A stretch of DNA of 64,000 nucleotides from Thermomicrobiales bacterium (GTDB lineage Bacteria > Chloroflexota > Chloroflexia > Thermomicrobiales > UBA6265): positions 62,001-126,000 of the forward strand of contig JAHBVL010000005.1 of assembly GCA_019637585.1 (NCBI GenBank). Reading direction: 5' to 3'. This document shows positions 1 through 64,000 of the stretch, one piece after another. How positions within the stretch are numbered: position 1 is the stretch's first letter; each line of letters begins with the position of its first letter. The translations under genes were made by a program, and so were the position numbers. Below the pieces are notes generated by a model, which was given only the letters and a program-made list of their open reading frames with translations, searched no databases and was not told where the DNA came from.

Positions 1-387
1 GCTCCCGGCCAGATCCGCCAGGTTCGGTTGCTTGCCGACGAAGCCATTCTCCAGATGCGGTCAGACAAGCGCCGCTTTTTGCCCTACGGTCTGCATGGTG
101 GTCTGGAAGGAACGCCATCCATGACGATTCTCAACCCGGGCACCGACGATCGCGAGCTGCCGACTCAGGGAATGACCCCTATCCGCAAGGGTGACGTCGT
201 CTGGCACACCCTGGCCGGCGGGGGAGGATGGGGCGATCCGGCAGACCGCGACCCCGAAGCCGTGCTGGCCGATGTCCGGAACGAGCTGTTGAGTATCGAA
301 GCGGCTGAGCGCTTCTACGGGGTCATCATTCAACCCGGGACACTCACCATCGACCAGGAACGAACGGCGGCTCACCGGTCGAGCTGA
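1..387 (+). CDS. Hydantoinase B/oxoprolinase family protein, C-terminal part
   Basis: The reading frame is open from the first base, so the gene begins before the window; 128 codons and a TGA stop are visible. The fragment matches the end of the HyuB/N-methylhydantoinase B family, which in ATP-dependent hydantoinases and 5-oxoprolinases opens cyclic amides together with the HyuA subunit. Seen here are the glycine-rich LHGGLEGTPS segment near the start of the fragment, the GDVV stretch, and the characteristic GGGGWGDPADRDPEAVLADV run followed by EAAERFYGV. HyuA would be expected upstream, outside the window. A sugar-type ABC importer starts 118 bases downstream on the same strand and could belong to the same unit. 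Substrate cannot be judged from this fragment. Confidence 0.85.
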   Translation, partial: APGQIRQVRLLADEAILQMRSDKRRFLPYGLHGGLEGTPSMTILNPGTDDRELPTQGMTPIRKGDVVWHTLAGGGGWGDPADRDPEAVLADVRNELLSIEAAERFYGVIIQPGTLTIDQERTAAHRSS

Positions 388-505
388 GGACAGGGCTTTG
401 CCTCAGCAACTGTGACCGCGACTGACGGGTCTGGACGACGCTGATACCATCGGGCCGCATCCAAATCTCTGGATCGAAGTCATGATGACCAGGAGGAATT
501 CAGGC

Positions 506-1774
506 ATGCCCGAATGGAATGACCGTGTCAATGTTGTGTTCAGCCGCCGCGATCTGCTCAAAGGGGCGGGAGCCGCGGGAACAGCGATCGCCGTCGGCAA
601 CCTGCACTTTGGCGCTGCCGGCGCGCAGGAAAACGTGACACTGACGATCTGGACCAATCATCCTGAGTGGCTCGGCCCGCTGAACAGCTTGCTGTCCGCG
701 TTTTCGGCCACGACTCCCCATGTCGCCTTCGAGCTCACCGGTGTTCCGGGACCGGATTACTTCGCCAAGCTCCAGACTGCGCTGGCGGGCGAGCAGGTGT
801 CGGATATCGTTGGACTCGTCGAGGGGTATCTCCTCTCCCAGGGTCCCGCGGCCTTCCCGATCAAGGACCTGACCGGTATCGTCGATCCCAATCTGCTGAT
901 CGACAGCGCCCGCACCCAGGTCGAGATCGATGGATCGGTCTGGGCGGTGCCACTGGCCTCGTACACGGTCGGTCTGGCTGTTCAGAACCCGATCGTCGCT
1001 GAGAACAACATCACCCTCCCGACGACCTGGGATGAGCTCAAGGCGACCTGCCAGACACTGGTCGACGCCGGCGTCACGCCGCTCATTCTGGGCGGTAAGG
1101 ATGGCGTCCACACCTTCTTCATCTACGCTGGTCTCGTTTCGACCATTCTCGGTCCGGAAGGATTCGAAGAGCTGCGGGCTGGTACGCGCAAGCTCACCGA
1201 TCCCGATCTGCTCGAAGCCGCCCAGCTGCTGAAGGACCTGCAGCCCTATTACAACGAAGGCTTCGAGGCGACGGACTATGTCACCGCCAAAGCGCTCTTC
1301 GCTCAGGGACTCGGCGCCATGATGGTGGCCGGCACCGCCGACTTCACCGGGTTCAAGCAGGAGAATCCGGATGCGGATCTCGGCTTCATCCCCTGGCCGG
1401 GCAAGGAAGTCGGGCTGCATTCGACGAACACGGGCATGGAGCTGCTCTATGCCGTGAACAACACGATGTCGGCCGAGAAGCAGGACGCAGCGGGGCAGTT
1501 CGTGGCCTGGCTGGCGACCGCGGAAGCACAGACGATCGTTGCCGAATCGATCGCACTGCCGATCAACAACCAGGTCACCGAGCTGTCCGACCCGATCAAG
1601 GCCGGCACACTGGAAGTGCGCGACCGGGACGTCATCGTCTGGTACGACGTGCCGGAAACGGCCAACACGCTGACGGCGGTAACCGAGGTTTCCGGCCAGC
1701 TCTGGACCGGCGATATCACTCCGGAAGAGTTCGCCCAGTACGTGCAGGACAACCTCGCGGGGCCGGCCTCCTAG
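506..1774 (+). CDS. ABC transporter extracellular sugar-binding protein, Tat-type signal
   Basis: A 422-residue family 1 extracellular solute-binding protein that would capture a carbohydrate-like substrate outside the membrane and deliver it to the two permeases that follow. The N-terminus carries a twin-arginine signal (SRRDLLKGAGAAGTAIAVG, residues about 14-32) followed by mature sequence beginning LTIWTNHPEW, typical of MalE/UgpB-like proteins. An upstream in-frame ATG exists at 482, but a perfect AGGAGG at 491-496 lies nine bases before the ATG at 506, so I chose 506. The permease gene begins 18 bases after the stop. No ATPase gene lies in the cluster, which is common for systems that share one MsiK/MalK-type ATPase. 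The substrate is not deducible. Confidence 0.92.
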   Translation: MPEWNDRVNVVFSRRDLLKGAGAAGTAIAVGNLHFGAAGAQENVTLTIWTNHPEWLGPLNSLLSAFSATTPHVAFELTGVPGPDYFAKLQTALAGEQVSDIVGLVEGYLLSQGPAAFPIKDLTGIVDPNLLIDSARTQVEIDGSVWAVPLASYTVGLAVQNPIVAENNITLPTTWDELKATCQTLVDAGVTPLILGGKDGVHTFFIYAGLVSTILGPEGFEELRAGTRKLTDPDLLEAAQLLKDLQPYYNEGFEATDYVTAKALFAQGLGAMMVAGTADFTGFKQENPDADLGFIPWPGKEVGLHSTNTGMELLYAVNNTMSAEKQDAAGQFVAWLATAEAQTIVAESIALPINNQVTELSDPIKAGTLEVRDRDVIVWYDVPETANTLTAVTEVSGQLWTGDITPEEFAQYVQDNLAGPAS

Positions 1775-1792
1775 AGCACAGAAGGATCACTC

Positions 1793-2821
1793 TTGCCTCA
1801 CACGTCCGGGCAACCGACGGACAGCGGCAAGGAGCGCAATGGGAGCACGGATACGTTCCGTGCTCCCGGCATCTCCGGCGGCGAATCTGTCCCGCTTGCT
1901 GTTCCACATCCAACCAGGCATCTCTGGAGCCGTCATCCCTGGCTCTGGTTCATTCTGCCTGCCATCATCGGCTACGCGATTCTCTTCATCTATCCCACGG
2001 CGCGGGCGTTCTATCTCAGCTTTTTCGACTGGTCGGGCGTCGGGCCGATTGGCGATTTCGTCGGTCTGAAGAATTTCCAGCGCCTCCTGACCAACGACCG
2101 CTTCTGGAACGCCGCCACGAACTCGGCAAAGCTCTTTCTGGCGATCTTCATTCTGCAGAACACTGTTTCTCTGGGTCTCGCCCTGCTCCTCAATCGCAAA
2201 ACTCGGATGACCCACGTCTATCGCACGATCATCTTTCTGCCAGTCGTCATCTCCGCGGTGGCCACTGGCATCATCTGGGTGTTGATGCTCGATCCCCAGA
2301 TCGGCGTGATCAATCCGGTGCTCGAAGACATCGGTCTCGGCTCGCTCAAACGGGGCTGGCAATCTGATCCCGCCTGGGCGATGAAAACGGTCTATCTCGT
2401 GCAGTTCTGGCAGTGGAACGGTATGGCGGTCGTGCTCTATCTGGCCGGACTGCAGAACGTGCCCGACGAGCTGCTCCAGGCCGCCAGGGTCGACGGAGCC
2501 AACCGGTTCCGGGCATTCCGGGATGTGACCTTTCCCATGCTGGCGCCGGCATTCACCATCGTGACTGTGCTGGCTTTCATTCTGATCTTCCGGGCGTTCG
2601 ATCTGGTTTATGTGCTGACCGGACCACAGGGCGCCCCCGGCGGCTACACCCATATCATCGGTGTGCTGATCTACGGCGACGCCTTTGGCACCAGCGGATT
2701 CAGCACACAACCCCGTCTCAGCTATGCGATTGCCGAAGGAGTGACCTTGTTCGTCTTCCTCGCCGGGGCATCCGGGCTGCTGATCAAGGCGCTGGGTAAA
2801 CGAAAGGAGGCGATTGCATGA
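1793..2821 (+). CDS. Carbohydrate ABC transporter permease, MalF/UgpA type
   Basis: A 342-residue inner-membrane permease with six predicted membrane segments, the first at HPWLWFILPAIIGYAILF (about residues 45-62). The cytoplasmic coupling loop that contacts the ATPase is visible as QAARVDGANRFRAFRDVTFP at about residues 228-247. The start is TTG, with a GAAGGA ribosome-binding site eight bases upstream; the next gene starts inside its stop codon (ATGA). About 45 poorly conserved hydrophilic residues precede the first membrane segment, so a later start is possible. It pairs with the following MalG-type permease and the preceding binding protein. Confidence 0.92.
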   Translation: MPHTSGQPTDSGKERNGSTDTFRAPGISGGESVPLAVPHPTRHLWSRHPWLWFILPAIIGYAILFIYPTARAFYLSFFDWSGVGPIGDFVGLKNFQRLLTNDRFWNAATNSAKLFLAIFILQNTVSLGLALLLNRKTRMTHVYRTIIFLPVVISAVATGIIWVLMLDPQIGVINPVLEDIGLGSLKRGWQSDPAWAMKTVYLVQFWQWNGMAVVLYLAGLQNVPDELLQAARVDGANRFRAFRDVTFPMLAPAFTIVTVLAFILIFRAFDLVYVLTGPQGAPGGYTHIIGVLIYGDAFGTSGFSTQPRLSYAIAEGVTLFVFLAGASGLLIKALGKRKEAIA

Positions 2822-3729
2822 GCAGCGTCGAGCGATCCCCTCTTTCCACCGGGAAGACCTGGTCCAATGTTCCATCCGCGCCGCACTCGGCGTGGCGTCG
2901 CCGGTTGTCGCGGCTCGCTAGTGAGGTGGCCTGGCATGGCGCGCTGATTCTGGCCTGCGCGTTTGTGCTGCTGCCGATCATCATCGTCTTTTTCGGTTCG
3001 TTCAAGACCATTCCCGAGTTCTTCGCCGCTCCCTACGGACTGCCGAAGCAGTGGGACCTGACCAACTACCGGCAAGCCTGGGCAGACGCGAATCTGCAGA
3101 CTGCGCTCGTCAACAGCGTGATCTCCACCTCCTTTGGCGTCATCGCCAGCACCGTGCTGGCTGGTCTGGCGGCGTATGGCCTGGCCCGATTCGATTTCGC
3201 CGGACGAAACGCGTTGCGGTTGCTGTTTATCGGCGGTCTGGTTGTGCCGGTACAGCTGATCATCCTGCCCCTCTTCGTCATCTTCCGGCAGGCGGGCATT
3301 CTCGGCGGACTCTTGCCCCTCTGCCTGATTTTCGCCGTCTTCGGCATTCCCCTGGCCACGCTGGTGCTGACTGGCTTTTTCGCACTGCTGCCCCGCGATC
3401 TGGAACAGGCCGCCCGCATCGATGGCGCATCCCACCTCGAGATCTTCTGGCGGATCATGGTGCCCCTCTCCCGTCCAGCCATCGCCGCGGTGGTCATCCT
3501 GAACGGCGTCTGGATGTGGAACGATTTCTTTCTCGGCTTCATCCTGATTTCGGATCCCGATGCCATGACGCTCCCCGTGGCGATCATGGCCTTCCGCGGC
3601 ACCTATCTGACCAAGTGGGGACTCATCTTCGCCAGCGTCATCATGTCGTCGGTGCCGGTGATCATCGCCTATCTGATGCTCTCGCGGCAGTTCATTGCCG
3701 GTCTGACGGCCGGAAGCGTCAAGGGGTAA
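2818..3729 (+). CDS. Carbohydrate ABC transporter permease, MalG/UgpE type
   Basis: The second permease of the importer, 303 residues, six predicted membrane segments. The ATPase-coupling loop is QAARIDGASHLEIFWRIMVPL at about residues 198-218, and the C-terminus ends in the family-typical QFIAGLTAGSVKG. It overlaps the previous gene by four bases (ATGA), which implies translational coupling and fixes the start. The roughly 40 N-terminal residues before the first membrane span are longer than usual but in frame with no better start. Confidence 0.92.
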   Translation: MSSVERSPLSTGKTWSNVPSAPHSAWRRRLSRLASEVAWHGALILACAFVLLPIIIVFFGSFKTIPEFFAAPYGLPKQWDLTNYRQAWADANLQTALVNSVISTSFGVIASTVLAGLAAYGLARFDFAGRNALRLLFIGGLVVPVQLIILPLFVIFRQAGILGGLLPLCLIFAVFGIPLATLVLTGFFALLPRDLEQAARIDGASHLEIFWRIMVPLSRPAIAAVVILNGVWMWNDFFLGFILISDPDAMTLPVAIMAFRGTYLTKWGLIFASVIMSSVPVIIAYLMLSRQFIAGLTAGSVKG

Positions 3730-3820
3730 TCCGGCAGCCACCGCCGTGTGGCATCATCTCGCTGGCATCGAATCGCGTGGCTATCGGGCCACCGCTACAA
3801 CAGGAGAACAGGGCACTCAT

Positions 3821-4558
3821 ATGGGATTCGAGGGAAAACGCGCACTGGTCACCGGATCCGCCAAGGGGATTGGGGCGGCGATCGCCACCCGGCTCGCCGC
3901 TGAAGGCGCCAATGTGGCGATCGCGGACATCGACGCTGCCCGCGCAGCGGAAAGGGCCTCGGCCATTGGCGAGCGGGCGCTGGCGGTGCCCCTCGACGTC
4001 ACCTCCCCGGCATCGTGGGAAGCCGCGCTGACGTCGGTCACCGAGGCATGGGGCGGGCTCGATATTCTGGTCAACAACGCCGGAATCGCCGGCCGCTCCG
4101 CGCCATCGTGGGAGCTGGCAGTCGAGGAATGGCAGCAGGTCATCGACATCGACCTGACCGGCGTCTACCTCGGATGCCGCACGGTGCTTCCCCCGATGAT
4201 CGAGCGCGGATACGGCAGGATCGTCAACATTGCGTCGATTGCCGGCAAAGAGGGAAATCCGAACGCGGCGCCATACTCAGCGGCCAAGGCCGGTGTGATC
4301 GGCCTGACCAAGTCGATCGGCAAGGAAGTCGCGACAAAGGGCGTGCTGGTCAATGCCATCACACCCGCCGTGATCGCGACCGACATCCTCGAGCAGCTGA
4401 CCCAGCAGCATATCGACTATATGACCAGCCGCATCCCGATGGGACGGGTTGGCCAGCCGGAAGAAGTGGCGGCGCTGGCCTGCTTCCTCAGTTCCGACGA
4501 GGTGACTTTCTCAACCGGCGCCGTTTTCGACCTCTCCGGCGGCCGGGCGACGTACTAG
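3821..4558 (+). CDS. SDR family oxidoreductase (3-oxoacyl-reductase-like)
   Basis: A 245-residue classical short-chain dehydrogenase. The nucleotide-binding TGSAKGIG is at residues about 11-18, NNAG at about 83-86 and the catalytic YSAAK at about 151-155, with the catalytic serine in NIASIAG shortly before. An aspartate at the end of the second strand (IADID) favours NAD over NADP. The start at 3821 has CAGGAGA upstream; an earlier in-frame start at 3746 adds 25 residues without family similarity. It follows the sugar importer by about 90 bases and is probably a polyol, sugar or sugar-acid dehydrogenase acting on the imported compound, but the family is too broad to name the substrate. Confidence 0.9.
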   Translation: MGFEGKRALVTGSAKGIGAAIATRLAAEGANVAIADIDAARAAERASAIGERALAVPLDVTSPASWEAALTSVTEAWGGLDILVNNAGIAGRSAPSWELAVEEWQQVIDIDLTGVYLGCRTVLPPMIERGYGRIVNIASIAGKEGNPNAAPYSAAKAGVIGLTKSIGKEVATKGVLVNAITPAVIATDILEQLTQQHIDYMTSRIPMGRVGQPEEVAALACFLSSDEVTFSTGAVFDLSGGRATY

Positions 4559-4600
4559 AGCCGGGCGGGCAAGAATCGACCGGCAACAGCCGCGCACCAG

Positions 4601-4639
4601 ATTCCGGTAGTACCATTGCCAGGCAGGTACTATCGGAAT
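4601..4639. promoter_or_regulatory. Inverted repeat upstream of the AbrB/VapC module, likely operator
   Basis: Two 14-base arms, ATTCCGGTAGTACC at 4601-4614 and GGTACTATCGGAAT at 4626-4639, are reverse complements except for one position, separated by 11 bases. The repeat ends 30 bases before the antitoxin start, where autoregulatory toxin-antitoxin operators usually lie. No T-run follows, so a terminator for the upstream dehydrogenase gene is less likely. Confidence 0.6.
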
Positions 4640-4669
4640 CTTCCCGGCCTGCGGAAAGTGAGTTCATCA

Positions 4670-4954
4670 ATGGTTGCCCGAACGTCAAAGATGACACGCA
4701 AGGGCCAGGTCACGGTACCCATCGAATTCCGGCGGGAGCTGGGAATCGATGAAGGTGATTCGGTCGCCTTCGAACGAGCCGGAGACGCCCTCATCGTTCG
4801 ACCGGTCGGTTCGGTCGTCGAGCGAACGCGCGGCGCTTTGGCCAAGTATGCGAAGCATCCTCCTCTCACTGCCGAAGAGGAGAGGGCCGCATTTGAACAA
4901 GCGGTCGCAGACGAACAGGTCGAGACCGACGAGCGAATCCGCGGCTATCGCTGA
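4670..4954 (+). CDS. AbrB/MazE-type antitoxin (VapB)
   Basis: A 94-residue protein with an N-terminal swapped-hairpin AbrB DNA-binding domain: KMTRKGQVTVPIEFRRELGIDEGDSVAFERAGDALIV, split over residues about 6-42. The acidic C-terminal half, rich in Glu and Asp, is where such antitoxins wrap around the toxin. The gene ends two bases before the PIN-domain toxin gene. An alternative TTG start lies 54 bases upstream inside the inverted repeat and is unlikely. Expected role: neutralise the adjacent VapC and repress the operon with it. Confidence 0.88.
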   Translation: MVARTSKMTRKGQVTVPIEFRRELGIDEGDSVAFERAGDALIVRPVGSVVERTRGALAKYAKHPPLTAEEERAAFEQAVADEQVETDERIRGYR

Positions 4955-4956
4955 GC

Positions 4957-5382
4957 ATGGCTAGCGCATTCGTCGACACCAACATCGTCCTTCGACACAT
5001 ACTTCAGGACCACGAAGACCATTCTCCGCGAGCGTCGGCATTGATGGAGCGGATAGAGAGTGGGGAGATCGTGGTCCGCATTTCCGATACTGTGGTGTTC
5101 GAGTCAGTGTTCTCACTCGAAAAAACCTTCAAAGTGGCACGAGACGACATCGCTGAAGCGCTTTTGCCGATCATCGGGCTTCCAGCAGTGGAACTTCCAG
5201 GCAAAGCCTCGTATCGCGAGGTGTTTGAGCTTTGGCTTCGCTATCGCGGCTTATCGTTCGCGGATTGCTTTCACGCAGTCTGCGCAAACCAGTTCACTGA
5301 CGGCGTCGTCTACTCCTTCGATCATGGGTTTGACAGGGTCCCGGGGAATGTCCGCAAGGAGCCAGATACAGACGGCAACTAG
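4957..5382 (+). CDS. PIN-domain ribonuclease toxin (VapC)
   Basis: A 141-residue PIN-domain protein, the toxin of a VapBC-type pair and a Mg-dependent RNase. The acidic metal-binding residues are all present: D7 in FVDTN, E49 in VFES, D103 in SFADC and D122/D126 in SFDHGFD. It starts two bases after the antitoxin stop, so the two are surely cotranscribed. The RNA target cannot be predicted. All catalytic residues being intact argues that the module is functional. Confidence 0.9.
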   Translation: MASAFVDTNIVLRHILQDHEDHSPRASALMERIESGEIVVRISDTVVFESVFSLEKTFKVARDDIAEALLPIIGLPAVELPGKASYREVFELWLRYRGLSFADCFHAVCANQFTDGVVYSFDHGFDRVPGNVRKEPDTDGN

Positions 5383-5385
5383 GTC

Positions 5386-6699
5386 CTAGCCAGCGCCAAG
5401 CGACACATTCTCAGCCGGCAGTTCCACCACATCCTGCTGCTCCGGTCCACTGTCGAAGTTTGATGCCAGGAGCAGCGGAAGGGCCGCCACCACAACACCG
5501 CCCACCGACAACCAGAGCGCGGTTTTGAGCCCGAATTCGCTGCCAATCCAGGCGCCGCCCAGCGATCCGGCCAGCACCGCGCCAAACTCGAGGACACGGA
5601 ACGTGCCGGTCACCCGTCCCAACCATGCGTCAGGCGTAATGCGCTGCCGGAAGCTGACGGTGGATATGTCGAGGATCGTCCAAGCCGGATCGACGATCAC
5701 CTGATTGGCGATCAGAAACCCGACTGCGGCAACCGAAATCTCCGGCGAAAGGGGTACCGTGGCGTTGCCAATCGCCACCACGAGGAACATCGCCACCATG
5801 GCCCGGCGATCGCCGAGCGAGCCAACAACCCGCCGCACCAGGAAGGCGCCGATCAGCGAGGTCACGCCCCCGACCGCAAAGATCAACCCAAGCGAGCCTG
5901 GTTCGAATCCGAGATCGCGACTGACGTAGAGCAGGAAGAGTGTCCCGAAGATGGCGGTCGAGGCATTGAAGAGTGCCGTGGCGGCCGCAAGAGAGAGAAG
6001 GCGATCGTCCCGCTTCACCCAGCCGAGACCGGAGATCGCCTCCCTGAGCAGCGGCTCGAACTCGCCGGTTCTCGCCGGAGGTTCTTCGGGCGTCTCAGTC
6101 CGGCGAATGGCAAAGGCCGAGAAGGAGAAGCTGACGGCATTCACCAGGATGGCGAACGGCGCAGTCAGCAACTGCACCAACCAGCCGCCAAGCGCAAAAG
6201 CCGACGACTCCGCCACCGAGTTCGTGGCCGTCATCTTGCTGTTGGCTTCGAGTAGGTGATCGCGCCCAACCAGATGGGGCACGTAGGATTGATATGCGAC
6301 GTCGAAGAGAAGGCTCAACACGCTGATTCCCACCGAGACGAACAGGAGGAGCCAGATCGAGAGCTGGTCGAACAGGGCGGCCAGCGGCACAAGGGCCAGC
6401 AGGATCGCCCTGGCGACATCAGCTCCGATCAGGAGCGGCCGGCGGGCCGTCCGGTCGGCAATCGCTCCCGCCACCAGACCAACGACGAACGCTGGAGCAA
6501 CCTGAGCCACCCGCAACGCGGCCAGATCGAACGGAGTGGCATCGAGCTCGATGATGGCAGCGAAGGGGATGGCGATATTGCTGACCACCGACCCGAAGGT
6601 GGATATCGTCTGTCCCGCCCAGAGATGACGAAAGTCGCGGCTTCCCCACAACCCCCGCTGGGCAAAGGTGATATCGGGCATGCGCGGCCCGATTTTCAT
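5386..6699 (-). CDS. MFS transporter, EntS-like exporter type
   Basis: A 437-residue major facilitator superfamily protein with about 12 membrane segments. The N-terminal sequence GLWGSRDFRHLWAGQTISTFGSVVSNIAIPFAA and the loop AIADRTARRPLLIGADVARA, here given as motif regions near residues 17-50 and 80-100, are typical of the EntS/MacB-partner-like drug or siderophore exporter family. An AAGGA site lies six bases before the ATG. It converges on the VapC gene, with the two stops only three bases apart. Substrate unknown; a closely related transporter is encoded divergently at 7355-8659. Confidence 0.88.
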   Translation of the reverse strand: MKIGPRMPDITFAQRGLWGSRDFRHLWAGQTISTFGSVVSNIAIPFAAIIELDATPFDLAALRVAQVAPAFVVGLVAGAIADRTARRPLLIGADVARAILLALVPLAALFDQLSIWLLLFVSVGISVLSLLFDVAYQSYVPHLVGRDHLLEANSKMTATNSVAESSAFALGGWLVQLLTAPFAILVNAVSFSFSAFAIRRTETPEEPPARTGEFEPLLREAISGLGWVKRDDRLLSLAAATALFNASTAIFGTLFLLYVSRDLGFEPGSLGLIFAVGGVTSLIGAFLVRRVVGSLGDRRAMVAMFLVVAIGNATVPLSPEISVAAVGFLIANQVIVDPAWTILDISTVSFRQRITPDAWLGRVTGTFRVLEFGAVLAGSLGGAWIGSEFGLKTALWLSVGGVVVAALPLLLASNFDSGPEQQDVVELPAENVSLGAG

Positions 6700-6734
6700 C
6701 GCGGTCCTTTCGGTTCAATGTTTCGGTCTTCCCA

Positions 6735-7274
6735 TCACCTCGGCATCACGCCTGCCATCAAATCGGAATAGGACCCAGCAACGATCTCGAAAGAGTTCAG
6801 ACCCAGGCGTTCCACTACGTCGCGAAGCTCGGATTCGGCGGTCTGGTCGTCATCGCTCGCGGTCACTGTTTCCAGTTCGACAAACGTCCCCAGCCCCTCG
6901 ACCCAATCGAGGTGGATACGCGTCCGCTTCCAGATTCCGACAGTGCGCCGCTTCTCCACAACCTGCCAGACGCCGAGCGTCGAGTCGAGGGCGGTCTTGA
7001 GGTCCGCGGCGGCAGAAACCGCAATGTCCGACCGGATGTAGGAGCTCCAACGAGCTGCCTCCTCGTCCGGGCGGTGGTAGCCGATGAGCTCGCAGCTGAC
7101 GCCAGTCGCGCTCTCGATTTCCCGCAGCTTGAGGCGTCCGGTTCTGGCCCGGAAATAGGTATCAGTTTGATGGAGCTCCTCGAATCGGCCGGCGCCCATC
7201 CCCTCCGCCCGGGATCGAATGGCCGTGAGGTCCTCCCTCCCGCACCGTACTTTCAGCTCCAGATTCGTGGCCAT
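6735..7274 (-). CDS. CYTH domain protein (class IV adenylate cyclase/thiamine-triphosphatase-like)
   Basis: A 179-residue protein of the CYTH superfamily, whose members cut or cyclise triphosphates inside an eight-stranded tunnel using Mg or Mn. The family signature is seen at the N-terminus (NLELKVRCG, residues 3-11, an ExExK-like pattern in which the first acidic residue is displaced). Later tunnel residues are seen in DTYFRARTGRLKLREI (about 40-55), VEKRRTVGIWKRTRIHLDWVE (split, about 109-129) and FVELET. Proteins of this exact type are often labelled class IV adenylate cyclase without proof. It precedes the MFS gene on the same strand by 35 bases and shares a short divergent promoter region with the next gene. 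Confidence 0.8.
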   Translation of the reverse strand: MATNLELKVRCGREDLTAIRSRAEGMGAGRFEELHQTDTYFRARTGRLKLREIESATGVSCELIGYHRPDEEAARWSSYIRSDIAVSAAADLKTALDSTLGVWQVVEKRRTVGIWKRTRIHLDWVEGLGTFVELETVTASDDDQTAESELRDVVERLGLNSFEIVAGSYSDLMAGVMPR

Positions 7275-7354
7275 CAGGGCTCCCCGCTGAACCGTTCAGG
7301 GCATAGAGTAAAATGCGCCACTCTGACGCCAGGCGACGATACCCCGGGGGATCG

Positions 7355-8659
7355 ATGGAGTTCAACGACGATCCGCGTTCACACACGTCCATCGACGCCA
7401 GCTACCGGGCAGTGATGTCGATCCCGAACTTCCGGATTCTCTGGATCGGCTCGACGCTGGCTTTCGTCGCCGGCGCGATCTCGCAGGTCGCAATGCCGAT
7501 TTTCGTCTACGACCTGACGAAATCCGCCTCGCTGATGAGCGTCATCCTGGTCGTGCAGCTCATCCCGCAGGCGATCCTCTCCCCATTTGCCGGCGTGCTA
7601 GCCGATACCTTCGACCGCCGCAAGCTGATGCTGGCCTCCTGCGCCATTCGGGCTGGCGCAGTCGTGTTCGTGCCATTCGCCACGGAAGCATGGCACGTCG
7701 CGGCATTGTCGGCGGTCGTCGGGTTCGGGGCGGTGGTCTATGGGCCGTCGGAAATGGCCACGGTCCCGACGATCGTCAAACCGGCGCAGTTGGTCACGGC
7801 TCTTTCGGCGGTGCAGGTGGCATCGGCCATGACCCGGGTCATCGGCCCGGCGCTGGGAGCCGGGTTGATCGCGCTCAGCGGCACCGATATCGCGTTCTGG
7901 TGCCAGACGACGATTCTGGTGCTGGCGTTCGTCGTTCTCCTCCGGATGCGCTTGCCGGTCAACGAAGCCAGCCAGGCGTTCGCAGACACTCGCGCGTTCG
8001 GGCGGTATCTCTGGCACGAGGCGGTGGAAGGACTCCGGGTGGTCTGGCGCGTGCCGATCGTACGGGCGGTCTGCGGAACGGAGGCGCTGTGGACACTCTC
8101 TCTGGCCGCCCTTTCGGTGACCACCGTCGTCTATGTGAAAGAAGAGCTCGACCTCGGCGATCGCAGCAACCTGGCCTTCGGTGCGCTGGCCGTTTGCATC
8201 AGTCTCGGGGCGACGGCGGGAGCGCTTGTGGCGCGAGGCATCGAGGCTCGCGGCAAACGGCTCTTCCTGATGCTGGTCGGCTACTTCGCGCCGCTGCTCT
8301 TCGTTCCCGCGTTTTTCGATCCGCCCCTGCCGGTGCTCTTCGTCTGCTGGTTCCTGCTTGGCTTCGCCGACGCCTGGCTGGTGATCGCCATGTTCGCGTA
8401 TGTCATCGAAGGGGTGCCGGAAAACACCCGGGGTCGCGTTTTCGCCATCTGGCACGGAATTATCGCGCTGGCCTCGGTCGGAACATTCGCGTTCGTCGGC
8501 TGGCTGACCGAGGCGCTCGGCGCCCAGACGACCTACCTCCTTGTCGGTCTGGTCGTTTCTCTGGGCAGCCCTCTGCTCCTCTGGGCGTCCGGAGCGCTCG
8601 AATCGGTCCGGCGACCCAGAGTCCCACATCACCTGTCGCCCTCTCCCTCGACCGACTGA
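7355..8659 (+). CDS. MFS transporter, EntS-like exporter type
   Basis: A 434-residue, about 12-span major facilitator protein. The family fingerprint is ISQVAMPIFVYDLTKSASLM in the first two spans and GVLADTFDRRKLMLASCAIR in the first cytoplasmic loop. The start at 7355 is preceded by GGGGGAT; an in-frame ATG at 7313 would add 14 charged residues and lacks a ribosome-binding site. It is divergent from the CYTH gene. The similarity in type to the 5386-6699 transporter suggests an old duplication, but I could not align them here. Confidence 0.88.
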   Translation: MEFNDDPRSHTSIDASYRAVMSIPNFRILWIGSTLAFVAGAISQVAMPIFVYDLTKSASLMSVILVVQLIPQAILSPFAGVLADTFDRRKLMLASCAIRAGAVVFVPFATEAWHVAALSAVVGFGAVVYGPSEMATVPTIVKPAQLVTALSAVQVASAMTRVIGPALGAGLIALSGTDIAFWCQTTILVLAFVVLLRMRLPVNEASQAFADTRAFGRYLWHEAVEGLRVVWRVPIVRAVCGTEALWTLSLAALSVTTVVYVKEELDLGDRSNLAFGALAVCISLGATAGALVARGIEARGKRLFLMLVGYFAPLLFVPAFFDPPLPVLFVCWFLLGFADAWLVIAMFAYVIEGVPENTRGRVFAIWHGIIALASVGTFAFVGWLTEALGAQTTYLLVGLVVSLGSPLLLWASGALESVRRPRVPHHLSPSPSTD

Positions 8660-8759
8660 ATCCCCGGGCTGGAGACGCGCCGCCACTGAACCCATCGCTC
8701 CTCGGTTACAATCTGGCCGGTATCGACGGTGAACCGCCGCCCTGGGAGTAAGACGCGCG

Positions 8760-9209
8760 ATGAGTCTGTTGAAGCGAAACAAGCGACATTTGGGGCAGCC
8801 GTACTGGTCCGAGTGGCCAAAGCAGGAAGAACGCGTCATCGCCGATGGCTGGCGCTTTTCGCTGAAGGGGTCGCCGCGTCACTACGACGATGTCAAGGCG
8901 ATCATCGAATCCGATCCGGGCGCGGTCGTCTACTTCGGCGAGGCGTTGACCTACGAACGAGGCGCCGGCGTGGCGCTCTGGCGGGTCAGCGCGCGCAGTT
9001 TCGATTGGTTGACCAAACTCTACTCCTGGTGGGCGGAAGCAGAACGGGTCGAGCCGGTGCAGTTCACCTTCCACCTCTACATGCCATCGAATCTGAAATA
9101 CCCGGCCCTCGATCTGCGGGAGAGCACGCCGGACGCCGTCGAACGGTATATCCGCCAGTATGCGCCGACCTCCGAAGCCGAAGCGGTGGCCCTGGCCCGC
9201 CGCAACTGA
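8760..9209 (+). CDS. Hypothetical protein
   Basis: A 149-residue soluble protein I do not recognise. The N-terminus is basic (LLKRNKRHLGQ) and the middle is rich in aromatic residues (FDWLTKLYSWWAEAERVEPVQF). There is no signal peptide, membrane segment or catalytic motif. GGGAG precedes the ATG at a suitable distance, and codon third positions look like those of neighbouring genes. It follows the MFS gene by about 100 bases and ends shortly before a strong bidirectional hairpin terminator. Confidence 0.75.
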   Translation: MSLLKRNKRHLGQPYWSEWPKQEERVIADGWRFSLKGSPRHYDDVKAIIESDPGAVVYFGEALTYERGAGVALWRVSARSFDWLTKLYSWWAEAERVEPVQFTFHLYMPSNLKYPALDLRESTPDAVERYIRQYAPTSEAEAVALARRN

Positions 9210-9233
9210 GTTCGATTCGACGACGACAACGAA

Positions 9234-9267
9234 AACCGCCTCGGTTTCGGCCGAGGCGGTTCTTGTT
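9234..9267. terminator. Bidirectional hairpin terminator
   Basis: A perfect 11-base stem, AACCGCCTCGG at 9234-9244 and CCGAGGCGGTT at 9251-9261, with a six-base loop. It is followed by CTTGTTTG on the plus strand and by TTTTCGTTG on the minus strand. It sits between the ends of the genes at 8760-9209 (+) and 9309-9590 (-) and would serve both. Confidence 0.85.
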
Positions 9268-9308
9268 TGATGATGCGGTGCGGCGGAAGAATCCGTGACG
9301 TCGACGGT

Positions 9309-9590
9309 CTAGTCCGCGGTTGCTTTCTGATCGATCCTCAAAGCGGAAAGCGCCACAACAGGCGTCCGCTCGGGGTGAACTTTCCAGCAATCACCAACTG
9401 CATCCGTTGCTTGGCAACACGCGACATCCTCATCCGTGCGAACAGCCCAGCCAAGGGAACACCGCCAAAAGGGACGGGTCCTGTCGACCGGATTTGGATG
9501 ACTCGTGCGAATCAGCATTGGACAACCGTACTGCCCCGGCTCCGCCGTCGGCTCTTCGACGAGGAAGAGCCCGCGTCGCTCGCGGCTCAT
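9309..9590 (-). CDS. Small cysteine-containing hypothetical protein
   Basis: A 93-residue frame that reads like real protein: LFLVEEPTAEPGQYGCPML, then FWRCSLGWAVRTDEDVACC and VGDCWKVHPERTPVVAL. Five cysteines (about residues 23, 44, 58, 59 and 68) and several tryptophans suggest metal binding. A GGGAAGG site lies about 11 bases before the ATG, and the shared terminator at 9234-9267 is placed just after its stop. I cannot name a family. The overlapping plus-strand frames here are low in complexity and arginine-rich, which is why I prefer this one. Confidence 0.5.
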   Translation of the reverse strand: MSRERRGLFLVEEPTAEPGQYGCPMLIRTSHPNPVDRTRPFWRCSLGWAVRTDEDVACCQATDAVGDCWKVHPERTPVVALSALRIDQKATAD

Positions 9591-9795
9591 AGTGCCGGCA
9601 CCTTCCCATGTTTTCGCGGCCCGGGCGTCTCGCGCGCCGACCGGACGAGATGCGACTTCGTCGCATTCCGCCGACTGTTAACGACGTCAGTTGGCTGGTG
9701 CTCCAGTGGAGCGTCGAACAACTGGCCCCGACAACCGGGCGATGGGCACCCATCCTGTGAGTGACCACTGGTTTGAGTATACACCTCGGGGTTTT

Positions 9796-9896
9796 GGAGT
9801 CCGGAGTCCGGAGCTCAGGGTCCGAAGCGGGGCGTTCAGTTCGCCTGTTTCATCCCTCATCTCGCTTCGGACTCCGGACCCCGGACTCCGGACTAC
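9796..9896. repeat. Facing heptamer arrays (GGAGTCC type) forming a long hairpin
   Basis: The left arm at 9796-9829 is built from 7-base units such as GGAGTCC and GGGTCCGA; the right arm at 9863-9896 is its near reverse complement (GGACTCC, GGACCCC). The 33-base spacer contains the stop codon of the DUF1232 gene. Almost every position of the roughly 34-base arms can pair, so the RNA or single-stranded DNA would form a large hairpin. The right arm lies inside the end of the DUF1232 gene. Confidence 0.85.
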
Positions 9897-10377
9897 GTCT
9901 CGCCACCATCGTCGCCACACTCTGCGTCCCATGAGCGACAAACCGCATGCTCTTGCCGGCGAGTTTCCTGGCGGCTCGATATCCCGTCCGCACGGCCCAC
10001 CGGCCGGCCATCTCAGCCGTTTCCCGGTCCCGGGTCAGGTTGGCCTGGGTGAGTCCGACCGATTCCATATGCCGCTCGACGATATCGGGGGGCGTCAGAC
10101 GGGTGGCAGCGCCGAATGCCGCCATCATCACCACCAGATCGTCGATCTGGCCGAGAATGGGAATCAGACCGGGGATGAGATCGATGGGGGAAACGACATA
10201 CGATCCCCCGAGCACCAGGGCCGCTTTGGCTTTCACGGGAACGTGGTCATCCCGAATCATCGCCGCGGCGAACCGAACATAGGTCGGTCCTCGTTTTGCC
10301 GCTTCGATCACCCGGTCTTTCAGCACTTCCTCGCCAAGCGGATCAGTTGTTTCCCAATTGTCTGTCACATCAGTCAT
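9850..10377 (-). CDS. DUF1232 (YkvA-like) domain protein
   Basis: A 175-residue protein with the DUF1232 signature PVKAKAALVLGGSYVVSP followed by IDLIPGLIPILGQIDDLVV (about residues 47-85), a short membrane-associated module of unknown function. The ATG at 10377 is preceded by GAGGATCC; an in-frame ATG at 10401 would overlap the preceding gene. It lies 13 bases after the MFS gene on the same strand. The last dozen or so residues (RRSPESGVRSPKRDEG) are encoded by the right-hand heptamer array and probably are not part of the ancestral protein. Confidence 0.85.
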   Translation of the reverse strand: MTDVTDNWETTDPLGEEVLKDRVIEAAKRGPTYVRFAAAMIRDDHVPVKAKAALVLGGSYVVSPIDLIPGLIPILGQIDDLVVMMAAFGAATRLTPPDIVERHMESVGLTQANLTRDRETAEMAGRWAVRTGYRAARKLAGKSMRFVAHGTQSVATMVARRSPESGVRSPKRDEG

Positions 10378-10390
10378 TGCTGGATCCTCG

Positions 10391-11605
10391 TTATGGCCCA
10401 TGCTCTCCCGGAGTCCGGGACGCTGGGATCGCCACCATCAGAGTGGCCATGACCATCATCAGGGGCAACGCCACAAATGGAGCTCGATATCCGAGCCAAT
10501 CGGCAAGCGCTCCCGCCGCGATCGGCCCGATGACCAATCCAAAATCGCTGCTCAACCGCATCAGACCGATCGCCTGGCTGGTCCCCTCGCCACGCCGGAG
10601 CACGATATCGCCCCCGGCGTTGACCGCGGCAAGCTGACCCACACCGTACAACACCAGGGGAATGACCAACCAGCGCAGATCGGGGACGGCAGGCACAAGA
10701 ATCGTGCCAATCAGCGTCAATACCATGCCGGCAATCAACACCAATCGCGAACCGGTCCGCCGGATAACTCGAGCAACGGGTAGCGCGGCGGCGAGATGAA
10801 CCGCCGTGATGACCATCAGGAGGGTGGCGACGCGCTCGGCCGAGGCATCGAACCGTTTCTGCACGTAGAGCGGCAGCACGACCCAGATGCTGTAGTTGGC
10901 GAAGACCAGAAAGTTGACGAACAGCGGCGTCGCGATCTGCCGAAATGCGATTGCTTCACCCTGGCTCTGCCCGGCGATTCCCTCTGCTTCTTCCACCACC
11001 TGCTTCGAACGGACCATCGAGATCGCCGTCAACCCGACGATCGTCGCCGCCAGCGAGGCAGAGAAGACGAAAACCGCTCGCCAGCCGATCTGTTCGGTCA
11101 GGATGCCGCTGGCGGTCAATCCCAGGATGCCGCCGATCGTGGAGCCAATGCCAAACCAGGTCATGGCCGCGCCCTCGGCGGGGCGGGAGCGGAGAATCGA
11201 ACGGAGCGCCGCATTGGCGACGAGTGAAATGCCGGCCCCTTGCACTATGCGGCCGCCGTAGAGCATGGCAGTACCGGGAGCGGCGGCAACCATCAGCGAG
11301 CCTGCCATCAGAATGAAGGCGCCGGCCATGGCGATCGCCGGCGCGCCGATTCTGCCCAGGAGCCAGGTGGCTGGGATGTTTCCCGCCAGCCGGCCGAGAA
11401 ACATGAGCGAGAAGACGAGTCCGGCCCCCGCTGCCGTCAGTCCGAAGTGGTCCCGAATCGCGGGAAGCGCCGGTGAAACGATGTCCACGGTCCAATAGAC
11501 CAGACCCACCGTGATCATGGCCGGCGCATAGGGCATGACGGGCTGCGAACGAGCCCCGCCGAATCGGCCTCCGCTTCTCCTGGCTCCCTCCGGGGTCGCG
11601 CTCAT
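10391..11605 (-). CDS. MFS transporter
   Basis: A 404-residue major facilitator protein with about 12 spans. The N-terminal half shows VYWTVDIVSPALPAIRDHFG and the conserved loop GRLAGNIPATWLLGRIGAPA, typical of the drug-proton antiporter or sugar-efflux branch. The start is uncertain: ATG at 11605 or GTG at 11620, neither with a clear ribosome-binding site; a longer basic leader precedes the first span in both cases. It is cotranscribed with the DUF1232 gene and divergent from the HD-domain gene, with only 65 bases between them. Substrate unknown. Confidence 0.87.
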   Translation of the reverse strand: MSATPEGARRSGGRFGGARSQPVMPYAPAMITVGLVYWTVDIVSPALPAIRDHFGLTAAGAGLVFSLMFLGRLAGNIPATWLLGRIGAPAIAMAGAFILMAGSLMVAAAPGTAMLYGGRIVQGAGISLVANAALRSILRSRPAEGAAMTWFGIGSTIGGILGLTASGILTEQIGWRAVFVFSASLAATIVGLTAISMVRSKQVVEEAEGIAGQSQGEAIAFRQIATPLFVNFLVFANYSIWVVLPLYVQKRFDASAERVATLLMVITAVHLAAALPVARVIRRTGSRLVLIAGMVLTLIGTILVPAVPDLRWLVIPLVLYGVGQLAAVNAGGDIVLRRGEGTSQAIGLMRLSSDFGLVIGPIAAGALADWLGYRAPFVALPLMMVMATLMVAIPASRTPGEHGP

Positions 11606-11670
11606 CCTGCGGGCGCCCACTGCGGGCCCGGCGGGGTCGATCCCCTCACCAAACGGCTATTCTTGTGCGG

Positions 11671-13047
11671 ATGAACAGCAATTCGAGCCCGGAACACCTG
11701 AGACAAACCTCCGCGACCCAGCTCACGCCGGGCACCGGATTCCCTGTCGTCGCTCACCTGCGAGATCTCCTGCACGACCGCATTCCCCTCGGTCCCCCAG
11801 AGCTGGCGATCCTCTCGACTCCACCATTTCTTCGTCTGGAACGGATTCAGCAGCTTGGTTTCGTTTCCCGTATCTGGCCCGGCGCCCGGCACGCACGCTA
11901 CGAGCACTCGATCGGCGTGTTCCATCTGGCCCGTCTCGCCGTGCAACAGCTTCGCCTGGCGCCCGGCGGGAGCATGATCGCCGATACCGACGCTCGCACG
12001 CTTGCCGCCGCGGCTCTCCTGCACGACATTGGTCACTATCCCTTTTCTCACGCCATCGAAGAGCTTGGCCCACCGGTGGTCAGTCACGAGGAAGCTGGGC
12101 GAGCGCTCATCACCCAGGACCCGGTCGCCTCGATTCTGAGAGATGCGTGGCAGGTCGATCCTGAAAGGGTCGCCACCATCGTGTCACCCGGTGGCGGCTC
12201 CCTTCCTCCTGTCGACCGGTTGCTTCGCGGCATCCTGTCCGGCCCCCTGGATGTCGACAAGCTCGACTATCTCCCCCGCGATGCGCTGGGGTGTGGTGTC
12301 CCCTACGGGGGTGTGGATACCTCTCGACTGATCGACAGCCTGCGCATCGCCACGCCGCCAGACGAAACGCTGCCGCGCATCGTTGTCGACTCGAAGGGGG
12401 TCAGTCCGCTCCATTCCCTGATCAACGCCCGGCAAGAGATGTTCGACAACGTCTACTGGCATCACACCAACCGGGCCTGCATGGCAATGCTCCTGCGCGC
12501 GGTCCAGGATGCGTTGCTCGCCGGCGCCGTGAATGGCCGCGAACTGACCGCTTTCGACGACCGTTCCCTGATGGCCGCACTTTCGACGCCCGAGATGCCG
12601 GAAACGACGCGACGACTGGTCACCGCGCTGGCCAATCGGACCATCCACAAACGGGCTGTCGAGTTCAGCGCCAACGCCAAGCCACTCTTCCACGAGCTCT
12701 CCCGGCTCTTTTTCGCTCCGGACCACCGCCGCAAGATCGAGATGGCCATGACCGACCGCTTGCGGACGCTCACCGGTATGGCGCTGCCCGATGAGGCCAT
12801 CCTGGTCGATATTCCGAAACCGGAGCGCTGGCGGACCGATGTCTGGGTGGAGTTCGAGCATCCGCCGGTTGGATTCACCCACCTCATGCCCTGGCGGGAT
12901 GTTGTCGGCCTGACCGACGAGGATTTCAAGCGCTATGAAGACCATCGCCGGCTGATTCGCATTGTGACGATCGAACCGGTCCGGGCCATCGTTCGCGATT
13001 CCTGGCAGGAGCTGCTGCTCCCGGAAATCGGGCTGCCACTGCGCTGA
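11671..13047 (+). CDS. HD-domain metal-dependent phosphohydrolase (dGTPase/SAMHD1-like)
   Basis: A 458-residue HD-superfamily enzyme. The metal-binding set is visible: H in ARYEHSIGVFHLARLA (about 77-92), the HD pair in AAALLHDIGHYPFSH (about 112-126) and a later D in SGPLDVDKLDYLPRDA (about 190-205). The arrangement matches proteins related to deoxynucleoside triphosphate triphosphohydrolases such as YwfO. The substrate is likely a nucleotide but is not proved. The C-terminal third is less conserved. The ATG at 11671 is two codons after a GTG at 11665; neither has a strong ribosome-binding site. Confidence 0.88.
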   Translation: MNSNSSPEHLRQTSATQLTPGTGFPVVAHLRDLLHDRIPLGPPELAILSTPPFLRLERIQQLGFVSRIWPGARHARYEHSIGVFHLARLAVQQLRLAPGGSMIADTDARTLAAAALLHDIGHYPFSHAIEELGPPVVSHEEAGRALITQDPVASILRDAWQVDPERVATIVSPGGGSLPPVDRLLRGILSGPLDVDKLDYLPRDALGCGVPYGGVDTSRLIDSLRIATPPDETLPRIVVDSKGVSPLHSLINARQEMFDNVYWHHTNRACMAMLLRAVQDALLAGAVNGRELTAFDDRSLMAALSTPEMPETTRRLVTALANRTIHKRAVEFSANAKPLFHELSRLFFAPDHRRKIEMAMTDRLRTLTGMALPDEAILVDIPKPERWRTDVWVEFEHPPVGFTHLMPWRDVVGLTDEDFKRYEDHRRLIRIVTIEPVRAIVRDSWQELLLPEIGLPLR

Positions 13048-13120
13048 TCTGGGTAGTCTCTGCCTGGTGATTACGCGTTTTGCACAGCGTCAGAGAGGAA
13101 GATTAGGGAGTTCTGCGTAT

Positions 13121-13149
13121 TTACCCATCTCACAAGCGTGTCATACAAT
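13121..13149 (+). promoter_or_regulatory. Possible promoter for the PAP2 gene
   Basis: TTACCC at 13121-13126 and TACAAT at 13144-13149 are separated by 17 bases, in the 254-base gap before the PAP2 gene. The -10 element is good and the -35 poor. Downstream, GGAG and an ATG at 13174 open a 13-codon frame ending at 13215, which could be a leader peptide or chance. Confidence 0.35.
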
Positions 13150-13301
13150 CAGTTTCGTAGGAGTGAGGCACTAATGGTCGTGCCCACGGCAACCGATGCC
13201 CTCGGTCATCCGTGAAGACGCTCCGGAACAGTGTGTGCGGTCGTTCCCAGTCTGGACGTTAATTGCGTAGTCCAGCGGGAGACCAGGATAAGGGGTTTAC
13301 C

Positions 13302-14153
13302 ATGGAATTCATCGAAGTCCGCCGGTTGCGGGCGGCACAACATCCACGCCGGTTGCTGCGCATGAGCGCGCACCACCGATCGATTGCAGCGGGGTTCGGT
13401 CCGCTGTTGGTTCTTTACGCCCTCTATACCCTCCTTCGCTGGACATTTGTCGAACGCGCGTCGATCGTGGGGGACCACAACGCCCATACGGTCATGCACC
13501 TCGAACAGCGGTTGGGCATCAACTGGGAATTGTGGATTCAGTCGCATGCGTTGAGCTGGTCGCAATCCACGTGGCTGGTCAACCATTACTACGTCTATGC
13601 CTTCTTTCCCGTGTTGATTGCAGCGGCGGCGCTTGCAGTGCTCCGGTCACCGGGAGCCTTCTACGAGTGGCGCACGATCTTCGTCGTGTCGCTGGCTTTT
13701 GCGCTGGTCGGTTTTGCCCTCTATCCGCTCACGCCGCCCAGACTGCTGGACGACTCGTACGGTTTTGTCGATTCGCTCATGATGACCGGGCCCCGCTACT
13801 ACGGCGACGAGTCAGGATCCTCGCTCTTCAATCTCTATGGCTCGATCCCAAGTCTGGTCAATGAATACGCGGCCATGCCGAGTATGCATGTCGGTTGGTC
13901 GGCGGTTGCCGCGGCGCTGCTCATTGCCGCGTTCCCGAGAAGCAGAGCCGTGAAGATCGTGGCCATCAGCCACGTTGCCATGATGCAGCTCTCGGTCGTG
14001 GCAACCGGCAATCATTACCTGATCGACGGCATCGTCGGCCTGATAGTCGTGGCTCTTTCCTGGGTGGTCGTGATACACGGACTCCCCCGCGCCAATGCGT
14101 GGTGGGCTGCCAGCGGTCAGACCAGGAACGATCTGCCCATCTGCCAGGAGTAA
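13302..14153 (+). CDS. PAP2 superfamily membrane protein (Aur1/Ipt1-like)
   Basis: A 283-residue polytopic membrane protein with about six spans. The phosphatase motifs are AAMPSMHVGWS (about residues 193-203), carrying the PSMH catalytic histidine, and VATGNHYLIDGIVGL (about 229-243), carrying the second histidine and aspartate. The layout fits the Aur1/inositolphosphotransferase-like PAP2 branch, which transfers or removes phosphate from lipid head groups. The substrate here is unknown. The ATG at 13302 follows AAGGGGTTTACC. A 50-codon membrane peptide gene starts seven bases after its stop. Confidence 0.87.
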   Translation: MEFIEVRRLRAAQHPRRLLRMSAHHRSIAAGFGPLLVLYALYTLLRWTFVERASIVGDHNAHTVMHLEQRLGINWELWIQSHALSWSQSTWLVNHYYVYAFFPVLIAAAALAVLRSPGAFYEWRTIFVVSLAFALVGFALYPLTPPRLLDDSYGFVDSLMMTGPRYYGDESGSSLFNLYGSIPSLVNEYAAMPSMHVGWSAVAAALLIAAFPRSRAVKIVAISHVAMMQLSVVATGNHYLIDGIVGLIVVALSWVVVIHGLPRANAWWAASGQTRNDLPICQE

Positions 14154-14159
14154 AGCAAC

Positions 14160-14312
14160 GTGAGCGAAACCGAGTCACCAGCACCCGAACCTACTGCAAC
14201 GGCTCGGGCGCTCAGGGCCGACTGGCTGCTGACAGCCTTTCTGGCCTACTTCCTGATCATCTCGGGAGTCGTTCTGCTGTTGATTCTGATTGCGTGGAAC
14301 AACGGGAGCTGA
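14160..14312 (+). CDS. Small single-span membrane protein
   Basis: A 50-codon gene read directly from the sequence: GTG start, AGGAG at 14146-14150 nine bases upstream, TGA stop at 14310-14312. The product has a hydrophilic N-terminus rich in Glu, Pro and Ala, then a hydrophobic segment ADWLLTAFLAYFLIISGVVL followed by LLILIAW and a short polar tail. It begins seven bases after the PAP2 stop, so it is probably cotranscribed and may be a partner peptide. It is short enough to be missed by most gene callers. Confidence 0.65.
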   Translation: MSETESPAPEPTATARALRADWLLTAFLAYFLIISGVVLLLILIAWNNGS

Positions 14313-14335
14313 AGGGGTCCGAAGTCCGAAGGAGT

Positions 14336-14361
14336 GTAGTTCGGGCACCTGTGGCCCGATG
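14336..14361. repeat. 26-base dispersed element, copy 1
   Basis: A 26-base stretch beginning GTAGTTCGGGCACC and ending GGCCCGATG is repeated exactly at 22360-22385. It contains a small inverted repeat (GGGC...GCCC). A short AGTCCGA heptamer run (about 14316-14332) adjoins it on the left; copy 2 adjoins a long heptamer array on the right. Confidence 0.8.
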
Positions 14362-14377
14362 CTGAACACCGGAACAT

Positions 14378-14412
14378 CCGTCGCCGGGCGCTGTGGGCCC
14401 GACGACGGATTG
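14378..14412. terminator. Hairpin between convergent genes
   Basis: ATCCGTCGCCGGGC and GCCCGACGACGGAT can pair over 14 bases with one mismatch around a seven-base loop. It lies just after the ilvD stop (minus strand) and about 65 bases after the small membrane protein gene (plus strand). There is no clear T-run on either side, so its action as a terminator is probable only from position. Confidence 0.5.
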
Positions 14413-14420
14413 CGTTTGTC

Positions 14421-16190
14421 CTAAATCCCTGCGACCGTAATCGCGCCCTCATTCGCCTGGGTGACGAGTGCCGCGTACTTCGCCAGCACACCACTGGTGT
14501 ACCGTGGCTTGGGCGCTTTCCAGCTCGCCAGCCGCTCGGCGATGACGTCGTCGCTGACGTTGACGCGGAGTGAGCGGTTCTCGATATCCATGACGATAAT
14601 GTCGCCCTCGTGAACCGCCGCGAGCGGTCCGCCAACATAGGCTTCCGGCGCGACATGCCCGGCCATCAGGCCCTTGGTGGCGCCGCTGAAACGCCCGTCG
14701 GTCACCAGCGCACACGATCCGCCAAGTCCCTGGCCGATCAGCGCGGCCGTGATGGCCAGCATCTCCTGCATACCCGGTCCGCCCTTCGGGCCCTCGTAGC
14801 GAATGACCACGACATCCCCGTCATTGATCTGATTGGCGTAGACCGCTTCGAGCGCCTGATGCTCCGAGTCGAAAACGCGGGCTGGTCCCTCGTGGTAGAG
14901 ACGCTCGTAGCCAAAGATCTTGATCACCGCGCCATCGGGGCAGATGTTGCCTTTCAGAATGACCAGACCGCCCGAATCCTTGAGCGGTTTCTCGACGGTG
15001 ACGACGACATCCTGGCCAGGTGTCTCTTTGGCGTGTTTCGCTTCTTCAGCGAATGACTTGCCGCTGGCGGTCAAGAGATCGCCCCTCAGCTTGCCCCCTT
15101 CGATCATTCGCTGGGCGACGAGCGGCGTGCCACCCGCCGCGTCGAGGTCCGCAGCCGCATACCGCCCGCCCGGCATCATGTCGCAGATCAACGGGGTGCG
15201 GCGGGAAATCTGGTCGAAGTCATCGATATCGAGCTCGACATCCGCCTCACGGGCGAGCGCCAGCAGGTGAAGCACGGCGTTGGTCGACCCACCGCTCGCC
15301 GCCACACCGGCGATGGCATTCTCGAACGCTTCCCGGGTGAGGATGTCGCGCGGCCTGATACCGCTCTCCAGCAAGCTCATGATCAGCTGACCGGCTTTGC
15401 GCCCGATTTCCATCTTTTCTGGATTGACGACGCTCTGCTTGGTGCCGTCGCCAGCTTTGGCCTGATCCCAGGAAACTGCAGGGGGCGAGGCGGTGCCCAA
15501 TGGCGAGAGACCGATGAACTCCATGGCCATGGCCATGGTGTTTGCGGTGTACTGGCCGCCGCAAGCGCCGTGGGTCGGGCAGGCATGATCCTCGATCAGG
15601 CGCAGTTCCTCATCGCTGATCTTGCCGGCCTTGAATGCGCCGATCGCTTCATAGACAGAACGGACCGTCGCTTCCCGCATCTCGCCGTTGATCTCCACCT
15701 CACCGGGCAGAATCGTCCCACCGTAGATAAGGAAGCCGGGGATATTGAGCCGGGCCAGCGCCATCGACAGTCCGGGCAGGGTCTTGTCGCATGCGCCGAG
15801 TCCGATGACTGCATCGAACATGTGCCCGCGGCCAACCAGCTCCACGGAATCGGCGATGATCTCGCGAGAGATCAGCGACGTCTTCATCCCCTCGGTGCCC
15901 ATGGTGATGCCGTCTGAAATGGAAACCGTATTGATCTCCATGGGCACACCACCGGCCGCCCGAACGCCTTCCTTGACGGCATGAGCGAGCGTCCGCAACC
16001 CGAAGTTGCACGGCATCGTTTCGATCCAGGTGTTGGCGATCAGCACCATCGGCTTGCCGAGGTCTTCGTCGGTCAGACCGATGCCCTTGAGCATGGCGCG
16101 GGCGCCGGCTCGTTCGACGCCGTCGAGGATGTGGCGGCTCTTGTGCCGAACATCGAAATGACCGTTCTTTCCGTTGCTGCTTCCTGCCAT
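14421..16190 (-). CDS. ilvD: Dihydroxy-acid dehydratase
   Basis: A full-length 589-residue IlvD: it dehydrates 2,3-dihydroxy-isovalerate and 2,3-dihydroxy-3-methylvalerate to the keto acids of valine and isoleucine. The cysteines that bind the iron-sulfur cluster are present in [19 protein letters not shown] and [15 protein letters not shown] (about residues 61, 129 and 202), as are the SISDGITMG and [10 protein letters not shown] signatures. GAAGGGC lies before the ATG. It stands alone, without ilvBNC neighbours. It is divergent from rex across a 440-base gap packed with heptamer arrays. Confidence 0.96.
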
Positions 16191-16309
16191 CGACTTGCCC
16201 TTCTCACGCCAAATACCGGCTCATCACATTCCGGACGGCATACTACGCCTATTCAGGCAGTTTCTCATACTTGGCATGTGTCCTCAACCGGTCAACCAAT
16301 TGGAGACGA

Positions 16310-16506
16310 CAGCAGGCAGTGGGCAGCAGGCAGCAGGCAGCAGGCAGGGTGATGGTCCGAGGTCCGAGGTCCGCAATCCGTAGTCCGAAGTCCGAAGTCC
16401 GAAGTCCGATAGGAGCGTGCGCGACCTTGGATGACGATCGGAAAGCGCCTCCCGTTTCCGCGAAACCACCCTGCCGCCCGCTGCCCGCCGCCTGCCGCCC
16501 GCTCCG
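16310..16506. repeat. Three heptamer arrays between ilvD and rex
   Basis: The 440-base divergent gap (16191-16630) holds three period-7 arrays. The first, 16310-16348, is of GGCAGCA type. The second, 16353-16410, is of AGTCCGA type. The third, 16470-16506, is of CTGCCGC/CCCGCTG type and reads as the approximate reverse complement of the first. The first and third could pair over about 35 bases. The promoters of ilvD and rex must lie in this interval, but I could not place them with confidence. Confidence 0.8.
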
Positions 16507-16630
16507 TCCTTTGACGCGACAGAGCCCGTTCACGGATACTCACGGCATTGGCTTCGCCGTGCGACGAGTCGCCTCTCCTTTGCACGTCGCCCATGCCTGA
16601 TTGAGAACAAGGCTTCAGGTTCCGAACTCG

Positions 16631-17329
16631 ATGTCGACATTTCAGGATGCATCGCGAACGATAGTTGCGCCGAATGGCACGGATCCCGATCATCCAGACG
16701 ATCCCGCTGACAGAGGTGAAATCCCGGACATCGTTGTCCGGCGACTGCCGCTCTATGTGCGAGCGCTGAAGGATCTTTCCGCCCGCGGCATTCCCTCGGC
16801 GTCGTCCGAATCGCTGGCGGAGGCGATTGGCGTCACGGCTGCGCAGATTCGCCGCGATCTCTCCTACTTCGGCCGGTTTGGCAAGCAGGGCAAAGGCTAC
16901 GACACTCAGTTTCTGGGAGAAGCGATCGCCGGTTTCCTGAAAATCGACCGGCAATGGGACGTCGCTCTGGTCGGATTCGGCAACCTGGGCCGGGCCATCG
17001 TGCACTACCGGGGGATGATCCCTTCGGCGTTCTCGATCGCCGCCATCTTCGACCGAAAAGCCGCCGACCTTCAAAATCAGGCGACGGGAATCGCTGTGCT
17101 CGGCGACGATTGCATCCGCAGCGAAGTCGCCCGGCTGGGGATCAAGATCGGCATTGTGGCGGTGCCCGCCAGCGCAGCCCAGGAAGTCGCTGACAACCTG
17201 GTGGCGGGTGGCGTCCTGGCGATTCTGAACTACGCACCAGTCGTGTTACGTGTCCCCGACAACGTCACCGTCCGCGAGATCGATCCGATCAGTGCGATGC
17301 AGTCGATGACGTTTTATTTGCCGGATTAG
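16631..17329 (+). CDS. rex: Redox-sensing transcriptional repressor Rex
   Basis: A 232-residue Rex protein: an N-terminal winged helix (RRLPLYVRALKDLSARGI, SLAEAIGVTAAQIRRDLSYF, about residues 36-82) and a C-terminal Rossmann domain with the NADH-binding GFGNLGRAIVHY at about 115-126. The signature GRFGKQGKGYDT joins the two. Rex releases DNA when the NADH/NAD ratio rises and typically controls fermentation and respiration genes. The ATG at 16631 was preferred over a TTG at 16601. I found no canonical Rex operator (TTGTGN8CACAA) inside the window, so its targets are probably elsewhere. Confidence 0.95.
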   Translation: MSTFQDASRTIVAPNGTDPDHPDDPADRGEIPDIVVRRLPLYVRALKDLSARGIPSASSESLAEAIGVTAAQIRRDLSYFGRFGKQGKGYDTQFLGEAIAGFLKIDRQWDVALVGFGNLGRAIVHYRGMIPSAFSIAAIFDRKAADLQNQATGIAVLGDDCIRSEVARLGIKIGIVAVPASAAQEVADNLVAGGVLAILNYAPVVLRVPDNVTVREIDPISAMQSMTFYLPD

Positions 17330-17332
17330 GGA

Positions 17333-17453
17333 GTAGTGCATAGTTCGTAGTTCGTAGTTCATAGTTGATAGTTGATAGTGCATAGTTACGAGTTTTCTTT
17401 GCATGGTTGCCTCTATGCACTATGCACTATGCACTACATACTATGCACTTACT
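17333..17453. repeat. Facing heptamer arrays (CATAGTT type) between convergent genes
   Basis: The left array at 17333-17388 has units CATAGTT, CGTAGTT, GATAGTT and GATAGTG. The right array at 17413-17453 carries the reverse complement (ATGCACT, ATACTAT). They are separated by about 24 bases and can pair to a hairpin of roughly 40 bases per arm. The pair fills the gap between rex (+) and the SDR gene (-), where it could act as a shared transcription end. Confidence 0.85.
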
Positions 17454-18237
17454 GCGCTAGGTACCCCCCATCAACAGGCAACACCGCGCCAGTCACGAAC
17501 GATGCCGCGTCCGACGCCAGGAAGAGGATCGCTTCGGCGACTTCTGAGGGCTCGCCGATGCGGCCCATGGGGTGCATCTTCTCGATCGCTTCCAGATACT
17601 CCTGACCGCCCGGCTCGTCGGGAAGCTGTTTGACCCGCTCGGTGCGGATCGTGCCGGGGGCGACGGCGTTGACGCGAATGTTCTTCGCTGCCCATTCGAT
17701 AGCCAGGTGCTTGGTCAGACCGGTGGCCACGAACTTGGCGGGACCATACGCCGCCTGCCGCGATTGCCCCGCCATACCCGAGATCGACGACAAGCAGACG
17801 ATCGAACCGCCGTTTTCATTCTCCAGCATGGCTTCGATCGCGAATTTGCAGGTGAGAAACATGCCGCGACCGTCGATCGCCATCACCTGATCCCACGCGT
17901 CGACCGAGGTATTCAGCACGTCGTCGAGCGGGATGATGCCGGCATTCGCCACCAGCACATCGAGGCGGCCATACGCCTCAGTCGCAGCGGCGATCATCCG
18001 GCGGGCATCATCCTCGACTGAGACATCGCCCACGACGGCGACGACCGCCGCACCTGTCGCCGTCAACTTCCCGGCCAGCGCTTCGATCGGCCCGGCCTGG
18101 ATATCGGTGACCACAAGCTGGGCACCCTCCCTGGCGAAGAGCTCCGCGGTTGCCCGGCCGATACCGAATGCGGCGCCAGTGACGACGCAGACCTTACCCA
18201 TGAGACTTCCAGGCGGACCTGAGCGCTCTACTGTCAT
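17449..18237 (-). CDS. SDR family oxidoreductase
   Basis: A 262-residue classical short-chain dehydrogenase: TGAAFGIGRA at residues about 18-27, NAGI at about 97, the catalytic serine in CLSSISG and YGPAK as the catalytic Tyr-x3-Lys. The aspartate in VVTDIQ favours NAD. AAGGAG lies eight bases before the ATG at 18237; a TTG six codons upstream is less likely. The gene begins only 29 bases after the large cyanophycin-synthetase-like gene on the same strand and is likely cotranscribed, which would link an NAD-dependent oxidation or reduction to that enzyme. The substrate is unknown. Confidence 0.9.
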   Translation of the reverse strand: MTVERSGPPGSLMGKVCVVTGAAFGIGRATAELFAREGAQLVVTDIQAGPIEALAGKLTATGAAVVAVVGDVSVEDDARRMIAAATEAYGRLDVLVANAGIIPLDDVLNTSVDAWDQVMAIDGRGMFLTCKFAIEAMLENENGGSIVCLSSISGMAGQSRQAAYGPAKFVATGLTKHLAIEWAAKNIRVNAVAPGTIRTERVKQLPDEPGGQEYLEAIEKMHPMGRIGEPSEVAEAILFLASDAASFVTGAVLPVDGGYLAQ

Positions 18238-18266
18238 GGTGCATGGCTCCTTCAATAGTAAAGGGA

Positions 18267-21200
18267 CTAGACCCGTTGCCGGTTCTGGAGACGATCGACT
18301 GCTTCGACAACAGTCGCTTCTATCCGGCTGCCGATATCGGCAATCACAAGCTCGACGCCCTCGGCAAGCAGTGGCTCAATCGCCTCGACGCCGGGGCTGC
18401 CGGCCACAACCGTTCCCCCTGCTTCGACCATCCTCGCAACAACCTGCGATGGAGTCTGAATCCAGGTATCACTCTCTTCTTCGGCGCCCGCGATGACGAC
18501 GATATCGACCTCATTGAACTCGAGTCCGGGAAACGCAAGATCGTCGGTTCGCACCGGGGTTACGACGATCTCGACGCTGGGGTTGTACATCGCCATATGG
18601 TGTGGGCTCGGCCCAAAGGAACCCTGTGTGCGAGCGTGCATGGAGCCGATGTGAGCGCCATCCGCAACAACACGCCCAACCACCAATCCATGATTGGTCA
18701 GTGCTCGTCCGACCGTCTCCGCGATTTCATCAAGATCACCACTGCCTGCGATCGCGACGACCGGCACTCGCACTGGCTGGCCAGGCGGGAAGAGCATCTC
18801 CAGGATGGCCGGAACCGGATCCCTGGCTGGACCAGCCGTGGGTTGATAGTGGGGGTAGAGTCCCGGAGCGGTATTGATCTCGACGATGCCGCCCCCGGTT
18901 TCCCAAACCGATTTCGAGATATCCGGCGCCAGGAAATCGAGCCCACCGAGATCGATACCCATCGACCGGCACGCCTGCACGGCAATCGCCGCATTGTCGG
19001 GATGGATCTGATCGGTCACGTCGACCCGGGTACCGCCATTCGCTCCAGATGGAATCAGTTTGACCTTGACCACACGGTCCTTTTCCGGAACGTCGGTCAG
19101 CGTCAGGCCCTGCTTCGCCAGGGCAACGGCCGTCTGCTCGTTGATCTGAATTGCGGCCAGGAAATTACCATCGACCGCCTGCCGTTCCGGGCGGGCATTC
19201 TCGACGGCGACCAGCTCCTCCACCGTCGAAACGCCGTCCCCTGTGACGGAGGCAATCTCCCGTTCGAGCACCGCCCAGACCTTGAAATCGATCACGAGGA
19301 TTCTGTAGGAGATCCCCTCCAGGAATTTCTCGACGACGATCTGCTTGTTCGTGGCAAACGACGCGGTGCGTTCGAAAGCGGATCGCAATTCCGCTTCGTC
19401 CCGGATATCGGTCATGACTCCTTTGGAGTGATTCTCCGAAAGAGGTTTCAGTACGACGGGATACCCGATCCTGGCTGCACCGCTGACTGCTTGCTCGACT
19501 GTCGTAACGAGCACGTTGGCTGGGACTGGAAGACCTCGGTCCCGCAGCAACTGGCTGGCCAAATTCTTGTTTCTGGCGAAGCGTGTGCCCAGAATCGTCG
19601 TATCCGACGTCCACAATCGCCAAAACTGCTTCAGGTATTTGCCGTTGCCGAAATCCATCAAGTGCGATGCCTTGATCGGCTGGCGAAGGGGTATCCCGCG
19701 ACGGCGCGCTTCCCGGATAAAACGAGGCGTATCGCCGATCTCTTCAGTCGTCGCTGGATTGATGATCGCTCGTTCAAATCTGTGGACGAAGGAGGAGGCA
19801 TGCGAGATACCCTGGAGGAGATCGTCCAGGGCCACAATGGCGATCTCCGCCGTTTCCCGGCCAGCGGTCGGATCGACATACTCGCAAATGACGTCGAACC
19901 CGCCGCCCTCTCGCCTCCTCGCCTTGGAAAACGAGACATCCCATCCACCAAGCCTCTGCAATCCGAGCATCAGCAGAGCAAGCGCTTCTCCCACATCGTT
20001 CAGCTTGGTGGGCTCTCCAGCCGGGTCGATGACGCCGTGCAACTCGGCGAGCCGTTCCGCGACATCGTCGAAGTTCGACTGGTCACCGCTCTCGAAACCC
20101 TTCACATCGAGGACAACATGCACGACGGGTTTTTCGGAGAGACGGCTGGGGCCACGATAGATGGACGTTGATTCCGCCCGAACGAGTGAGGCCCGACCAT
20201 ACTGAGGACGCTCGCTCTCGTTGGCCATCGGCAGACGACCGTTTTTGACCAGATGGTATGCACCGGCGAGGGCGGAGATATTGTGCTGGACGAAATCAAC
20301 GCGAACGTACGACTCTTGTTCGTCCTGAGCCCAGGCGCCAACCACCCTCGACGGTCTGGGAAAGTTGCGCGCGATCTCCGACGTGTATTGGACTCTCATG
20401 CCAAATTGGACTGTACGGAGCGCCGCTTCGGACACCAGCTCGACCATGCCCTCATCGCCGCGGTACACCGCCAGGCCCCAGACGGCGTTCATGGCCTCCG
20501 CTTTTGTTGCCGTCGACGTGTAATTCACCGACTTGCCCCGGCGAGACCCGCCGATCTGGCGCCAGTTCGGATGACTGCCGGGATACTGGCTGGCCATCAT
20601 GGCTTCGGCCTGCATATAGGCAACTTTGGCAAAGACCGGCGAGGGAAACTGTGGATACAGTTCACACAACGCCATCGCCAGCCAGTGATCGTGCCGGGGC
20701 ACGACACCCTGATCGACGATGTCCCCATCCTTGACCCGGGTCAGGAACTCTCCGGCTCGAACCGCCTGCTCCAGAAACGGCCCATCAGGAAAGTGCTGCG
20801 CCAGCCGCGTGATGGCCAGCAGGGCTTCTCCGGGGTAATAGTCTGATTCCGGAGTGGGAAGCATTTCCTCAGAGCTGACGAGATACGAATTGAAGTACTG
20901 TCCCGGAGAATCCTCCATCTCGAGCGCGTCGAGAAAGACGGTGAGATCGGCGATCAAGTCGTCGTACTGGCTGTCCTTCAGCACCCTGCGCCGTTCCAGG
21001 AGCGCAACAAGCGCCAGCGCCTGTCCCCCGAGCTTCATCCTGCCCTTGTAGCAGAAGGCCTTTCCACCAAAAGGGGTGGGCACCGATGCCTCGAACAGCC
21101 ACCTGCATGCGGACTCAGCGGCTTCGAGCCAGCGCGAGTTTCTATTCAGGTCATAGCACTGGAAAAGAGAGTAGATCGTTCCGGCATGCCGGACTTCGTT

Positions 21201-21422
21201 GTATTGATTCCGGTTGTAGGTATTGGTTTCAGGATAATAAAGGTAAGCGAATCGACCATCCGACCCGATCGAACCAGCGATCCAGTCCGCGCCCATTGCC
21301 ATGCGCTTCCGGGCGAGGTTGGCCAGTCTGTCACGCTTCAGGGGACGTTTGCCATCGAGGAGAGAGCTCGCTTCTTCCGGCAAATGCATCGGCGCGGGTC
21401 GTACCGTTGAGTCCGTCGACAT
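18267..21422 (-). CDS. Cyanophycin-synthetase-like ATP-grasp protein fused to an N-terminal alpha/alpha-toroid-like domain
   Basis: A 1051-residue protein. Residues about 20-390 are helical-repeat sequence with YYPETNTYNRNQYNEVRHAG and YPGEALLAITRLAQ, resembling alpha/alpha toroids such as glucuronyl-epimerase or glycosidase-like proteins. Residues about 410-550 match the N domain of cyanophycin synthetase CphA (IYRGPSRLSEKPVVHVVLDV; GLQRLGGWDVSFSKARR). Residues about 585-880 are a complete ATP-grasp domain (GNGKYLKQFWRLWTSDTTIL; GYPVVLKPLSENHSKGV; SVTGDGVSTVEEL; GGGIVEINTAPGLYPHY). In CphA a Mur-ligase domain follows. Here only about 160 residues remain, and the GTNGKTTT P-loop is replaced by VAIAGSGDLDEIAETVG. 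So one ligase centre looks intact and the other dead. AGGAG precedes the ATG at 21422. No cyanophycinase gene is nearby. CphA activity is not implied; the acceptor is unknown. Confidence 0.88.
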   Translation of the reverse strand: MSTDSTVRPAPMHLPEEASSLLDGKRPLKRDRLANLARKRMAMGADWIAGSIGSDGRFAYLYYPETNTYNRNQYNEVRHAGTIYSLFQCYDLNRNSRWLEAAESACRWLFEASVPTPFGGKAFCYKGRMKLGGQALALVALLERRRVLKDSQYDDLIADLTVFLDALEMEDSPGQYFNSYLVSSEEMLPTPESDYYPGEALLAITRLAQHFPDGPFLEQAVRAGEFLTRVKDGDIVDQGVVPRHDHWLAMALCELYPQFPSPVFAKVAYMQAEAMMASQYPGSHPNWRQIGGSRRGKSVNYTSTATKAEAMNAVWGLAVYRGDEGMVELVSEAALRTVQFGMRVQYTSEIARNFPRPSRVVGAWAQDEQESYVRVDFVQHNISALAGAYHLVKNGRLPMANESERPQYGRASLVRAESTSIYRGPSRLSEKPVVHVVLDVKGFESGDQSNFDDVAERLAELHGVIDPAGEPTKLNDVGEALALLMLGLQRLGGWDVSFSKARRREGGGFDVICEYVDPTAGRETAEIAIVALDDLLQGISHASSFVHRFERAIINPATTEEIGDTPRFIREARRRGIPLRQPIKASHLMDFGNGKYLKQFWRLWTSDTTILGTRFARNKNLASQLLRDRGLPVPANVLVTTVEQAVSGAARIGYPVVLKPLSENHSKGVMTDIRDEAELRSAFERTASFATNKQIVVEKFLEGISYRILVIDFKVWAVLEREIASVTGDGVSTVEELVAVENARPERQAVDGNFLAAIQINEQTAVALAKQGLTLTDVPEKDRVVKVKLIPSGANGGTRVDVTDQIHPDNAAIAVQACRSMGIDLGGLDFLAPDISKSVWETGGGIVEINTAPGLYPHYQPTAGPARDPVPAILEMLFPPGQPVRVPVVAIAGSGDLDEIAETVGRALTNHGLVVGRVVADGAHIGSMHARTQGSFGPSPHHMAMYNPSVEIVVTPVRTDDLAFPGLEFNEVDIVVIAGAEEESDTWIQTPSQVVARMVEAGGTVVAGSPGVEAIEPLLAEGVELVIADIGSRIEATVVEAVDRLQNRQRV

Positions 21423-21769
21423 TGAGATCTCCTGCGTCACGCCCCCGAAGCGCGCCAACTGACGTTCCGGATTCCGGATTTCTGACTTCCCTGATTCACT
21501 TTCGAGAAGAATACGAAGATTTGCGGGCCCACGCTATCGATCGACAACGCGAAGGAGGGGCTCCTCAACGGTGAGATTTACTTCGAATGCGAACGTACGC
21601 CGATGGACACTCCATTGACCTGGAAAATTGAGAGAAATGTCGAATCTTGATTTTCGGTGTAAAGTCTCATTGCATAGTTGCGCAACGGCACTGTTTGCCG
21701 TAGGATTACTCCAGCAGTCCACGATGATTGTTGGGCTTGGGTTGGATGTTGGTGCTTTGGGGAGGATCC
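21423..21769. promoter_or_regulatory. Divergent intergenic region of the ATP-grasp and polyaspartate genes
   Basis: This 347-base gap separates two divergent starts and must hold both promoters. It is more AT-rich toward the plus-strand gene, with TTGACC at 21617-21622 and TTGATT near 21648 as possible -35 elements, but no convincing -10 element at standard spacing. A small GGAGGGGCTCC hairpin occurs near 21555. I see no coding sequence of convincing length. Confidence 0.4.
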
Positions 21770-22279
21770 ATGAACGAGAAAGAGTTTGAACTGACTGAAG
21801 GGCTTGAGGTGGATACAGACCGCCGAACCCTGCTGAAGTGGCTCCTCGGCGGCACCACGGCCGTTGTCGCTGGAGTCACACTGAGTGACAGCATCCTCGC
21901 TCAGGGCGATGATGATGACGACGACGATGATGACGATCCAAATCCGCCAGTCGGCGATGATGACGACGACGACGATACCGATCCGCCTGCAGATGATGAC
22001 GACGATGATGACGACGACGATACCGACCCACCTGCAGATGATGACGACGATGACGATGATGATGACGACGACGACGGCGGCCATCCTGGCAAGAAGCCGT
22101 GGAAGCATCACAAGCATGGCAAGACCTCTGGCGGCGCTGCCGTAGAGTCGCTGCCGAACACCGGCACCGGTTCGACCTCCAGCTCGAATGGCATGCTCGG
22201 CGTCGCCACTGTTGGCGCAGCTGCGGCCTACTTCGCTGGCAAGTACCTGCGCCAGACCGCGTCGGAGTCCGCCGAGTAA
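21770..22279 (+). CDS. Polyaspartate-rich exported protein with LPNTG cell-wall-anchor tail
   Basis: A 169-residue protein of striking composition. A Tat-like signal (DRRTLLKWLLGGTTAVVAG, about residues 17-35) ends near ILAQG. Then come four runs of 10, 7, 10 and 13 consecutive aspartates separated by PNPPVG, TDPPA and TDPPA. A basic patch GGHPGKKPWKHHKHGK follows. The end is a sortase-type sorting signal: SLPNTG, a glycine/serine linker, a hydrophobic segment MLGVATVGAAAAYFAG and the basic tail KYLRQ. GGAGG at 21761-21765 fixes the start. Expected location is outside the membrane, wall-linked or membrane-held if no sortase acts. Calcium binding or a surface polyanion role is plausible. It is divergent from the CphA-like gene, which suggests it could be that enzyme's substrate. 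Confidence 0.88.
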   Translation: MNEKEFELTEGLEVDTDRRTLLKWLLGGTTAVVAGVTLSDSILAQGDDDDDDDDDDPNPPVGDDDDDDDTDPPADDDDDDDDDDTDPPADDDDDDDDDDDDDGGHPGKKPWKHHKHGKTSGGAAVESLPNTGTGSTSSSNGMLGVATVGAAAAYFAGKYLRQTASESAE

Positions 22280-22315
22280 ATCTCGCGCTCCTTCACAATC
22301 GATAGCCTGTCAGGC

Positions 22316-22340
22316 GGCCGCTCGAATGAGCGGTCGCTTG
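22316..22340 (+). terminator. Rho-independent-like terminator after the polyaspartate gene
   Basis: GCGGCCGCTC and GAGCGGTCGC pair over ten bases with one G-T wobble around the loop GAAT. TTGCATTTTGGG follows. It lies about 37 bases after the stop codon, so the next gene is probably transcribed separately. Confidence 0.7.
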
Positions 22341-22359
22341 CATTTTGGGCAGTCAGAGC

Positions 22360-22385
22360 GTAGTTCGGGCACCTGTGGCCCGATG
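22360..22385. repeat. 26-base dispersed element, copy 2
   Basis: Identical over 26 bases to 14336-14361. It lies between the terminator of the polyaspartate gene and the long GGCAGTC array, separated from the array by two bases. Confidence 0.8.
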
Positions 22386-22387
22386 TA

Positions 22388-22570
22388 GGCAGTTGGCAGT
22401 CGGCAGTCGGCAGTTGGCAGTTGGCAGTTGGCAGTTGGCAGTTGGCAGTCGGCAGTCGGCAGTCGGCAGTCGGCAGTCGGCAGTCGGCAGTCGGCAGTCG
22501 GCAGTCGGCAGTCGGCAGTCGGCAGTCGGCAGTCGGCAGTCGGCAGTCGGCAGTCGGCAGTCGGCAGTCG
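22388..22570. repeat. Long heptamer tandem array, GGCAGTC/GGCAGTT, about 26 units
   Basis: An uninterrupted period-7 array of 183 bases: mixed GGCAGTT and GGCAGTC units at the left, then pure GGCAGTC. It is the longest and most homogeneous array in the window, so probably the youngest or still changing in length. It has no spacers and is not a CRISPR. Facing it at about 22611-22650 is a shorter run of 8-base units (TTCCGCCT, ATTCGCCT) like the array at 56832-57060. The rest of the gap up to 22763 shows nothing else clear. Confidence 0.95.
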
Positions 22571-22763
22571 AACAGAGCGTAATCTCTGCCTCTCGGCATT
22601 GCTGACCTTCCTCTCCGCCTTTCCGCCTATTCGCCTTTCCGCCTCGTCCCCACTGAACGAACAGTTGCGCCATCCCCCATCCTGTGCTTAGCTAGCCCTC
22701 ATCACCAGCGTCCCCGCACGCTGGCGACCATACCGAACCGCACGATCCACTGAGGAAAGGGGG

Positions 22764-24632
22764 ATGGCCGTGCGCAGAGGGACGGTACGACGGCACGGTG
22801 CGCTCATCTCGAGCACACGTCGTTTGCAGGCGACACTTATCGCCGTGTTCGTCACACTGACACTCCTACCGGGCTCCGGGCTGGCGGCTCCGGGTGGGCA
22901 AACCTCGCAACCTGATTCCAGCACAGTCAATCTCGGCGGCGGCGCCTATCAGGTCGTTGCTTCGGTCTTTGCCGAAGGCACCGACGGCCAAGCCGGTACC
23001 CAAGCATCCAGCGGACACTGGATTACGACCAACGACAATCTCGTTGCGCTGCCTGGCTGCACCGAGTCGTCATGCCCATGGGTTCCCACAGGAACGGGGA
23101 CTGAAGGGCGGTATGGTCCACAAACCACCTGTGCCGAAGCAGATGGTCTTTGCTGGGTCAAAATCGTGTCCAACACCACCGGAAAATGCACGGTGGCGCC
23201 GGTCCACGACCGGGGGCCTCTCTTCGTTCGGGACAACTGGTGGGCTCCCCAGAGTCAGCGCGAATACAACGTGCCACAGGGGATTCCAGCGGCCGAATAT
23301 GCCCGGGACGGCGTCGACTTCGGTTTTGGACCAGGCATCAGCGATGTTGGCAACAATATCAAGGATGTCTATCGCTATGCGGCCGGTATCGATATCGCCG
23401 GCGGCACCTGGAAAGCCCTGGGACTCGCGACCTCGACCGGCATCACGACGGTGACGGTGACGATGCTCTGGCAAGCCGGCATCACACACGACCAGGCCTG
23501 TGGCGGGTCGAGCAGCTCCGGCAGCGGCTCCGGGACAACAGCCGGCGCCAACGCGGCCACGACCACCGGATTGAATCTTCGCTCCACATCGTCGACCTCC
23601 GGCAGCGTGGTGACCCTCATTCCGTCCGGCGCCCGGATCAAAGTGACGGGTCAGAGTGTGAGCGGGTTCTATCCCGTCACCTATCTGAGTTCCAGTGGCT
23701 GGGCATCTGGCGACTACATCCGGTTCGACTCAGGCGCTGATCCTGGCGCTTCGAGCGGGTCGTCGTCCGGTTCCGGATCGCTCTCCGGTTCGATGTATGT
23801 CATCGGTGGTTCGCTCAATCTGCGATCGGGCGCCGGCACTGGCTATAGCGTAGTGACCCTCATGCCGAACGGCGCGAAAGTGACCCTGACGGGTCAAAGC
23901 TCCGGCAGCTGGCGAGCGGTTACCTACAACGGCATGTCAGGTTGGGCTCATGCTGACTACCTGAGCACATCAGCTCCATCGAGCAGCGGCAGCACCAGCG
24001 GAGCCAGCGGCGGCGGCACGGCTCGGACAACTGCAGGAGTCAATCTCCGATCGGGCGCCGGCACGAGCTATGGCGTGCTCCTTGTGGTTCCGAGCGGCGC
24101 CTCCGTGACCCTCGCCGGGTCGACCTCCAATGGATTCACAAGAGTGACCTACAACGGGACGACTGGCTGGCTTTCGTCGACCTACCTCACCACAGGGTCG
24201 AGCAGCAGCAGTTCCGGATCGTCATCGAGCGCCACGGGCACCGGTACGGTCATCGACGGCACCCTCAATCTGCGGTCTGGTCCGGGAACGGGCTACGGCG
24301 TCCTGGTGGTGATGCCAGACAGCGCAACCGTTACGCTCCTCGGCGAGTCCCAGAATGGGTTCGTCAAGGTGACGTACAAAGGAACGACTGGATGGGCATC
24401 CTCGACCTACATCCGCGCGGGAGGATCATCGTCGAGCAGTACAGGTAGTGGCACCGCAACCGTGATCGACGGATCGCTCAATTTACGGGCGACCGCGTCG
24501 ACCAGTGGCCAGGTCCTCCTGGTCATGCCCGACGGGGCTCGCGTCACCCTGCTGGGAGAAACGCAGAACGGCTTCACCAAGGTCTCGTACAACGGGACGA
24601 CTGGATGGGCCTACAGCATCTACCTGCGGTGA
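22764..24632 (+). CDS. Secreted protein with RlpA-like double-psi barrel and five SH3 repeats
   Basis: A 622-residue exported protein. After a basic N-terminus comes a signal segment (LIAVFVTLTLLPGSGLAA, about 25-42). Residues about 50-245 contain VHDRGPLF and, 70 residues on, GIDIAGGTWKALGL, the pattern of the RlpA double-psi beta-barrel that binds or cuts peptidoglycan glycan. Five bacterial SH3 repeats of about 60 residues follow, each with LNLRS or a variant near its start and a GW pair near its end (SGWASGDYI, SGWAHADYL, TGWLSSTYL, TGWASSTYI, TGWAYSIYL), joined by Ser/Gly linkers. The likely role is wall binding or remodelling. GGAAAGGGGG lies directly before the ATG. Four cysteines in the N domain could form disulfides. 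Confidence 0.88.
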   Translation: MAVRRGTVRRHGALISSTRRLQATLIAVFVTLTLLPGSGLAAPGGQTSQPDSSTVNLGGGAYQVVASVFAEGTDGQAGTQASSGHWITTNDNLVALPGCTESSCPWVPTGTGTEGRYGPQTTCAEADGLCWVKIVSNTTGKCTVAPVHDRGPLFVRDNWWAPQSQREYNVPQGIPAAEYARDGVDFGFGPGISDVGNNIKDVYRYAAGIDIAGGTWKALGLATSTGITTVTVTMLWQAGITHDQACGGSSSSGSGSGTTAGANAATTTGLNLRSTSSTSGSVVTLIPSGARIKVTGQSVSGFYPVTYLSSSGWASGDYIRFDSGADPGASSGSSSGSGSLSGSMYVIGGSLNLRSGAGTGYSVVTLMPNGAKVTLTGQSSGSWRAVTYNGMSGWAHADYLSTSAPSSSGSTSGASGGGTARTTAGVNLRSGAGTSYGVLLVVPSGASVTLAGSTSNGFTRVTYNGTTGWLSSTYLTTGSSSSSSGSSSSATGTGTVIDGTLNLRSGPGTGYGVLVVMPDSATVTLLGESQNGFVKVTYKGTTGWASSTYIRAGGSSSSSTGSGTATVIDGSLNLRATASTSGQVLLVMPDGARVTLLGETQNGFTKVSYNGTTGWAYSIYLR

Positions 24633-24680
24633 GCAGCGGAAATCGGGTCGACCGTAGCACTTCCCTGCGTCACTTTTTCG

Positions 24681-25085
24681 TCATGCTGCGGGCTTGAGGA
24701 GAAGAGGCAGCGAGGCGCGAAACGAGCGAATGACCGGATCGGGGTCGGCGGCAGCACGGGTTCGTGCTGCCTGCTCGACTTTACTCGGTGTGAAGCCGAC
24801 TGGCTTTGTCATCAGAATGAGATCGAGCAAGAAGGGAAATCGCGTTACTTCCAACGCCAGCACATTCTCGATCTGCAGCCCGTGAACCTGGCCCGTTTCT
24901 GTATCGGCGCGAACCATCCAGCCGCCTGACAGGTACCTGCTCAAACAGTACGGCGCTGTCTCATCGAAATCGACGTAGAGCGTGTCGGCGAAATCGTCGT
25001 AGCTCAATTGCCAGTCGTCGAGTCGCTCAGTTGCCAGCGCGTCGTCAATTTGCTGAACCAACTCATCCATTTCCTGATAGTTCAT
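24681..25085 (-). CDS. DUF2283-like protein, possible antitoxin partner
   Basis: A 134-residue protein whose middle (LSYDDFADTLYVDFDE and MVRADTETGQVHGLQIENV, about residues 26-76) follows the DUF2283 pattern: a strand pair YD..ADTLYV and a closing G..IE. It overlaps the preceding minus-strand gene by four bases, so the two are coupled. Small DUF2283 proteins are often found next to RelE- or nuclease-like partners, which suggests an antitoxin or immunity role. The C-terminal half (LLDLILMTKPVGFTPSKVEQ) is not recognised. Confidence 0.65.
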   Translation of the reverse strand: MNYQEMDELVQQIDDALATERLDDWQLSYDDFADTLYVDFDETAPYCLSRYLSGGWMVRADTETGQVHGLQIENVLALEVTRFPFLLDLILMTKPVGFTPSKVEQAARTRAAADPDPVIRSFRASLPLLLKPAA

Positions 25086-25417
25086 AAGCGTTCCTCATCA
25101 GGGTGGATCGCGTTCACCGGGAAAGCGGTCACCACCATTCCTTCCAAAACGCCTGCGTAGTTTTCCTGAAACTCAACGACGACCTTCAAGTACCCTTGCT
25201 GAAATAGTTCTCTATCTGTGATTCGCTGATAGTGACATCTCCGTCTCTCATATCCGCGATCATAGGTCACAACATCCGGACGCTCTACACATCTTCGCAC
25301 AAGGTCGAGCTTGCCCAACAACGTCGGATGCCTGCGGACGATATGGTCGGTCCATTGATGAGCCAGTAAATGGACCGGGTGGGCGTCTGGATCCTCGCAA
25401 GAGAGCAAGATCTCCAA
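25082..25417 (-). CDS. Putative nuclease toxin-like protein (RelE/PBECR-like)
   Basis: A 111-residue protein starting at TTG with GGGAGAG upstream. The pattern HLLAHQWTDHIVRRHP, VERPDVVTYD, YLKVVVEF and GMVVTAFPVN is like a group of small barnase/EndoU/RelE-fold nuclease-like proteins (PBECR type), where a histidine near the N-terminus and the closing V.TA strand are typical. It comes first in a two-gene unit with the DUF2283-like gene, overlapping it by four bases. I regard the toxin assignment as probable rather than shown. It lies 36 bases downstream of the guaA stop on the same strand. Confidence 0.6.
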   Translation of the reverse strand: MEILLSCEDPDAHPVHLLAHQWTDHIVRRHPTLLGKLDLVRRCVERPDVVTYDRGYERRRCHYQRITDRELFQQGYLKVVVEFQENYAGVLEGMVVTAFPVNAIHPDEERL

Positions 25418-25453
25418 GTCTCTCTCCCTGCAGTGACGGCCATTGTTGACAAG

Positions 25454-27118
25454 CTACTCCCACTCGATCGTCGCCGGGGGCTTGGAGGAGATGTCGTAGA
25501 CGACCCGATTGATGCCGCGAACTTCGTTGACGATGCGGTTGCTGATGAGAGCGAGGATGTCGTACGGGATGCGGGCCCAGTCGGCCGTCATGGCGTCCTG
25601 GCTGGTCACCGCCCGGATGGCGCAGACCTTGGCGTAGGTTCGGTAGTCGCCCATCACGCCGGTTGAGTGGACGGGCAGAAGAACGGCGAAGAACTGCCAG
25701 ATTTCCTGCGCCAGTCCGGCGTTCTCGATTTCCTCCCGGACGATGGCGTCCGCCCGTCGCAAAAGGTCCAGATCTTCATCGGTGACCGAGCCGAGCAATC
25801 GAACGGCCAGACCGGGTCCCGGGAATGGCTGCCGCCAGACGACTTCGTCCGGCAGACCCAGCGCGGTACCCACCGCTCGCACTTCGTCCTTGAACAGAAA
25901 GCGCAGCGGCTCCAGCAGCTCGAATTGCAGATCCTCTGGCAACCCTCCCACGTTGTGATGCGTTTTGATCTTGGCCGCGGCTTTGGTATCGGCAGTGGTG
26001 CTTTCGATGACATCCGGGTACAGCGTGCCCTGCGCCAAAATCTCAAAGGGACCGTGACTGGCCGCTTCTCGCTCGAACACGCGCACGAACTCGTCGCCGA
26101 TGATCTTGCGCTTTTCCTCAGGGTCGGTGACGCCGGCCAGCCGGCCGAGAAACCCATCGCCCGCATCGGCATAGACGAGCTTCATACCGAAGTTGCGGGC
26201 GAAGACCTCCCGCACCAGCTCCGGCTCACCCTGCCGAAGCAGACCATTGTTGACAAAGACCGGCGTCAGTTGGTCCCCGATGGCCCGGTGAATGAGCGCC
26301 GCCGCAACCGACGAATCGACGCCCCCACTCAAACCCAGCAGCACTCGCTTGCTGCCCACTTTCTCCCGAATATCGGCAATCGACGCATCGACGAACGACT
26401 CGGGGGTCCAGTTCTGGTCGCATCCGCACATCCGCGTCAGGAAGTTCTCGATGACGCGCGCACCGAGTGGGGTATGAACGACCTCGGGGTGAAACTGGAT
26501 ACCGGCGACATTTCCCCTGGCGATCGCCGCCACCGGCGCGTTGGCGCTGCGGGCCACCAGATCGAATCCTTCGGGAAGCGCATCAACATGGTCGCCGTGA
26601 CTCATCCAGACATCGAGACGACCGGGCAGGTCGGCAAACAACGGGGACTCGCCGACGATCTCCAGCTCGGCCGGACCATACTCGCGCCGGTCAGCCGGCG
26701 CCACCCGGCCGCCCAGCCCATTGGCGATCAGCTGCATGCCGTAGCAGATGCCGAGCACCGGCAGACCCGAATCCCAAATCCAATCTGGAAGCTGCGGCGC
26801 CCCCGGTTCGTAGACACTGGCCGGACCGCCTGAAAGGATCAGCCCTTTCGGTTTCAGGGTCTGAATGCGCTCATAGGGGACATCGTGCGGCACCAGCTCG
26901 CTATAGACATTGGCCTCGCGCACCCGGCGGGTGATGAGCTGGCTGTATTGCGAGCCGAAGTCGAGCACGATCACCGAATCGATCGGCTCCGACGCCTCGT
27001 CGATCAACAGGTGTGCCGGGTCGTCGAGCGCATGATCGGCGACAGTGACCTGCCCCTCGCTCGGGTCGATGGAATCGACGGACTTTGGTTCGAGATTCGG
27101 AACATTGCGATCAGGCAT
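25454..27118 (-). CDS. guaA: GMP synthase (glutamine-hydrolysing)
   Basis: A 554-residue GuaA that converts XMP to GMP using glutamine and ATP. The N-terminal class I glutamine amidotransferase has the nucleophile in LGICYGMQL (about residue 123) and the HPEV histidine-glutamate pair. The ATP-pyrophosphatase domain has the PP-loop [16 protein letters not shown] (about 265-280). The C-terminal dimerisation domain ends in the conserved KPPATIEWE. About 45 extra residues precede the amidotransferase domain. The upstream interval is a heptamer array with no purine riboswitch that I can see. Confidence 0.97.
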
Positions 27119-27165
27119 GGTACCCCCGGAAAGGCAGCGAACGGCACTGCGGCAATTCTAAGGGG

Positions 27166-27267
27166 GTGACTGGGAACTGGTGGCTGGTGGCTGGCAACTG
27201 GTAACTGGTAACTGGTAACTGGTAACTGGTAACTGGCAACTGGCAACTGGCAACTGGTGACTGACTG
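27166..27267. repeat. Heptamer tandem array, TAACTGG/CAACTGG type, about 14 units
   Basis: About 102 bases of period-7 units (TGGCTGG, CAACTGG, five or more TAACTGG, then CAACTGG). It fills most of the 152-base gap between the stop of the glycosyltransferase gene (27271) and the start of guaA (27118), both on the minus strand. There is no facing complementary array here. Confidence 0.92.
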
Positions 27268-27270
27268 CTA

Positions 27271-29556
27271 CTACTCGCCAGTTGGAATGTCGAGGGATTC
27301 CGTAATCTCGAGTGTGTCGAGGACGACAGTAGGGGCCAGGCGCTCTCCATACCGGAAGCTGAATCCCTGCACTGGAGCGCCGGTCTGCAGATTGAGTACC
27401 TGGAGCTCGATTGAGTAGTCGCCCAGGGGAGTGTCGGCCGGTACCGGCAGCGCAAGACTCGCCTGGACCTGGCCATGCCGTCCTGGATCGGTCAACGACA
27501 GCGGCGCAGTGACGTCAGAACGGATGGCGCCGCTGACGTCGGTCAGCTGGAGGCGAACCTCATAGACCGCCTCGGTCCCGTTCAACGCGCTTTCGTCGAG
27601 TTGGTCGAAGAAAAGCGTCACTGGAATCGTCGAGCCCGGTAGCGCCGCGGTGGCATCGGTCCAGGCGACCAGCCTGCCGATGCCCGGCCAGAGCATCATG
27701 CCCGATCGGCCTTCCTCCAGAAACGCGGGAATCGCGTCGCCGCGGAGATCGTAGAGCCGGGCATATTCGAGACCGTTCAGCCAGACGGTAAGCGCCGGCT
27801 CTTTGTTCGCCAGCTCGTCCTGCCATGGTTGCCACACCGCGCCTCGACTCTGGGAGGTGACGTAGAGGAGGTAAAAATCGCTGCGTGTCCAACGGTAGAG
27901 ACCACGTGGATCGTCGACAAACGAGGCATTCCGGATGACGCCGTCCGTGAAATAGGAGAGCGCTGAAGGCCAGGCATCGGTCGCGACCACCACGGAAGCG
28001 TCATCGGGCAGCTCGCTCAGAAATGCGCCAACCTGATCGAGCCCCTCACCCCAACCAACCATCATCGAACCGGGCGCCGCGTCTGCTCCACCGAGCAGGG
28101 GGTTGTAGTAGCTCAGATAGTAGGGAGCTGTGGCACGCACGCCGCTGACCTGCATCACGAACGTCAATGTGACCAGTGAGGCCGCGGGAAGCCAGCCCGG
28201 CATGCCGCCTCGCCTGCCGATGCGCTGCGCTGCGGTGATGATCCCCCATGCCGCCAGCAGCGCCGCCAGCGGATAGACCGGCAGGAGATAGCGATCGAAC
28301 TTCTTGGCGGCAAAGGACATCAACAGCCCGTAGCTGGCCGCTGCCATCAGCAACGATATGGCGATCTGGCGCTGAACACGGGGCACGTCGAACCGTCGCG
28401 ACCAGATCACCAGCGCCACAGCCAGCACCACGCCAACGATCACCGGTGGCGTGGCGCGCCAAAGGAAGGTCGTGGGATAGAACTGGAATCCGGGGTCTCC
28501 GCTGTACAACTGCCCGGCGAACACGACCGTGTTCTCATGCCCCTCGATCGCAGCGGTTTCGGCGAAGTCGAGCATCTGGCGCATCGTGCCGATGGGATCG
28601 ACCCAGAGTGCCGGCCAGAGGAGAACGCACGTCACAAATGCCGACGTTCCCCAGATCATCAACGGGCGAATGCAACTCCTGACCGATGCCATCCAGCCGC
28701 CGCCAGCTATACGCCAATCGCGGGCATCGATCAGCAGCATCACCGCAAACCAGACAGCGAGGATACCTATCTGCGATCTCGTCAATACCGCAAGCCCGGC
28801 CGCCACCCCGGAAACCAATAGATCCCGCTTTCGATACCCCCGACAGAGATAAACCGATCCGGCCAGCACCGAGAGCTGCATGAACCCGGCGGCAGTGGCA
28901 TCGATATGGAGCAGCCGGGAGAGGGCCAGCGGGAAAGGGTCGAGCGCCATGATCAGAAAACCGAAGAGCGCGACCCCAAACGGCAGAAGCTTCAATGCGT
29001 AGAGAAATGAAAGCAGAAAGACGATTGTCAGCGCCAGGACGATCATCGTCCGCCCGGCGACCATGATGTCCAGCGGTTCGTAACCGAGATCGGTCAGGAT
29101 CAGAGCGACGCGGTTATTACGCTGGGAGATCTGCCCGTCGATGCGGTCGATATAATCATTCGCTTTCCACCAGTATCCGGCCGCGCCCAGCCACATCACG
29201 GTGACGCCGGGGTGGGCGAATTGATAGGTCGACTTGAGATCGCCACTGGAAAGCGCTTCGTAGAAGTTCGCCGAGCGAGCCAGCCAGATCGGTTCGTCCG
29301 GGGTCACCATCCGGTCGAGCTCGACGATGCGCGGCAGGAGAAATGTTGCCGCGAGGAGAAGCAGAGCGGCAACTCTCCAGGCCACCGGTTTCGACCAGCC
29401 GGCGTCCTGCGCTTCCCCTCGTTTTCTCTCCCGGCGTGGCGCCAGAACCACGCCCTCCCGCCGGGGGATCCGGGAGACCGGGAGCGGGACAGGTCCCGGC
29501 GATCGGCTCGCCGGGACATCCCCAGTCAACAACGTTGGGCTTCCTCGGCCTGTCAC
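27271..29556 (-). CDS. Membrane glycosyltransferase, PMT/ArnT (GT39/GT83)-like
   Basis: A 761-residue multi-span protein. The first luminal loop carries the family's catalytic acidic residues in MVTPDEPIWLARSANFYEAL (about 82-101) and the following AHPGVTVMWLGAAGYWW. About ten membrane segments extend to about residue 450. The last 300 residues form a soluble extracytoplasmic domain with beta-rich sequence. Such enzymes move a sugar from a polyprenyl phosphate donor to protein or lipid at the outer face. The N-terminal 50 residues are basic and proline-rich and may be a misjudged start (GTG used). It follows the sugar dehydrogenase gene by 45 bases. Confidence 0.82.
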   Translation of the reverse strand: MTGRGSPTLLTGDVPASRSPGPVPLPVSRIPRREGVVLAPRRERKRGEAQDAGWSKPVAWRVAALLLLAATFLLPRIVELDRMVTPDEPIWLARSANFYEALSSGDLKSTYQFAHPGVTVMWLGAAGYWWKANDYIDRIDGQISQRNNRVALILTDLGYEPLDIMVAGRTMIVLALTIVFLLSFLYALKLLPFGVALFGFLIMALDPFPLALSRLLHIDATAAGFMQLSVLAGSVYLCRGYRKRDLLVSGVAAGLAVLTRSQIGILAVWFAVMLLIDARDWRIAGGGWMASVRSCIRPLMIWGTSAFVTCVLLWPALWVDPIGTMRQMLDFAETAAIEGHENTVVFAGQLYSGDPGFQFYPTTFLWRATPPVIVGVVLAVALVIWSRRFDVPRVQRQIAISLLMAAASYGLLMSFAAKKFDRYLLPVYPLAALLAAWGIITAAQRIGRRGGMPGWLPAASLVTLTFVMQVSGVRATAPYYLSYYNPLLGGADAAPGSMMVGWGEGLDQVGAFLSELPDDASVVVATDAWPSALSYFTDGVIRNASFVDDPRGLYRWTRSDFYLLYVTSQSRGAVWQPWQDELANKEPALTVWLNGLEYARLYDLRGDAIPAFLEEGRSGMMLWPGIGRLVAWTDATAALPGSTIPVTLFFDQLDESALNGTEAVYEVRLQLTDVSGAIRSDVTAPLSLTDPGRHGQVQASLALPVPADTPLGDYSIELQVLNLQTGAPVQGFSFRYGERLAPTVVLDTLEITESLDIPTGE

Positions 29557-29601
29557 GGCGGTGGGCGTCGTTCCTTCTGGCGATGCGAGCGTTCGCGCTG
29601 C

Positions 29602-30780
29602 TTACACTCCGGCGATTCGGTAGATCGAACCATTCAGATCGATGACGTAAAGCTCGCCATTGGCATCTTCGGCAAACGAGCTGATGTTGAGCTCGGTCGG
29701 CACCGGTTCGGATGCCGAGTATGTACCATCACCATTGCTCGCCAGAAGCCAGATGTAGCCGGTTCCATAATCGCCAAAGAAATAAACGCCGTCGAGGCTG
29801 GGAATCCCGGCTCCCCGGTAAACGTAGCCACCGGTCACCGAGATACCGACATCGCGGCCATAGGCAAAAACCGGCCAGGTCAGATTGCTGTTGCTCTCGC
29901 ATTGCGGATCGTTGTAGCAGCTAAATCCCTCGGCCAGACTCCAGCCGTAGTTCTGCCCGCCAATCCCGGCCGGCTGGACGTTGATCTCCTCATAGGAATT
30001 CTGGCCGACATCGGCAATCCAGAGATCGCCGGTGGCGCGATCGAAACTGAACCGCCAGGGATTGCGCAAACCGGTAGCCCAGATCTCCCCTCTGGCGCTG
30101 AAGACCGCCGTGAAGGGGTTGTCGGTCGGAATCAGATATCCACCCTCACCGGGATCGGAGTCCATGTCGAGACGGAGAATCTTGCCCAGCAACACACCGA
30201 GATTCTGGCCATTGCCACTCGGATCACCCTGACTGCCGCCATCCCCCAATCCGATGTAGAGGTATCCATCGGGGCCAAACGCCATCATGCCGCCGTTGTG
30301 ATTGGACGCCGGCTGCTCGACCGACAGCACGCGAAACGCCGTGCTCGTGTCGACCTGATCGGGATTGTCAGACGCCTGCTCGTATCGCTCGACCAGGGTG
30401 TTGCCGTTCACATCGGTGTAATGGACAAAGAGTCGCCCGTTCTCGGCGAAACTCGGATGCAGGGCCAGACCAAGCAGCCCCTGTTCGCTGCCGCCGCTGA
30501 CCCGATCGCTCAGATCGAGCCACGGGGTGGGTTCGATCGCGCCGTCGCGCCAGATCAGAATCTGGCCGGTCTGGTCGACGACCAGGAAGCGCCCGCTGCC
30601 ATCGTTGGGATCGACCATGAATACTGGTTTGTCCAGCCCCTCGACCAGCAGGGAGAGCGAGAACTGGCCGGCCTGCTGCGCGGACAGCCGGGCGGAAACC
30701 GGGGTCAGACCAGCCAGTCCGGCTATTGCGGAAAGTTTGATCGCCATTCGGCGAGTCAATGACAGCGGGAATGTGTTCAC
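29602..30780 (-). CDS. PQQ-dependent sugar dehydrogenase (glucose/sorbosone dehydrogenase family)
   Basis: A 392-residue exported beta-propeller protein related to soluble aldose sugar dehydrogenase (YliI/GDH-B family). A signal begins with LTRRMAIKLSAIAGLAGL, twin arginine included. The propeller shows EQGLLGLALHPSFAENGRLF, HNGGMMAFGPDGYLYIGLGD and GLRNPWRFSFDRATGDLWIAD, with the histidines and arginine that contact PQQ. GTG start with AAGGAG six bases upstream. PQQ binding is assumed from family membership; some relatives use no cofactor. Confidence 0.88.
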   Translation of the reverse strand: MNTFPLSLTRRMAIKLSAIAGLAGLTPVSARLSAQQAGQFSLSLLVEGLDKPVFMVDPNDGSGRFLVVDQTGQILIWRDGAIEPTPWLDLSDRVSGGSEQGLLGLALHPSFAENGRLFVHYTDVNGNTLVERYEQASDNPDQVDTSTAFRVLSVEQPASNHNGGMMAFGPDGYLYIGLGDGGSQGDPSGNGQNLGVLLGKILRLDMDSDPGEGGYLIPTDNPFTAVFSARGEIWATGLRNPWRFSFDRATGDLWIADVGQNSYEEINVQPAGIGGQNYGWSLAEGFSCYNDPQCESNSNLTWPVFAYGRDVGISVTGGYVYRGAGIPSLDGVYFFGDYGTGYIWLLASNGDGTYSASEPVPTELNISSFAEDANGELYVIDLNGSIYRIAGV

Positions 30781-30807
30781 AGTTGCTCCTTTACCACCGA
30801 TATATCC

Positions 30808-31569
30808 CTACATCGCCGTCCAACCGCCATCGACCGGCAGCGCGTGCCCGTGGATCATCGCGGCGCCCGGCCCAGCCAGGAAAACGACCGCTGCCGCGAT
30901 CTCTTCCGGGGTAGCCAGGCGACCGAGCAGGGTGCGATGCAGGATGTCGTCCAAAAACTCGGGTTGTGCTTCGAACATGGGGCGCGTCAGTGGTGTATCG
31001 ACAAACGTCGGACAGACCGCGTTGACGCGAATATTGTGCTCGGCCCATTCGACCGCCAGGACGCGCGTCATATTGACGACCCCGGCCTTGCTCGAACAGT
31101 AGGCGGCCCGCTGGTAGTAGCCGACCAGACCCATGATGCTCGCCATGTTGATGATCGAACCGCCGCTGGGGTTCTGATCCCGCATTTGCCGCCCCACCGC
31201 TTGCGCCATGAAGAAGACACCCTTCAGGTTTACGTCGATCACGCCATCCCAGTCCTGCTCGGTCACGTCGAAGGCGTTGCGGCGGATGTTCACCCCGGCG
31301 TTGTTGACCAGAATGTCGACCCGGCCATGCTGGCCGGCGGTGGCGCCGACACACGCGGTGATCTGGGAAAGATCGCGCACATCGAGATCGACGATCGAAC
31401 CCGCGCCACCCGCTGCCTCGATCATGGCCAGGGTTTCCGCGGCTTTGTCCCGGCGGTCGGGCAGCTCAGTGATCGCCACCGTTGCACCCTCTCGCGAGAG
31501 CGCGACAGCACACGCCTGCCCCAATCCCGAACCCGCGCCCGTTACGATGGCGACCTTTCCTGCCAGCAT
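30808..31569 (-). CDS. SDR family oxidoreductase
   Basis: A 253-residue classical short-chain dehydrogenase with TGAGSGLGQA at about residues 11-20, NNAGVN at about 90, the catalytic serine in NMASIMG and YCSSKAG as Tyr-x3-Lys. GGAG lies six bases before the ATG. It is upstream of the sugar dehydrogenase gene on the same strand with 27 bases between them, so a joint role in sugar or polyol oxidation is likely. Divergent from the cupredoxin-like gene. Confidence 0.9.
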   Translation of the reverse strand: MLAGKVAIVTGAGSGLGQACAVALSREGATVAITELPDRRDKAAETLAMIEAAGGAGSIVDLDVRDLSQITACVGATAGQHGRVDILVNNAGVNIRRNAFDVTEQDWDGVIDVNLKGVFFMAQAVGRQMRDQNPSGGSIINMASIMGLVGYYQRAAYCSSKAGVVNMTRVLAVEWAEHNIRVNAVCPTFVDTPLTRPMFEAQPEFLDDILHRTLLGRLATPEEIAAAVVFLAGPGAAMIHGHALPVDGGWTAM

Positions 31570-31853
31570 TCTTCGCTCCGTTTTCGTTCCGATCGATATC
31601 GAGGCACGTTAGCCATTTCCTGCTCAATTGTCCCGGACAACCATACCAGTGCGACGGTCCGTGGCCAGTTGAAGCCGGACATACCCCGGCGAATCCCATG
31701 CGCCATTTTGGTCGGTGACGCCGGGGAGGCATTTCCCGGTTGAATCGGGATTGCGCCCCCTTCTGGCCGGGAATGCTCGTCTCGTACCGTGCTGATGTCC
31801 GCACCAACGCTCGTGGTGCGGTTCGATCTCACAGCCCCGTGGAAGGATGAACT

Positions 31854-32726
31854 ATGAACCGGAGAACGCTTCTGAAAATCTCTGCCGCCGCTATGTCCGG
31901 CATCACCCTCCCCAGGGTGGTAGCTCCCACGAATGTGCTGGCCACGCAGGAGACGAGCCCCTTCCCCGAACTGGTGATCACCATGACTGACGATGGCTTT
32001 GTGTTTCCGGAAGGAACGACATCCGGCCGCTACGTCGTGAAGGTCGTCAACGAGTCGTCGGCGCCGTCGCATTCGCCACTCGGTCGTCTGCCGGAGGGCA
32101 TCGACTTGGCGGCGGTCGAAGAGGCGTTCGCGGAGGAAGAGTCGGACGATGTGCCCCAGTGGATGCTGGATACAGAGTGGGTTGGACTGCCTGACTGGGG
32201 TCTGCCGGCAGAAACACGTTCTGGCATCGTGGACTTCCCCCCAGGGACCTATCTGGGGTTTGGCGCGCTTGCGCCATGGTTCAACATCATCGAAATCGGA
32301 GGCGATCCAATCGATGCTCCTCCCGTGCCAGACGCAACACTGAGCGTTGAGCTGATCGAGATGGCTTTCTCGTGGGGGCAGGACGCGGTGCCGTCCGGTC
32401 CACAGTTGTTGAGGGTCGCCAACGTGGGAGCGACATTGCACGACATTCAGTTCTATCCAGTGCCGGAAGGAACAACAACCGATCACGTCATCGATCTGTT
32501 CATGCTCGAAGAAGGGGATTCCCTTGCCTCTGACAATCCGCTAGCCGGTATGTCCGCGGACGACCTCGTCCCCGCTGCTGCCATCAGCATCATTTCACCC
32601 GGGGTAACGAGCTGGATCGACATCAATCTGGCCCCGGGGAACTACTTCGTCATGTGTCCGCTTCCATTCCCCAGCGGACCACCCCATGCATTCCTGGGCA
32701 TGATGGAGATCATCACGGTTGAGTGA
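31854..32726 (+). CDS. Exported protein with two cupredoxin-like domains, Tat-type signal
   Basis: A 290-residue protein. The twin-arginine signal is MNRRTLLKISAAAMSGI. Two similar beta-rich halves follow (about 38-150 and 155-290). Each has a strand pattern ending in PGTYLGFGAL or APGNYFVMCPLP. The second half ends in CPLPFPSGPPHAFLGMMEI, where a Cys-His-Met series is spaced as in blue-copper sites; the first half lacks the cysteine. Copper binding is therefore possible only in the second domain. GGAAGG precedes the ATG. A heptamer array starts three bases after its stop. Confidence 0.75.
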   Translation: MNRRTLLKISAAAMSGITLPRVVAPTNVLATQETSPFPELVITMTDDGFVFPEGTTSGRYVVKVVNESSAPSHSPLGRLPEGIDLAAVEEAFAEEESDDVPQWMLDTEWVGLPDWGLPAETRSGIVDFPPGTYLGFGALAPWFNIIEIGGDPIDAPPVPDATLSVELIEMAFSWGQDAVPSGPQLLRVANVGATLHDIQFYPVPEGTTTDHVIDLFMLEEGDSLASDNPLAGMSADDLVPAAAISIISPGVTSWIDINLAPGNYFVMCPLPFPSGPPHAFLGMMEIITVE

Positions 32727-32728
32727 GC

Positions 32729-32829
32729 CTAGGGCCCGAAGTCCGAAGCCCGGTGCTCAACGCGCAGAGTCCGAGCGTTGACCTCTTACGCTTATCGGAC
32801 CACGGACTTCGGACTCCGGACTACTCTAG
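32729..32829. repeat. Facing heptamer arrays (AGTCCGA type) before the histidine kinase gene
   Basis: The left array at 32729-32755 reads CCCGAAGTCCGAAGCCCGG; the right array at 32795-32829 (GGACCACGGACTTCGGACTC and on) is its approximate reverse complement. About 39 bases separate them. They lie between the stop of the cupredoxin-like gene and the start of the kinase gene, so the hairpin would be in the kinase leader or the upstream gene's tail. Confidence 0.85.
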
Positions 32830-32860
32830 ACTCAGTTCGGTCCGACGATTGGACACCAGA

Positions 32861-34972
32861 ATGAACACCGGCCTTACGCTCCGGCAACGCCCATCGCTCG
32901 ACATCTCGGAGGCGGCGACACGCCGCCTCCAGATCGGGGTGTGGCTCCTGTTGCTGCTTCTGGCGCTCGGCCTGTATGCCCAGATAGTGCCGGGCCTGTG
33001 GAACGACTTCCTCGATCTCGACAGCGAGGAATCGAGACCAATCGACCTGGAAGCATTCCACTGGCCCGCTGAGAATCTCGGTATCTCGATGCGAACCCTG
33101 ACAAGGATATGGTTCGGATTCGAAATCGCTGAGCACGCGATTCTTGCCGGGATCAGTGCGATTCTCCTGCTGAAGCGGCAAGGAACCGACTGGTTCGCCT
33201 GGTACCTCAGTCTGACGATGATCGCCAGCATTGGCATCATCTATCCTCCGATGCTGCACGACGTGGTGAATGGTCAGCTCGGCTGGCTGATCTCGGGCCG
33301 GGCGCTGGCCATCCTGGCGATCACGAGTGTGTTCTTCATTCCCTACCTCTTTCCCACCGGTCGTTTCGAGCCGCGCTGGATGGTGCTCCCGGCCGGCCTC
33401 CTGACCTGGAGGATCGGGGAGTTCGTACTTGGGCCGGGTGATGACTCCAGCGGCGTTGCGAACCCCTCCCAGGAAGTAGCCGTCAGCCTGTTTCTTTGGG
33501 GAACGATACTCAGCTCTGTTGTCTATCGCTATTGGCGCAAGGCTACTTCGATCCAGAAGCAGCAGATGAAATGGGGCGTGGCCGGGGCAGTGGTTGCCGA
33601 TCCGATGGCCGTGCTTGGCGACGCGCTCATGCGCAATGCAGACAACTCATTTGGTGGATTTGTCTCCATGCTGGGCTGGAGCATCCTCATACCTCTTTCC
33701 AGTCTTGCCTTTCCCGTTTGTCTCACAATCGCCATTCTGCGCTTTCGGTTGTTCGATATCGACCTCTATCTCGGCCGGACCCTGGTCTGGGTGCTGATGA
33801 CCATATTGGTGATTGCCGCCTACGTGGGGATCGTCTTCGGTGTTGGTTCCATGATCAAAGGAGACCAGACGACGGTGCTCTCGCTGATCGCCCTTGGGCT
33901 GACAGCAGTGTTTTTCCAGCCGGTTCGACAGCGCGTGCAACAGTGGATCAATAGGCTGCTCTTCGGAGATCGTGATGACCCGTACCGCGTCGTGCGTCAG
34001 CTGGCCACGGATCTCTCAGAAACGGCCAAGCCGGTCGAGGCATTGCGCTCGACCGTGCGGACACTCACCGAGGCGCTCCGGCTCCCCTACGCCGCGATCA
34101 CGCTCGAAACCGACGCTTCGCCAGTGGCGATGGCTGGCGCTCCCGGCTCAACGGAAATCGACTTCCCTCTCATCTATCAATCTCAGCCGGTTGGCCAGCT
34201 GATCGTTTCACCCAGGGGCGGGGCAAGCGAGTTCGATGCGACCGATCGCCAGTTGCTCGACGACCTCGCCCTTCAGATCGGTGTCGTAGCCCACAATGTT
34301 CGACTGACAAATGATCTGCAGGCTTCACGCGAGCGGATCGTGACGGCCAGAGAGGAGGAGCGTCGCCGGTTGCGCCGCGATCTCCATGACGGGCTCGGAG
34401 CACAGCTGGCCGCACTCTCCATGCAGGCCAGCGCCATGAAAGCGACGATTGACACCGATCCCGACTCGGCGATTGAGCAGGCAACCGAACTCCAGCAGGA
34501 GCTTCGCACGGCTATTGCCGACATCCGGCGGTTGGTGCAAGGATTGCGTCCGGCCACGCTCGATGATTTGGGGTTGATCGGTGCGCTGCAGAACCGGATT
34601 GCCACGGTCAATCTTGGCGACGGCATCGGTTCGGGCGAGTCTGAGCTCTTGGTGGCGCTCGATGCGCCGGACGATCTCGGCGATCTTCCGGCCGCCGTCG
34701 AAGTGGCCATCTATCGCATCGTCGACGAGGCCCTCACCAATGTCGTGCGGCACGCCAGAGCGGATCGATGCATGATTCGCATCGTGCGCCACAATGCAGA
34801 GATTCGTGTCACGATCGAGGACGACGGCGTTGGGATTCCGCCCAATCGGACATCAGGCGTCGGTCTCCAATCGATGCGCGAGCGAGCGCTCGAGCTCGGC
34901 GGCTCGTTCGAAACGCTCTCTACGGACGCGAGCGGCGCCAGGATCGTCGCTATCCTGCCGATTTCAGCATGA
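32861..34972 (+). CDS. Membrane sensor histidine kinase, HisKA_3 (NarX/LiaS) type
   Basis: A 703-residue sensor kinase. Residues about 30-400 contain roughly eight to nine membrane segments. A GAF-like region follows (about 420-480). The dimerisation/phosphoacceptor helix REEERRRLRRDLHDGLGAQL carries the phosphorylated histidine (about residue 508). The ATPase domain shows DEALTNVVRHARADR, the N box, and EDDGVGIPPN and GVGLQSMRERALELGG, the G boxes. An upstream in-frame start at 32723 would translate the heptamer array and is rejected. Its partner regulator is encoded 152 bases downstream. The stimulus is probably sensed in the membrane. Confidence 0.92.
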   Translation: MNTGLTLRQRPSLDISEAATRRLQIGVWLLLLLLALGLYAQIVPGLWNDFLDLDSEESRPIDLEAFHWPAENLGISMRTLTRIWFGFEIAEHAILAGISAILLLKRQGTDWFAWYLSLTMIASIGIIYPPMLHDVVNGQLGWLISGRALAILAITSVFFIPYLFPTGRFEPRWMVLPAGLLTWRIGEFVLGPGDDSSGVANPSQEVAVSLFLWGTILSSVVYRYWRKATSIQKQQMKWGVAGAVVADPMAVLGDALMRNADNSFGGFVSMLGWSILIPLSSLAFPVCLTIAILRFRLFDIDLYLGRTLVWVLMTILVIAAYVGIVFGVGSMIKGDQTTVLSLIALGLTAVFFQPVRQRVQQWINRLLFGDRDDPYRVVRQLATDLSETAKPVEALRSTVRTLTEALRLPYAAITLETDASPVAMAGAPGSTEIDFPLIYQSQPVGQLIVSPRGGASEFDATDRQLLDDLALQIGVVAHNVRLTNDLQASRERIVTAREEERRRLRRDLHDGLGAQLAALSMQASAMKATIDTDPDSAIEQATELQQELRTAIADIRRLVQGLRPATLDDLGLIGALQNRIATVNLGDGIGSGESELLVALDAPDDLGDLPAAVEVAIYRIVDEALTNVVRHARADRCMIRIVRHNAEIRVTIEDDGVGIPPNRTSGVGLQSMRERALELGGSFETLSTDASGARIVAILPISA

Positions 34973-34985
34973 CGATGAGATTTTC

Positions 34986-35095
34986 CCTCACCCCCGGCCC
35001 CTCTCCCGACCGCGGGAATGTCTCTCACCCCCAGCCCCTCTCCCGACCGCGGGAATGTCCCTCACCCCCAGCCCCTCTCCCGACCGCGGGAGAGG
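34986..35095 (+). repeat. Three copies of a 37-base repeat; the last closes a GC-rich hairpin
   Basis: The unit begins CTCACCCCC and contains CCCCTCTCCCGACCGCGGG. Two copies continue into AATGTC; the third continues into AGAGGGG, so that CCCCTCTCCC pairs with GGGAGAGGGG around a GACCGC loop. The array lies between the kinase and regulator genes. The hairpin resembles REP-like elements found dispersed in many GC-rich genomes and could attenuate or stabilise the message. Confidence 0.88.
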
Positions 35096-35124
35096 GGGGT
35101 TGGTCCTTATCCAGGTGACCACCA

Positions 35125-35769
35125 ATGACATCCCCTGACCTCCTTCGAATTCTGATCGTCGACGACCACCCGCTCTTCCGAAAGGGCGTCGGGGCGCTGA
35201 TCGGTGTGCAACCGGATATGGAGCTGGTGGGATCGGCTGACGGGATGGAGCGGGCGGTCGACCTGTCGCTTTCGCTGCAACCCGATGTCGTCCTGATGGA
35301 CTTGCAGCTCCCTGATGGAAGCGGGATTCAGGCGACCCGGACGATCGTGGAAACGAGTCCGGCGATGCGTGTGCTGATCGTGACCATGTTCGAGGATGAC
35401 GATTCGGTCTTCGCCGCGCTGCGCGCCGGAGCGCGCGGCTATGTCCTGAAGGGAACAGACGAAGAGGATTTTTTGCGCGCGATCCGCTCGGTCGCCGCCG
35501 GGGAGGCGATCTTCAGCCCGACCATCGCCTCGCGCGTGCTCACCTACTTCGCCCGGCCAGCGCCCGTACCCCTCTTTCCCACGCTGACCGAACGGGAGCG
35601 CCAGATTCTGACACTCATCGCCCAGGGAAAGAACAATCAGACGATTGCCCGCGAACTCTTCCTGGCGCCCAAGACTGTCGCCAACCATGTCAGCAACATC
35701 TTTGCCAAACTCCAGGTCGCCGATCGCTCCGAGGCGATTATCCGGGCGAGGGATGCGGGGTTGGCGTGA
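35125..35769 (+). CDS. NarL/LuxR-family response regulator
   Basis: A 214-residue response regulator. The receiver has the acidic pair in LIVDDHPLF, the phosphoacceptor aspartate in PDVVLMDLQLPDGSG (about residue 55-60) and the conserved lysine in GYVLKGT. The C-terminal LuxR helix-turn-helix is LTERERQILTLIAQGKNNQTIA and the following AKTV-like recognition helix (PKTVANHVSNIFAKL). It follows the histidine kinase on the same strand and is surely its partner. AGGTGA lies six bases before the ATG. Confidence 0.95.
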   Translation: MTSPDLLRILIVDDHPLFRKGVGALIGVQPDMELVGSADGMERAVDLSLSLQPDVVLMDLQLPDGSGIQATRTIVETSPAMRVLIVTMFEDDDSVFAALRAGARGYVLKGTDEEDFLRAIRSVAAGEAIFSPTIASRVLTYFARPAPVPLFPTLTERERQILTLIAQGKNNQTIARELFLAPKTVANHVSNIFAKLQVADRSEAIIRARDAGLA

Positions 35770-35778
35770 GTGTGCGTG

Positions 35779-35858
35779 GTTCATAGTGCATAGTTGATAG
35801 TGCATAGTGCATAGTGCATAGAGCAATTCGGACCTCGGACTCCGGACTACGGACTACG
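35779..35858. repeat. Adjoining heptamer arrays, CATAGTG then GGACTCC/GGACTAC
   Basis: The left array at 35779-35824 uses CATAGTG and GATAGTG units, as at 17333-17388. The right array at 35827-35858 uses GGACTCC and GGACTAC, the reverse complement of the AGTCC type. The two sets belong to different unit types yet still pair at the shared TAGT/ACTA core. They lie in the 199-base gap between the regulator gene and the UvrA-like gene. Confidence 0.85.
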
Positions 35859-35968
35859 GCGGCCCCACCTCCTCTTCGTCGAGTAGTAGACTGGTTGACC
35901 CCGCCGGCCAGCGCCCGGCAACCAGGGGGCCGCGGTCGCGGTGCTCCCCACCGACCTATGGAGACTTC

Positions 35969-38356
<2,388 letters not shown>

Positions 38357-38407
38357 GCGCTCTACGACCCACCGATGTCGGTCCATGCCAGGCTGCCTGG
38401 CCAGTTG

Positions 38408-38443
38408 AATGTGGCTATAATTGACAGATCAAAGCGCCACATT
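38408..38443 (+). promoter_or_regulatory. Promoter and probable operator of the Phd/VapC module
   Basis: A perfect -10 element TATAAT at 38416-38421 lies 40 bases before the antitoxin start; its -35 region is poor. The eight-base arms AATGTGGC (38408-38415) and GCCACATT (38436-38443) form an inverted repeat that brackets the -10 element and the expected transcription start. This is the usual place for a toxin-antitoxin autorepression site. Confidence 0.6.
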
Positions 38444-38460
38444 TGGACAGAGGATTGGTC

Positions 38461-38715
38461 ATGGAAGTCGGTGTACGAGAACTTCGGGACAATTTGAGCC
38501 GGTACCTGGAGCAGGTGAAAGATGGTGGAGAACTGGTCGTCACCGAGCACGGCCGGGCGATCGCTCGCGTTCTTCCCATGGAGGGTGAGTCCGTCATCGA
38601 TCGACTCATCGCCGAGGGGCTCGTGACTCCGGCCAAACATCGGGACAGGACCCTGCCGCCACCACTCAAAACGAAGGGGACCGTGTCGGATCTGGTCGCA
38701 GATCAGCGGCGGTGA
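38461..38715 (+). CDS. Phd/YefM-type antitoxin
   Basis: An 84-residue protein with the Phd/YefM fold: MEVGVRELRDNLSRYLEQVKDGG then LVVTEHGRAIARVLP (about residues 1-40), followed by a tail that would bind the toxin. The ATG at 38461 was chosen over an in-frame ATG six codons upstream because AGAGGA lies suitably before it. It overlaps the toxin gene by four bases (GTGA). Expected role: neutralise the PIN toxin and repress the operon. Confidence 0.9.
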   Translation: MEVGVRELRDNLSRYLEQVKDGGELVVTEHGRAIARVLPMEGESVIDRLIAEGLVTPAKHRDRTLPPPLKTKGTVSDLVADQRR

Positions 38716-39134
38716 TTGCCTACTTCGATACGTCGGCCCTGGTCAAACTCGTCATTGACGAACCCGGAACTCCTGAAGTCATATCGATTTGGCACCGGGC
38801 CTCGACTGTCGCCAGCAATCGGCTGATCTATGCGGAGGGGAGGGCCGCTCTGGCACAAGCAGTGCGGCAGGGCCGCGTCACCGCTGATGAGATGAGGGCG
38901 AGCATTCCTCGCTTCGAACGCCTGTACGGTCGATTCGTCCTTGTCGAACTCGATGATGTGCTGGTGTTCAGGGCAGGCGATCTGGCTGAAATCCACGGGC
39001 TGCGAGGATACGACGCTGTACATCTGGCCGCAGCTGAGCGTATCCGCTCCTCAGACCGGGTGCTGGTCAGCGCTGACTTTGCGCTCTTGCGCGCCGCCAG
39101 GGCGGAAGGAATCAAGACCTCGAGCATTGTGTAA
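38712..39134 (+). CDS. PIN-domain ribonuclease toxin (VapC)
   Basis: A 140-residue PIN protein, GTG start inside the antitoxin stop. The metal-binding acids are D6 in YFDTSALVKL, E42 in YAEGRAAL, D101 in GYDAVHLA and D122 in SADFALL, so the active site is complete. It is the toxin partner of the Phd-type antitoxin and belongs to a different VapC subgroup from that at 4957-5382, where the antitoxin is AbrB-like. Confidence 0.92.
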   Translation: MIAYFDTSALVKLVIDEPGTPEVISIWHRASTVASNRLIYAEGRAALAQAVRQGRVTADEMRASIPRFERLYGRFVLVELDDVLVFRAGDLAEIHGLRGYDAVHLAAAERIRSSDRVLVSADFALLRAARAEGIKTSSIV

Positions 39135-39220
39135 TGCGCTGCATCGGTTCCTGGCCGGGCTCAGTCCGCGGACCAAAGACCCCGCATATTCGTGCAAAAC
39201 TCACAACATCCATCCACCGG

Positions 39221-39249
39221 TTGACCAATTTCGACACGTTGTGATAGGT
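39221..39249 (+). promoter_or_regulatory. Possible promoter of the ribose-type importer operon
   Basis: The 355-base gap 39135-39489 precedes a sugar importer operon. TTGACC at 39221-39226 is a fair -35 element; GATAGG at 39243-39248 is a weak -10 element 16 bases on. Nothing else in the gap (no hairpin terminator, no coding frame with a ribosome-binding site) is convincing. Confidence 0.3.
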
Positions 39250-39489
39250 TGGCTCCAATCAGAACGCGCTCTCGACATTGCTGCGATGCGACCCGGATTG
39301 GCATTGGTATGGCACCCAACGTGTCTCCAGGTTCACCGGTACCCGGCGGCAAGGAGCGACGCAAAAGCGCTCGTCGCTTTCCTGTTCTGACCAGAAACCG
39401 GCCCTACCGTCCTGTCCAGCGGACCGGGACCTCAGGCGCCGGCGCATGTGCGCCGGCTGATCGAGTTCGTGCTCAGGAGGCAGTCGATC

Positions 39490-40590
39490 ATGTTGCAGGT
39501 TCGTGAACGATTCCAGCAGATGTCCCGCAAGGAGCATCGCAAGGTTCTCGATACCATCTCTCGCCGTGGATTCATGGGCGGCGGCGCCATCCTCGGCGCC
39601 ATGGTGGCCGCCGGCGGGTTGCGCCAGGGCGTCACCGCCGCGGAAGCACTGACCAACTTGAACATCCTGCCGGAAGACCTGCCGGCCAAGACGATGCGTG
39701 CCGCGACTGTCGAAGTCGGCGCCGCGTCCACCTGGGTTTCCCACGGCATGGAGACCGCCTCTTTCGTCGGCAGCCTCCTCGGCGTCGAGGTCCAGTCGTT
39801 CGACGGCCAATTCGCCGCCGAGAATCAGCTCGATGCCCTGCTGGCCATCGCCAACGAACAGTGGGACTTCGTTGCCGTGCACCCGGCATCGTCTGATGCT
39901 CTCCTCGATGGCGCTGATGCCGTCACCGGAGCGGGTATTCCCCTGATCATCATGGACACGCGCCTGATCCAGGATCCGGTCGCCAACATGGAGTATCCCT
40001 TCCTGACCTATCTCGAACCTGACAACATCTATATGGGCACCACGGTCGCCGAAGAGCTGTTCAAGGCGATCAACTACGAAGGACAGGTCATCCACACCCA
40101 GGGTCAGCTCGGCCATACCGGCGCCCAGGGCCGCGCCCAGGGATTCAACGACGCCGTCGCCAAGTATCCGAACATCGAAGTGGTCGATGAAACACCGGGC
40201 GAGTGGCAGGCGGATATCGTCTCCAGTCTCTGGCAGGATCTCCTGCAGCGCTATCCGAACGTCGTCGGTGGGTATTTCCACAGTGACGACATGGCGCTTG
40301 CCGCAGCCAGCGTCGTGCAGCAGGCCAATATGCAGGATCAGGTCAAGCTGGTCGGCGTCGACGGGCTGCGAAACGCCTGCGAGGCCATCATCGATGGGTC
40401 GCTTCTGGCCTCAGTCATCAACCCGAGCGGCCGCATTCATGGCGGCGCGATCTGGGCCGGCTATCTGAACGTTTCCGGAACCGACAACTCGCCTGATCCG
40501 CTGCCGAAGTTCATCCGGACGGACGGCGGTCCGATCACGGCCGATAATGCCGCCGGTTACATCTGGCTGCACGACAACTTCCAGTACTAG
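39490..40590 (+). CDS. Sugar ABC transporter substrate-binding protein, RbsB-like, Tat-type signal
   Basis: A 366-residue periplasmic-binding-protein-like receptor of the ribose/galactose class. The N-terminus has about 30 polar residues and then a twin-arginine signal, ISRRGFMGGGAILGAMVAAGG (residues about 23-42). Mature sequence shows WDFVAVHPASSDALLDG, GQLGHTGAQGRAQGFNDA and GYFHSDDMALAAASVV, matching the hinge and sugar-contact segments of the family. AGGAGG lies nine bases before the ATG at 39490. It heads an operon with ATPase and permease genes. Confidence 0.92.
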   Translation: MLQVRERFQQMSRKEHRKVLDTISRRGFMGGGAILGAMVAAGGLRQGVTAAEALTNLNILPEDLPAKTMRAATVEVGAASTWVSHGMETASFVGSLLGVEVQSFDGQFAAENQLDALLAIANEQWDFVAVHPASSDALLDGADAVTGAGIPLIIMDTRLIQDPVANMEYPFLTYLEPDNIYMGTTVAEELFKAINYEGQVIHTQGQLGHTGAQGRAQGFNDAVAKYPNIEVVDETPGEWQADIVSSLWQDLLQRYPNVVGGYFHSDDMALAAASVVQQANMQDQVKLVGVDGLRNACEAIIDGSLLASVINPSGRIHGGAIWAGYLNVSGTDNSPDPLPKFIRTDGGPITADNAAGYIWLHDNFQY

Positions 40591-40649
40591 ACGAGCGACA
40601 AAGAATCGGGCGGTAACGTGATCGAATTCCTCATGGTGATTGTCGAACA

Positions 40650-42200
40650 ATGATTGCCAATGTGAATCAGACCAGCGTTTCGCCCGATTCTGCTCAGGAA
40701 CCCGGCTCCGTCGTCCAACCGGTGCTTTCCGTGCGGAATGTCACCAAGCGGTTCGGCGGAGCTACCGCGCTCAATGGGGTCGACTTCGACCTCCTTCCCG
40801 GCGAGATTCATGGCCTCGTCGGCGAAAACGGCGCCGGCAAGAGCACGCTGGTCAAGATCCTCAGCGGTGTGCAGCGCCCCGACGAGGGCGAGGTCTCGCT
40901 GAACGGAACATCGATCAGATTCCGGTCACCCGCCGATGCCAAAGCACAGGGCATCGGCATGATCTTTCAGGAACTGACGCTGATGCCCTCCCTGACGGTC
41001 GCCGAGAATGTCTTTCTCGGCCGTCAACCGACCCGGTTCGGCGTCGTCGACTGGCGGCGGATCAAACGCGAATCAGCAGAGCAGCTCTCCGAATTCGGGA
41101 TCGAGATCGATGTCACCGATCGCATCGGACGGCTTTCGCTGGGCAACCAGCAGCTGGTCGAGATCGCTCGGGTGATCAATTCCGGGGCAGACATCATCAT
41201 CCTCGACGAGCCGACCTCGGCTCTTTCGCCACCCGAAGCCGAACGTCTCTTTCAGTTGATGCGGAATCTGAAAGCGAGCGGAAAGAGCCTCATCTTCATT
41301 TCTCACTTTCTCGAGGATGTCCTGGCGATTTCCGATCGGGTCACGGTTCTGAAGAATTCCAATCTGGTCGGCACTTATCAAGCATCGGAGCTAACCAAAC
41401 ACCGGCTGGTGCAGCTCATGATCGGCCGGGATGACTCGACGCTCGCCGAGAGCTATGAGTCAGGCGTGGCGCTCCCCGCGCCGATCGAGTCCCGCGCTGT
41501 GCTGAGCGTCAGAGATCTCGCTTGTGAAGGAGAGTTTCAGGACATCACATTCGATGTCCACAAAGGCGAGATCCTGGGTCTCTTCGGCTATCTCGGGGCG
41601 GGTATGACGGAGATCGCTCGAGCGCTCTTTGGTACCTTGAAAACACAGAATGGTCACATCACACTCGATGATCAACTCTACAAACCCAAGACTCCAACGC
41701 AGGCGAAGCGGAGCGGTCTGGCATATCTGAGCGAGAATCGCCGGGCGACGCTTTTTCCAAAGCATGAAATCTACAAGAATGTCACCCTCGCACACCTCGA
41801 ACATCTGGTGAAACCTGTATTCCGGCACCCCTCGGAAATCGCTGTTGTCGGACCGTTGATCGAACGAACCGGGGTGCGGCCAAAGAACGCCGAGCTTCCC
41901 GCCGGTCACCTGAGCGGCGGGAACCAGCAGAAGGTGGTGCTGGCCAAATGGCTGACCCAGCAACCGAAAGTGCTGATTCTCAATGAGCCGACTCGCGGCA
42001 TGGATGTCGGGGCCAAACGGGAAGTGCTCGATCTGGTCAGGGAATTGAAAGACGAAGGTGTGGCGATTCTGATCCTTTCGACCGAACCGGAAACGGTGCT
42101 CACCGAGTCCGATCGTATCCTGGTCCTGTCCAAAGGAAGCATCACCAAAGAATTCGCCAATGAAACCGTGAGCAAAGAAGATCTGTTGCTCTATGCCTAG
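40650..42200 (+). CDS. Sugar ABC transporter ATPase, RbsA/MglA-like (two ATPase modules)
   Basis: A 516-residue tandem ATPase. The first module has Walker A VGENGAGKSTLVKIL (about 55-69), signature LSLGNQQLVEIAR and Walker B IIILDEPTSALSP. The second has a degenerate Walker A (LFGYLGAGMTEIARAL), signature LSGGNQQKVVLAKWL and Walker B LILNEPTRGMDVG. This asymmetry is normal for the RbsA family. It powers import with the flanking binding protein and permease. The ribosome-binding site is weak, so expression may depend on the upstream gene. Confidence 0.95.
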   Translation: MIANVNQTSVSPDSAQEPGSVVQPVLSVRNVTKRFGGATALNGVDFDLLPGEIHGLVGENGAGKSTLVKILSGVQRPDEGEVSLNGTSIRFRSPADAKAQGIGMIFQELTLMPSLTVAENVFLGRQPTRFGVVDWRRIKRESAEQLSEFGIEIDVTDRIGRLSLGNQQLVEIARVINSGADIIILDEPTSALSPPEAERLFQLMRNLKASGKSLIFISHFLEDVLAISDRVTVLKNSNLVGTYQASELTKHRLVQLMIGRDDSTLAESYESGVALPAPIESRAVLSVRDLACEGEFQDITFDVHKGEILGLFGYLGAGMTEIARALFGTLKTQNGHITLDDQLYKPKTPTQAKRSGLAYLSENRRATLFPKHEIYKNVTLAHLEHLVKPVFRHPSEIAVVGPLIERTGVRPKNAELPAGHLSGGNQQKVVLAKWLTQQPKVLILNEPTRGMDVGAKREVLDLVRELKDEGVAILILSTEPETVLTESDRILVLSKGSITKEFANETVSKEDLLLYA

Positions 42201-42239
42201 TGCAGAGCGCTATCGAACGCGGAGATTCAGGAGGTCGAA

Positions 42240-43274
42240 ATGGGCAGTGTGAGTCCTGCAGCGTCGCCACAGACGGCTGGCTCGTCGATCACCGATCTGG
42301 TGATCCAATGGGCCAGCAGGCATGCCCGGCTCCTCGCTCCGTTTATCACGCTGATAGCGTTGTTCGCCTTTTTCAGCTGGCGAACCGAGGTCTTTCTGAC
42401 CACGCGGAATCTTCAGAATGTGATTACGCAGGTCGCGCCGATCGCCGTCGCCGCAACGGGCGTGACCTTCGTCCTCCTCTGCGCGGAGATCGATCTGAGC
42501 ATCGCGTCCGTCGCCACCTTCTCGGCGATGATGGCCGCCTGGTTCTGGGTCGGTGACCCGATACACCTCGGGTCGTGGGGCATTCTGGCTGGTGTGCTGA
42601 TCGGCGCCGGTCTTGGATTGATCAACGGCATCTTCATCGCCTACATCGGCATTCCCTCGTTCATGATGACGCTGGCGATGCTGACGATCGCCAAGGGCCT
42701 GACCACCTACGTCAACGACGGCAAACCGATTTTCGAGGAACCCGATATCCTCCGGCGTATCTCGAGCGCGGGCAATCTCTTCATGGGCATCCCGGTGATC
42801 GGCATCATCGCGGCGATCGTCCTGGCGATTGGGCACATCATCCTCGCCTACACCCGGTTCGGCCGGCATGTCTACATGACCGGCGGCAACCGCGAAGCCG
42901 CGGAGATGTCCGGCGTCGACACAAAACGGGTCATCATGCTGGTCATGACCTTCTGCGCGCTGACCTGTGGCGTCGCCGGCATGCTCTTGCTCGGGCGCGT
43001 GGGTCAGGTCGGCGCGGAAAGCAACCCCGACCTGCTGATCAACACCATCGCCGCAGTCGTTCTCGGCGGAACCTCCCTCTTCGGCGGTGAAGGCGGCATG
43101 CTGAACACCGTTCTCGGCTTGTTGATCTTCGCCGTTCTCTCGAACGGATTGAACCTGCTTCCGGAACTGAGCATCTACTTCAAGGGCGCCCTGACAGGCA
43201 TCATCCTGCTCGCCGCTCTCCTCCTGAACGTCGTCGCGCTACGGCTGGAGAACGTGCAGCGTCGCTCCGACTAG
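42240..43274 (+). CDS. Sugar ABC transporter permease, RbsC-like
   Basis: A 344-residue polytopic permease with eight to ten spans. The family motif is VTFVLLCAEIDLSIASVATFSAM (split; about residues 75-97), with TGGNREAAEMSGVDTKRVIM, the cytoplasmic coupling loop, at about 217-236. GGAGGTCGAA precedes the ATG. It completes a single-permease importer with the RbsB- and RbsA-like genes; a homodimer is expected. Candidate substrates are pentoses, polyols or related sugars. Confidence 0.94.
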   Translation: MGSVSPAASPQTAGSSITDLVIQWASRHARLLAPFITLIALFAFFSWRTEVFLTTRNLQNVITQVAPIAVAATGVTFVLLCAEIDLSIASVATFSAMMAAWFWVGDPIHLGSWGILAGVLIGAGLGLINGIFIAYIGIPSFMMTLAMLTIAKGLTTYVNDGKPIFEEPDILRRISSAGNLFMGIPVIGIIAAIVLAIGHIILAYTRFGRHVYMTGGNREAAEMSGVDTKRVIMLVMTFCALTCGVAGMLLLGRVGQVGAESNPDLLINTIAAVVLGGTSLFGGEGGMLNTVLGLLIFAVLSNGLNLLPELSIYFKGALTGIILLAALLLNVVALRLENVQRRSD

Positions 43275-43312
43275 CACATAGGCTAGAATCGTCGCTGCCT
43301 GGACGTCCCCGC

Positions 43313-43333
43313 GCCGGTGACCGCATCACCGGC
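43313..43333 (+). other. Intra-operon stem-loop before the cyclase gene
   Basis: GCCGGTGA and TCACCGGC form a perfect eight-base stem with a CCGCA loop, and outer GACGT/ACGTC segments can extend it. It lies between the permease stop and the ribosome-binding site of the next gene. With no T-run it is more likely to affect message stability or partial read-through than to stop transcription. Confidence 0.5.
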
Positions 43334-43356
43334 ACGTCGAAGGAGAAAGCTCCCGC

Positions 43357-44202
43357 ATGCCCGTCGATCATATCGACCCGAAAGATCTGGCCGCCGTCAT
43401 TGCCGGCTATGAAGTGGTCGACCTCACCGTACCGTTGGCGGAAAATCTGCCTGGTCACTGGCCGACCCACGTTCCCTTTCAGCGCAAGATCTACAACTGG
43501 TACGAGCCGCGCCCCGATCAGATTCAGCCACTTCACGCGTTCCGGGGGCCGTACTACACAGCATTTCTGACACTCGACGAACACTGCGGCACCCACATTG
43601 ATGCGCCGTGCCACATGATTCCCCCTCCCGAATCAGGCTTGCCTGCGGCCGGCGAGTGGGGCAACGTCACCCTCGACAAGGTCGATCTGACCCGCATGAT
43701 GGGTCCTGCCGCGGTGATCGATGTGACCGAGCTCAAGGACACCGGCGACGAGGGCGTGAGTCCGGAGATCACCGCCGAGCATGTCGAACGATGGGAGCGG
43801 GAACATGGCCGCCTGAAGGGCGCCGAAGTCGTGCTCTTCCGCAGCGACTGGGACGCCCATTACAAACCCATGCCGGAAGGCGGAGCCTACGGCGCCGACC
43901 CATTCCTGCGGGGCAAAGGACCGGGCTGGCCGGCGCCTGGCATCAGCTGCATCGATCTGCTGGTCGACCGTGGTTGTATGACCCTCGGTCTGGACGGCGT
44001 CAGCGTCGGCGGCGTCCATGATCCTGTGCCAGCGCATCATCATGGCCTGGGCAAAGGGATGCTCTTCATCGAGCTATTGGCCAACCTGAAGAAGATGCCG
44101 CCCCGGGGCGCGTTTTTCGTCTATTTGCCGCTGCACATTCTGGGCGGGAGCGCGGGCCCAGGCCGGGCCGTGGGATTCGTCCCCCGCCACCTGAGCGCCT
44201 GA
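43357..44202 (+). CDS. Cyclase family protein (kynurenine-formamidase-like metal hydrolase)
   Basis: A 281-residue protein of the cyclase family (PF04199 type), zinc or manganese hydrolases of amides, isatin or cyclic esters. The defining metal motif is DEHCGTHIDAPCHM (about residues 71-84). Later conserved segments are VVLFRSDWDAHY and the PGISCIDLLVDRGCMTLGLDG strand-helix. AAGGAG precedes the ATG. Its position behind a sugar importer and before an epimerase suggests a lactonase-like or amidase step in degradation of the imported compound. Confidence 0.88.
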   Translation: MPVDHIDPKDLAAVIAGYEVVDLTVPLAENLPGHWPTHVPFQRKIYNWYEPRPDQIQPLHAFRGPYYTAFLTLDEHCGTHIDAPCHMIPPPESGLPAAGEWGNVTLDKVDLTRMMGPAAVIDVTELKDTGDEGVSPEITAEHVERWEREHGRLKGAEVVLFRSDWDAHYKPMPEGGAYGADPFLRGKGPGWPAPGISCIDLLVDRGCMTLGLDGVSVGGVHDPVPAHHHGLGKGMLFIELLANLKKMPPRGAFFVYLPLHILGGSAGPGRAVGFVPRHLSA

Positions 44203-44220
44203 GCCCCTCCCGCTTTCCCC

Positions 44221-44246
44221 AAGGGCTGGTCTCCGTGCCAGCCCTT
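44221..44246 (+). terminator. Hairpin terminator after the cyclase gene
   Basis: AAGGGCTGG (44221-44229) and CCAGCCCTT (44238-44246) form a perfect nine-base stem, 18 bases after the cyclase stop. There is no T-run, so termination may be partial and the downstream epimerase could still be read through. Confidence 0.6.
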
Positions 44247-44372
44247 CGCATTGCTTGCGCCCGCCGTCTGAAGCCAGGATTCCGTTTGACCGGGCCGGTT
44301 TCAAATCACTGTCGCTGCGCCTGCGACCACCGGCACAGGGCCGGGAACTACATTCACGGATCCCGATGCCCC

Positions 44373-44420
44373 GACCGGACTTCGGACGACGGGCTGCGGA
44401 CTCCGGACCTCGGACTCCGC
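44373..44420. repeat. Single heptamer array (GGACTCC type)
   Basis: An irregular period-7 run (GGACTTC, GGACGAC, GGACTCC, GGACCTC, GGACTCC) inside the 327-base gap 44203-44529 between cyclase and epimerase genes. No facing array is present. The rest of the gap, apart from the hairpin at 44221-44246, shows nothing I can interpret. Confidence 0.75.
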
Positions 44421-44529
44421 ACAACGACGCATTCCCACCCCGTACCGGCTATCATGCCCCGGTGAATACTTGCCGGCCCTGGATCACCAGCAAGCCGGTC
44501 CGATATGACCCGATGAGGAATGGCAAACC

Positions 44530-45516
44530 ATGAGCAACGAGCGATATCTGATCACGGGCGCGTTCGGCTGTATCGGCGCCTGGACCACCAAGCAATTGCT
44601 TGGCGAAGGGGTGGATGTCTGGACATACGATCTGCCCGGCAACCCACACCGGCTCAAACTTCTGCTCGATGACGCCCAGCTGGCCACGGTGAACATCCTG
44701 GAAGGGGATATCACCAACCAGCAGCAGTTCCGGTCGGCTGTGGCCGACAATGGCATCACCAACATCATTCACCTCGCCGCTCTGCAAGTGCCCTTCGTCC
44801 GCGCGAATCCGGTGCTGGGCGCGCAGGTCAACGTGGTGGGCACGACCATCGTTTTCGAAACGGCGAAAGAGCTGCGCGACCAGGTGAAATCGGTGACCTA
44901 TGCCAGTTCGGTCGCGGTCTATGGCCCGCTGGACAACTACCCTCCCGGACCTATCGCTCATGACGCCGAATTCCTGCCGACGACCCTCTACGGCGTCAAC
45001 AAGCAGGACAACGAGTGGACCGCGCGTATCTACTGGCAGGACTACCAGCTGGCCTCCACCGGCCTGCGACCATTTTTCGTCTACGGACCAGGTCGCGATC
45101 AGGGGATCAGCTCGCTTCCGTCGAAGGCGATGCTCGCCGCCGCCGCCGGGCGGCCCTATGAGATCACCTTCAATGGCGCGGCCACCCTCCAGCATGCCGA
45201 GGATGCCGCCCGATCATTCATCACCGCGTCCCGGGCCGGGCTGACTGGCGCGGAGGTCTACAACCTTGGCGGCACGACGGTTTCCATGTCCGAAGTCGTC
45301 GCAGCCATCGAAGAAGCGGCTCCCGAAGCCGAGGGATCGATCACCATCTCCGGATCGCACATGCCCTTCCCGACCGACATGGACGACAGCGCTGTCAATG
45401 CCGCTCTCGGCGGCCTGACCTGGCGCCCATTCCGGCAGGGCGTGAAGGACACGATTGCCGACTTCAAAGCCGCTATTGCCGCCGGCCGTATCGATATCGA
45501 CCGCGGCATCTCCTGA
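44530..45516 (+). CDS. NAD-dependent epimerase/dehydratase family protein
   Basis: A 328-residue extended SDR. The nucleotide-binding ITGAFGCIGAWTTKQLL is at residues about 8-24, the catalytic serine in SVTYASSVAVYG (about 125) and the Tyr-x3-Lys in LYGVNKQDNE (about 155-159). FVYGPGRDQG is the family's substrate-site segment. GAGGA precedes the ATG. Nucleotide-sugar epimerase, uronate dehydrogenase or denovo sugar-acid roles are all possible; proximity to the importer and cyclase favours a catabolic role. Confidence 0.9.
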   Translation: MSNERYLITGAFGCIGAWTTKQLLGEGVDVWTYDLPGNPHRLKLLLDDAQLATVNILEGDITNQQQFRSAVADNGITNIIHLAALQVPFVRANPVLGAQVNVVGTTIVFETAKELRDQVKSVTYASSVAVYGPLDNYPPGPIAHDAEFLPTTLYGVNKQDNEWTARIYWQDYQLASTGLRPFFVYGPGRDQGISSLPSKAMLAAAAGRPYEITFNGAATLQHAEDAARSFITASRAGLTGAEVYNLGGTTVSMSEVVAAIEEAAPEAEGSITISGSHMPFPTDMDDSAVNAALGGLTWRPFRQGVKDTIADFKAAIAAGRIDIDRGIS

Positions 45517-45528
45517 GGCAGTATCACG

Positions 45529-45921
45529 ATGACGAGCGAATCTCAGCGATATGTTGACCCCACGGCTCAACTTGTCGCTGAGGTTTTCGTGCGCGACATC
45601 GACCGTTCCAAAGCGTTCTATGCATCGCTCGGATTCACGGTCGAAATCGATCGAGGAACGTTCGTGGTGCTCACCTGGGAAGACCACCAGTTCTATCTCG
45701 AGGAACGTCCCGATCAGGGACCGGTTCCACCCGAACCGCAGATCAACATCCGGGTGATGGTGCCCGACGTCGATCGCTACTGGCGGATCGCGCTCGAACG
45801 GGAGATTCCGGTTTTTGCTCCCATTGAGGATCGCTCCTACGGATTGCGCGACTTCACGATTGTCGATCCGGACGGCATCGGGCTTAGATTCGGCACAAGG
45901 TTGAACACCGGACCGCACTGA
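45529..45921 (+). CDS. VOC (glyoxalase/bleomycin-resistance) family protein
   Basis: A 130-residue vicinal-oxygen-chelate protein with the paired beta-alpha-beta-beta-beta modules: VAEVFVRDIDRSKAFYASLGF (about 14-34) and INIRVMVPDVDRYWRIALE (about 74-92), ending in RDFTIVDPDGIGLRFG. It starts 12 bases after the epimerase stop, so it belongs to the same operon. Metal ligands and chemistry (isomerase, dioxygenase or simple binding) cannot be assigned. Confidence 0.9.
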   Translation: MTSESQRYVDPTAQLVAEVFVRDIDRSKAFYASLGFTVEIDRGTFVVLTWEDHQFYLEERPDQGPVPPEPQINIRVMVPDVDRYWRIALEREIPVFAPIEDRSYGLRDFTIVDPDGIGLRFGTRLNTGPH

Positions 45922-45945
45922 ATCCCAGGGCCCGGACGACCTTCC

Positions 45946-46320
45946 TCAGGCCAATCGACGCACCAACGCTATACCGAGAATGCAGGCGGTGATGGCGAGG
46001 AGATTGCTGGACAGGATGTAGGCGGCCGCCCTGGCCACCTTCTCTTCGTCGAGCAGAACAACGGTTTCGTAGGAGAATGAGCTGAAGGTGGTGAACCCTC
46101 CCAGGACGCCCACCACCAGAAAGAGCCGGTAGGCAGGATCCAGCCCGGACCGCCGGATCAGGAACTCCATGATCACGCCGATCAGAAACGATCCGATGAT
46201 ATTGACGGTGAGTGTGCCCCAGGGAAATGCCGTGCCGAACCGATCGAGGATCGCCCGGCTCATGAAATAGCGGGCGTTCGCTCCGAGAAATCCGCCGATT
46301 CCTACCCAGAGCACCGTCAT
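45946..46320 (-). CDS. crcB: Fluoride ion channel FluC/CrcB
   Basis: A 124-residue four-span membrane protein that forms a dual-topology dimer exporting fluoride. The family signatures are present: GIGGFLGANARYFMSRAI at the N-terminus, FPWGTLTVNIIGSFLIG (the pore asparagine) and GVLGGFTTFSSFSYET (the phenylalanine box, about residues 73-88). The ATG at 46320 lacks its own strong ribosome-binding site but overlaps the stop of a nine-codon leader frame (TGATG). I saw no fluoride riboswitch upstream. It converges on the VOC gene. Confidence 0.94.
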   Translation of the reverse strand: MTVLWVGIGGFLGANARYFMSRAILDRFGTAFPWGTLTVNIIGSFLIGVIMEFLIRRSGLDPAYRLFLVVGVLGGFTTFSSFSYETVVLLDEEKVARAAAYILSSNLLAITACILGIALVRRLA

Positions 46321-46349
46321 CACCGCAAATCTCTGGCCTGATGCGTCAT
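46320..46349 (-). promoter_or_regulatory. Nine-codon leader frame coupled to crcB
   Basis: ATG at 46349-46347 is preceded by AAGGAG (46365-46360) at ten bases. The frame reads MTHQARDLR and stops at TGA, which overlaps the crcB start as TGATG. The strongest ribosome-binding site in the leader therefore drives the leader peptide, and crcB would be translated by re-initiation. Its small size makes it a hypothesis. Confidence 0.45.
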
Positions 46350-46383
46350 ATCAGTCTTTCTCCTTCGCACCCTGTTGATGGGA

Positions 46384-46584
46384 CTACGAGCCAGGAACAG
46401 CGTCACGCTGCGTCCACTGCCACCGTGTGACGAAGCATGTGGCGATCGTCGCGCCGATCAAGGCCAGCCCCGTGTCGCCTAGTGTATCGGTGTCGGCCCT
46501 TTCCAGTTCGGGCGAGTACCCACCACTCGCTCGTATCGTAGAGAAGAGTCGCAGCGATCGCGCGGCACGCCGAATCAGGGCCAT
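46384..46584 (-). CDS. Possible small membrane protein
   Basis: A 66-codon frame between crcB and the divergent PhnP-like gene. The product has a basic N-terminus, an acidic middle and a hydrophobic segment TGLALIGATIATCFVTRW near the C-terminus. The ribosome-binding site is poor, and I recognise no family. It is recorded because otherwise the 330-base interval 46324-46653 holds only the crcB leader. Confidence 0.3.
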   Translation of the reverse strand: MALIRRAARSLRLFSTIRASGGYSPELERADTDTLGDTGLALIGATIATCFVTRWQWTQRDAVPGS

Positions 46585-46653
46585 GCCTTCTATACTGAAA
46601 GGCTGGTGGTCCTGAGCGCGCGCGGCCGCGCGCGCTCTCTCACGTGCGAGGCG

Positions 46654-47424
46654 ATGCTCGAACTCACCTTTCTCGGCACAGGTACATCAAATGGCATACC
46701 GGTCATCGGCTGCGACTGCGAGGTCTGCACGTCGTCCGACCCACGCAATATCCGCAACCGGACATCGGCGGTAGTCCGGTGGGACGACACGGCGATCCTG
46801 ATCGACACGAGTCCAGAATTGCGTTTGCAGTCGCGGGCCAACGGACTGAATCGCATCGACGCCGTGGTCTACACCCATGCCCACGCCGACCACACCGGCG
46901 GGCTCGACGACCTTCGCCGCTTCAACGAGATCAATCAGGCCCATCTCCCGGTCTATGCCAGTCCCATCACCGCCGAGATGCTGCGCGATCGGTACTCCTA
47001 TGCATTCGTCGATCACTTTCCCTTCTACGGCGGCAAACCCGATCTCACGTTGCACGAGTTCGTGGGTCCTTTTGATATCGGGGGGAAGGTGGTGACGCCG
47101 GTTCCTCTCATGCATGGCCAATTGCCCATTTCCGGTTTTCGATTTGGCTCGCTCGGTTACGTGACCGACGCCAAAACGATTCCACCGGAGTCGCTGGAGT
47201 TGTTGCGAGGGGTCGACGTGCTGGTTCTCAATGCGTTGCGCGAACGCGCCCATCCCACCCACCTGAGCATCAGCGAAGCGGTGGAGATCGCCACCGATCT
47301 GGCGCCCCGGCAGACCTGGCTCGTCCATCTGTCACACGAAACCAGCCACGCCCAGGCCACCGCGCTCCTGCCCGAGGGGATCGGCGTCGCCTACGACGGT
47401 TTGACAGTCACTGCCCGCGAATGA
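46654..47424 (+). CDS. Metallo-beta-lactamase-fold hydrolase, PhnP-like
   Basis: A 256-residue enzyme of the PhnP/RNase Z-like branch. The N-terminus has LTFLGTGTSNGIPVIGCD followed by CEVC, the cysteine-rich motif typical of PhnP phosphodiesterases. The metal-binding HxHxDH is THAHADHTGG (about residues 74-83), and later ligands lie in PLMHGQLPISGF and LVHLSHETSHAQ. Likely substrates are cyclic phosphodiesters or nucleotides. An in-frame start 48 bases upstream gives a low-similarity leader. Its stop overlaps the next start (ATGA). Confidence 0.88.
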   Translation: MLELTFLGTGTSNGIPVIGCDCEVCTSSDPRNIRNRTSAVVRWDDTAILIDTSPELRLQSRANGLNRIDAVVYTHAHADHTGGLDDLRRFNEINQAHLPVYASPITAEMLRDRYSYAFVDHFPFYGGKPDLTLHEFVGPFDIGGKVVTPVPLMHGQLPISGFRFGSLGYVTDAKTIPPESLELLRGVDVLVLNALRERAHPTHLSISEAVEIATDLAPRQTWLVHLSHETSHAQATALLPEGIGVAYDGLTVTARE

Positions 47425-48350
47425 CCGCCGCTGAAGCCACCACCGTGCTCCCGGCTCCGGGCCGGCGTGCCCACTCCTGGATGCCCGAGCTGGCGCTGCT
47501 GACCACCATCAGCCTCTGGTCGTCGACCTTTGTCGTGACCAAAGACCAGCTCGACCGCTTTCATCCGATGGCGTTCATCTTCGTCCGCTTCCTGCTGATG
47601 ATGACGATGGCCATCGTCATCATGGTCATCCGGGAGCGGGGCATTCCCCTGCCGGAAAAACGGCATCTCTGGCAGTTCGTAGCGACCGGCATCACCGGTT
47701 ACACGATCTACCAGCTTGGTTTTGTGCTGAGTCTCGACCGCACGTCGGTCTTCGCCAGCTCGCTGCTCATCGCCACAAGCCCCCTCTTCACCATGGTCTT
47801 TCTCTCGCTGATCGGAGAGAAATCGCCCTGGCTGAGCTGGGTGGGACTGGGCATCGCCGTGGTAGGCATCGCCCTCTTTCTGGTCGACAAGCGGGGCGGA
47901 GAACGGTCGCTGTCCGGCGACCTGCTGGCGATCATGGCCGCCGCGTCGTTCGCCGCCTATGGCATCATCAACCGTCCATTGGCACGAGCCTATCCGCCCG
48001 CAACCTACACCGCCTGGGCGATAACCTTCGGCACGATCCCCCTGTTGATCGCCGGACTCCCCCAGGCCATGGAGCAGAACTGGACCGCCATCCCTGCTTC
48101 CAGCTGGCTGGCCGTCCTCTACATGGTCATCTTCCCGGTCTATGTGGCCTATATGCTCTGGAATTTCGGCATCAAGCATCGCGGCGCCGCTCTGGCATCG
48201 AGCTTTGGACTGCTGGTGCCCATTCTGAGCGGACTGCTCTCGGTCGCATTTTTCGATGAACGCTTTGGCGCGATAAAGCTAGCCGGCGCAGCGCTCGCAC
48301 TGGCCGGCTTGCTCATCATTCGGGTTGGGGCGATTCGCGCCTCGACCTGA
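47421..48350 (+). CDS. DMT superfamily (EamA) transporter
   Basis: A 309-residue, ten-span protein with two EamA repeats: LTTISLWSSTFVVTKDQL in the first span and, in the second half, DLLAIMAAASFAAYGIINRP. It starts within the stop of the PhnP-like gene, so translation is coupled. Such proteins export amino acids, nucleosides or drugs; the substrate is unknown. It converges on the cysteine-rich protein gene with 12 bases between the stops. Confidence 0.9.
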   Translation: MTAAEATTVLPAPGRRAHSWMPELALLTTISLWSSTFVVTKDQLDRFHPMAFIFVRFLLMMTMAIVIMVIRERGIPLPEKRHLWQFVATGITGYTIYQLGFVLSLDRTSVFASSLLIATSPLFTMVFLSLIGEKSPWLSWVGLGIAVVGIALFLVDKRGGERSLSGDLLAIMAAASFAAYGIINRPLARAYPPATYTAWAITFGTIPLLIAGLPQAMEQNWTAIPASSWLAVLYMVIFPVYVAYMLWNFGIKHRGAALASSFGLLVPILSGLLSVAFFDERFGAIKLAGAALALAGLLIIRVGAIRAST

Positions 48351-48362
48351 CGGTTCTTCTGT

Positions 48363-49220
48363 CTATTGCGCCTCGTGCTGCTTTTTCTCTCGCACGATCG
48401 CCGCTCCCAGAACTGCCGCTCCGCCGAGCACCGCAGCGCCGGCTGCCAGGGAGGAAGAACCGGTCGTCGAGCCCGATCCGGTGTTGGGAAGACTCGCCAC
48501 CTTTTCGCCGTTCACGTTCCCAGGCGGTTTTGTGCCACCATCCGAACAGCAGCTTACCGAGCAACTTCCACTCTCACAGCAACAACCACGATCGCAATCC
48601 TTGTCGCTCGAACAACCCTCATCCGACTCGCATGGCCCGTCCTGGCATACGCCATCGCAGCATTCGGTACCCGAAGAGCAGCCCTCAACCTGACAGACGT
48701 TGTTGACGCAAAGGTGCTCCTCACACGGCCCGGCCGGCCCATTGCCGGCGCAATCGCTATGCCCGCAGCAATTGCCGCTGACGACCGTTCCATTACAGCA
48801 AACGGAGCCGGATGGCGCCGGGCAGTCGAGCGTGATGCCGCAATCTGCCTGCACTACACCGCATACACCGGGGAAATCCTCACACGTCTGGGGCTGGCAG
48901 CATTCCGTTCCGGAACAGGTGCTCCCTTCCGCACAGCAGGTCGTGCCGCCGCAGCATTGCTCTCCTGCATCGCATTTCTCCCCAAGACCGCAGCAGGTTC
49001 CCTCGCCAAGCACAAAGGAACAGTAAAACCCGTTGCAGCAATAGACTGGTCCGAGTCCGGCGCAATCGCCGTGGTCATCACATGGCCAACCGCCAGCTTC
49101 CGCCGACTGCTTGACAGCGGCAACGCCGGCGCTCCCAGCGATGATGCCTTTGAGCAGCGAGCGTCTCGACGTGCCTGCGGCCAGCGATTTGGTCAGCCTG
49201 TCGAATCTGTGTCCGTCCAT
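48363..49220 (-). CDS. Cysteine-rich exported protein with LPNTG tail
   Basis: A 285-residue protein. The twin-arginine signal SRRSLLKGIIAGSAGVAA is at about residues 18-35. Between about 45 and 235 I count 40 cysteines, mostly as CC pairs and CxxxxC units, separated by Gly, Ser, Asp and Thr; this looks like a disulfide-knotted array. The tail has SLPNTGSGSTTGSSS, a hydrophobic segment and the basic REKKQ end, a sorting signal like that of the polyaspartate protein. It should be surface-located. GGAG precedes the ATG. Function unknown; metal binding or a structural spacer are possible. Confidence 0.85.
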   Translation of the reverse strand: MDGHRFDRLTKSLAAGTSRRSLLKGIIAGSAGVAAVKQSAEAGGWPCDDHGDCAGLGPVYCCNGFYCSFVLGEGTCCGLGEKCDAGEQCCGGTTCCAEGSTCSGTECCQPQTCEDFPGVCGVVQADCGITLDCPAPSGSVCCNGTVVSGNCCGHSDCAGNGPAGPCEEHLCVNNVCQVEGCSSGTECCDGVCQDGPCESDEGCSSDKDCDRGCCCESGSCSVSCCSDGGTKPPGNVNGEKVASLPNTGSGSTTGSSSLAAGAAVLGGAAVLGAAIVREKKQHEAQ

Positions 49221-49248
49221 ATGCGTCTCCGTTCAGCGCCCCTTGCCC

Positions 49249-49275
49249 AAAAAAAGCACCGGCTCGTGCCGGAGC
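49249..49275 (-). terminator. Rho-independent terminator of the beta-galactosidase operon
   Basis: Read on the minus strand, GCTCCGGC and GCCGGTGC form a stem with one mismatch around an ACGA loop and are followed directly by seven T residues. It lies about 120 bases after the last gene of the minus-strand operon and before the cysteine-rich protein gene. Confidence 0.82.
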
Positions 49276-49394
49276 GCAATCCACAGTGCCTGCGTATGTG
49301 CAATGAGCAGCCTACCGGGTGTCGCCACAAACGTCAAAATCGCGCCTTAGAAACCTGTTGGTGGCCCAAAATCAAAAGGGGTGCGTGTCATCCT

Positions 49395-50210
49395 TCAAAC
49401 TGGCGTGGCCATACCGGGGAAGAGTGGAGCCCAGTCGCGCTGCCGAACGACCGCTTCTCCCACCTCCAAAGCCGCTTCGATCGTTCGACGCTTCTCCGGT
49501 CCGCAGACCCAACGGTCGAACAGAGCGGGGGAGCACAGCATGACCACTGCCGGTGGTGAGAACCTGTCGGACAGCTGCCGCCAAACCCGGTCGAGCGCCG
49601 GCAAAGAGATCTCGCCGGGTCGCAACTCGGCGGGAAAGGCATCGAACGTGGTCACTTTGCGGATCATGCCGTCGCTGATCTCGGCGATCAGACCGATCAC
49701 CAGACCGTCGTCACCGATCACCGCCAGCGCCACGCTGGCCGGTTCCTGGATCTGAAGGACGATCGCCTCGATTCCTTCATAGGTCCAGCCATTCCAGCTT
49801 CGCTCTTTGGGCGGGACGGCGACATATCCCTCGCCATCTCCCCAAACGAGTTCTGCGACACGCCGGTAGTACTGGTCGAGCTGCAGCGTACGCCCCGTGG
49901 CGTCCTGCGCCGTCGCCGCGACCGACTGGAGATGCGCGCGATCGATCACATGGACGCGGTCCCACTCACCCCGTGCATGGAGCTCGTTCGCCAACGCACT
50001 GGGGTCGGAAACCGACTCGATGCCAAGATCGCCACGCCGGCCGGACTGGCTATCGACGATGTTGAGCACGTCGCCCCGCTCGTGCAGGACGAACAATCCA
50101 TGCTCATCCGGCGAACCTGCCCGGATGTACTGGCCGGGCGGAAAATACTGGCCGATGGCCCGCCAGGTGCGAGGATCGAGATCGACCAGCTCCCAGTTCG
50201 GATCGATCAT
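49395..50210 (-). CDS. Hypothetical protein of the beta-galactosidase operon
   Basis: A 271-residue soluble protein I cannot place in a family. It opens with WELVDLDPRTWRAIGQYFPPG, has a central alpha/beta region (RVHVIDRAHLQSVAATAQDA) and a later part with paired strands, VALAVIGDDGLVIGLIAEI, then VTTFDAFPAEL. No signal peptide or membrane span. It overlaps the GH35 gene by four bases, so its product is made with the enzyme and probably acts on the same substrate or senses it. Confidence 0.8.
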   Translation of the reverse strand: MIDPNWELVDLDPRTWRAIGQYFPPGQYIRAGSPDEHGLFVLHERGDVLNIVDSQSGRRGDLGIESVSDPSALANELHARGEWDRVHVIDRAHLQSVAATAQDATGRTLQLDQYYRRVAELVWGDGEGYVAVPPKERSWNGWTYEGIEAIVLQIQEPASVALAVIGDDGLVIGLIAEISDGMIRKVTTFDAFPAELRPGEISLPALDRVWRQLSDRFSPPAVVMLCSPALFDRWVCGPEKRRTIEAALEVGEAVVRQRDWAPLFPGMATPV

Positions 50211-52246
50211 CGTGCACCTCGTGCTTCCGCCGGCGGCGTCACATCGAACACCCGCACCGAATATCCTTCGATCGCCACCGCGAGCTCATCCTTCGATTCG
50301 ACCGCGCTGTTGACGCTCCAGACCGACTCGAAACGATGCTCGCCGTCGAATCGCACGACCGCTTCGGACGCTTCGCTGGTTGGATTCGCCAGAAAGAGCA
50401 GCGTGTCTTCATTTCGGCGCAGAATAGACAACTCGACAGGGCTGTCCTCGAGCCGGAACTGCGCGTGGCCATCGAGGCTGTCGACAACATCCCGCAGCTG
50501 TTCCGTTTCCGACCAGACCAGCTCACCTCGCCCCATGTCAGTTCGTCCCGGTTCACTCAGAAAGCGAGCCATCAGCTCGGATTGCCGCAAGCGTGGGTCT
50601 AATTTCGGCATACCCGGACCGATCACCAACCTTCCCCCATCCTCGACATAGCCGAGCAACGCTTCCTGATCGGCGGGGTCCATGAAGTCGATCGTTTGCA
50701 GATAGATCGTGTCGTACTGGTCGAGTCTCTTCGGGTCGACGTGCGTGTCGCCGAGGTCATAGGCGATGCCGCGACGCTTCAGAGACTCCGCCGCCTGGCC
50801 GATCCAGTTGTCGGACCGGTTGTAGTCCGATTCAAAACGCGGATCCCATCGCAGACCGAGATCGGGTTCGATATCGAACAACTCCTTCGGCAACCCGAGC
50901 AGATCGGCGTGCGCCACATTCAGCGTGGTCATCATCCTGGCATGACGGCTGATGTCGAAACCGAGCATCAGCATGGCGCTCGCATCCCGCTCGTACTCCC
51001 AAAGGGGATATCGCCGCAAGAACGCACTCAACCGGTGGTAGAAGTCGGCGTAGTCGTCGCGATACTCGCCATGCCGGTCGATCGGACTCCCCTGCCAGCG
51101 ATCGCGCTCGACCAGCATGTAGAAATTGATCGCTTTCAGCCCGTTCATCAGCGCACTGAGCGTCACGAACTCGTGCTCTTCCGGCAGGAAGGTACGATGG
51201 TGATGACTCCACAGCCCGCATCCGAATTCCGGCACGAAGGGCAACTTCGTCACCCCGGCCAGAAACCGCATGCGTCGGGCGACGGTGCGGTAGTCGTCCT
51301 GGTTGCAGTAAAGATTCATCCCCACCCAGTCGATATCCGGATCGCTCTCCATACGACCGACATCGAGGGGTGTGACGATCTGCCAGGCGATGTCGTGGAA
51401 AACCGGCACGCCCTGCAGTCCGCGTTCCCGCATCATCCGGGCAATCCGCGCCACGCTCCAGCGAATCTGATGTTCCTTGTACGCGACCCAGTCGAGATGA
51501 AGCGGCAGGTCGGCAGCACCGGCCACACCGCAATCGCGCGGCGGTTCGACGTCGGCAAAAGCTGGATGGTCGGTCCTGTATTCCGCATTGAGCTCGTGGA
51601 TCGAGCTGTACCGCTCACTCAGAAACTGCCGGTAGAGGGCAAGCGACGCGTCGCTGTAATCCGTGGCGTAAGGCTGATCGTGAAAGAGGTAGCAGGTCTC
51701 ATTGTCACTTTGCACCGCGACGATGCATCCCCCCGGCGCCAGGTGCCGGTTGATGATCGGCATGACCTGATCGAACCATCCGCCCACCGCGTCGTAGAAG
51801 ACCTCACTGGCGTACGACGGAACGGGAAATGGCTTCGGCGGATGCAGTCCCCACGCCGCGTCGTAGTGCACGGAGCCGCTGGCGGTTCGTGACTGCACGG
51901 CAGGGTCATCCAGCACCCAGGCGGGGAACCCGAAGTCGGTGAGCTCGGCATTGATCAGCGGACCCGGCCGCACCATCAGCCAGAGTCCCTTTTCTTCGCA
52001 CAATCGCATAAACGCTTCGACATCCTTGCGGTCGTCGATCGATCCCCAGTCGTAGACGCCAGGCTCGATCTCATGCGTCGACCACGGGATGTAGGTTTCC
52101 ACCATTCCGAAACCGAGCTCGATCACCTGGTCGAGGATCTTTGGCCAGAGGGCGCGCTCCAGCCGCCAGTAGTGCACGCTGCCGGAATAGACAGGCACAT
52201 GCTGCCCATCGACCACCAGACCCTGGTTTGATAATGTCACTGCCAC
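50207..52246 (-). CDS. Beta-galactosidase, GH35-like
   Basis: A 679-residue glycoside hydrolase. The N-terminal barrel begins VYSGSVHYWRLERALWPKIL and GMVETYIPWSTHEIEPGVYDW, classic for GH35. The acid/base glutamate lies in IVAVQSDNETCYLF (about residue 161) and the nucleophile in KLPFVPEFGCGLW (about 336). GH35 enzymes normally have QxENE at the acid/base; QSDNE here is a variant. There is no signal peptide, so it acts on imported oligosaccharide in the cytoplasm. The GTG at 52246, nine bases after GGAG, is preferred over a TTG at 52252. Confidence 0.87.
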   Translation of the reverse strand: MAVTLSNQGLVVDGQHVPVYSGSVHYWRLERALWPKILDQVIELGFGMVETYIPWSTHEIEPGVYDWGSIDDRKDVEAFMRLCEEKGLWLMVRPGPLINAELTDFGFPAWVLDDPAVQSRTASGSVHYDAAWGLHPPKPFPVPSYASEVFYDAVGGWFDQVMPIINRHLAPGGCIVAVQSDNETCYLFHDQPYATDYSDASLALYRQFLSERYSSIHELNAEYRTDHPAFADVEPPRDCGVAGAADLPLHLDWVAYKEHQIRWSVARIARMMRERGLQGVPVFHDIAWQIVTPLDVGRMESDPDIDWVGMNLYCNQDDYRTVARRMRFLAGVTKLPFVPEFGCGLWSHHHRTFLPEEHEFVTLSALMNGLKAINFYMLVERDRWQGSPIDRHGEYRDDYADFYHRLSAFLRRYPLWEYERDASAMLMLGFDISRHARMMTTLNVAHADLLGLPKELFDIEPDLGLRWDPRFESDYNRSDNWIGQAAESLKRRGIAYDLGDTHVDPKRLDQYDTIYLQTIDFMDPADQEALLGYVEDGGRLVIGPGMPKLDPRLRQSELMARFLSEPGRTDMGRGELVWSETEQLRDVVDSLDGHAQFRLEDSPVELSILRRNEDTLLFLANPTSEASEAVVRFDGEHRFESVWSVNSAVESKDELAVAIEGYSVRVFDVTPPAEARGAR

Positions 52247-52382
52247 CGGCAACTACTCCAGTCACTCAATCCGGGCCAACACGCCCGGCACCGGCACGGC
52301 GTGAGAACCATACGTAGCCTCGCCATTTCTGGCGCTCTCCGGAACACGCGTCCTACAGACTTGTTCACATCGGCATCCAAGA

Positions 52383-53222
52383 TCATCCTTTGATCGATCC
52401 TGCCGTCAGCCCTTCGATGATCTGTCGTTCGGCAAAGAGATAGAAGATCACAGCGGGCGTCATCGCCAGCGTGGCGAAGGCTAGAACGCGAGCCCAGTCG
52501 GTGCTGTACTGCCCGGAAAATTGCATCACGCCCAGCGGCAGTGTCCACAGCCGCTCGCTGTTCAGGGTCACCAGCGGCAAGAAGAAGCTGTTCCAGCTGA
52601 CAACCATCGTGAGAACCGCCACCGCCGCCAATCCCGGGCGCACGAGCGGCAGCAGAATCCTCCAGAAGAACTGGAACGGCGTGCCGCCGTCGACATAGCT
52701 GGCATCCTCCAGCTCCTGGGGAATCGCCATGAAAAAGTTGCGAAGAATGAGCACACTCACCGGCAGCTGAAAGGCCACCTGCGGCAGGATGACGCCCCAC
52801 ATCGTGTTGACCAGTCCCAGTTCGCGAATGACCAGATAGACCGGCAGAATGGCGATGGTGATCGGGCAGAGCAATCCCAGCATGTAGTAGGTGAAGAGGA
52901 GGTTGCGTCCCGAAAACCGAAACCGGGAGAAGACAAATGCGGCAGAGCTGGCCAGCGCCAACACCAGCAATGTCGTCACCAGCATGATCGACAGGCTGTT
53001 GCCCGCTTGCCGCCAGAACGAATCGCTCCGCAACACATCGGTGTAGTTCGTCCAGATTGGCGAGCGCGGCAGGGAAAACGGATTGGCCCGCACCTGTCCG
53101 GTTGTCTTGAATCCGCTGATCGCCGCGACCGCGATCGGCACCAGAATGATCACCGCCATGACGATGAGCACGACATATCTGGCGATCAGCCCCGCGAGCG
53201 ACATCCGGCCCGGTCCATTCAC
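52383..53222 (-). CDS. Carbohydrate ABC transporter permease, MalG type
   Basis: A 279-residue six-span permease. The coupling loop is DASYVDGGTPFQFFWRILLPL (split; about residues 190-210), and the C-terminus AERQIIEGLTAGSIKG is family-typical. GTG start with AGAAGGG upstream. It lies 24 bases after the MalF-type gene and 130 bases before the GH35 gene; that gap holds a short GC-rich hairpin (CCGGGC/GCCCGG, 52271-52288). Confidence 0.92.
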   Translation of the reverse strand: MNGPGRMSLAGLIARYVVLIVMAVIILVPIAVAAISGFKTTGQVRANPFSLPRSPIWTNYTDVLRSDSFWRQAGNSLSIMLVTTLLVLALASSAAFVFSRFRFSGRNLLFTYYMLGLLCPITIAILPVYLVIRELGLVNTMWGVILPQVAFQLPVSVLILRNFFMAIPQELEDASYVDGGTPFQFFWRILLPLVRPGLAAVAVLTMVVSWNSFFLPLVTLNSERLWTLPLGVMQFSGQYSTDWARVLAFATLAMTPAVIFYLFAERQIIEGLTAGSIKG

Positions 53223-53246
53223 GCCCTTCTACCCCCCGCTGCACGT

Positions 53247-54197
53247 TCAGGCGAGCGCATTGTCATAGTCCCGGCTCAAGACGAATCGCTGATAGAGCAA
53301 CGCAAAACCAAAACAGATGCCGAAGATCACCAGCGACACCGCCGCCCCATAGCCGATCTCGAAACGCTGGAAGCTGTACTTGTACATGTAGGTGGCCATT
53401 GTTTCGGTGGCATTGACTGGCCCGCCCTGCGTCATCACCCAGATCAGATCGAAAAACTGCAGCGAACCGATCACCGAGAGAAAGACCGATATCCGGATCG
53501 TCGGGCCCAGCAAGGGCAACACGACATCGAACACAACGCGCAATGGCGAAGCGCCATCGAGTTTGGCCGCATCTGTCAGCTCAGCGGGAATTCCCTGCAA
53601 CCCGGCCAGATAGAGAACAATGTGAAAACCGATGAATCGCCAGGTGATCACGACAAAAACAACGTACAGGACGATGTCCGGATCACCCAGCCAGGGCACG
53701 GCTTTGAAACCGGGGATCACACGCTCGAGAACATCGTTGATTCCCGAATTCGGTTGAAGCAGAAACGACCAGATGACCGCCGTCACAACCTCGGAGAGCA
53801 CATAGGGGAGAAAGAAGACCGTTCGGAAGAATGCCCGCCCGCGTATGTTGCCGCTCGCCAGAATCGCCAGCACGATCGCCAGCGGCAGCTGTATCAACAG
53901 CGAGAGGAGGAGAATGGTCACGTTGTGCCGAAGCGCCTTCCGAAAGAGGCCATCGCTCAGCACATTGCGGAAATTGTCGATACCCACGTTGTCGGTGAGT
54001 GGTCCGAGTCCGTTCCAATCGAACATCCCGTAGTAGGCTGCCCGAAAGAGGGGATAGAAGACCAGGAGCGAATAGAGCGCGATCGACGGCAGCAGAAACG
54101 CCGCAACCGTCAACATCCGGCCCGTGTTGAATTGCCGTCGCATTCGGTTTGGCGGAGCCGCGGAAATCTCCATAGCGGAAGCACGAGACTGCATCAT
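53247..54197 (-). CDS. Carbohydrate ABC transporter permease, MalF type
   Basis: A 316-residue six-span permease with the first span LTVAAFLLPSIALYSLLVF at about 28-46 and the coupling loop DAAKLDGASPLRVVFDVVLPL (split; about 211-231). Two ATG codons in a row begin the gene, with GGAG seven bases upstream. A strong hairpin in the 64-base gap separates it from the binding-protein gene. Confidence 0.92.
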   Translation of the reverse strand: MMQSRASAMEISAAPPNRMRRQFNTGRMLTVAAFLLPSIALYSLLVFYPLFRAAYYGMFDWNGLGPLTDNVGIDNFRNVLSDGLFRKALRHNVTILLLSLLIQLPLAIVLAILASGNIRGRAFFRTVFFLPYVLSEVVTAVIWSFLLQPNSGINDVLERVIPGFKAVPWLGDPDIVLYVVFVVITWRFIGFHIVLYLAGLQGIPAELTDAAKLDGASPLRVVFDVVLPLLGPTIRISVFLSVIGSLQFFDLIWVMTQGGPVNATETMATYMYKYSFQRFEIGYGAAVSLVIFGICFGFALLYQRFVLSRDYDNALA

Positions 54198-54208
54198 GAG
54201 GACTCCCG

Positions 54209-54244
54209 CGGCGCGATGCTCGCGTCATTGCGAGCACCGCGCCG
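54209..54244 (-). other. Stem-loop between binding-protein and permease genes
   Basis: Arms CGGCGCGATGCTCGC and GCGAGCACCGCGCCG pair over 15 bases with a single mismatch around a six-base loop. It lies directly after the binding-protein stop and before the first permease. In maltose operons of other bacteria hairpins at this site protect the binding-protein message and give it an excess over the permeases; the same effect is likely here. Confidence 0.78.
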
Positions 54245-54261
54245 GACGGAGCGTGGCTTGC

Positions 54262-55551
54262 CTACCCGGCAAGCTCCTGAGCCGCTACATCCTCGATCTG
54301 CTGAGCGACCTCTTCAGGAGACAAGGTCCCCGCGAAGATCCCCTGCACGGCGTCGTTGACCGTCTGGCCAACTGCCGGCGGCAGGAACTGGTCGTAGTAG
54401 AGCTGCAGATAGTTCGCGGTCCTGGCCAGCTCGGCCAGCTCCTTGGCGATCGGGTCGGTGATTGCATCTTCCGCCGCGGTCACCGTCGGCAGAATGGCGA
54501 TCCCTTCGCCGGCCAGGAAGCTCTGATTCTCCGCGCTGGTGAGGAAGCGAACGAAGTCGATCGCTTCGGGTGATGCGTTGGCGCCGATGGCGAAACCGTC
54601 CGCTCCACCCAGAATGTCGGTCGGGTCGCCTGCTCCGCCTTCGAGTGACGGGAAGAGGAAGTTGCCAAGGTCGTCGCCGAGGCCAACGCCGTTCTCGGCA
54701 TTGTCGGCATAGACGCCCGGCGCCCATGGACCCATCAGCTCCATCGCGGCCTGGCCATTGCCCATCACCGTGGCGGCATCGGGATAGGACGCGCCAAGGA
54801 AACCGTCCTGGAATGGTTCCAGCGCGACGAGCTCCTGCAGCAATCTGCCCGCTTCCACGAACGACTCATCGGCGAAACTGCCGTTCCGCGCGTAGGCATT
54901 CATGAATGCGTCTTCGCCGCCAGTCCGCGTCGCCAGATAGACCCAGAAAAAGTGACCGGGCCAGCGATCGCCTTCGCCGACCGAGATCGGCGTGATGCCA
55001 GCATCCTTGAGGGTGGATACGGTCGTCAGGAACTCTTCCCAGGTAGCCGGAGGCGCTTCGATGCCGGCCTGCGCGAAGAGCGCCTTGTTGTACCAGAAGG
55101 CAACCACAGCGAGCCGCCACGGCACACCAAAGTAGGCGCCGTCCCGGCCATAGAGTCCCAACCCTGCCTGAACGAACGAGTCACCCCAGCCGTCGGTCTG
55201 CAGATCAGCAGTGATGTCCTTGACCAATCCCGCACTGGCGTACTCGTAGAGCACACCGCCGCCCCAGCTCTGGAAAATGTCGGGTGGATCGCCCGACTGC
55301 ATCGCTGTCGTCAGCCGCTGCTTGAACGCTTCGTTCTCCAGCACGGTGATCTCGATGGTCACATTCGGATGGTCGGCGACATAGTCGTCGGCGAGCTGCT
55401 GAAAGAGCGCTTGATCGATTGCGTTGGTCGAGATATGCCACCAGGTAATCGTGGTGGCGTCCTGCGCCGCGGCGCGCTGGGCGACGGGCAATGCTGCGGC
55501 GGCAGCCACCGAGGCGCCCCCGATCATCAGATTGCGACGAGTCGTTTTCAT
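54262..55551 (-). CDS. Extracellular sugar-binding protein, Tat-type signal
   Basis: A 429-residue family 1 solute-binding protein, first structural gene of the beta-galactosidase operon. The signal is KTTRRNLMIGGASVAAAAAL, twin arginine included; mature sequence begins ITWWHIS. The C-terminal domain has GPWAPGVYADN and a closing alpha-helical stretch. AAGGAGG lies six bases before the ATG at 55551; an in-frame start 72 bases upstream is rejected. The substrate is presumably the oligosaccharide later cut by the GH35 enzyme. Confidence 0.94.
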   Translation of the reverse strand: MKTTRRNLMIGGASVAAAAALPVAQRAAAQDATTITWWHISTNAIDQALFQQLADDYVADHPNVTIEITVLENEAFKQRLTTAMQSGDPPDIFQSWGGGVLYEYASAGLVKDITADLQTDGWGDSFVQAGLGLYGRDGAYFGVPWRLAVVAFWYNKALFAQAGIEAPPATWEEFLTTVSTLKDAGITPISVGEGDRWPGHFFWVYLATRTGGEDAFMNAYARNGSFADESFVEAGRLLQELVALEPFQDGFLGASYPDAATVMGNGQAAMELMGPWAPGVYADNAENGVGLGDDLGNFLFPSLEGGAGDPTDILGGADGFAIGANASPEAIDFVRFLTSAENQSFLAGEGIAILPTVTAAEDAITDPIAKELAELARTANYLQLYYDQFLPPAVGQTVNDAVQGIFAGTLSPEEVAQQIEDVAAQELAG

Positions 55552-55655
55552 CGATTTCCTCCTTCTCTTCGTCCGAAAGAACTCCGATCGACACACGCGC
55601 GGCCACCGGTCCGCCTGGCACAACTGGCTTCCTCAGGTAGCCGGAGGGTCCTGAC

Positions 55656-56687
55656 TCAAGGGCCGGCAATCATCCGGCACGATTCGCGAACCACCAGTTC
55701 GGTGGGCAGATCGATCCGTTCGACCGGTGTATCCGGCGCAGCAATCCGTTGGAGGAGCATGCGCGTTGCCGCTCGCCCCATCTCGGTCAGTGGCTGGCGA
55801 ACGGTGGTCAACGGTGGATGCACCATCGACGCGGCAGGAACATTGTCAAAACCGAGAATTGAGATGTCATGACCGATACGCAGTCCGCTATCCCGCACCG
55901 CCTCCATCACGCCGAAACCCATCGCGTCGTTCGAGGCAAAAATGGCCGTCGGCCGGTGGGAAAGCGACAGCAACCTGCACGCCTGCTGATACCCAAGCGG
56001 CTGGTGGAAATCCCCTTCGAGCACGAGCTCCGGATCGTATGGGATACCGGCCGCTTCGAGCGCCTGACGATATCCCGCCAGACGGTCGACCGCACATCCC
56101 ATATGCATCTTGCCGGTGATGAACCCGATTCGCCGGTGCCCGAGCTGGATCAGGTAGTCGGTTCCATCAAGCGCTCCCTGCAGGTTCGTGGCGCCAACCG
56201 AGGGCCCTGTTTCATCAATTCCACCATGGTCGATGAGCACGTAGGGGAAACGACGACGCCGAAACGACTCGAGATAGGCGCCCGGGTCCTGCGGCAGAAC
56301 CAGCAGCAACCCGTCGGCCAGACCGGCGGTGAGCGTCGCCACATGTGCGGATTCCCGTTGCTTGCGATGATGGGTGGTGTAGAGCATCAGGTCGTAGCCG
56401 ACCGCGACGAGCTCCTCGTCGATGCCCCGGATGATCTCCCCGAAGTAACTCGTTTCCAGCTCGGGAACGACCAGGCCGATGACCTGTGATTTCCCACTGG
56501 CCAGCCCTCGCGCCTGACGGTTGATCACATAGCCGGTCCGCACCAGCGCCGCCATCACCCGGTTGCGGACCTCTTCGCTGACATATCCCTTGTTGTTGAC
56601 GACGCGAGAGACGCTGGCAGTCGAGACATTCGCCTCACGGGCGACGTCCTCGAGCGTGATGCGTCGTTCTTCGTGACTGCTGGCCAC
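55656..56687 (-). CDS. LacI-family transcriptional regulator
   Basis: A 343-residue LacI/GalR regulator. The helix-turn-helix is ITLEDVAREANVSTASVSRVVNN with the hinge helix following (about residues 10-60). The periplasmic-binding-protein-like sensor domain follows (VIGLVVPELETSYFGEII; TAIFASNDAMGFGVMEAV; ISILGFDN). The GTG at 56687 has GGAG upstream and leaves two operator-like sites outside the gene; an earlier TTG at 56729 would include one of them. It heads the operon and probably represses it until the sugar binds. Confidence 0.93.
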   Translation of the reverse strand: MASSHEERRITLEDVAREANVSTASVSRVVNNKGYVSEEVRNRVMAALVRTGYVINRQARGLASGKSQVIGLVVPELETSYFGEIIRGIDEELVAVGYDLMLYTTHHRKQRESAHVATLTAGLADGLLLVLPQDPGAYLESFRRRRFPYVLIDHGGIDETGPSVGATNLQGALDGTDYLIQLGHRRIGFITGKMHMGCAVDRLAGYRQALEAAGIPYDPELVLEGDFHQPLGYQQACRLLSLSHRPTAIFASNDAMGFGVMEAVRDSGLRIGHDISILGFDNVPAASMVHPPLTTVRQPLTEMGRAATRMLLQRIAAPDTPVERIDLPTELVVRESCRMIAGP

Positions 56688-56718
56688 TCGCCTACTCCAC
56701 GCGCAACGCTGCGTCGTC

Positions 56719-56796
56719 TGTAAGCGCAATCACAGCCAGTCGAGATTCACCCCGCCAAGGCGGGACAAATCACCGTTACATCTGCAAGCGCTTACA
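56719..56796 (-). promoter_or_regulatory. Two LacI-type operator-like sites upstream of the regulator
   Basis: TGCAAGCGCTTACA at 56783-56796 is a near-perfect palindrome of the LacI/CcpA operator type, with CG at its centre. TGTAAGCGCAATCACA at 56719-56734 shares the same TGTAAGCGC half-site. They are about 60 bases apart in the leader of the lacI-type gene, consistent with autoregulation and looping. Confidence 0.72.
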
Positions 56797-56831
56797 GAAT
56801 GGATGATAGGTTGACTGGTCGACCAATGTCA

Positions 56832-57060
56832 AGGCGAGGCGGAAAGGGGGCGGAGGCGAGTAGGCGAGTAGGCGGGTAGGCGGATAGGCGGAAAGGCGGA
56901 AAGGCGGAAAGGCGGAAAGGAAGGATACGAGATGGACGCGCGGAGGCGACGAGAACGCCTTGCGGCCGTAGAACCCGGCCCTGCGCCGGAGATCACCGCG
57001 CCACTCCTCTCCGCCTATCCGCCTCTCCGCCTATTCGTCTCTCCGCCTATTCGCCTTCGT
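56832..57060. repeat. Facing octamer arrays, GGCGGAAA and CTCCGCCT types
   Basis: The left array, 56832-56920, is made of 8-base units (GGCGAGTA, GGCGGGTA, GGCGGATA, then four or more GGCGGAAA). The right array, 57005-57060, has CTCCGCCT, ATCCGCCT and ATTCGCCT, the reverse complement. The 84-base interval between them has no array. The pair fills the 374-base gap 56688-57061 between the LacI regulator leader and the end of nadE. Confidence 0.88.
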
Positions 57061-57061
57061 C

Positions 57062-58960
57062 CTATTTCGCCGTCCAGCTCGACGACGTGACCACCGGCAG
57101 CTGAATCGCCCGCTCCCGTTCGAGATCGAGGTTGCCGATGTGCAAAGAGAGCGGCGACTGGACCCATTTGAAGATCGACCGGAGGAAGAGCCGCACGAAC
57201 TTGGCGACATATCCCTCGACGGCGGCAGCGCCGTATTCCGGGAACATCTGGCCGATCACCACCTCGACCTCCTCCGGCAACATCTTCTCCCCCACGAAGA
57301 GATAGAAGCAGGCATCGAGCACCGGGAAGGGCATCAGCTCGTCTTCGCCACTCTGGTTTGGAGCCAACTCCGGACCGGGTGGTTTGGCCAGCACTGCCTG
57401 GATGCCTTCGTGGCCGGTCTGCTCGTAGAGGTAGTCGAGCAGATACATGACCACGGTTTTCGGCACATTGGCCAGGACGGCCAGGGCGCCCATCAGGTCG
57501 CCGCCGACGGTGGTGTACCCGACCGCTTTTTCGGTCATGTTGCCGGTTTGGAGAAAGAGGCCGTGCGCCGAGTTCGACCAGTTCCACATCCGCTGCGCGC
57601 GCAACCGCGCCTGGATATTCTGCTCGGTGATGGGGGTGATCGTCTCGCCAGACTGCAGCATGGCCGCGACGGCCTCTCGCTCGCGCTCGAACGCCTCGTC
57701 GATCGAAACGATCTCCAACGGCACACCCAGATCGCCACAAATCGTTTCGGCGGCCAACCGGGTTTGCTCAGATGAGTAGCGGGAGGGCTGGTAGAAGGCC
57801 CGGATCAGCGAGCCGGGATCGTCCGGACGAACCTTGCTGGCATAGCGGTGCGCAATCAGCAGTGTGAGCAGTGAATCCCGCCCGCCGGAGAGTGAAATGC
57901 CAATAACCTGGAATGCGCCGATCTTTTCGAAGTAGTCGCCGATTCCCAGGGCCAGCGCATCCAGAATCTCCTCGCACAGCTCCTCCCGGGCAGACCGGCG
58001 CGGTTCGTCCGCCGGCAAAAAGAAGCTCTTCTGGCGAGGCACGGGATAGGTCAAGCCGGCTCGCGTCGTTGCCGTATCCAGAATCTCGGTCGAAACATGG
58101 ATGACGCCGGGAACCTGGTGCTCCTGCAGGTAGGTCTCCCGGTCATCCCGCCAGGTGGTCGCCTCCGAACGCAAACGGAGAGTTCGGTCGAGATCAATGG
58201 TCGCTTCGGAGAAACCGATCGCGAAACGCGTTCCCGCGAGCATCGGTTTGCCATTCTGGTTGACGTAGCTGCCACCGTCGAAGATCAATCCATCGTTCGT
58301 TCCGACGAGGTTGGTGTAGGCGACGGTGCATTGATTGTCGGCGGCCCGGGTGGCGATGAGCTCCCGGCGGGTCTGGTCGATGCCAACCCGAAAGGGAGAA
58401 GCCGAGACGTTGGCAACCAGTTCGGCGCCGCCATAGGCCCGCCGCTTCATCGGCCCATCGGCGCTCCAGAGATCCTCGCAAATCTCGACCCCGAGCACCC
58501 CGAAATCAAATGCGAAGAGAAAATCGCCGAACGGAACACCGCGGTGCTCTTCGAACAATCCAGCGAAACCGCGAGCCAGGGTTCGGCCCTCGTAGAAGAC
58601 GTTGTAGGTCGGCAGTTTCTCTTTGGGGACGACTCCGATGATCTCCCCGCCGGCCACAACAGCCGCGCAGTTGTATCGCAATCCCTGCTGATTGCAGGCG
58701 ATGCCGATCACCCAGGCGGCGGGCAGTGCCGCTGTTTCGGCGGCGAATCGTTCCAGCTCGGACCACTGCCGGTCGACAAATCCCTGCCATTGCACCAGGT
58801 CTTCAGGCGAATAGCCGCCGATCGCCTGTTCGGGAAAGAGCCCGATCGTCACGCCAGCAGCGGCCATCTCCCTGGCGGCGTCGATAGCCGCGTTGGTATT
58901 GGCCACGAACGCCCCGACCGTCGTATTGATGTTTGCGAGACCGATCCTGACAAGACGCAC
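57062..58960 (-). CDS. nadE: NAD synthase, glutamine-hydrolysing
   Basis: A 632-residue two-domain enzyme that makes NAD from deamido-NAD using glutamine. The N-terminal nitrilase-like glutaminase has the triad E (GLFPEQAIGG, about 44), K (VPKEKLPTYNVFYEGR, about 118) and C (GVEICEDLWS, about 162). The synthetase domain has the PP-loop ISLSGGRDSLLTLL (about 353-366). GTG start with GGAG upstream. It is 37 bases after a tandem universal stress gene on the same strand. Confidence 0.95.
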   Translation of the reverse strand: MRLVRIGLANINTTVGAFVANTNAAIDAAREMAAAGVTIGLFPEQAIGGYSPEDLVQWQGFVDRQWSELERFAAETAALPAAWVIGIACNQQGLRYNCAAVVAGGEIIGVVPKEKLPTYNVFYEGRTLARGFAGLFEEHRGVPFGDFLFAFDFGVLGVEICEDLWSADGPMKRRAYGGAELVANVSASPFRVGIDQTRRELIATRAADNQCTVAYTNLVGTNDGLIFDGGSYVNQNGKPMLAGTRFAIGFSEATIDLDRTLRLRSEATTWRDDRETYLQEHQVPGVIHVSTEILDTATTRAGLTYPVPRQKSFFLPADEPRRSAREELCEEILDALALGIGDYFEKIGAFQVIGISLSGGRDSLLTLLIAHRYASKVRPDDPGSLIRAFYQPSRYSSEQTRLAAETICGDLGVPLEIVSIDEAFEREREAVAAMLQSGETITPITEQNIQARLRAQRMWNWSNSAHGLFLQTGNMTEKAVGYTTVGGDLMGALAVLANVPKTVVMYLLDYLYEQTGHEGIQAVLAKPPGPELAPNQSGEDELMPFPVLDACFYLFVGEKMLPEEVEVVIGQMFPEYGAAAVEGYVAKFVRLFLRSIFKWVQSPLSLHIGNLDLERERAIQLPVVTSSSWTAK

Positions 58961-58997
58961 TGGCTGCTTCTCCGCTCGAGTCGATTCAGCCTATAGC

Positions 58998-59891
58998 TTA
59001 CGACTCGGCGGAGGGTTGCGAGCGGATCACAATCACCGGGGTATGCCCCTGCCGCACGAGCTTCTCAGTGACGCTGCCCAGCATCCACCGGCCAAGTCCA
59101 CCCCGGCCATGACTGGTGAGCACCAGTACGTCACCGGGGAGGAGCGCCGCATTCAGCGCTGGAGCCGGCTCCCCTTCGATGACGGCTGTTTCCACGTCGA
59201 TTCCCGCGTCGATCAGCGGGGCAGCCTCCGATTGAAGGTAGTCGTCGATTCCCTCCCGGATCAGCTCGGGAGTTCCGGCGAAGCGGGCCACCGGGATCGT
59301 CGCCCGCTGGGCGGCGACCAGCGCCTGCTCGATATCGACCACCCGCGTCAGCAAGACCGGAACGTTCAGATTCAAGGCCAGCTGCCGGACGAATGGCAAC
59401 GCCTGTTCCGCCAGATCGGACCCATCCAGACCCACGACCAGCCGGACGATCGCCTGGGCGGCCACGGGATCCTCGCCACCCCTGATCAGCATCACGGGCG
59501 CCTGCGATGTCCTGGCCACGCGGTCGGCCACGCTGCCCAGAACGAGCCGTCCGCCCGCACCACGTCCATGCGTGGTCATGATGATCAGATCGGCATCGCG
59601 CGCGTAGGTTTCGATCCACTCGGCCGGGCGCCCGAACACCACCTCGATTTCGACATCGCGGCCCTCCAGCTCCAGGGGTTCGGCGATTCCGGCCAGTCTG
59701 GCGCTGACGGCATCTCGCCACTCCTGCCGCCACTCCTCCTGAACGCCGGCCGGCGCAAATCCGATTCCGGCGTCTTCATCGGACAGCACGGTCAGCAGAC
59801 GCACCCGCTCGCTGGGAATGCCCTGGGCGTAGATCACAGCCACAGCGGCGATGTCCGAGCCATCGAGGGGAACAAGGAGACGTTCGAACAT
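58998..59891 (-). CDS. Universal stress protein, tandem UspA domains
   Basis: A 297-residue protein made of two UspA domains. Each has an N-terminal strand with an aspartate (LLVPLDGSDIAAVAVIYA; VVGLDGSDLAEQALPFV) and a C-terminal ATP-binding loop, TTHGRGAGGRLVLGSVADRV and TSHGRGGLGRWMLGSVTEKL. The G-2x-G-9x-G-S/T pattern of ATP-binding Usp proteins is intact in both. It is likely cotranscribed with the next Usp gene and nadE. Confidence 0.93.
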   Translation of the reverse strand: MFERLLVPLDGSDIAAVAVIYAQGIPSERVRLLTVLSDEDAGIGFAPAGVQEEWRQEWRDAVSARLAGIAEPLELEGRDVEIEVVFGRPAEWIETYARDADLIIMTTHGRGAGGRLVLGSVADRVARTSQAPVMLIRGGEDPVAAQAIVRLVVGLDGSDLAEQALPFVRQLALNLNVPVLLTRVVDIEQALVAAQRATIPVARFAGTPELIREGIDDYLQSEAAPLIDAGIDVETAVIEGEPAPALNAALLPGDVLVLTSHGRGGLGRWMLGSVTEKLVRQGHTPVIVIRSQPSAES

Positions 59892-59904
59892 GGCCTGCCT
59901 CGTT

Positions 59905-60831
59905 TCAGGAGCTGGTGGCTACTCTGTCTTTCGCCGGTACGAGCACCACTGGCGCCGCGCCGGACCGAATCAGTTTTTCAGAAACACTGCCCAGCAGCCA
60001 GCGCCGGAATCCGCTCCGGCCATGACTGGTCATGACGATCAGATCGCCCGGTTGCAGCACCGATTGCACCGCGTCGGCGGCCGCCCCTTCGACGACCTTC
60101 GTCGTCACATCGACCCCGCTCAGTTCGCCGGACGCCTCGGTCAATGCGTCAGTCGCCGCCGAGGTCATGTCTTCGAAAATCTCCGTGTAGAGCTCTTCGG
60201 GGTAGTAGGCAGCGCCGGCGGGCGCAGGAACCAGCACCGCGGCCGGATTGACCGCCGACACGAGCAACAGGGAGGCGCTGGTCGACGCGGCGATATCTCT
60301 GGCCACGGAGAGCGCTTCATTCGCGATATCCGAACCATCCAGCGGCACGACGATGCGGCTGATGGCCGCGAGGTGGGGTTCAGATTCCGAAACCGGGTGA
60401 ATGATCAACGCCGGGATCGGCGACGTGCGGGCCAGTCTGTCCGCGACGCTGCCAAACGCCACCCGGCCGGCCATACCGCGACCATGACTGGCCAGGGCGA
60501 GCATCGTCGCCCCTGCCGAGCGGGCAACATTGAGCGTCACCTCGGCCGGATCACCCGATTCCACGATGACGGTCGGATCGATGGAGAGCTCGTCTTTCCA
60601 CCGGCCGACGGTTTCGGCCATCAATGTCCGGCCATTCTCTTTGGCCATATTCAGCACTTCGTCGCCCGAGGCGATCTGTGTGCCAAAGAGCCCACGCAGC
60701 GGTTCCACTTCCGGCACAACATGAAGGAAGAGAAGCTCTCCAGCCTTCCCGGCCAGGGCGGCAGCATAGGGGATCACCTGCTCGGCGAGAGGGGATCCAT
60801 CGAGCGGTACAAGAATTCGGGTCGTCGACAT
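59905..60831 (-). CDS. Universal stress protein, tandem UspA domains
   Basis: A 308-residue protein with two UspA domains: ILVPLDGSPLAEQVIPYAAAL and IVVPLDGSDIANEALSVARD at the domain starts, ASHGRGMAGRVAFGSVADRL and TSHGRSGFRRWLLGSVSEKL as ATP-binding loops. The second loop has SGFRRW instead of the usual GxxGxx core, so its nucleotide binding is less certain. The ATG at 60831 has AAGGA upstream. The next Usp gene starts 13 bases after its stop. Confidence 0.92.
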   Translation of the reverse strand: MSTTRILVPLDGSPLAEQVIPYAAALAGKAGELLFLHVVPEVEPLRGLFGTQIASGDEVLNMAKENGRTLMAETVGRWKDELSIDPTVIVESGDPAEVTLNVARSAGATMLALASHGRGMAGRVAFGSVADRLARTSPIPALIIHPVSESEPHLAAISRIVVPLDGSDIANEALSVARDIAASTSASLLLVSAVNPAAVLVPAPAGAAYYPEELYTEIFEDMTSAATDALTEASGELSGVDVTTKVVEGAAADAVQSVLQPGDLIVMTSHGRSGFRRWLLGSVSEKLIRSGAAPVVLVPAKDRVATSS

Positions 60832-61042
60832 GGCAATCCGTCCTTTGTTTCGGTCAATCAACAGCGCAGGCCAGAGCGTTCGCCTTCACGCAGCCATTCA
60901 ATAGTCATCCTACTGGCAACCGGGTCACATTGCTGAACATTCGGTTGCCCAATCTGCATCAGCTACGCAACAGGGGTGCCGAACCTTCCCTCTGTTACCA
61001 TGCGGAATGTACCGGCGACCGTCTCACTATCAGGAAGCACTC

Positions 61043-62086
61043 ATGCCCCCGACCACCGACTCCTTCATGTATCAGACCATGTTCCGGCAGCCCGCCGAGA
61101 TTGCCCGGCTCGTCGCTGACGAGTGGAATCAGGCTGAACGGGCCGCCGCGCTGCTGTCCGGCGCCCGGCGAGTGACATTGACCGGTATCGGTACGAGCTA
61201 TCACGCCTCCCTGGTGGGATCGTGGCTCCTTCGCGCAGCCGGAATCGACGCCCGGGCGGTGACCTCCTTCGACTTCGCCTCCTATCCCGACAGTTTTCCG
61301 ATCGGCAATGACGAAGCGGTCATCGTGATGGCCCACACCGGAGTGAAGTCCTACTCGAAGATCGCGCTCGATCGCGCGGTCGCATCGGGAGCAACCGTTC
61401 TCTCGGTGGGGAGTCAGTCCGCCGAGCATCCGGGGTCGCAACTCGTTCTCCGCACCGTGGAGAGAGAGAAATCTGCTGCCTATACCGCATCCCATCTGGC
61501 GGCCATGACGGTGATCGCCCAGATTGCCGCCGCAGCCGGCGCCGCGGACTTCCGGGAGGAATTGCAAACCCTTCCCGGCCATCTCGAGGAGATTCTCGGC
61601 CGGGCCGACGACCTGCAATCGACCGCCGAGTACGCGGCATCCCATCGTGTCTACGCGACCGGCGCCGGACCGAACGAAGCCACCGCGCTGGAATTCGTGA
61701 TCAAAGCGAGGGAGGCGGCCTACGGTCAGGTCGATGCCCTGGCAGCCGAGCAGTTTCTGCACGGTCCCATGGTGGCGGTGAACGCGGGCGATCTGGCCGT
61801 GGTGGTGGATGTCCCGGGCGCAGCTGGTGAGCGAGTGGCCGCGATCACCAGCGTGCTGGAGGGGTTCGGCTGCCGGATTCTGGTCGTCGGACAACAAATG
61901 AGCGCTGTTCAGGACGCCACCGTTTTCCCGATTCCCGTCGTGCAGGAAGTGCTCTCCCCACTCCTTGCCGTTGTTCCGATGCAGATCCTGGCTTACCAGA
62001 TGGCGGCGATCAAAGGAATCAACCCGGACACTTTTCGCCGGGACGACGAGGTCTACAAAGCGGCATTCGGACGACTGACGCTCTAG
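61043..62086 (+). CDS. SIS-domain protein (GlmS isomerase-like)
   Basis: A 347-residue protein with two SIS (sugar isomerase) domains, like the isomerase half of GlmS but without the glutaminase. Segments VTLTGIGTSYHASLVGSWLL (about 47-66), AVIVMAHTGVKSYSKI and EATALEFVIKAREAAYGQV mark the fold. Candidate roles are deaminating or isomerising amino-sugar phosphates. It ends in TAG, which shares four bases with the stop of the convergent PucR gene (CTAG). AGGAAG lies before the ATG at 61043. Confidence 0.88.
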   Translation: MPPTTDSFMYQTMFRQPAEIARLVADEWNQAERAAALLSGARRVTLTGIGTSYHASLVGSWLLRAAGIDARAVTSFDFASYPDSFPIGNDEAVIVMAHTGVKSYSKIALDRAVASGATVLSVGSQSAEHPGSQLVLRTVEREKSAAYTASHLAAMTVIAQIAAAAGAADFREELQTLPGHLEEILGRADDLQSTAEYAASHRVYATGAGPNEATALEFVIKAREAAYGQVDALAAEQFLHGPMVAVNAGDLAVVVDVPGAAGERVAAITSVLEGFGCRILVVGQQMSAVQDATVFPIPVVQEVLSPLLAVVPMQILAYQMAAIKGINPDTFRRDDEVYKAAFGRLTL

Positions 62087-63597
62087 GTTCCCGTCTGAGC
62101 AACTGGCGCCGGCGGCAGGACCGACGCCAGCAGGGCCATGTGCAACGCCAGGTGACTCTGCGGTTTGGTCGGATCGGTGCCGGTCAGCTCGGCGATCTGC
62201 CGCAGGCGATAGGAGAGGGTGTTGCGGTGTACTTCGAGCCGCGTTGCGGCATCGACCTGCGACCCGCCCGCTTCCAGGTAGGCGAGCAACGTGCGACGGA
62301 GACTGCCTCGGCGGTCGCGCGTCAGAAGCTGGCCGAGCGTGTCGCGCGAGAAGGTCTCCAGCTCAGGCGATCCCCAGAGTGGGAACATGAGGCGATAGAC
62401 CCCAACGTCGGATGGCCGGTCGAACCGGATGTGGGAACCGCGCAGAAGTCCACCGGTCACCAATGCGGCCAGATACCGGGCTTGCCGCGCCGCCAACGGG
62501 ATTCTGGCCACGCCGGTGACCGGTTCTGACAGGACGATCCAGTGCTCGGCGCTCTCCTGTCCGGGTGCGTGTTGCCGGCCGGAAACGGGATGTTCCCCGC
62601 CCGCAAAACGAGGTGAGCGGGTGTTCAGCTCGACCAGCGTCGCCATCATGCCATCGATCTCCGCAGCCTCGTGGGGTGTACCCAGCGACGCAATCTCCCG
62701 GGCCATAGCCGACCGGTTCGCTCCGGCCGATGACAACACCACCGCATACGAGCCATTGGCCGGCAGCCCAAGCGCCACGCCGATCTTGGCGGAATCAGAT
62801 CCAGCATCGGTGAGCAGACCAGCGATGGCATTGGCACGCGCGTTGCCGCGCGGACGAACATCGATCGCGTGGGCAAGAGCGACCTCGACTGCCATCCCCA
62901 CCCGCTCGCTGATCAACCTGGCCAGAGCGCGCCGGGACGACGCAACAGGACCGAGCCACAATTCGGCGACCTGCGAGATCCGGCGGACATAGCGATCTCC
63001 ATGCCAGCCTTGCCGATCGGAGAGAGCCGAAAGATCACCGGGCGCGACATCGCCTGCCGGTCCAGCGCTGGCGATAACGCCATCTCTGCCTGAAACCACC
63101 GCAGCGCCCATTCCGAGATAGTCGGATGCCGTTTTCAGCACGTCTTCGACATCTGCTCCCAGCGCATTCGCCTGCGTCAGCAACCGGCCAAGCTCAGTAC
63201 CCGCCCGGTAGATTTCGCCGCGCTGCTCGGTCAGCACCCGGTTGATATCGCTCTCCAGGTCGGCAGGAATTGAATCGGCGTAGAGTGTGATCAGGGAAGA
63301 AGGCGCGGCAATAAATCGTTCGACAACCAGGCCACGCGCTCCCCGGTTGGCCACTTCCCGGACGATCTCATCGACCGGCACACCGGTATCAGGCAGAATT
63401 CTGTCGGGGAGGATGACGATCTCGCCGCCGCGCAAGGGTGGCAGAATGGGCATCGAAGCTCGAAGGGTGACCGCCCAGCTGATCTCGCTGTCGAGCGCAC
63501 GCTCGGACGATGCCCCGGAGCCGTCGAGCTCACTGCTCTGCGGCAGAGTCAAACGGTTCTCCCATGAGAGAAGATCGAGGATCGTGATGTCCGCCAT
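62083..63597 (-). CDS. PucR-type transcriptional regulator
   Basis: A 504-residue regulator. The N-terminal purine-catabolism regulator-like domain spans about residues 1-140 (GEIVILPDRILPDTGVPVDEI region). The C-terminal helix-turn-helix is LLAYLEAGGSQVDAATRLEVHRNTLSYRLRQIAELTG, split over about 455-492. This family controls purine, amino-acid or polyol catabolism. The ATG at 63597 was chosen over an upstream 40-residue extension. Its stop overlaps that of the SIS gene, and a 17-base palindrome lies just upstream. Confidence 0.87.
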   Translation of the reverse strand: MADITILDLLSWENRLTLPQSSELDGSGASSERALDSEISWAVTLRASMPILPPLRGGEIVILPDRILPDTGVPVDEIVREVANRGARGLVVERFIAAPSSLITLYADSIPADLESDINRVLTEQRGEIYRAGTELGRLLTQANALGADVEDVLKTASDYLGMGAAVVSGRDGVIASAGPAGDVAPGDLSALSDRQGWHGDRYVRRISQVAELWLGPVASSRRALARLISERVGMAVEVALAHAIDVRPRGNARANAIAGLLTDAGSDSAKIGVALGLPANGSYAVVLSSAGANRSAMAREIASLGTPHEAAEIDGMMATLVELNTRSPRFAGGEHPVSGRQHAPGQESAEHWIVLSEPVTGVARIPLAARQARYLAALVTGGLLRGSHIRFDRPSDVGVYRLMFPLWGSPELETFSRDTLGQLLTRDRRGSLRRTLLAYLEAGGSQVDAATRLEVHRNTLSYRLRQIAELTGTDPTKPQSHLALHMALLASVLPPAPVAQTGT

Positions 63598-63627
63598 CCG
63601 TCGAACCTTTCCGAGACTTCGCGGGAA

Positions 63628-63644
63628 TTGTTCACAATGAACAA
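63628..63644. promoter_or_regulatory. Palindrome upstream of the PucR gene, possible operator
   Basis: TTGTTCACAATGAACAA is a perfect seven-base inverted repeat around CAA, 31 bases before the PucR start. It lies between the PucR gene and the divergent transporter gene, so it could control either or both. Confidence 0.55.
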
Positions 63645-63782
63645 ATTTGAATCGGTCAGTGCGCGATCGATCGATTTCATACCTGGTTGCAGCCGGTTTG
63701 GTATCAAGGGTTAGCATTTTTGCACAATTTCGTTCGAGTCACAAGAGGAGTATGGCGGGAAACGCCGGCAAACCTGGCGGTT

Positions 63783-64000
63783 TTGGTGGCGTCACTTGCG
63801 GGTGTGGCGGCGTTTCTCTATCCATTTGTGCTTCCTGCCCTTGAGCCAGCCCCGGAGAATAGGGCTCGAAGTACAGAAGCGCCCCTGCTCTTCGCCATGG
63901 TCACCCTTCTGGCTCTGTTCTCCATCCTGGTGACGTTTCAGCCCGGGCACGACGGCACGAACCTTCAACAGGCAGCGAAGTCGACGGCATTGCTCGGCGT
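63783..64000 (+). CDS. ECF transporter S component, partial
   Basis: The start of a membrane protein that runs off the end of the window. The frame reads LVASLAGVAAFLYPFVLP, then APLLFAMVTLLALFSILVTF and KSTALLGV, which matches the N-terminal spans of the CbrT-like ECF S-component family (vitamin or cobalt uptake). The only good ribosome-binding site (AGAGGAG, 63743-63749) leads to an ATG at 63752 in another frame that stops at 63844. The true start may be TTG 63783 or GTG 63786, or a one-base error or frameshift near 63753 may have split the gene. Confidence 0.6.
   Translation, partial: MVASLAGVAAFLYPFVLPALEPAPENRARSTEAPLLFAMVTLLALFSILVTFQPGHDGTNLQQAAKSTALLG

Follow-up and report, generated by a model that had tools for sequence, protein, structure and literature searches.

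A toroid domain fused to a cyanophycin synthetase-like ligase without the Mur ATP site in a Thermomicrobiales bacterium

A gene in the window, a stretch of 64,000 nucleotides (C29:62001-126000) from the draft genome of a Thermomicrobiales bacterium (3.94 Mb, 33 contigs), encodes a protein in which an alpha/alpha toroid precedes a cyanophycin synthetase (CphA)-like ligase that has lost the ATP site of its Mur domain (18267..21422, minus strand; 1051 aa, open reading frame and translation). We are somewhat inclined to regard this fusion protein as a peptide (amide) ligase with a single ATP-grasp active site, derived from the CphA1 of Chloroflexota, with altered substrates and with a toroid that processes the acceptor or the product. 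In the proposed mechanism, the ATP-grasp (G) domain would turn a carboxylate of the acceptor into an acyl-phosphate and then join an amine to it, whereas the Mur half would be a structural core only, as in CphA2, so that the protein would add no side-chain amino acid. The substrates would be other than aspartate and cyanophycin, and the toroid would most likely bind the acceptor or product and process it chemically by hydrolysis, trimming or isomerisation. The activity, the amide product and the toroid chemistry are what we infer from sequences and structure models.

An earlier sequence-only reading had proposed the domain anatomy of the protein, and NCBIfam matches, structure models and fold search agree with both the domains and their limits. 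In particular, residues 417-991 match the cyanophycin synthetase models NF010623 (E=3e-122) and TIGR02068 (E=1e-107), with scores that miss the full-length cut-offs by more than half (409 vs 877 bits and 361 vs 850 bits, respectively) because the Mur part is short. Alignment to the sequences of solved CphA1 structures spans the N domain (residues ~417-570, also found by fold search; 19713..20174) and the ATP-grasp domain (residues ~575-880; 18783..19700), and extends into the Mur core (residues 885-1051; 18270..18770), all on the minus strand. The N domain lacks the Cx19HxxEH motif responsible for zinc binding and primer cleavage, the respective columns reading -EAL versus CHEH in CphA1. The ATP-grasp domain also matches the RimK Pfam model (34.1 bits, cut-off 21). 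In the M region of about 166 residues, TGTNGKTTT of CphA1 reads AGSGDLDE; the earlier claim of a shortened Mur domain with GSGDLDE (residues 893-899; 18726..18746, minus strand) in place of the P-loop GTNGKTTT is thus confirmed by the CphA alignment, and the Mur lid is missing as well.

Residues 1-410 and 411-1051 were modelled separately because in a combined alignment toroid rows ran over the ligase half. For the model of residues 411-1051 (pLDDT 88.4), the PDB fold search returned CphA1 first (TM 0.82), followed by the CphA2 structures 7ta5 and 8fxi (TM 0.70-0.75), the match covering the N and G domains and the M core. No intact second ligase was found by fold search in the C-terminal region, and the protein likely performs one ATP-dependent amide ligation.

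The G domain demonstrates a division between catalytic and specificity-determining positions. In TeCphA1, residues K220, K261, H267, R309, R323, and E450 are involved in ATP binding or acyl-phosphate stabilisation, and E215, N394, S396, and R458 have been found by mutagenesis or structure to read Asp or cyanophycin (PMC9427784). All the catalytic-site residues (K220, K261, H267, R309, R323, E450, and N452) are kept in the fusion protein, as K619, K659, H665, R707, R721, E848, and N850, and so is G456; the two ATP-binding lysines (K619, K659) and the Mg-binding E848 and N850 are present in the ATP-grasp fold, and the H267-type P-loop of the G domain is retained (KPLSENHSKGV). The specificity positions have changed, namely E215R (residue 614), N394S (792), S396A (794), and R458Y (856). 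Because the residues that read Asp and cyanophycin are replaced, the substrate is probably neither plain Asp nor cyanophycin, but CphA2 tolerates H267K, and such a reading of residues is therefore no firm guide to the substrate. The changes suggest that a reduced CphA ligase can be recruited for new substrates.

The closest described architecture is that of CphA2, which has a single active site and lacks the P-loop and the lid of its Mur domain (PMC9427784, PMC10206079) as well as the N-domain HxxEH site (PMC9262961). Since this loss has been published, the lost ATP site of the fusion protein is not new in kind; of the suggestion that its architecture is undescribed, the toroid fusion stands, being unmatched in our searches, and the lost second ATP site, a hallmark of CphA2, does not. 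CphA2 proteins (7ta5 from Gloeothece citriformis, 8fxh and 8fxi from Stanieria) share with the fusion protein the N and ATP-grasp domains, the truncated Mur core and the absence of all three motifs, and have a similar length (620-651 aa versus 641 aa for the ligase part), but no toroid. CphA1 proteins (7wac, 7lg5, 7lgm, 7lgn) share the folds of the N domain, the G domain and the M core, with TM values reaching 0.82, and the ATP-grasp catalytic residues including H267, and differ in having the Mur P-loop, the lid, the N-domain HxxEH site and unaltered Asp/cyanophycin-reading residues, and in lacking the toroid.

The common architecture and length raise the question of whether the fusion protein is simply a working CphA2, which would re-polymerise beta-Asp-Arg or related dipeptides produced by the organism's own cyanophycinase, with the toroid as an accessory. 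The genome does contain a cyanophycinase and a complete CphA1, the R458 position is filled by an aromatic residue as in most cyanobacterial CphA2 (usually F or Y), and grouping with CphA2 is left unrejected by the AU test. Nevertheless, we consider this explanation unlikely, as all 13 cyanobacterial CphA2 sequences retain N394 and S396, have D or E at position 215, and carry K or E instead of H267, whereas the fusion protein has S, A, R, and H, respectively, and its identity is 35-36% to Chloroflexota CphA1 versus approximately 23% to CphA2.

Besides a canonical CphA1 adjoining the cyanophycinase, the genome has six further CphA paralogs that are truncated and lack the P-loop. Four of them form a tandem array (C1:61-69 kb; L039:9891-18304), one lies at C1:37 kb (L038:6235-8178), and one, at C1:438 kb, is cut down to the ATP-grasp domain and the Mur remnant. 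In the tree of G domains, the fusion protein clusters with these six paralogs (support 90), and the group is placed beside Chloroflexota CphA1 and apart from cyanobacterial CphA2, in line with the sequence identities. This grouping suggests that the fusion protein is probably the outcome of a second, CphA2-like reduction, derived from the Chloroflexota CphA1, and that reduction of CphA to one ATP site extends beyond cyanobacteria. Joining to CphA2 gave AU test p values of 0.28 (the whole truncated clade) and 0.20 (the fusion protein alone), so an independent origin is favoured, not proven. The CphA2 sequences used for comparison come from other cyanobacteria, because none was found in the toroid-bearing ones.

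Several side observations concern the same loci. The tandem four and the nearby paralog at C1:37 kb have approximately 650-704 aa each and vary among themselves in the ATP-grasp specificity residues. CphA1 and cyanophycinase are adjoined by a 522-aa CphA relative (L041:11541-13109, minus strand) with an N-domain-like start, an intact Mur ligase and no ATP-grasp domain, a mirror image of the truncated paralogs. Truncated CphA genes lie near (up to ~2.3 kb) genes for Tat-exported Cys-rich proteins at three of the three sites in this genome (L038, L039, L042) and in two other genera (L206 of G002 and L209 of G012), which makes a functional pairing possible; the DGxRFDxLTRxxGxGASRRS-like start of these Cys-rich proteins has 33 matches in the 3.94-Mb genome. 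Finally, phage portal-like and small phage-like genes, recognized by eye within one truncated CphA cluster (L038:10237-11565 and 13118-13717), are a possible prophage remnant.

The state of the paralogs bears on whether the fusion protein is active at all. H267, R323 or the metal-binding acid is missing in some of them, and since several are without H267, part of the truncated clade may be inactive. Moreover, the expansion is lineage-specific, and truncated paralogs are rare in the other genomes of the family, where they are unambiguous in just G002 and G012, while G025 has a candidate that is cut off by its contig. These observations would fit a member of a decaying, expanded family that is catalytically dead or has a purely structural or regulatory role. 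For the fusion protein itself we find this improbable, given that it has all the listed ATP-grasp catalytic residues and an intact, long and evenly composed reading frame.

Residues 1-410 have no match among Pfam and NCBIfam models. The AlphaFold2 model of this part is all-helical (pLDDT 88.8, pTM 0.88), and its closest PDB folds are (alpha/alpha)6 barrel enzymes, with cellobiose 2-epimerase in the first place; the alpha/alpha toroid previously suspected within residues 1-400 is thereby borne out, at residues ~30-395 (20238..21335, minus strand). The overall fold is shared with cellobiose 2-epimerase of the AGE superfamily and other (alpha/alpha)6 barrels (3wkf, GH76, GH127), with TM values of 0.6-0.7 to AGE enzymes. 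However, identity to cellobiose 2-epimerase is only about 15%, and the invariant residues of the toroid were not seen in two AGE sequences. Membership in the AGE (N-acylglucosamine 2-epimerase) family was rejected, as hhalign against the two AGE sequences gave a probability of 5% and there was no Pfam match. Two relatives of the toroid exceed the Pfam gathering score for GH127.

A conserved-peptide scan of GTDB contigs revealed 396 relatives of the toroid, of which 80 loci were fetched. In an alignment of 84 sequences, residues G56, Y60, R78, G132, E199, W247, E309, R374, D376, Q379, and H380 are 99-100% conserved, and all eleven are retained in the fusion protein, so its toroid probably works as an enzyme and has preserved its pocket. 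The relatives are 23-35% identical to the toroid of the fusion protein, whose placement among them in the toroid tree has a support of 39 only. Typically the toroid is preceded by a signal peptide or by a domain that we take from its sequence to be AMMECR1-like, without a Pfam match, and most of the relatives are exported or carry the latter domain.

This widespread, unnamed family is recurrently linked to genes for CapA and YheC/D-type ATP-grasp proteins. In a Rickettsiales protein of 1326 aa (L109:5527-9507), AMMECR1-like, toroid, PGA_cap, and YheCD ATP-grasp domains form one chain, which is also a fusion of the toroid to an ATP-grasp ligase, but one of another ATP-grasp family and with an added CapA domain. 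Similarly, YheCD-type reading frames are located downstream of the toroid in three Rickettsiales or alphaproteobacterial loci (L098, L105, L108), CapA is located upstream of it in two others (L127, L134), and Synergistota have toroid-CapA (PGA_cap)-toroid clusters in which the second toroid is a paralog (L077:7317-11549, L110:1068-5232). These contexts suggest a role in the chemistry of peptides or capsules. The conserved polar residues and the CapA and ATP-grasp links are compatible with a toroid that would hold or trim the acceptor. Fused protein partners usually act on one common molecule, and for this reason the fusion protein offers a handle on the role of the whole toroid family.

The toroid-CphA fusion is new within everything searched, and its single occurrence is in a draft genome. 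The same fusion was found in no other genome among 32 of the family, 158 of the class and 400 sampled from the phylum, the protein itself being the only full-length match among the 32 family genomes; no CphA-type ligase is fused to a toroid in the 80 fetched loci, and GTDB contigs contained no close relative of the whole protein. Within the collection of papers searched, nothing was relevant to the fusion or to the combination of a toroid with ATP-grasp. Two candidate frames were discarded: a 1102-aa frame in G017 is an ordinary CphA1, and a long frame in L051 encodes a toroid but no ligase.

The gene for an SDR-family oxidoreductase (17449..18237, minus strand) starts 29 bp downstream of the fusion gene with its own AAGGAG ribosome-binding site, so that the two probably form one operon. 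On the other side, 347 bp away, begins a divergent gene (21770..22279, plus strand). Its product of 169 aa combines a Tat-like signal with several tracts of poly-aspartate and carries LPNTG as well as a hydrophobic tail. The genome (3.94 Mb) has stretches of at least eight Asp codons at only three places; most of these stretches lie within this gene, and the other two sites are near the starts of members of the Tat Cys-rich family.

As the backbone of cyanophycin is poly-Asp, on which CphA acts, this neighbour is a lead to the substrate: the fusion protein could join amino acids to the Asp carboxylates or the C terminus of the Tat/LPNTG protein before its export, with the toroid binding or editing that protein. 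Proteins exported by Tat are synthesised in the cytoplasm, where the ligase, having no evident signal peptide, could meet them. We nevertheless think such a role very unlikely, because the G domain of CphA uses the C-terminal backbone carboxylate rather than side chains, neither of the two remaining poly-Asp sites has a CphA paralog beside it, wall-anchored proteins often contain acidic tracts, and the neighbour was noticed after the fact. We would give a shade less credence still to the full scenario, in which a second, CphA2-like invention of a single-site ligase has expanded to seven members in one bacterium and one of them, having gained a processing toroid, modifies a ribosomally made poly-Asp protein before Tat export; if true, this would be an offshoot of cyanophycin synthesis devoted to protein modification.

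The least probable explanation is a mis-joined assembly or an accidental read-through between neighbouring genes. Although the fusion is known from one genome with no close relative to confirm it, the 1051 codons form a single frame with an ATG start and no internal stop or frame break, GC3 is uniform (0.64-0.73 per 150 codons) and so gives no compositional sign of a mis-join, the linker between toroid and ligase has about 20 residues with conserved residues intact on either side, and the contig is long. An alternative in-frame TTG start at 21458 would extend the protein to 1063 aa. In the same window, short intergenic tandem repeats, LPTADCR- or LPVTSYQ-like when translated, are located at approximately 16250-16530, 22280-22600, and 27111-27470.

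Follow-up and report, generated by a model that had tools for sequence, protein, structure and literature searches.

YSIRK-type signal peptides are Sec signals with a conserved motif, found on Gram-positive wall-anchored proteins that have unlike cores. Natural Tat-dependent sortase substrates ending in LPXTG or LAETG motifs have been described in Actinobacteria (Gallego-Parrilla et al. 2024, PMC10924467), and the accessible part of that paper states that, to its authors' knowledge, none had been described earlier. Those substrates have cores such as HtaA and SCO1860, and the strings "chloroflex-" and "disulf-" have no occurrences in the paper's main text. According to the accessible part of PMC9995818, Tat exports folded proteins and rejects structurally incorrect ones, and disulfide-bonded proteins produced in E. 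coli are nearly always passed unfolded through Sec and oxidised outside. As to Chloroflexi, the available portion of PMC1586193 treats the single sortase-like protein of Chloroflexus as unproven, and that of PMC7203096 regards sortases as characteristic of Actinobacteria and Endobacteria and does not include Chloroflexi. The literature consulted on Chloroflexi sortases and LPXTG proteins and on cysteine-rich secreted proteins, with subscription papers largely outside it, contains no description of a family like the one reported here.

Within a 64,000-nucleotide stretch of Thermomicrobiales DNA (the window), an earlier note had described a protein with 40 cysteines, a Tat-type signal and an LPNTG tail, and all three are read in the 285-residue frame at 48363-49220 on the minus strand, here called P0001 (Table 1). 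As far as the accessible text of PMC10924467 describes them, the actinobacterial substrates resemble P0001 in joining an N-terminal Tat signal to a C-terminal sorting motif and transmembrane tail, whereas P0001 comes from Chloroflexota, has a 192-residue core that is 21% cysteine, and carries an n-region that recurs over unlike cores. We consider it likely that P0001 is a wall-anchored, disulfide-knotted surface protein, exported by Tat and linked by a class-F-like sortase. Tat-dependent sortase substrates are known, and the cysteine-packed form from Chloroflexota is new; the family would extend such natural substrates from the Actinobacteria covered in that text to another phylum.

Table 1. 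Features of P0001 and its surroundings, with the related polyaspartate protein, in positions of the window.
Feature	Position	Strand	Basis
P0001 gene, 285 aa, 40 Cys	48363..49220	(-)	open ATG to stop; header and tail paralogues
Signal peptide, Tat-type, residues 1-42 (MDGHRFDRLTKSLAAGTSRRSLLKG...SAEA)	49095..49220	(-)	header profile; TatC in genome
Cysteine core, residues 47-225, all 40 Cys	48546..49082	(-)	Cys count
CDRGCCCESGSCSVSCC unit, core end	48546..48596	(-)	pattern in 3/75 header proteins, 3/3 tailed
LPNTG sorting motif, residues 244-248 (tail SLPNTG)	48477..48491	(-)	sequence; Pfam
Hydrophobic span GAAVLGGAAVLGAAIV, Ala/Gly-rich, residues 261-276	48393..48440	(-)	sequence
Basic C-terminus REKKQHEAQ, residues 277-285	48366..48392	(-)	sequence
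GGAG, Shine-Dalgarno-like, 6 nt 5' of the P0001 ATG	49227..49230	(-)	read from sequence
Hairpin, terminator-like, then T7, end ~30 nt 5' of the P0001 ATG	49259..49272	(-)	terminator scan
Polyaspartate protein, same header class and LPNTG tail, 0 Cys	21770..22279	(+)	profile searches

The twin arginines of P0001 are residues 19-20 (SRRSLLKG), followed by a moderately hydrophobic stretch containing one lysine and then by SAEA, with cleavage predicted after A42. This arrangement fits the Tat consensus (S-R-R-x-x-L-K, a moderate h-region and an AxA site), which the counts match. P0001 falls below the cut-offs of Pfam TAT_signal (PF10518; 12.8 of 22.7 bits) and NCBIfam TAT_signal_seq (TIGR01409; 8.2 of 16.7 bits), models so short (21 and 29 positions) that the miss lowers the Tat claim only slightly. 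At the other end, LPXTG, a hydrophobic span (mean KD 2.12 across 16 residues) and a basic C-terminus are all present; Pfam Gram_pos_anchor scores 21 bits, one bit over its cut-off of 20, and NCBIfam LPXTG_anchor (TIGR01167) stays below its own (7.5 of 15.9 bits). Among the 581 frames of the window that run from stop to stop over 60 aa or more, two close with the combination of LPxTG, hydrophobic span and basic end, against a mean of 0.07 and a maximum of 1 in 100 two-base-block shuffles of the window. The second such frame is likely the polyaspartate protein.

That P0001 and the polyaspartate protein have a tail in common, and that unlike cores share one anchoring scheme, had both been suggested from the window alone. 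A tail profile built from six tails matches both proteins among eight in the genome at E<=1e-8, six of the eight matched proteins having fed both this profile and the header profile described below. The cysteine counts of the eight are 0, 10, 12, 40, 50, 74, 77 and 144, the T and G of LPxTG are kept in every tail, and all eight share the signal peptide header MDxxRFDxLTRxLxxGxSRRxxLKG, so the idea of a family reaches further than the tail, to a common N-terminal signal and a larger set of header proteins. Three further proteins of the genome have a C-terminal LPxTG outside this group, two of them (L030, L033) with more classical spans and tail-profile E values of 0.19 and 0.51, and one (L070:9892-10548) with a degenerate header. 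Among the 61 genomes of the order sample, own included, the tail was found in 11 at E<=0.001. Genomes other than our own gave 18 tail matches; the header was shown on eight of them and was not found in the same frame for the other ten, some of these frames being long and the flank possibly short of the start.

In four of the eight tail proteins (L014:11011-12573, L014:8693-10672, L071:5535-7175 and window 21770-22279) the 70 residues ahead of the LPNTG tail contain polyaspartate runs, accompanied by His/Lys/Pro-rich stretches. These runs are perhaps wall-spanning linkers. Since they occur in four of the eight tail proteins, the polyaspartate protein is seen as the extreme of a shared linker type.

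Searched with a profile of the header, the genome gave 34 matches at E<=2e-6, and 13 of them are grouped into one cluster at C1:33-59 kb and another at C23:389-413 kb. Thirty of these proteins were read: 25 contain at least 10% cysteine (median 15.8%), the largest has 1,756 residues and 280 cysteines, and eight carry the tail, none being seen on the other 22, four of which were read incompletely. The loci around the clusters (L066 and L067 at C1:30-62 kb, L068 and L069 at C23:386-419 kb) hold large tail-less header proteins, among them the one of 1,756 residues and 280 cysteines, and two of these that were scanned have no Pfam domain over cut-off.

Thirty headers of this genome and 45 of relatives, all distinct, were compared: every one of the 75 has the twin arginine, and in 70 its spacing from the start is constant. 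Relative to it, F occupies position -13 in 69 headers and D position -12 in 70; S is found at -1 in 64, K/R is found at +5 in 64, and K/R lies near the cleavage region in 69. These counts partly reflect selection, as the headers were retrieved by profile. Judged from the sequences, a fixed n-region across unlike cores exceeds what a Tat signal needs. The likeness to YSIRK peptides lies in a signal-peptide motif common to wall-anchored proteins of unlike cores; the difference is that MDxxRFDxLTRxL precedes a twin arginine, YSIRK peptides being Sec signals, and that most carriers read (22/30) have no visible tail.

At E<=1e-6 the header occurs in 25 of the 61 genomes of the order sample: 23 of 32 in the same family, two of five in a second family, and none of 24 in the rest. 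Across the phylum, at E<=1e-8 and with up to 28 candidates scored per genome, two of 251 genomes matched (our own and the distant G083) in a scan that evidently took in no matching close relatives. The header therefore appears, from these searches, nearly limited to one family of the order.

The best partners of P0001 in the genome are a 77-cysteine protein matching residues 181-282 (40% identity, E 1.4e-12) and a 12-cysteine protein matching residues 1-105 (39% identity). At E<=1e-5 P0001 matched in seven of 60 relatives, five of these matches running from the header into the core (two of the five with an internal stop) and two covering the header alone; the longest covers residues 1-225 (36% identity, E 6e-7) with no tail match. 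None of the 60 relatives yielded an orthologue that has both core and tail, and the named-genome contig scan gave no orthologue at all. Searched alone with phmmer, the core matched nothing else under E 0.1 among the family and relative loci examined, which argues for a fast-changing core between a conserved header and tail.

The core has no Pfam or NCBIfam domain, and phmmer of P0001 against PDB sequences gave no match at E<=1. The structure prediction that had been proposed for the core was run with AlphaFold on the single sequence and gave a poor model (mean pLDDT 52.2) whose best blocks, residues 81-130, reach 72-82; Foldseek returned eight matches to it at E<=10 and none at E<=0.001. On these results we claim no fold. 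Cysteine doublets were likewise set aside as a sign of order in the core (11 against 8.1 in shuffles, p=0.15, not significant). The dense cysteine spacing of the P0001 family is like that of the Dickkopf_N and conotoxin-like Pfam models, but of the ten proteins scanned, chosen from the family or for their tail, two gave weak hits to such models, below cut-off, and the P0001 core gave none.

Cysteine parity was examined after removal of the fixed 46-residue header. Of the family proteins that are complete and contain four or more cysteines, 62 in number, 54 had an even count (p 8.5e-10 against one half). The excess persisted after clustering (39/45) and was seen both with tails (13/15) and without (41/47). 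Removing the header matters where a cysteine falls in the first 46 residues, which is true of two of the eight odd chains (L100, L102); the exceptions include the 77-cysteine anchored paralogue. Control frames (at least 250 aa, at least four cysteines, below 5% cysteine), some of which may be spurious, were even in 48 of 78 cases, itself over half (p=0.03), and the family exceeded them with p=0.0006, or p=0.002 after clustering. The disulfide-type core proposed in the earlier note thus gains support, and pairing is favoured over metal thiolates because so many family proteins have even counts.

The earlier note had made its reading of the tail depend on a sortase, and the genome (3.94 Mb, 33 contigs, 96.6% complete) encodes five PF04203 domains over cut-off, in all of which the catalytic His, Cys and Arg are invariant. 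Class F (NCBIfam NF033748) is the best subfamily for all five, but their scores of 77.9-87.1 bits fall short of its 166-bit cut-off and make them class-F-like only. The genome also encodes one TatC and four penicillin-binding transpeptidase domains, the latter an indirect sign that peptidoglycan is made. Such a sortase was found at E<=1e-8 in 58 of the 61 genomes, own included, and an own sortase has 65% identity to one from Thermomicrobiales MAG ACE_NR_CHLO10 and 41% to one from an uncultured Chloroflexi MAG. A 924-aa sortase gene is found about 1 kb upstream of the 77-cysteine paralogue, itself a protein with both header and tail; the two genes share a strand and are separated by a single ORF of opposite orientation.

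Two of the five sortases, of 924 and 1,749 aa (L013:6694-9468 (+) and L019:3597-8846 (+)), differ from class F sortases in being fused to SpaA-type prealbumin repeats (Pfam) and YPNTG, which precede the sortase domain; no clear membrane span follows YPNTG in either. YPNTG or YPDTG also stands before the sortase domain in three (L126, L129, L130) of 26 sortase ORFs from relatives (29 loci), and in L129 and L130, over the stretch read, the motif follows repeats that are similar by eye; next come a hydrophobic span and a second signal of twin-arginine type, ahead of the sortase domain. The domain order gives the impression of a sorting-signal protein joined to its sortase, and the fused motif favours PxTG-type signals as what this sortase group naturally acts on. 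Small sortases (L016:7995-8642 (-), L018:7795-8499 (-) and many of L112-L139) are class-F-like and often carry roughly G(E/D)(M/V/L)P(T/S)xG together with RPGP directly after the signal peptide, a pattern that looks like a sorting motif in degenerate form. Self-cleavage at this motif was considered and dropped, as the T is not kept (TTG/STG/SFG/SYG/TSG/SSG/SAG).

In the working model, the MDxxRFD...SRRxxLKG signal would lead P0001 to the Tat translocase and be cut after residue 42, as the Tat consensus and the TatC gene suggest, and the 40 cysteines would form about 20 disulfides, consistent with the parity result. The Ala-rich span and basic end would hold P0001 in the membrane, and a class-F-like sortase would cut LPNTG between T and G and link the protein to a peptidoglycan precursor; we infer both the cleavage and the wall linkage. 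A small, rigid core would then be displayed, a protease-resistant coat or binding element being the role we favour, and tail-less relatives of up to 1,756 aa may be released. Among the points counting against this model are the expectation that Tat refuses misfolded substrates and the lack of any VKOR match in the genome.

Export through Sec, with the twin arginine a look-alike and disulfides formed outside as usual, would make oxidation unremarkable and would agree with the scores below the Pfam and NCBIfam Tat cut-offs. We find it unlikely, given the S-R-R-x-x-(L/I/V)-(K/R) consensus, the twin arginine present in every header compared and the K/R near the cleavage region in most of them. It also seems quite improbable that the cysteine core stores metal as thiolates, taken up in the reducing cytoplasm before Tat exports the folded holoprotein. 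Metal thiolates need no parity, yet even counts prevail among the complete members, and the P0001 core has three histidines per 192 residues; on the other side, Tat classically carries cofactor proteins, as the accessible part of PMC10924467 also indicates, the missing VKOR match would be accommodated, some family members have His- and Asp-rich stretches, and zinc-binding proteins occur at walls elsewhere (PMC12445094, in its available portion).

The tail could act as a membrane anchor only, without sortase linkage: its span is Ala/Gly-rich yet hydrophobic, with the mean KD given above, and Tat tail-anchored proteins exist, according to the accessible text of PMC10924467. The odds nonetheless seem to be against this reading by a good distance, since T and G are kept in all own tails of the group, five sortases are encoded, and there are sortases with a PxTG-type motif ahead of the sortase domain. 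Finally, the P0001 frame might be spurious and the real gene the longer overlapping antisense ORF at 48366-49559 (+). Codon usage gives P0001 a weak coding signal: GC at codon positions 1/2/3 is 0.59/0.61/0.66, and codon fit is 0.036, compared with 0.325 for the adjoining transporter gene and the lowest among 14 family genes compared, in the other 13 of which codon bias is weak as well. All antisense frames nevertheless fit worse than P0001 (the best at -0.01), as do those of 13 of the 14 family genes relative to their own sense frames, the exception being the polyaspartate gene. The header and tail of P0001 are intact, with paralogues at the protein level, and 48366-49559 (+) overlaps the terminal part of the next ORF on the minus strand, so that we regard an antisense gene as extremely improbable.

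Beyond the reading of P0001 as a wall-anchored, disulfide-knotted protein, we put forward only tentatively, and with more doubt than belief, that in one lineage of Chloroflexota the fixed-length signal MDxxRFDxLTRxLxxGxSRR is a dedicated one that routes about 30 disulfide-paired proteins through Tat, and that a sortase-anchored subset including P0001 builds a disulfide-stapled coat. If so, a single chain would acquire as many as about 140 disulfides in the cytoplasm ahead of export, or Tat would carry large reduced chains. A natural family whose members, all with Tat signals, bear as many as 280 apparently paired cysteines would be a direct test case for the folding demands of Tat against disulfides, and would also test disulfide formation before export.

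The eight ORFs adjoining P0001 have a mean cysteine content of 0.7%, and no sigma-70-type promoter was found within 48300-49500. An attenuator or riboswitch ahead of P0001 was considered and rejected: Rfam gave no match, leader folding had a z of -0.14 against shuffles, and no kindred T-run was seen in the family, a search of the 150 nt 5' of 17 other family genes (three starts a few bases off) finding no run of at least five T. The terminator scan found three sites where 1.1 were expected, weak support for the hairpin 5' of P0001, which is probably the end of the upstream gene.
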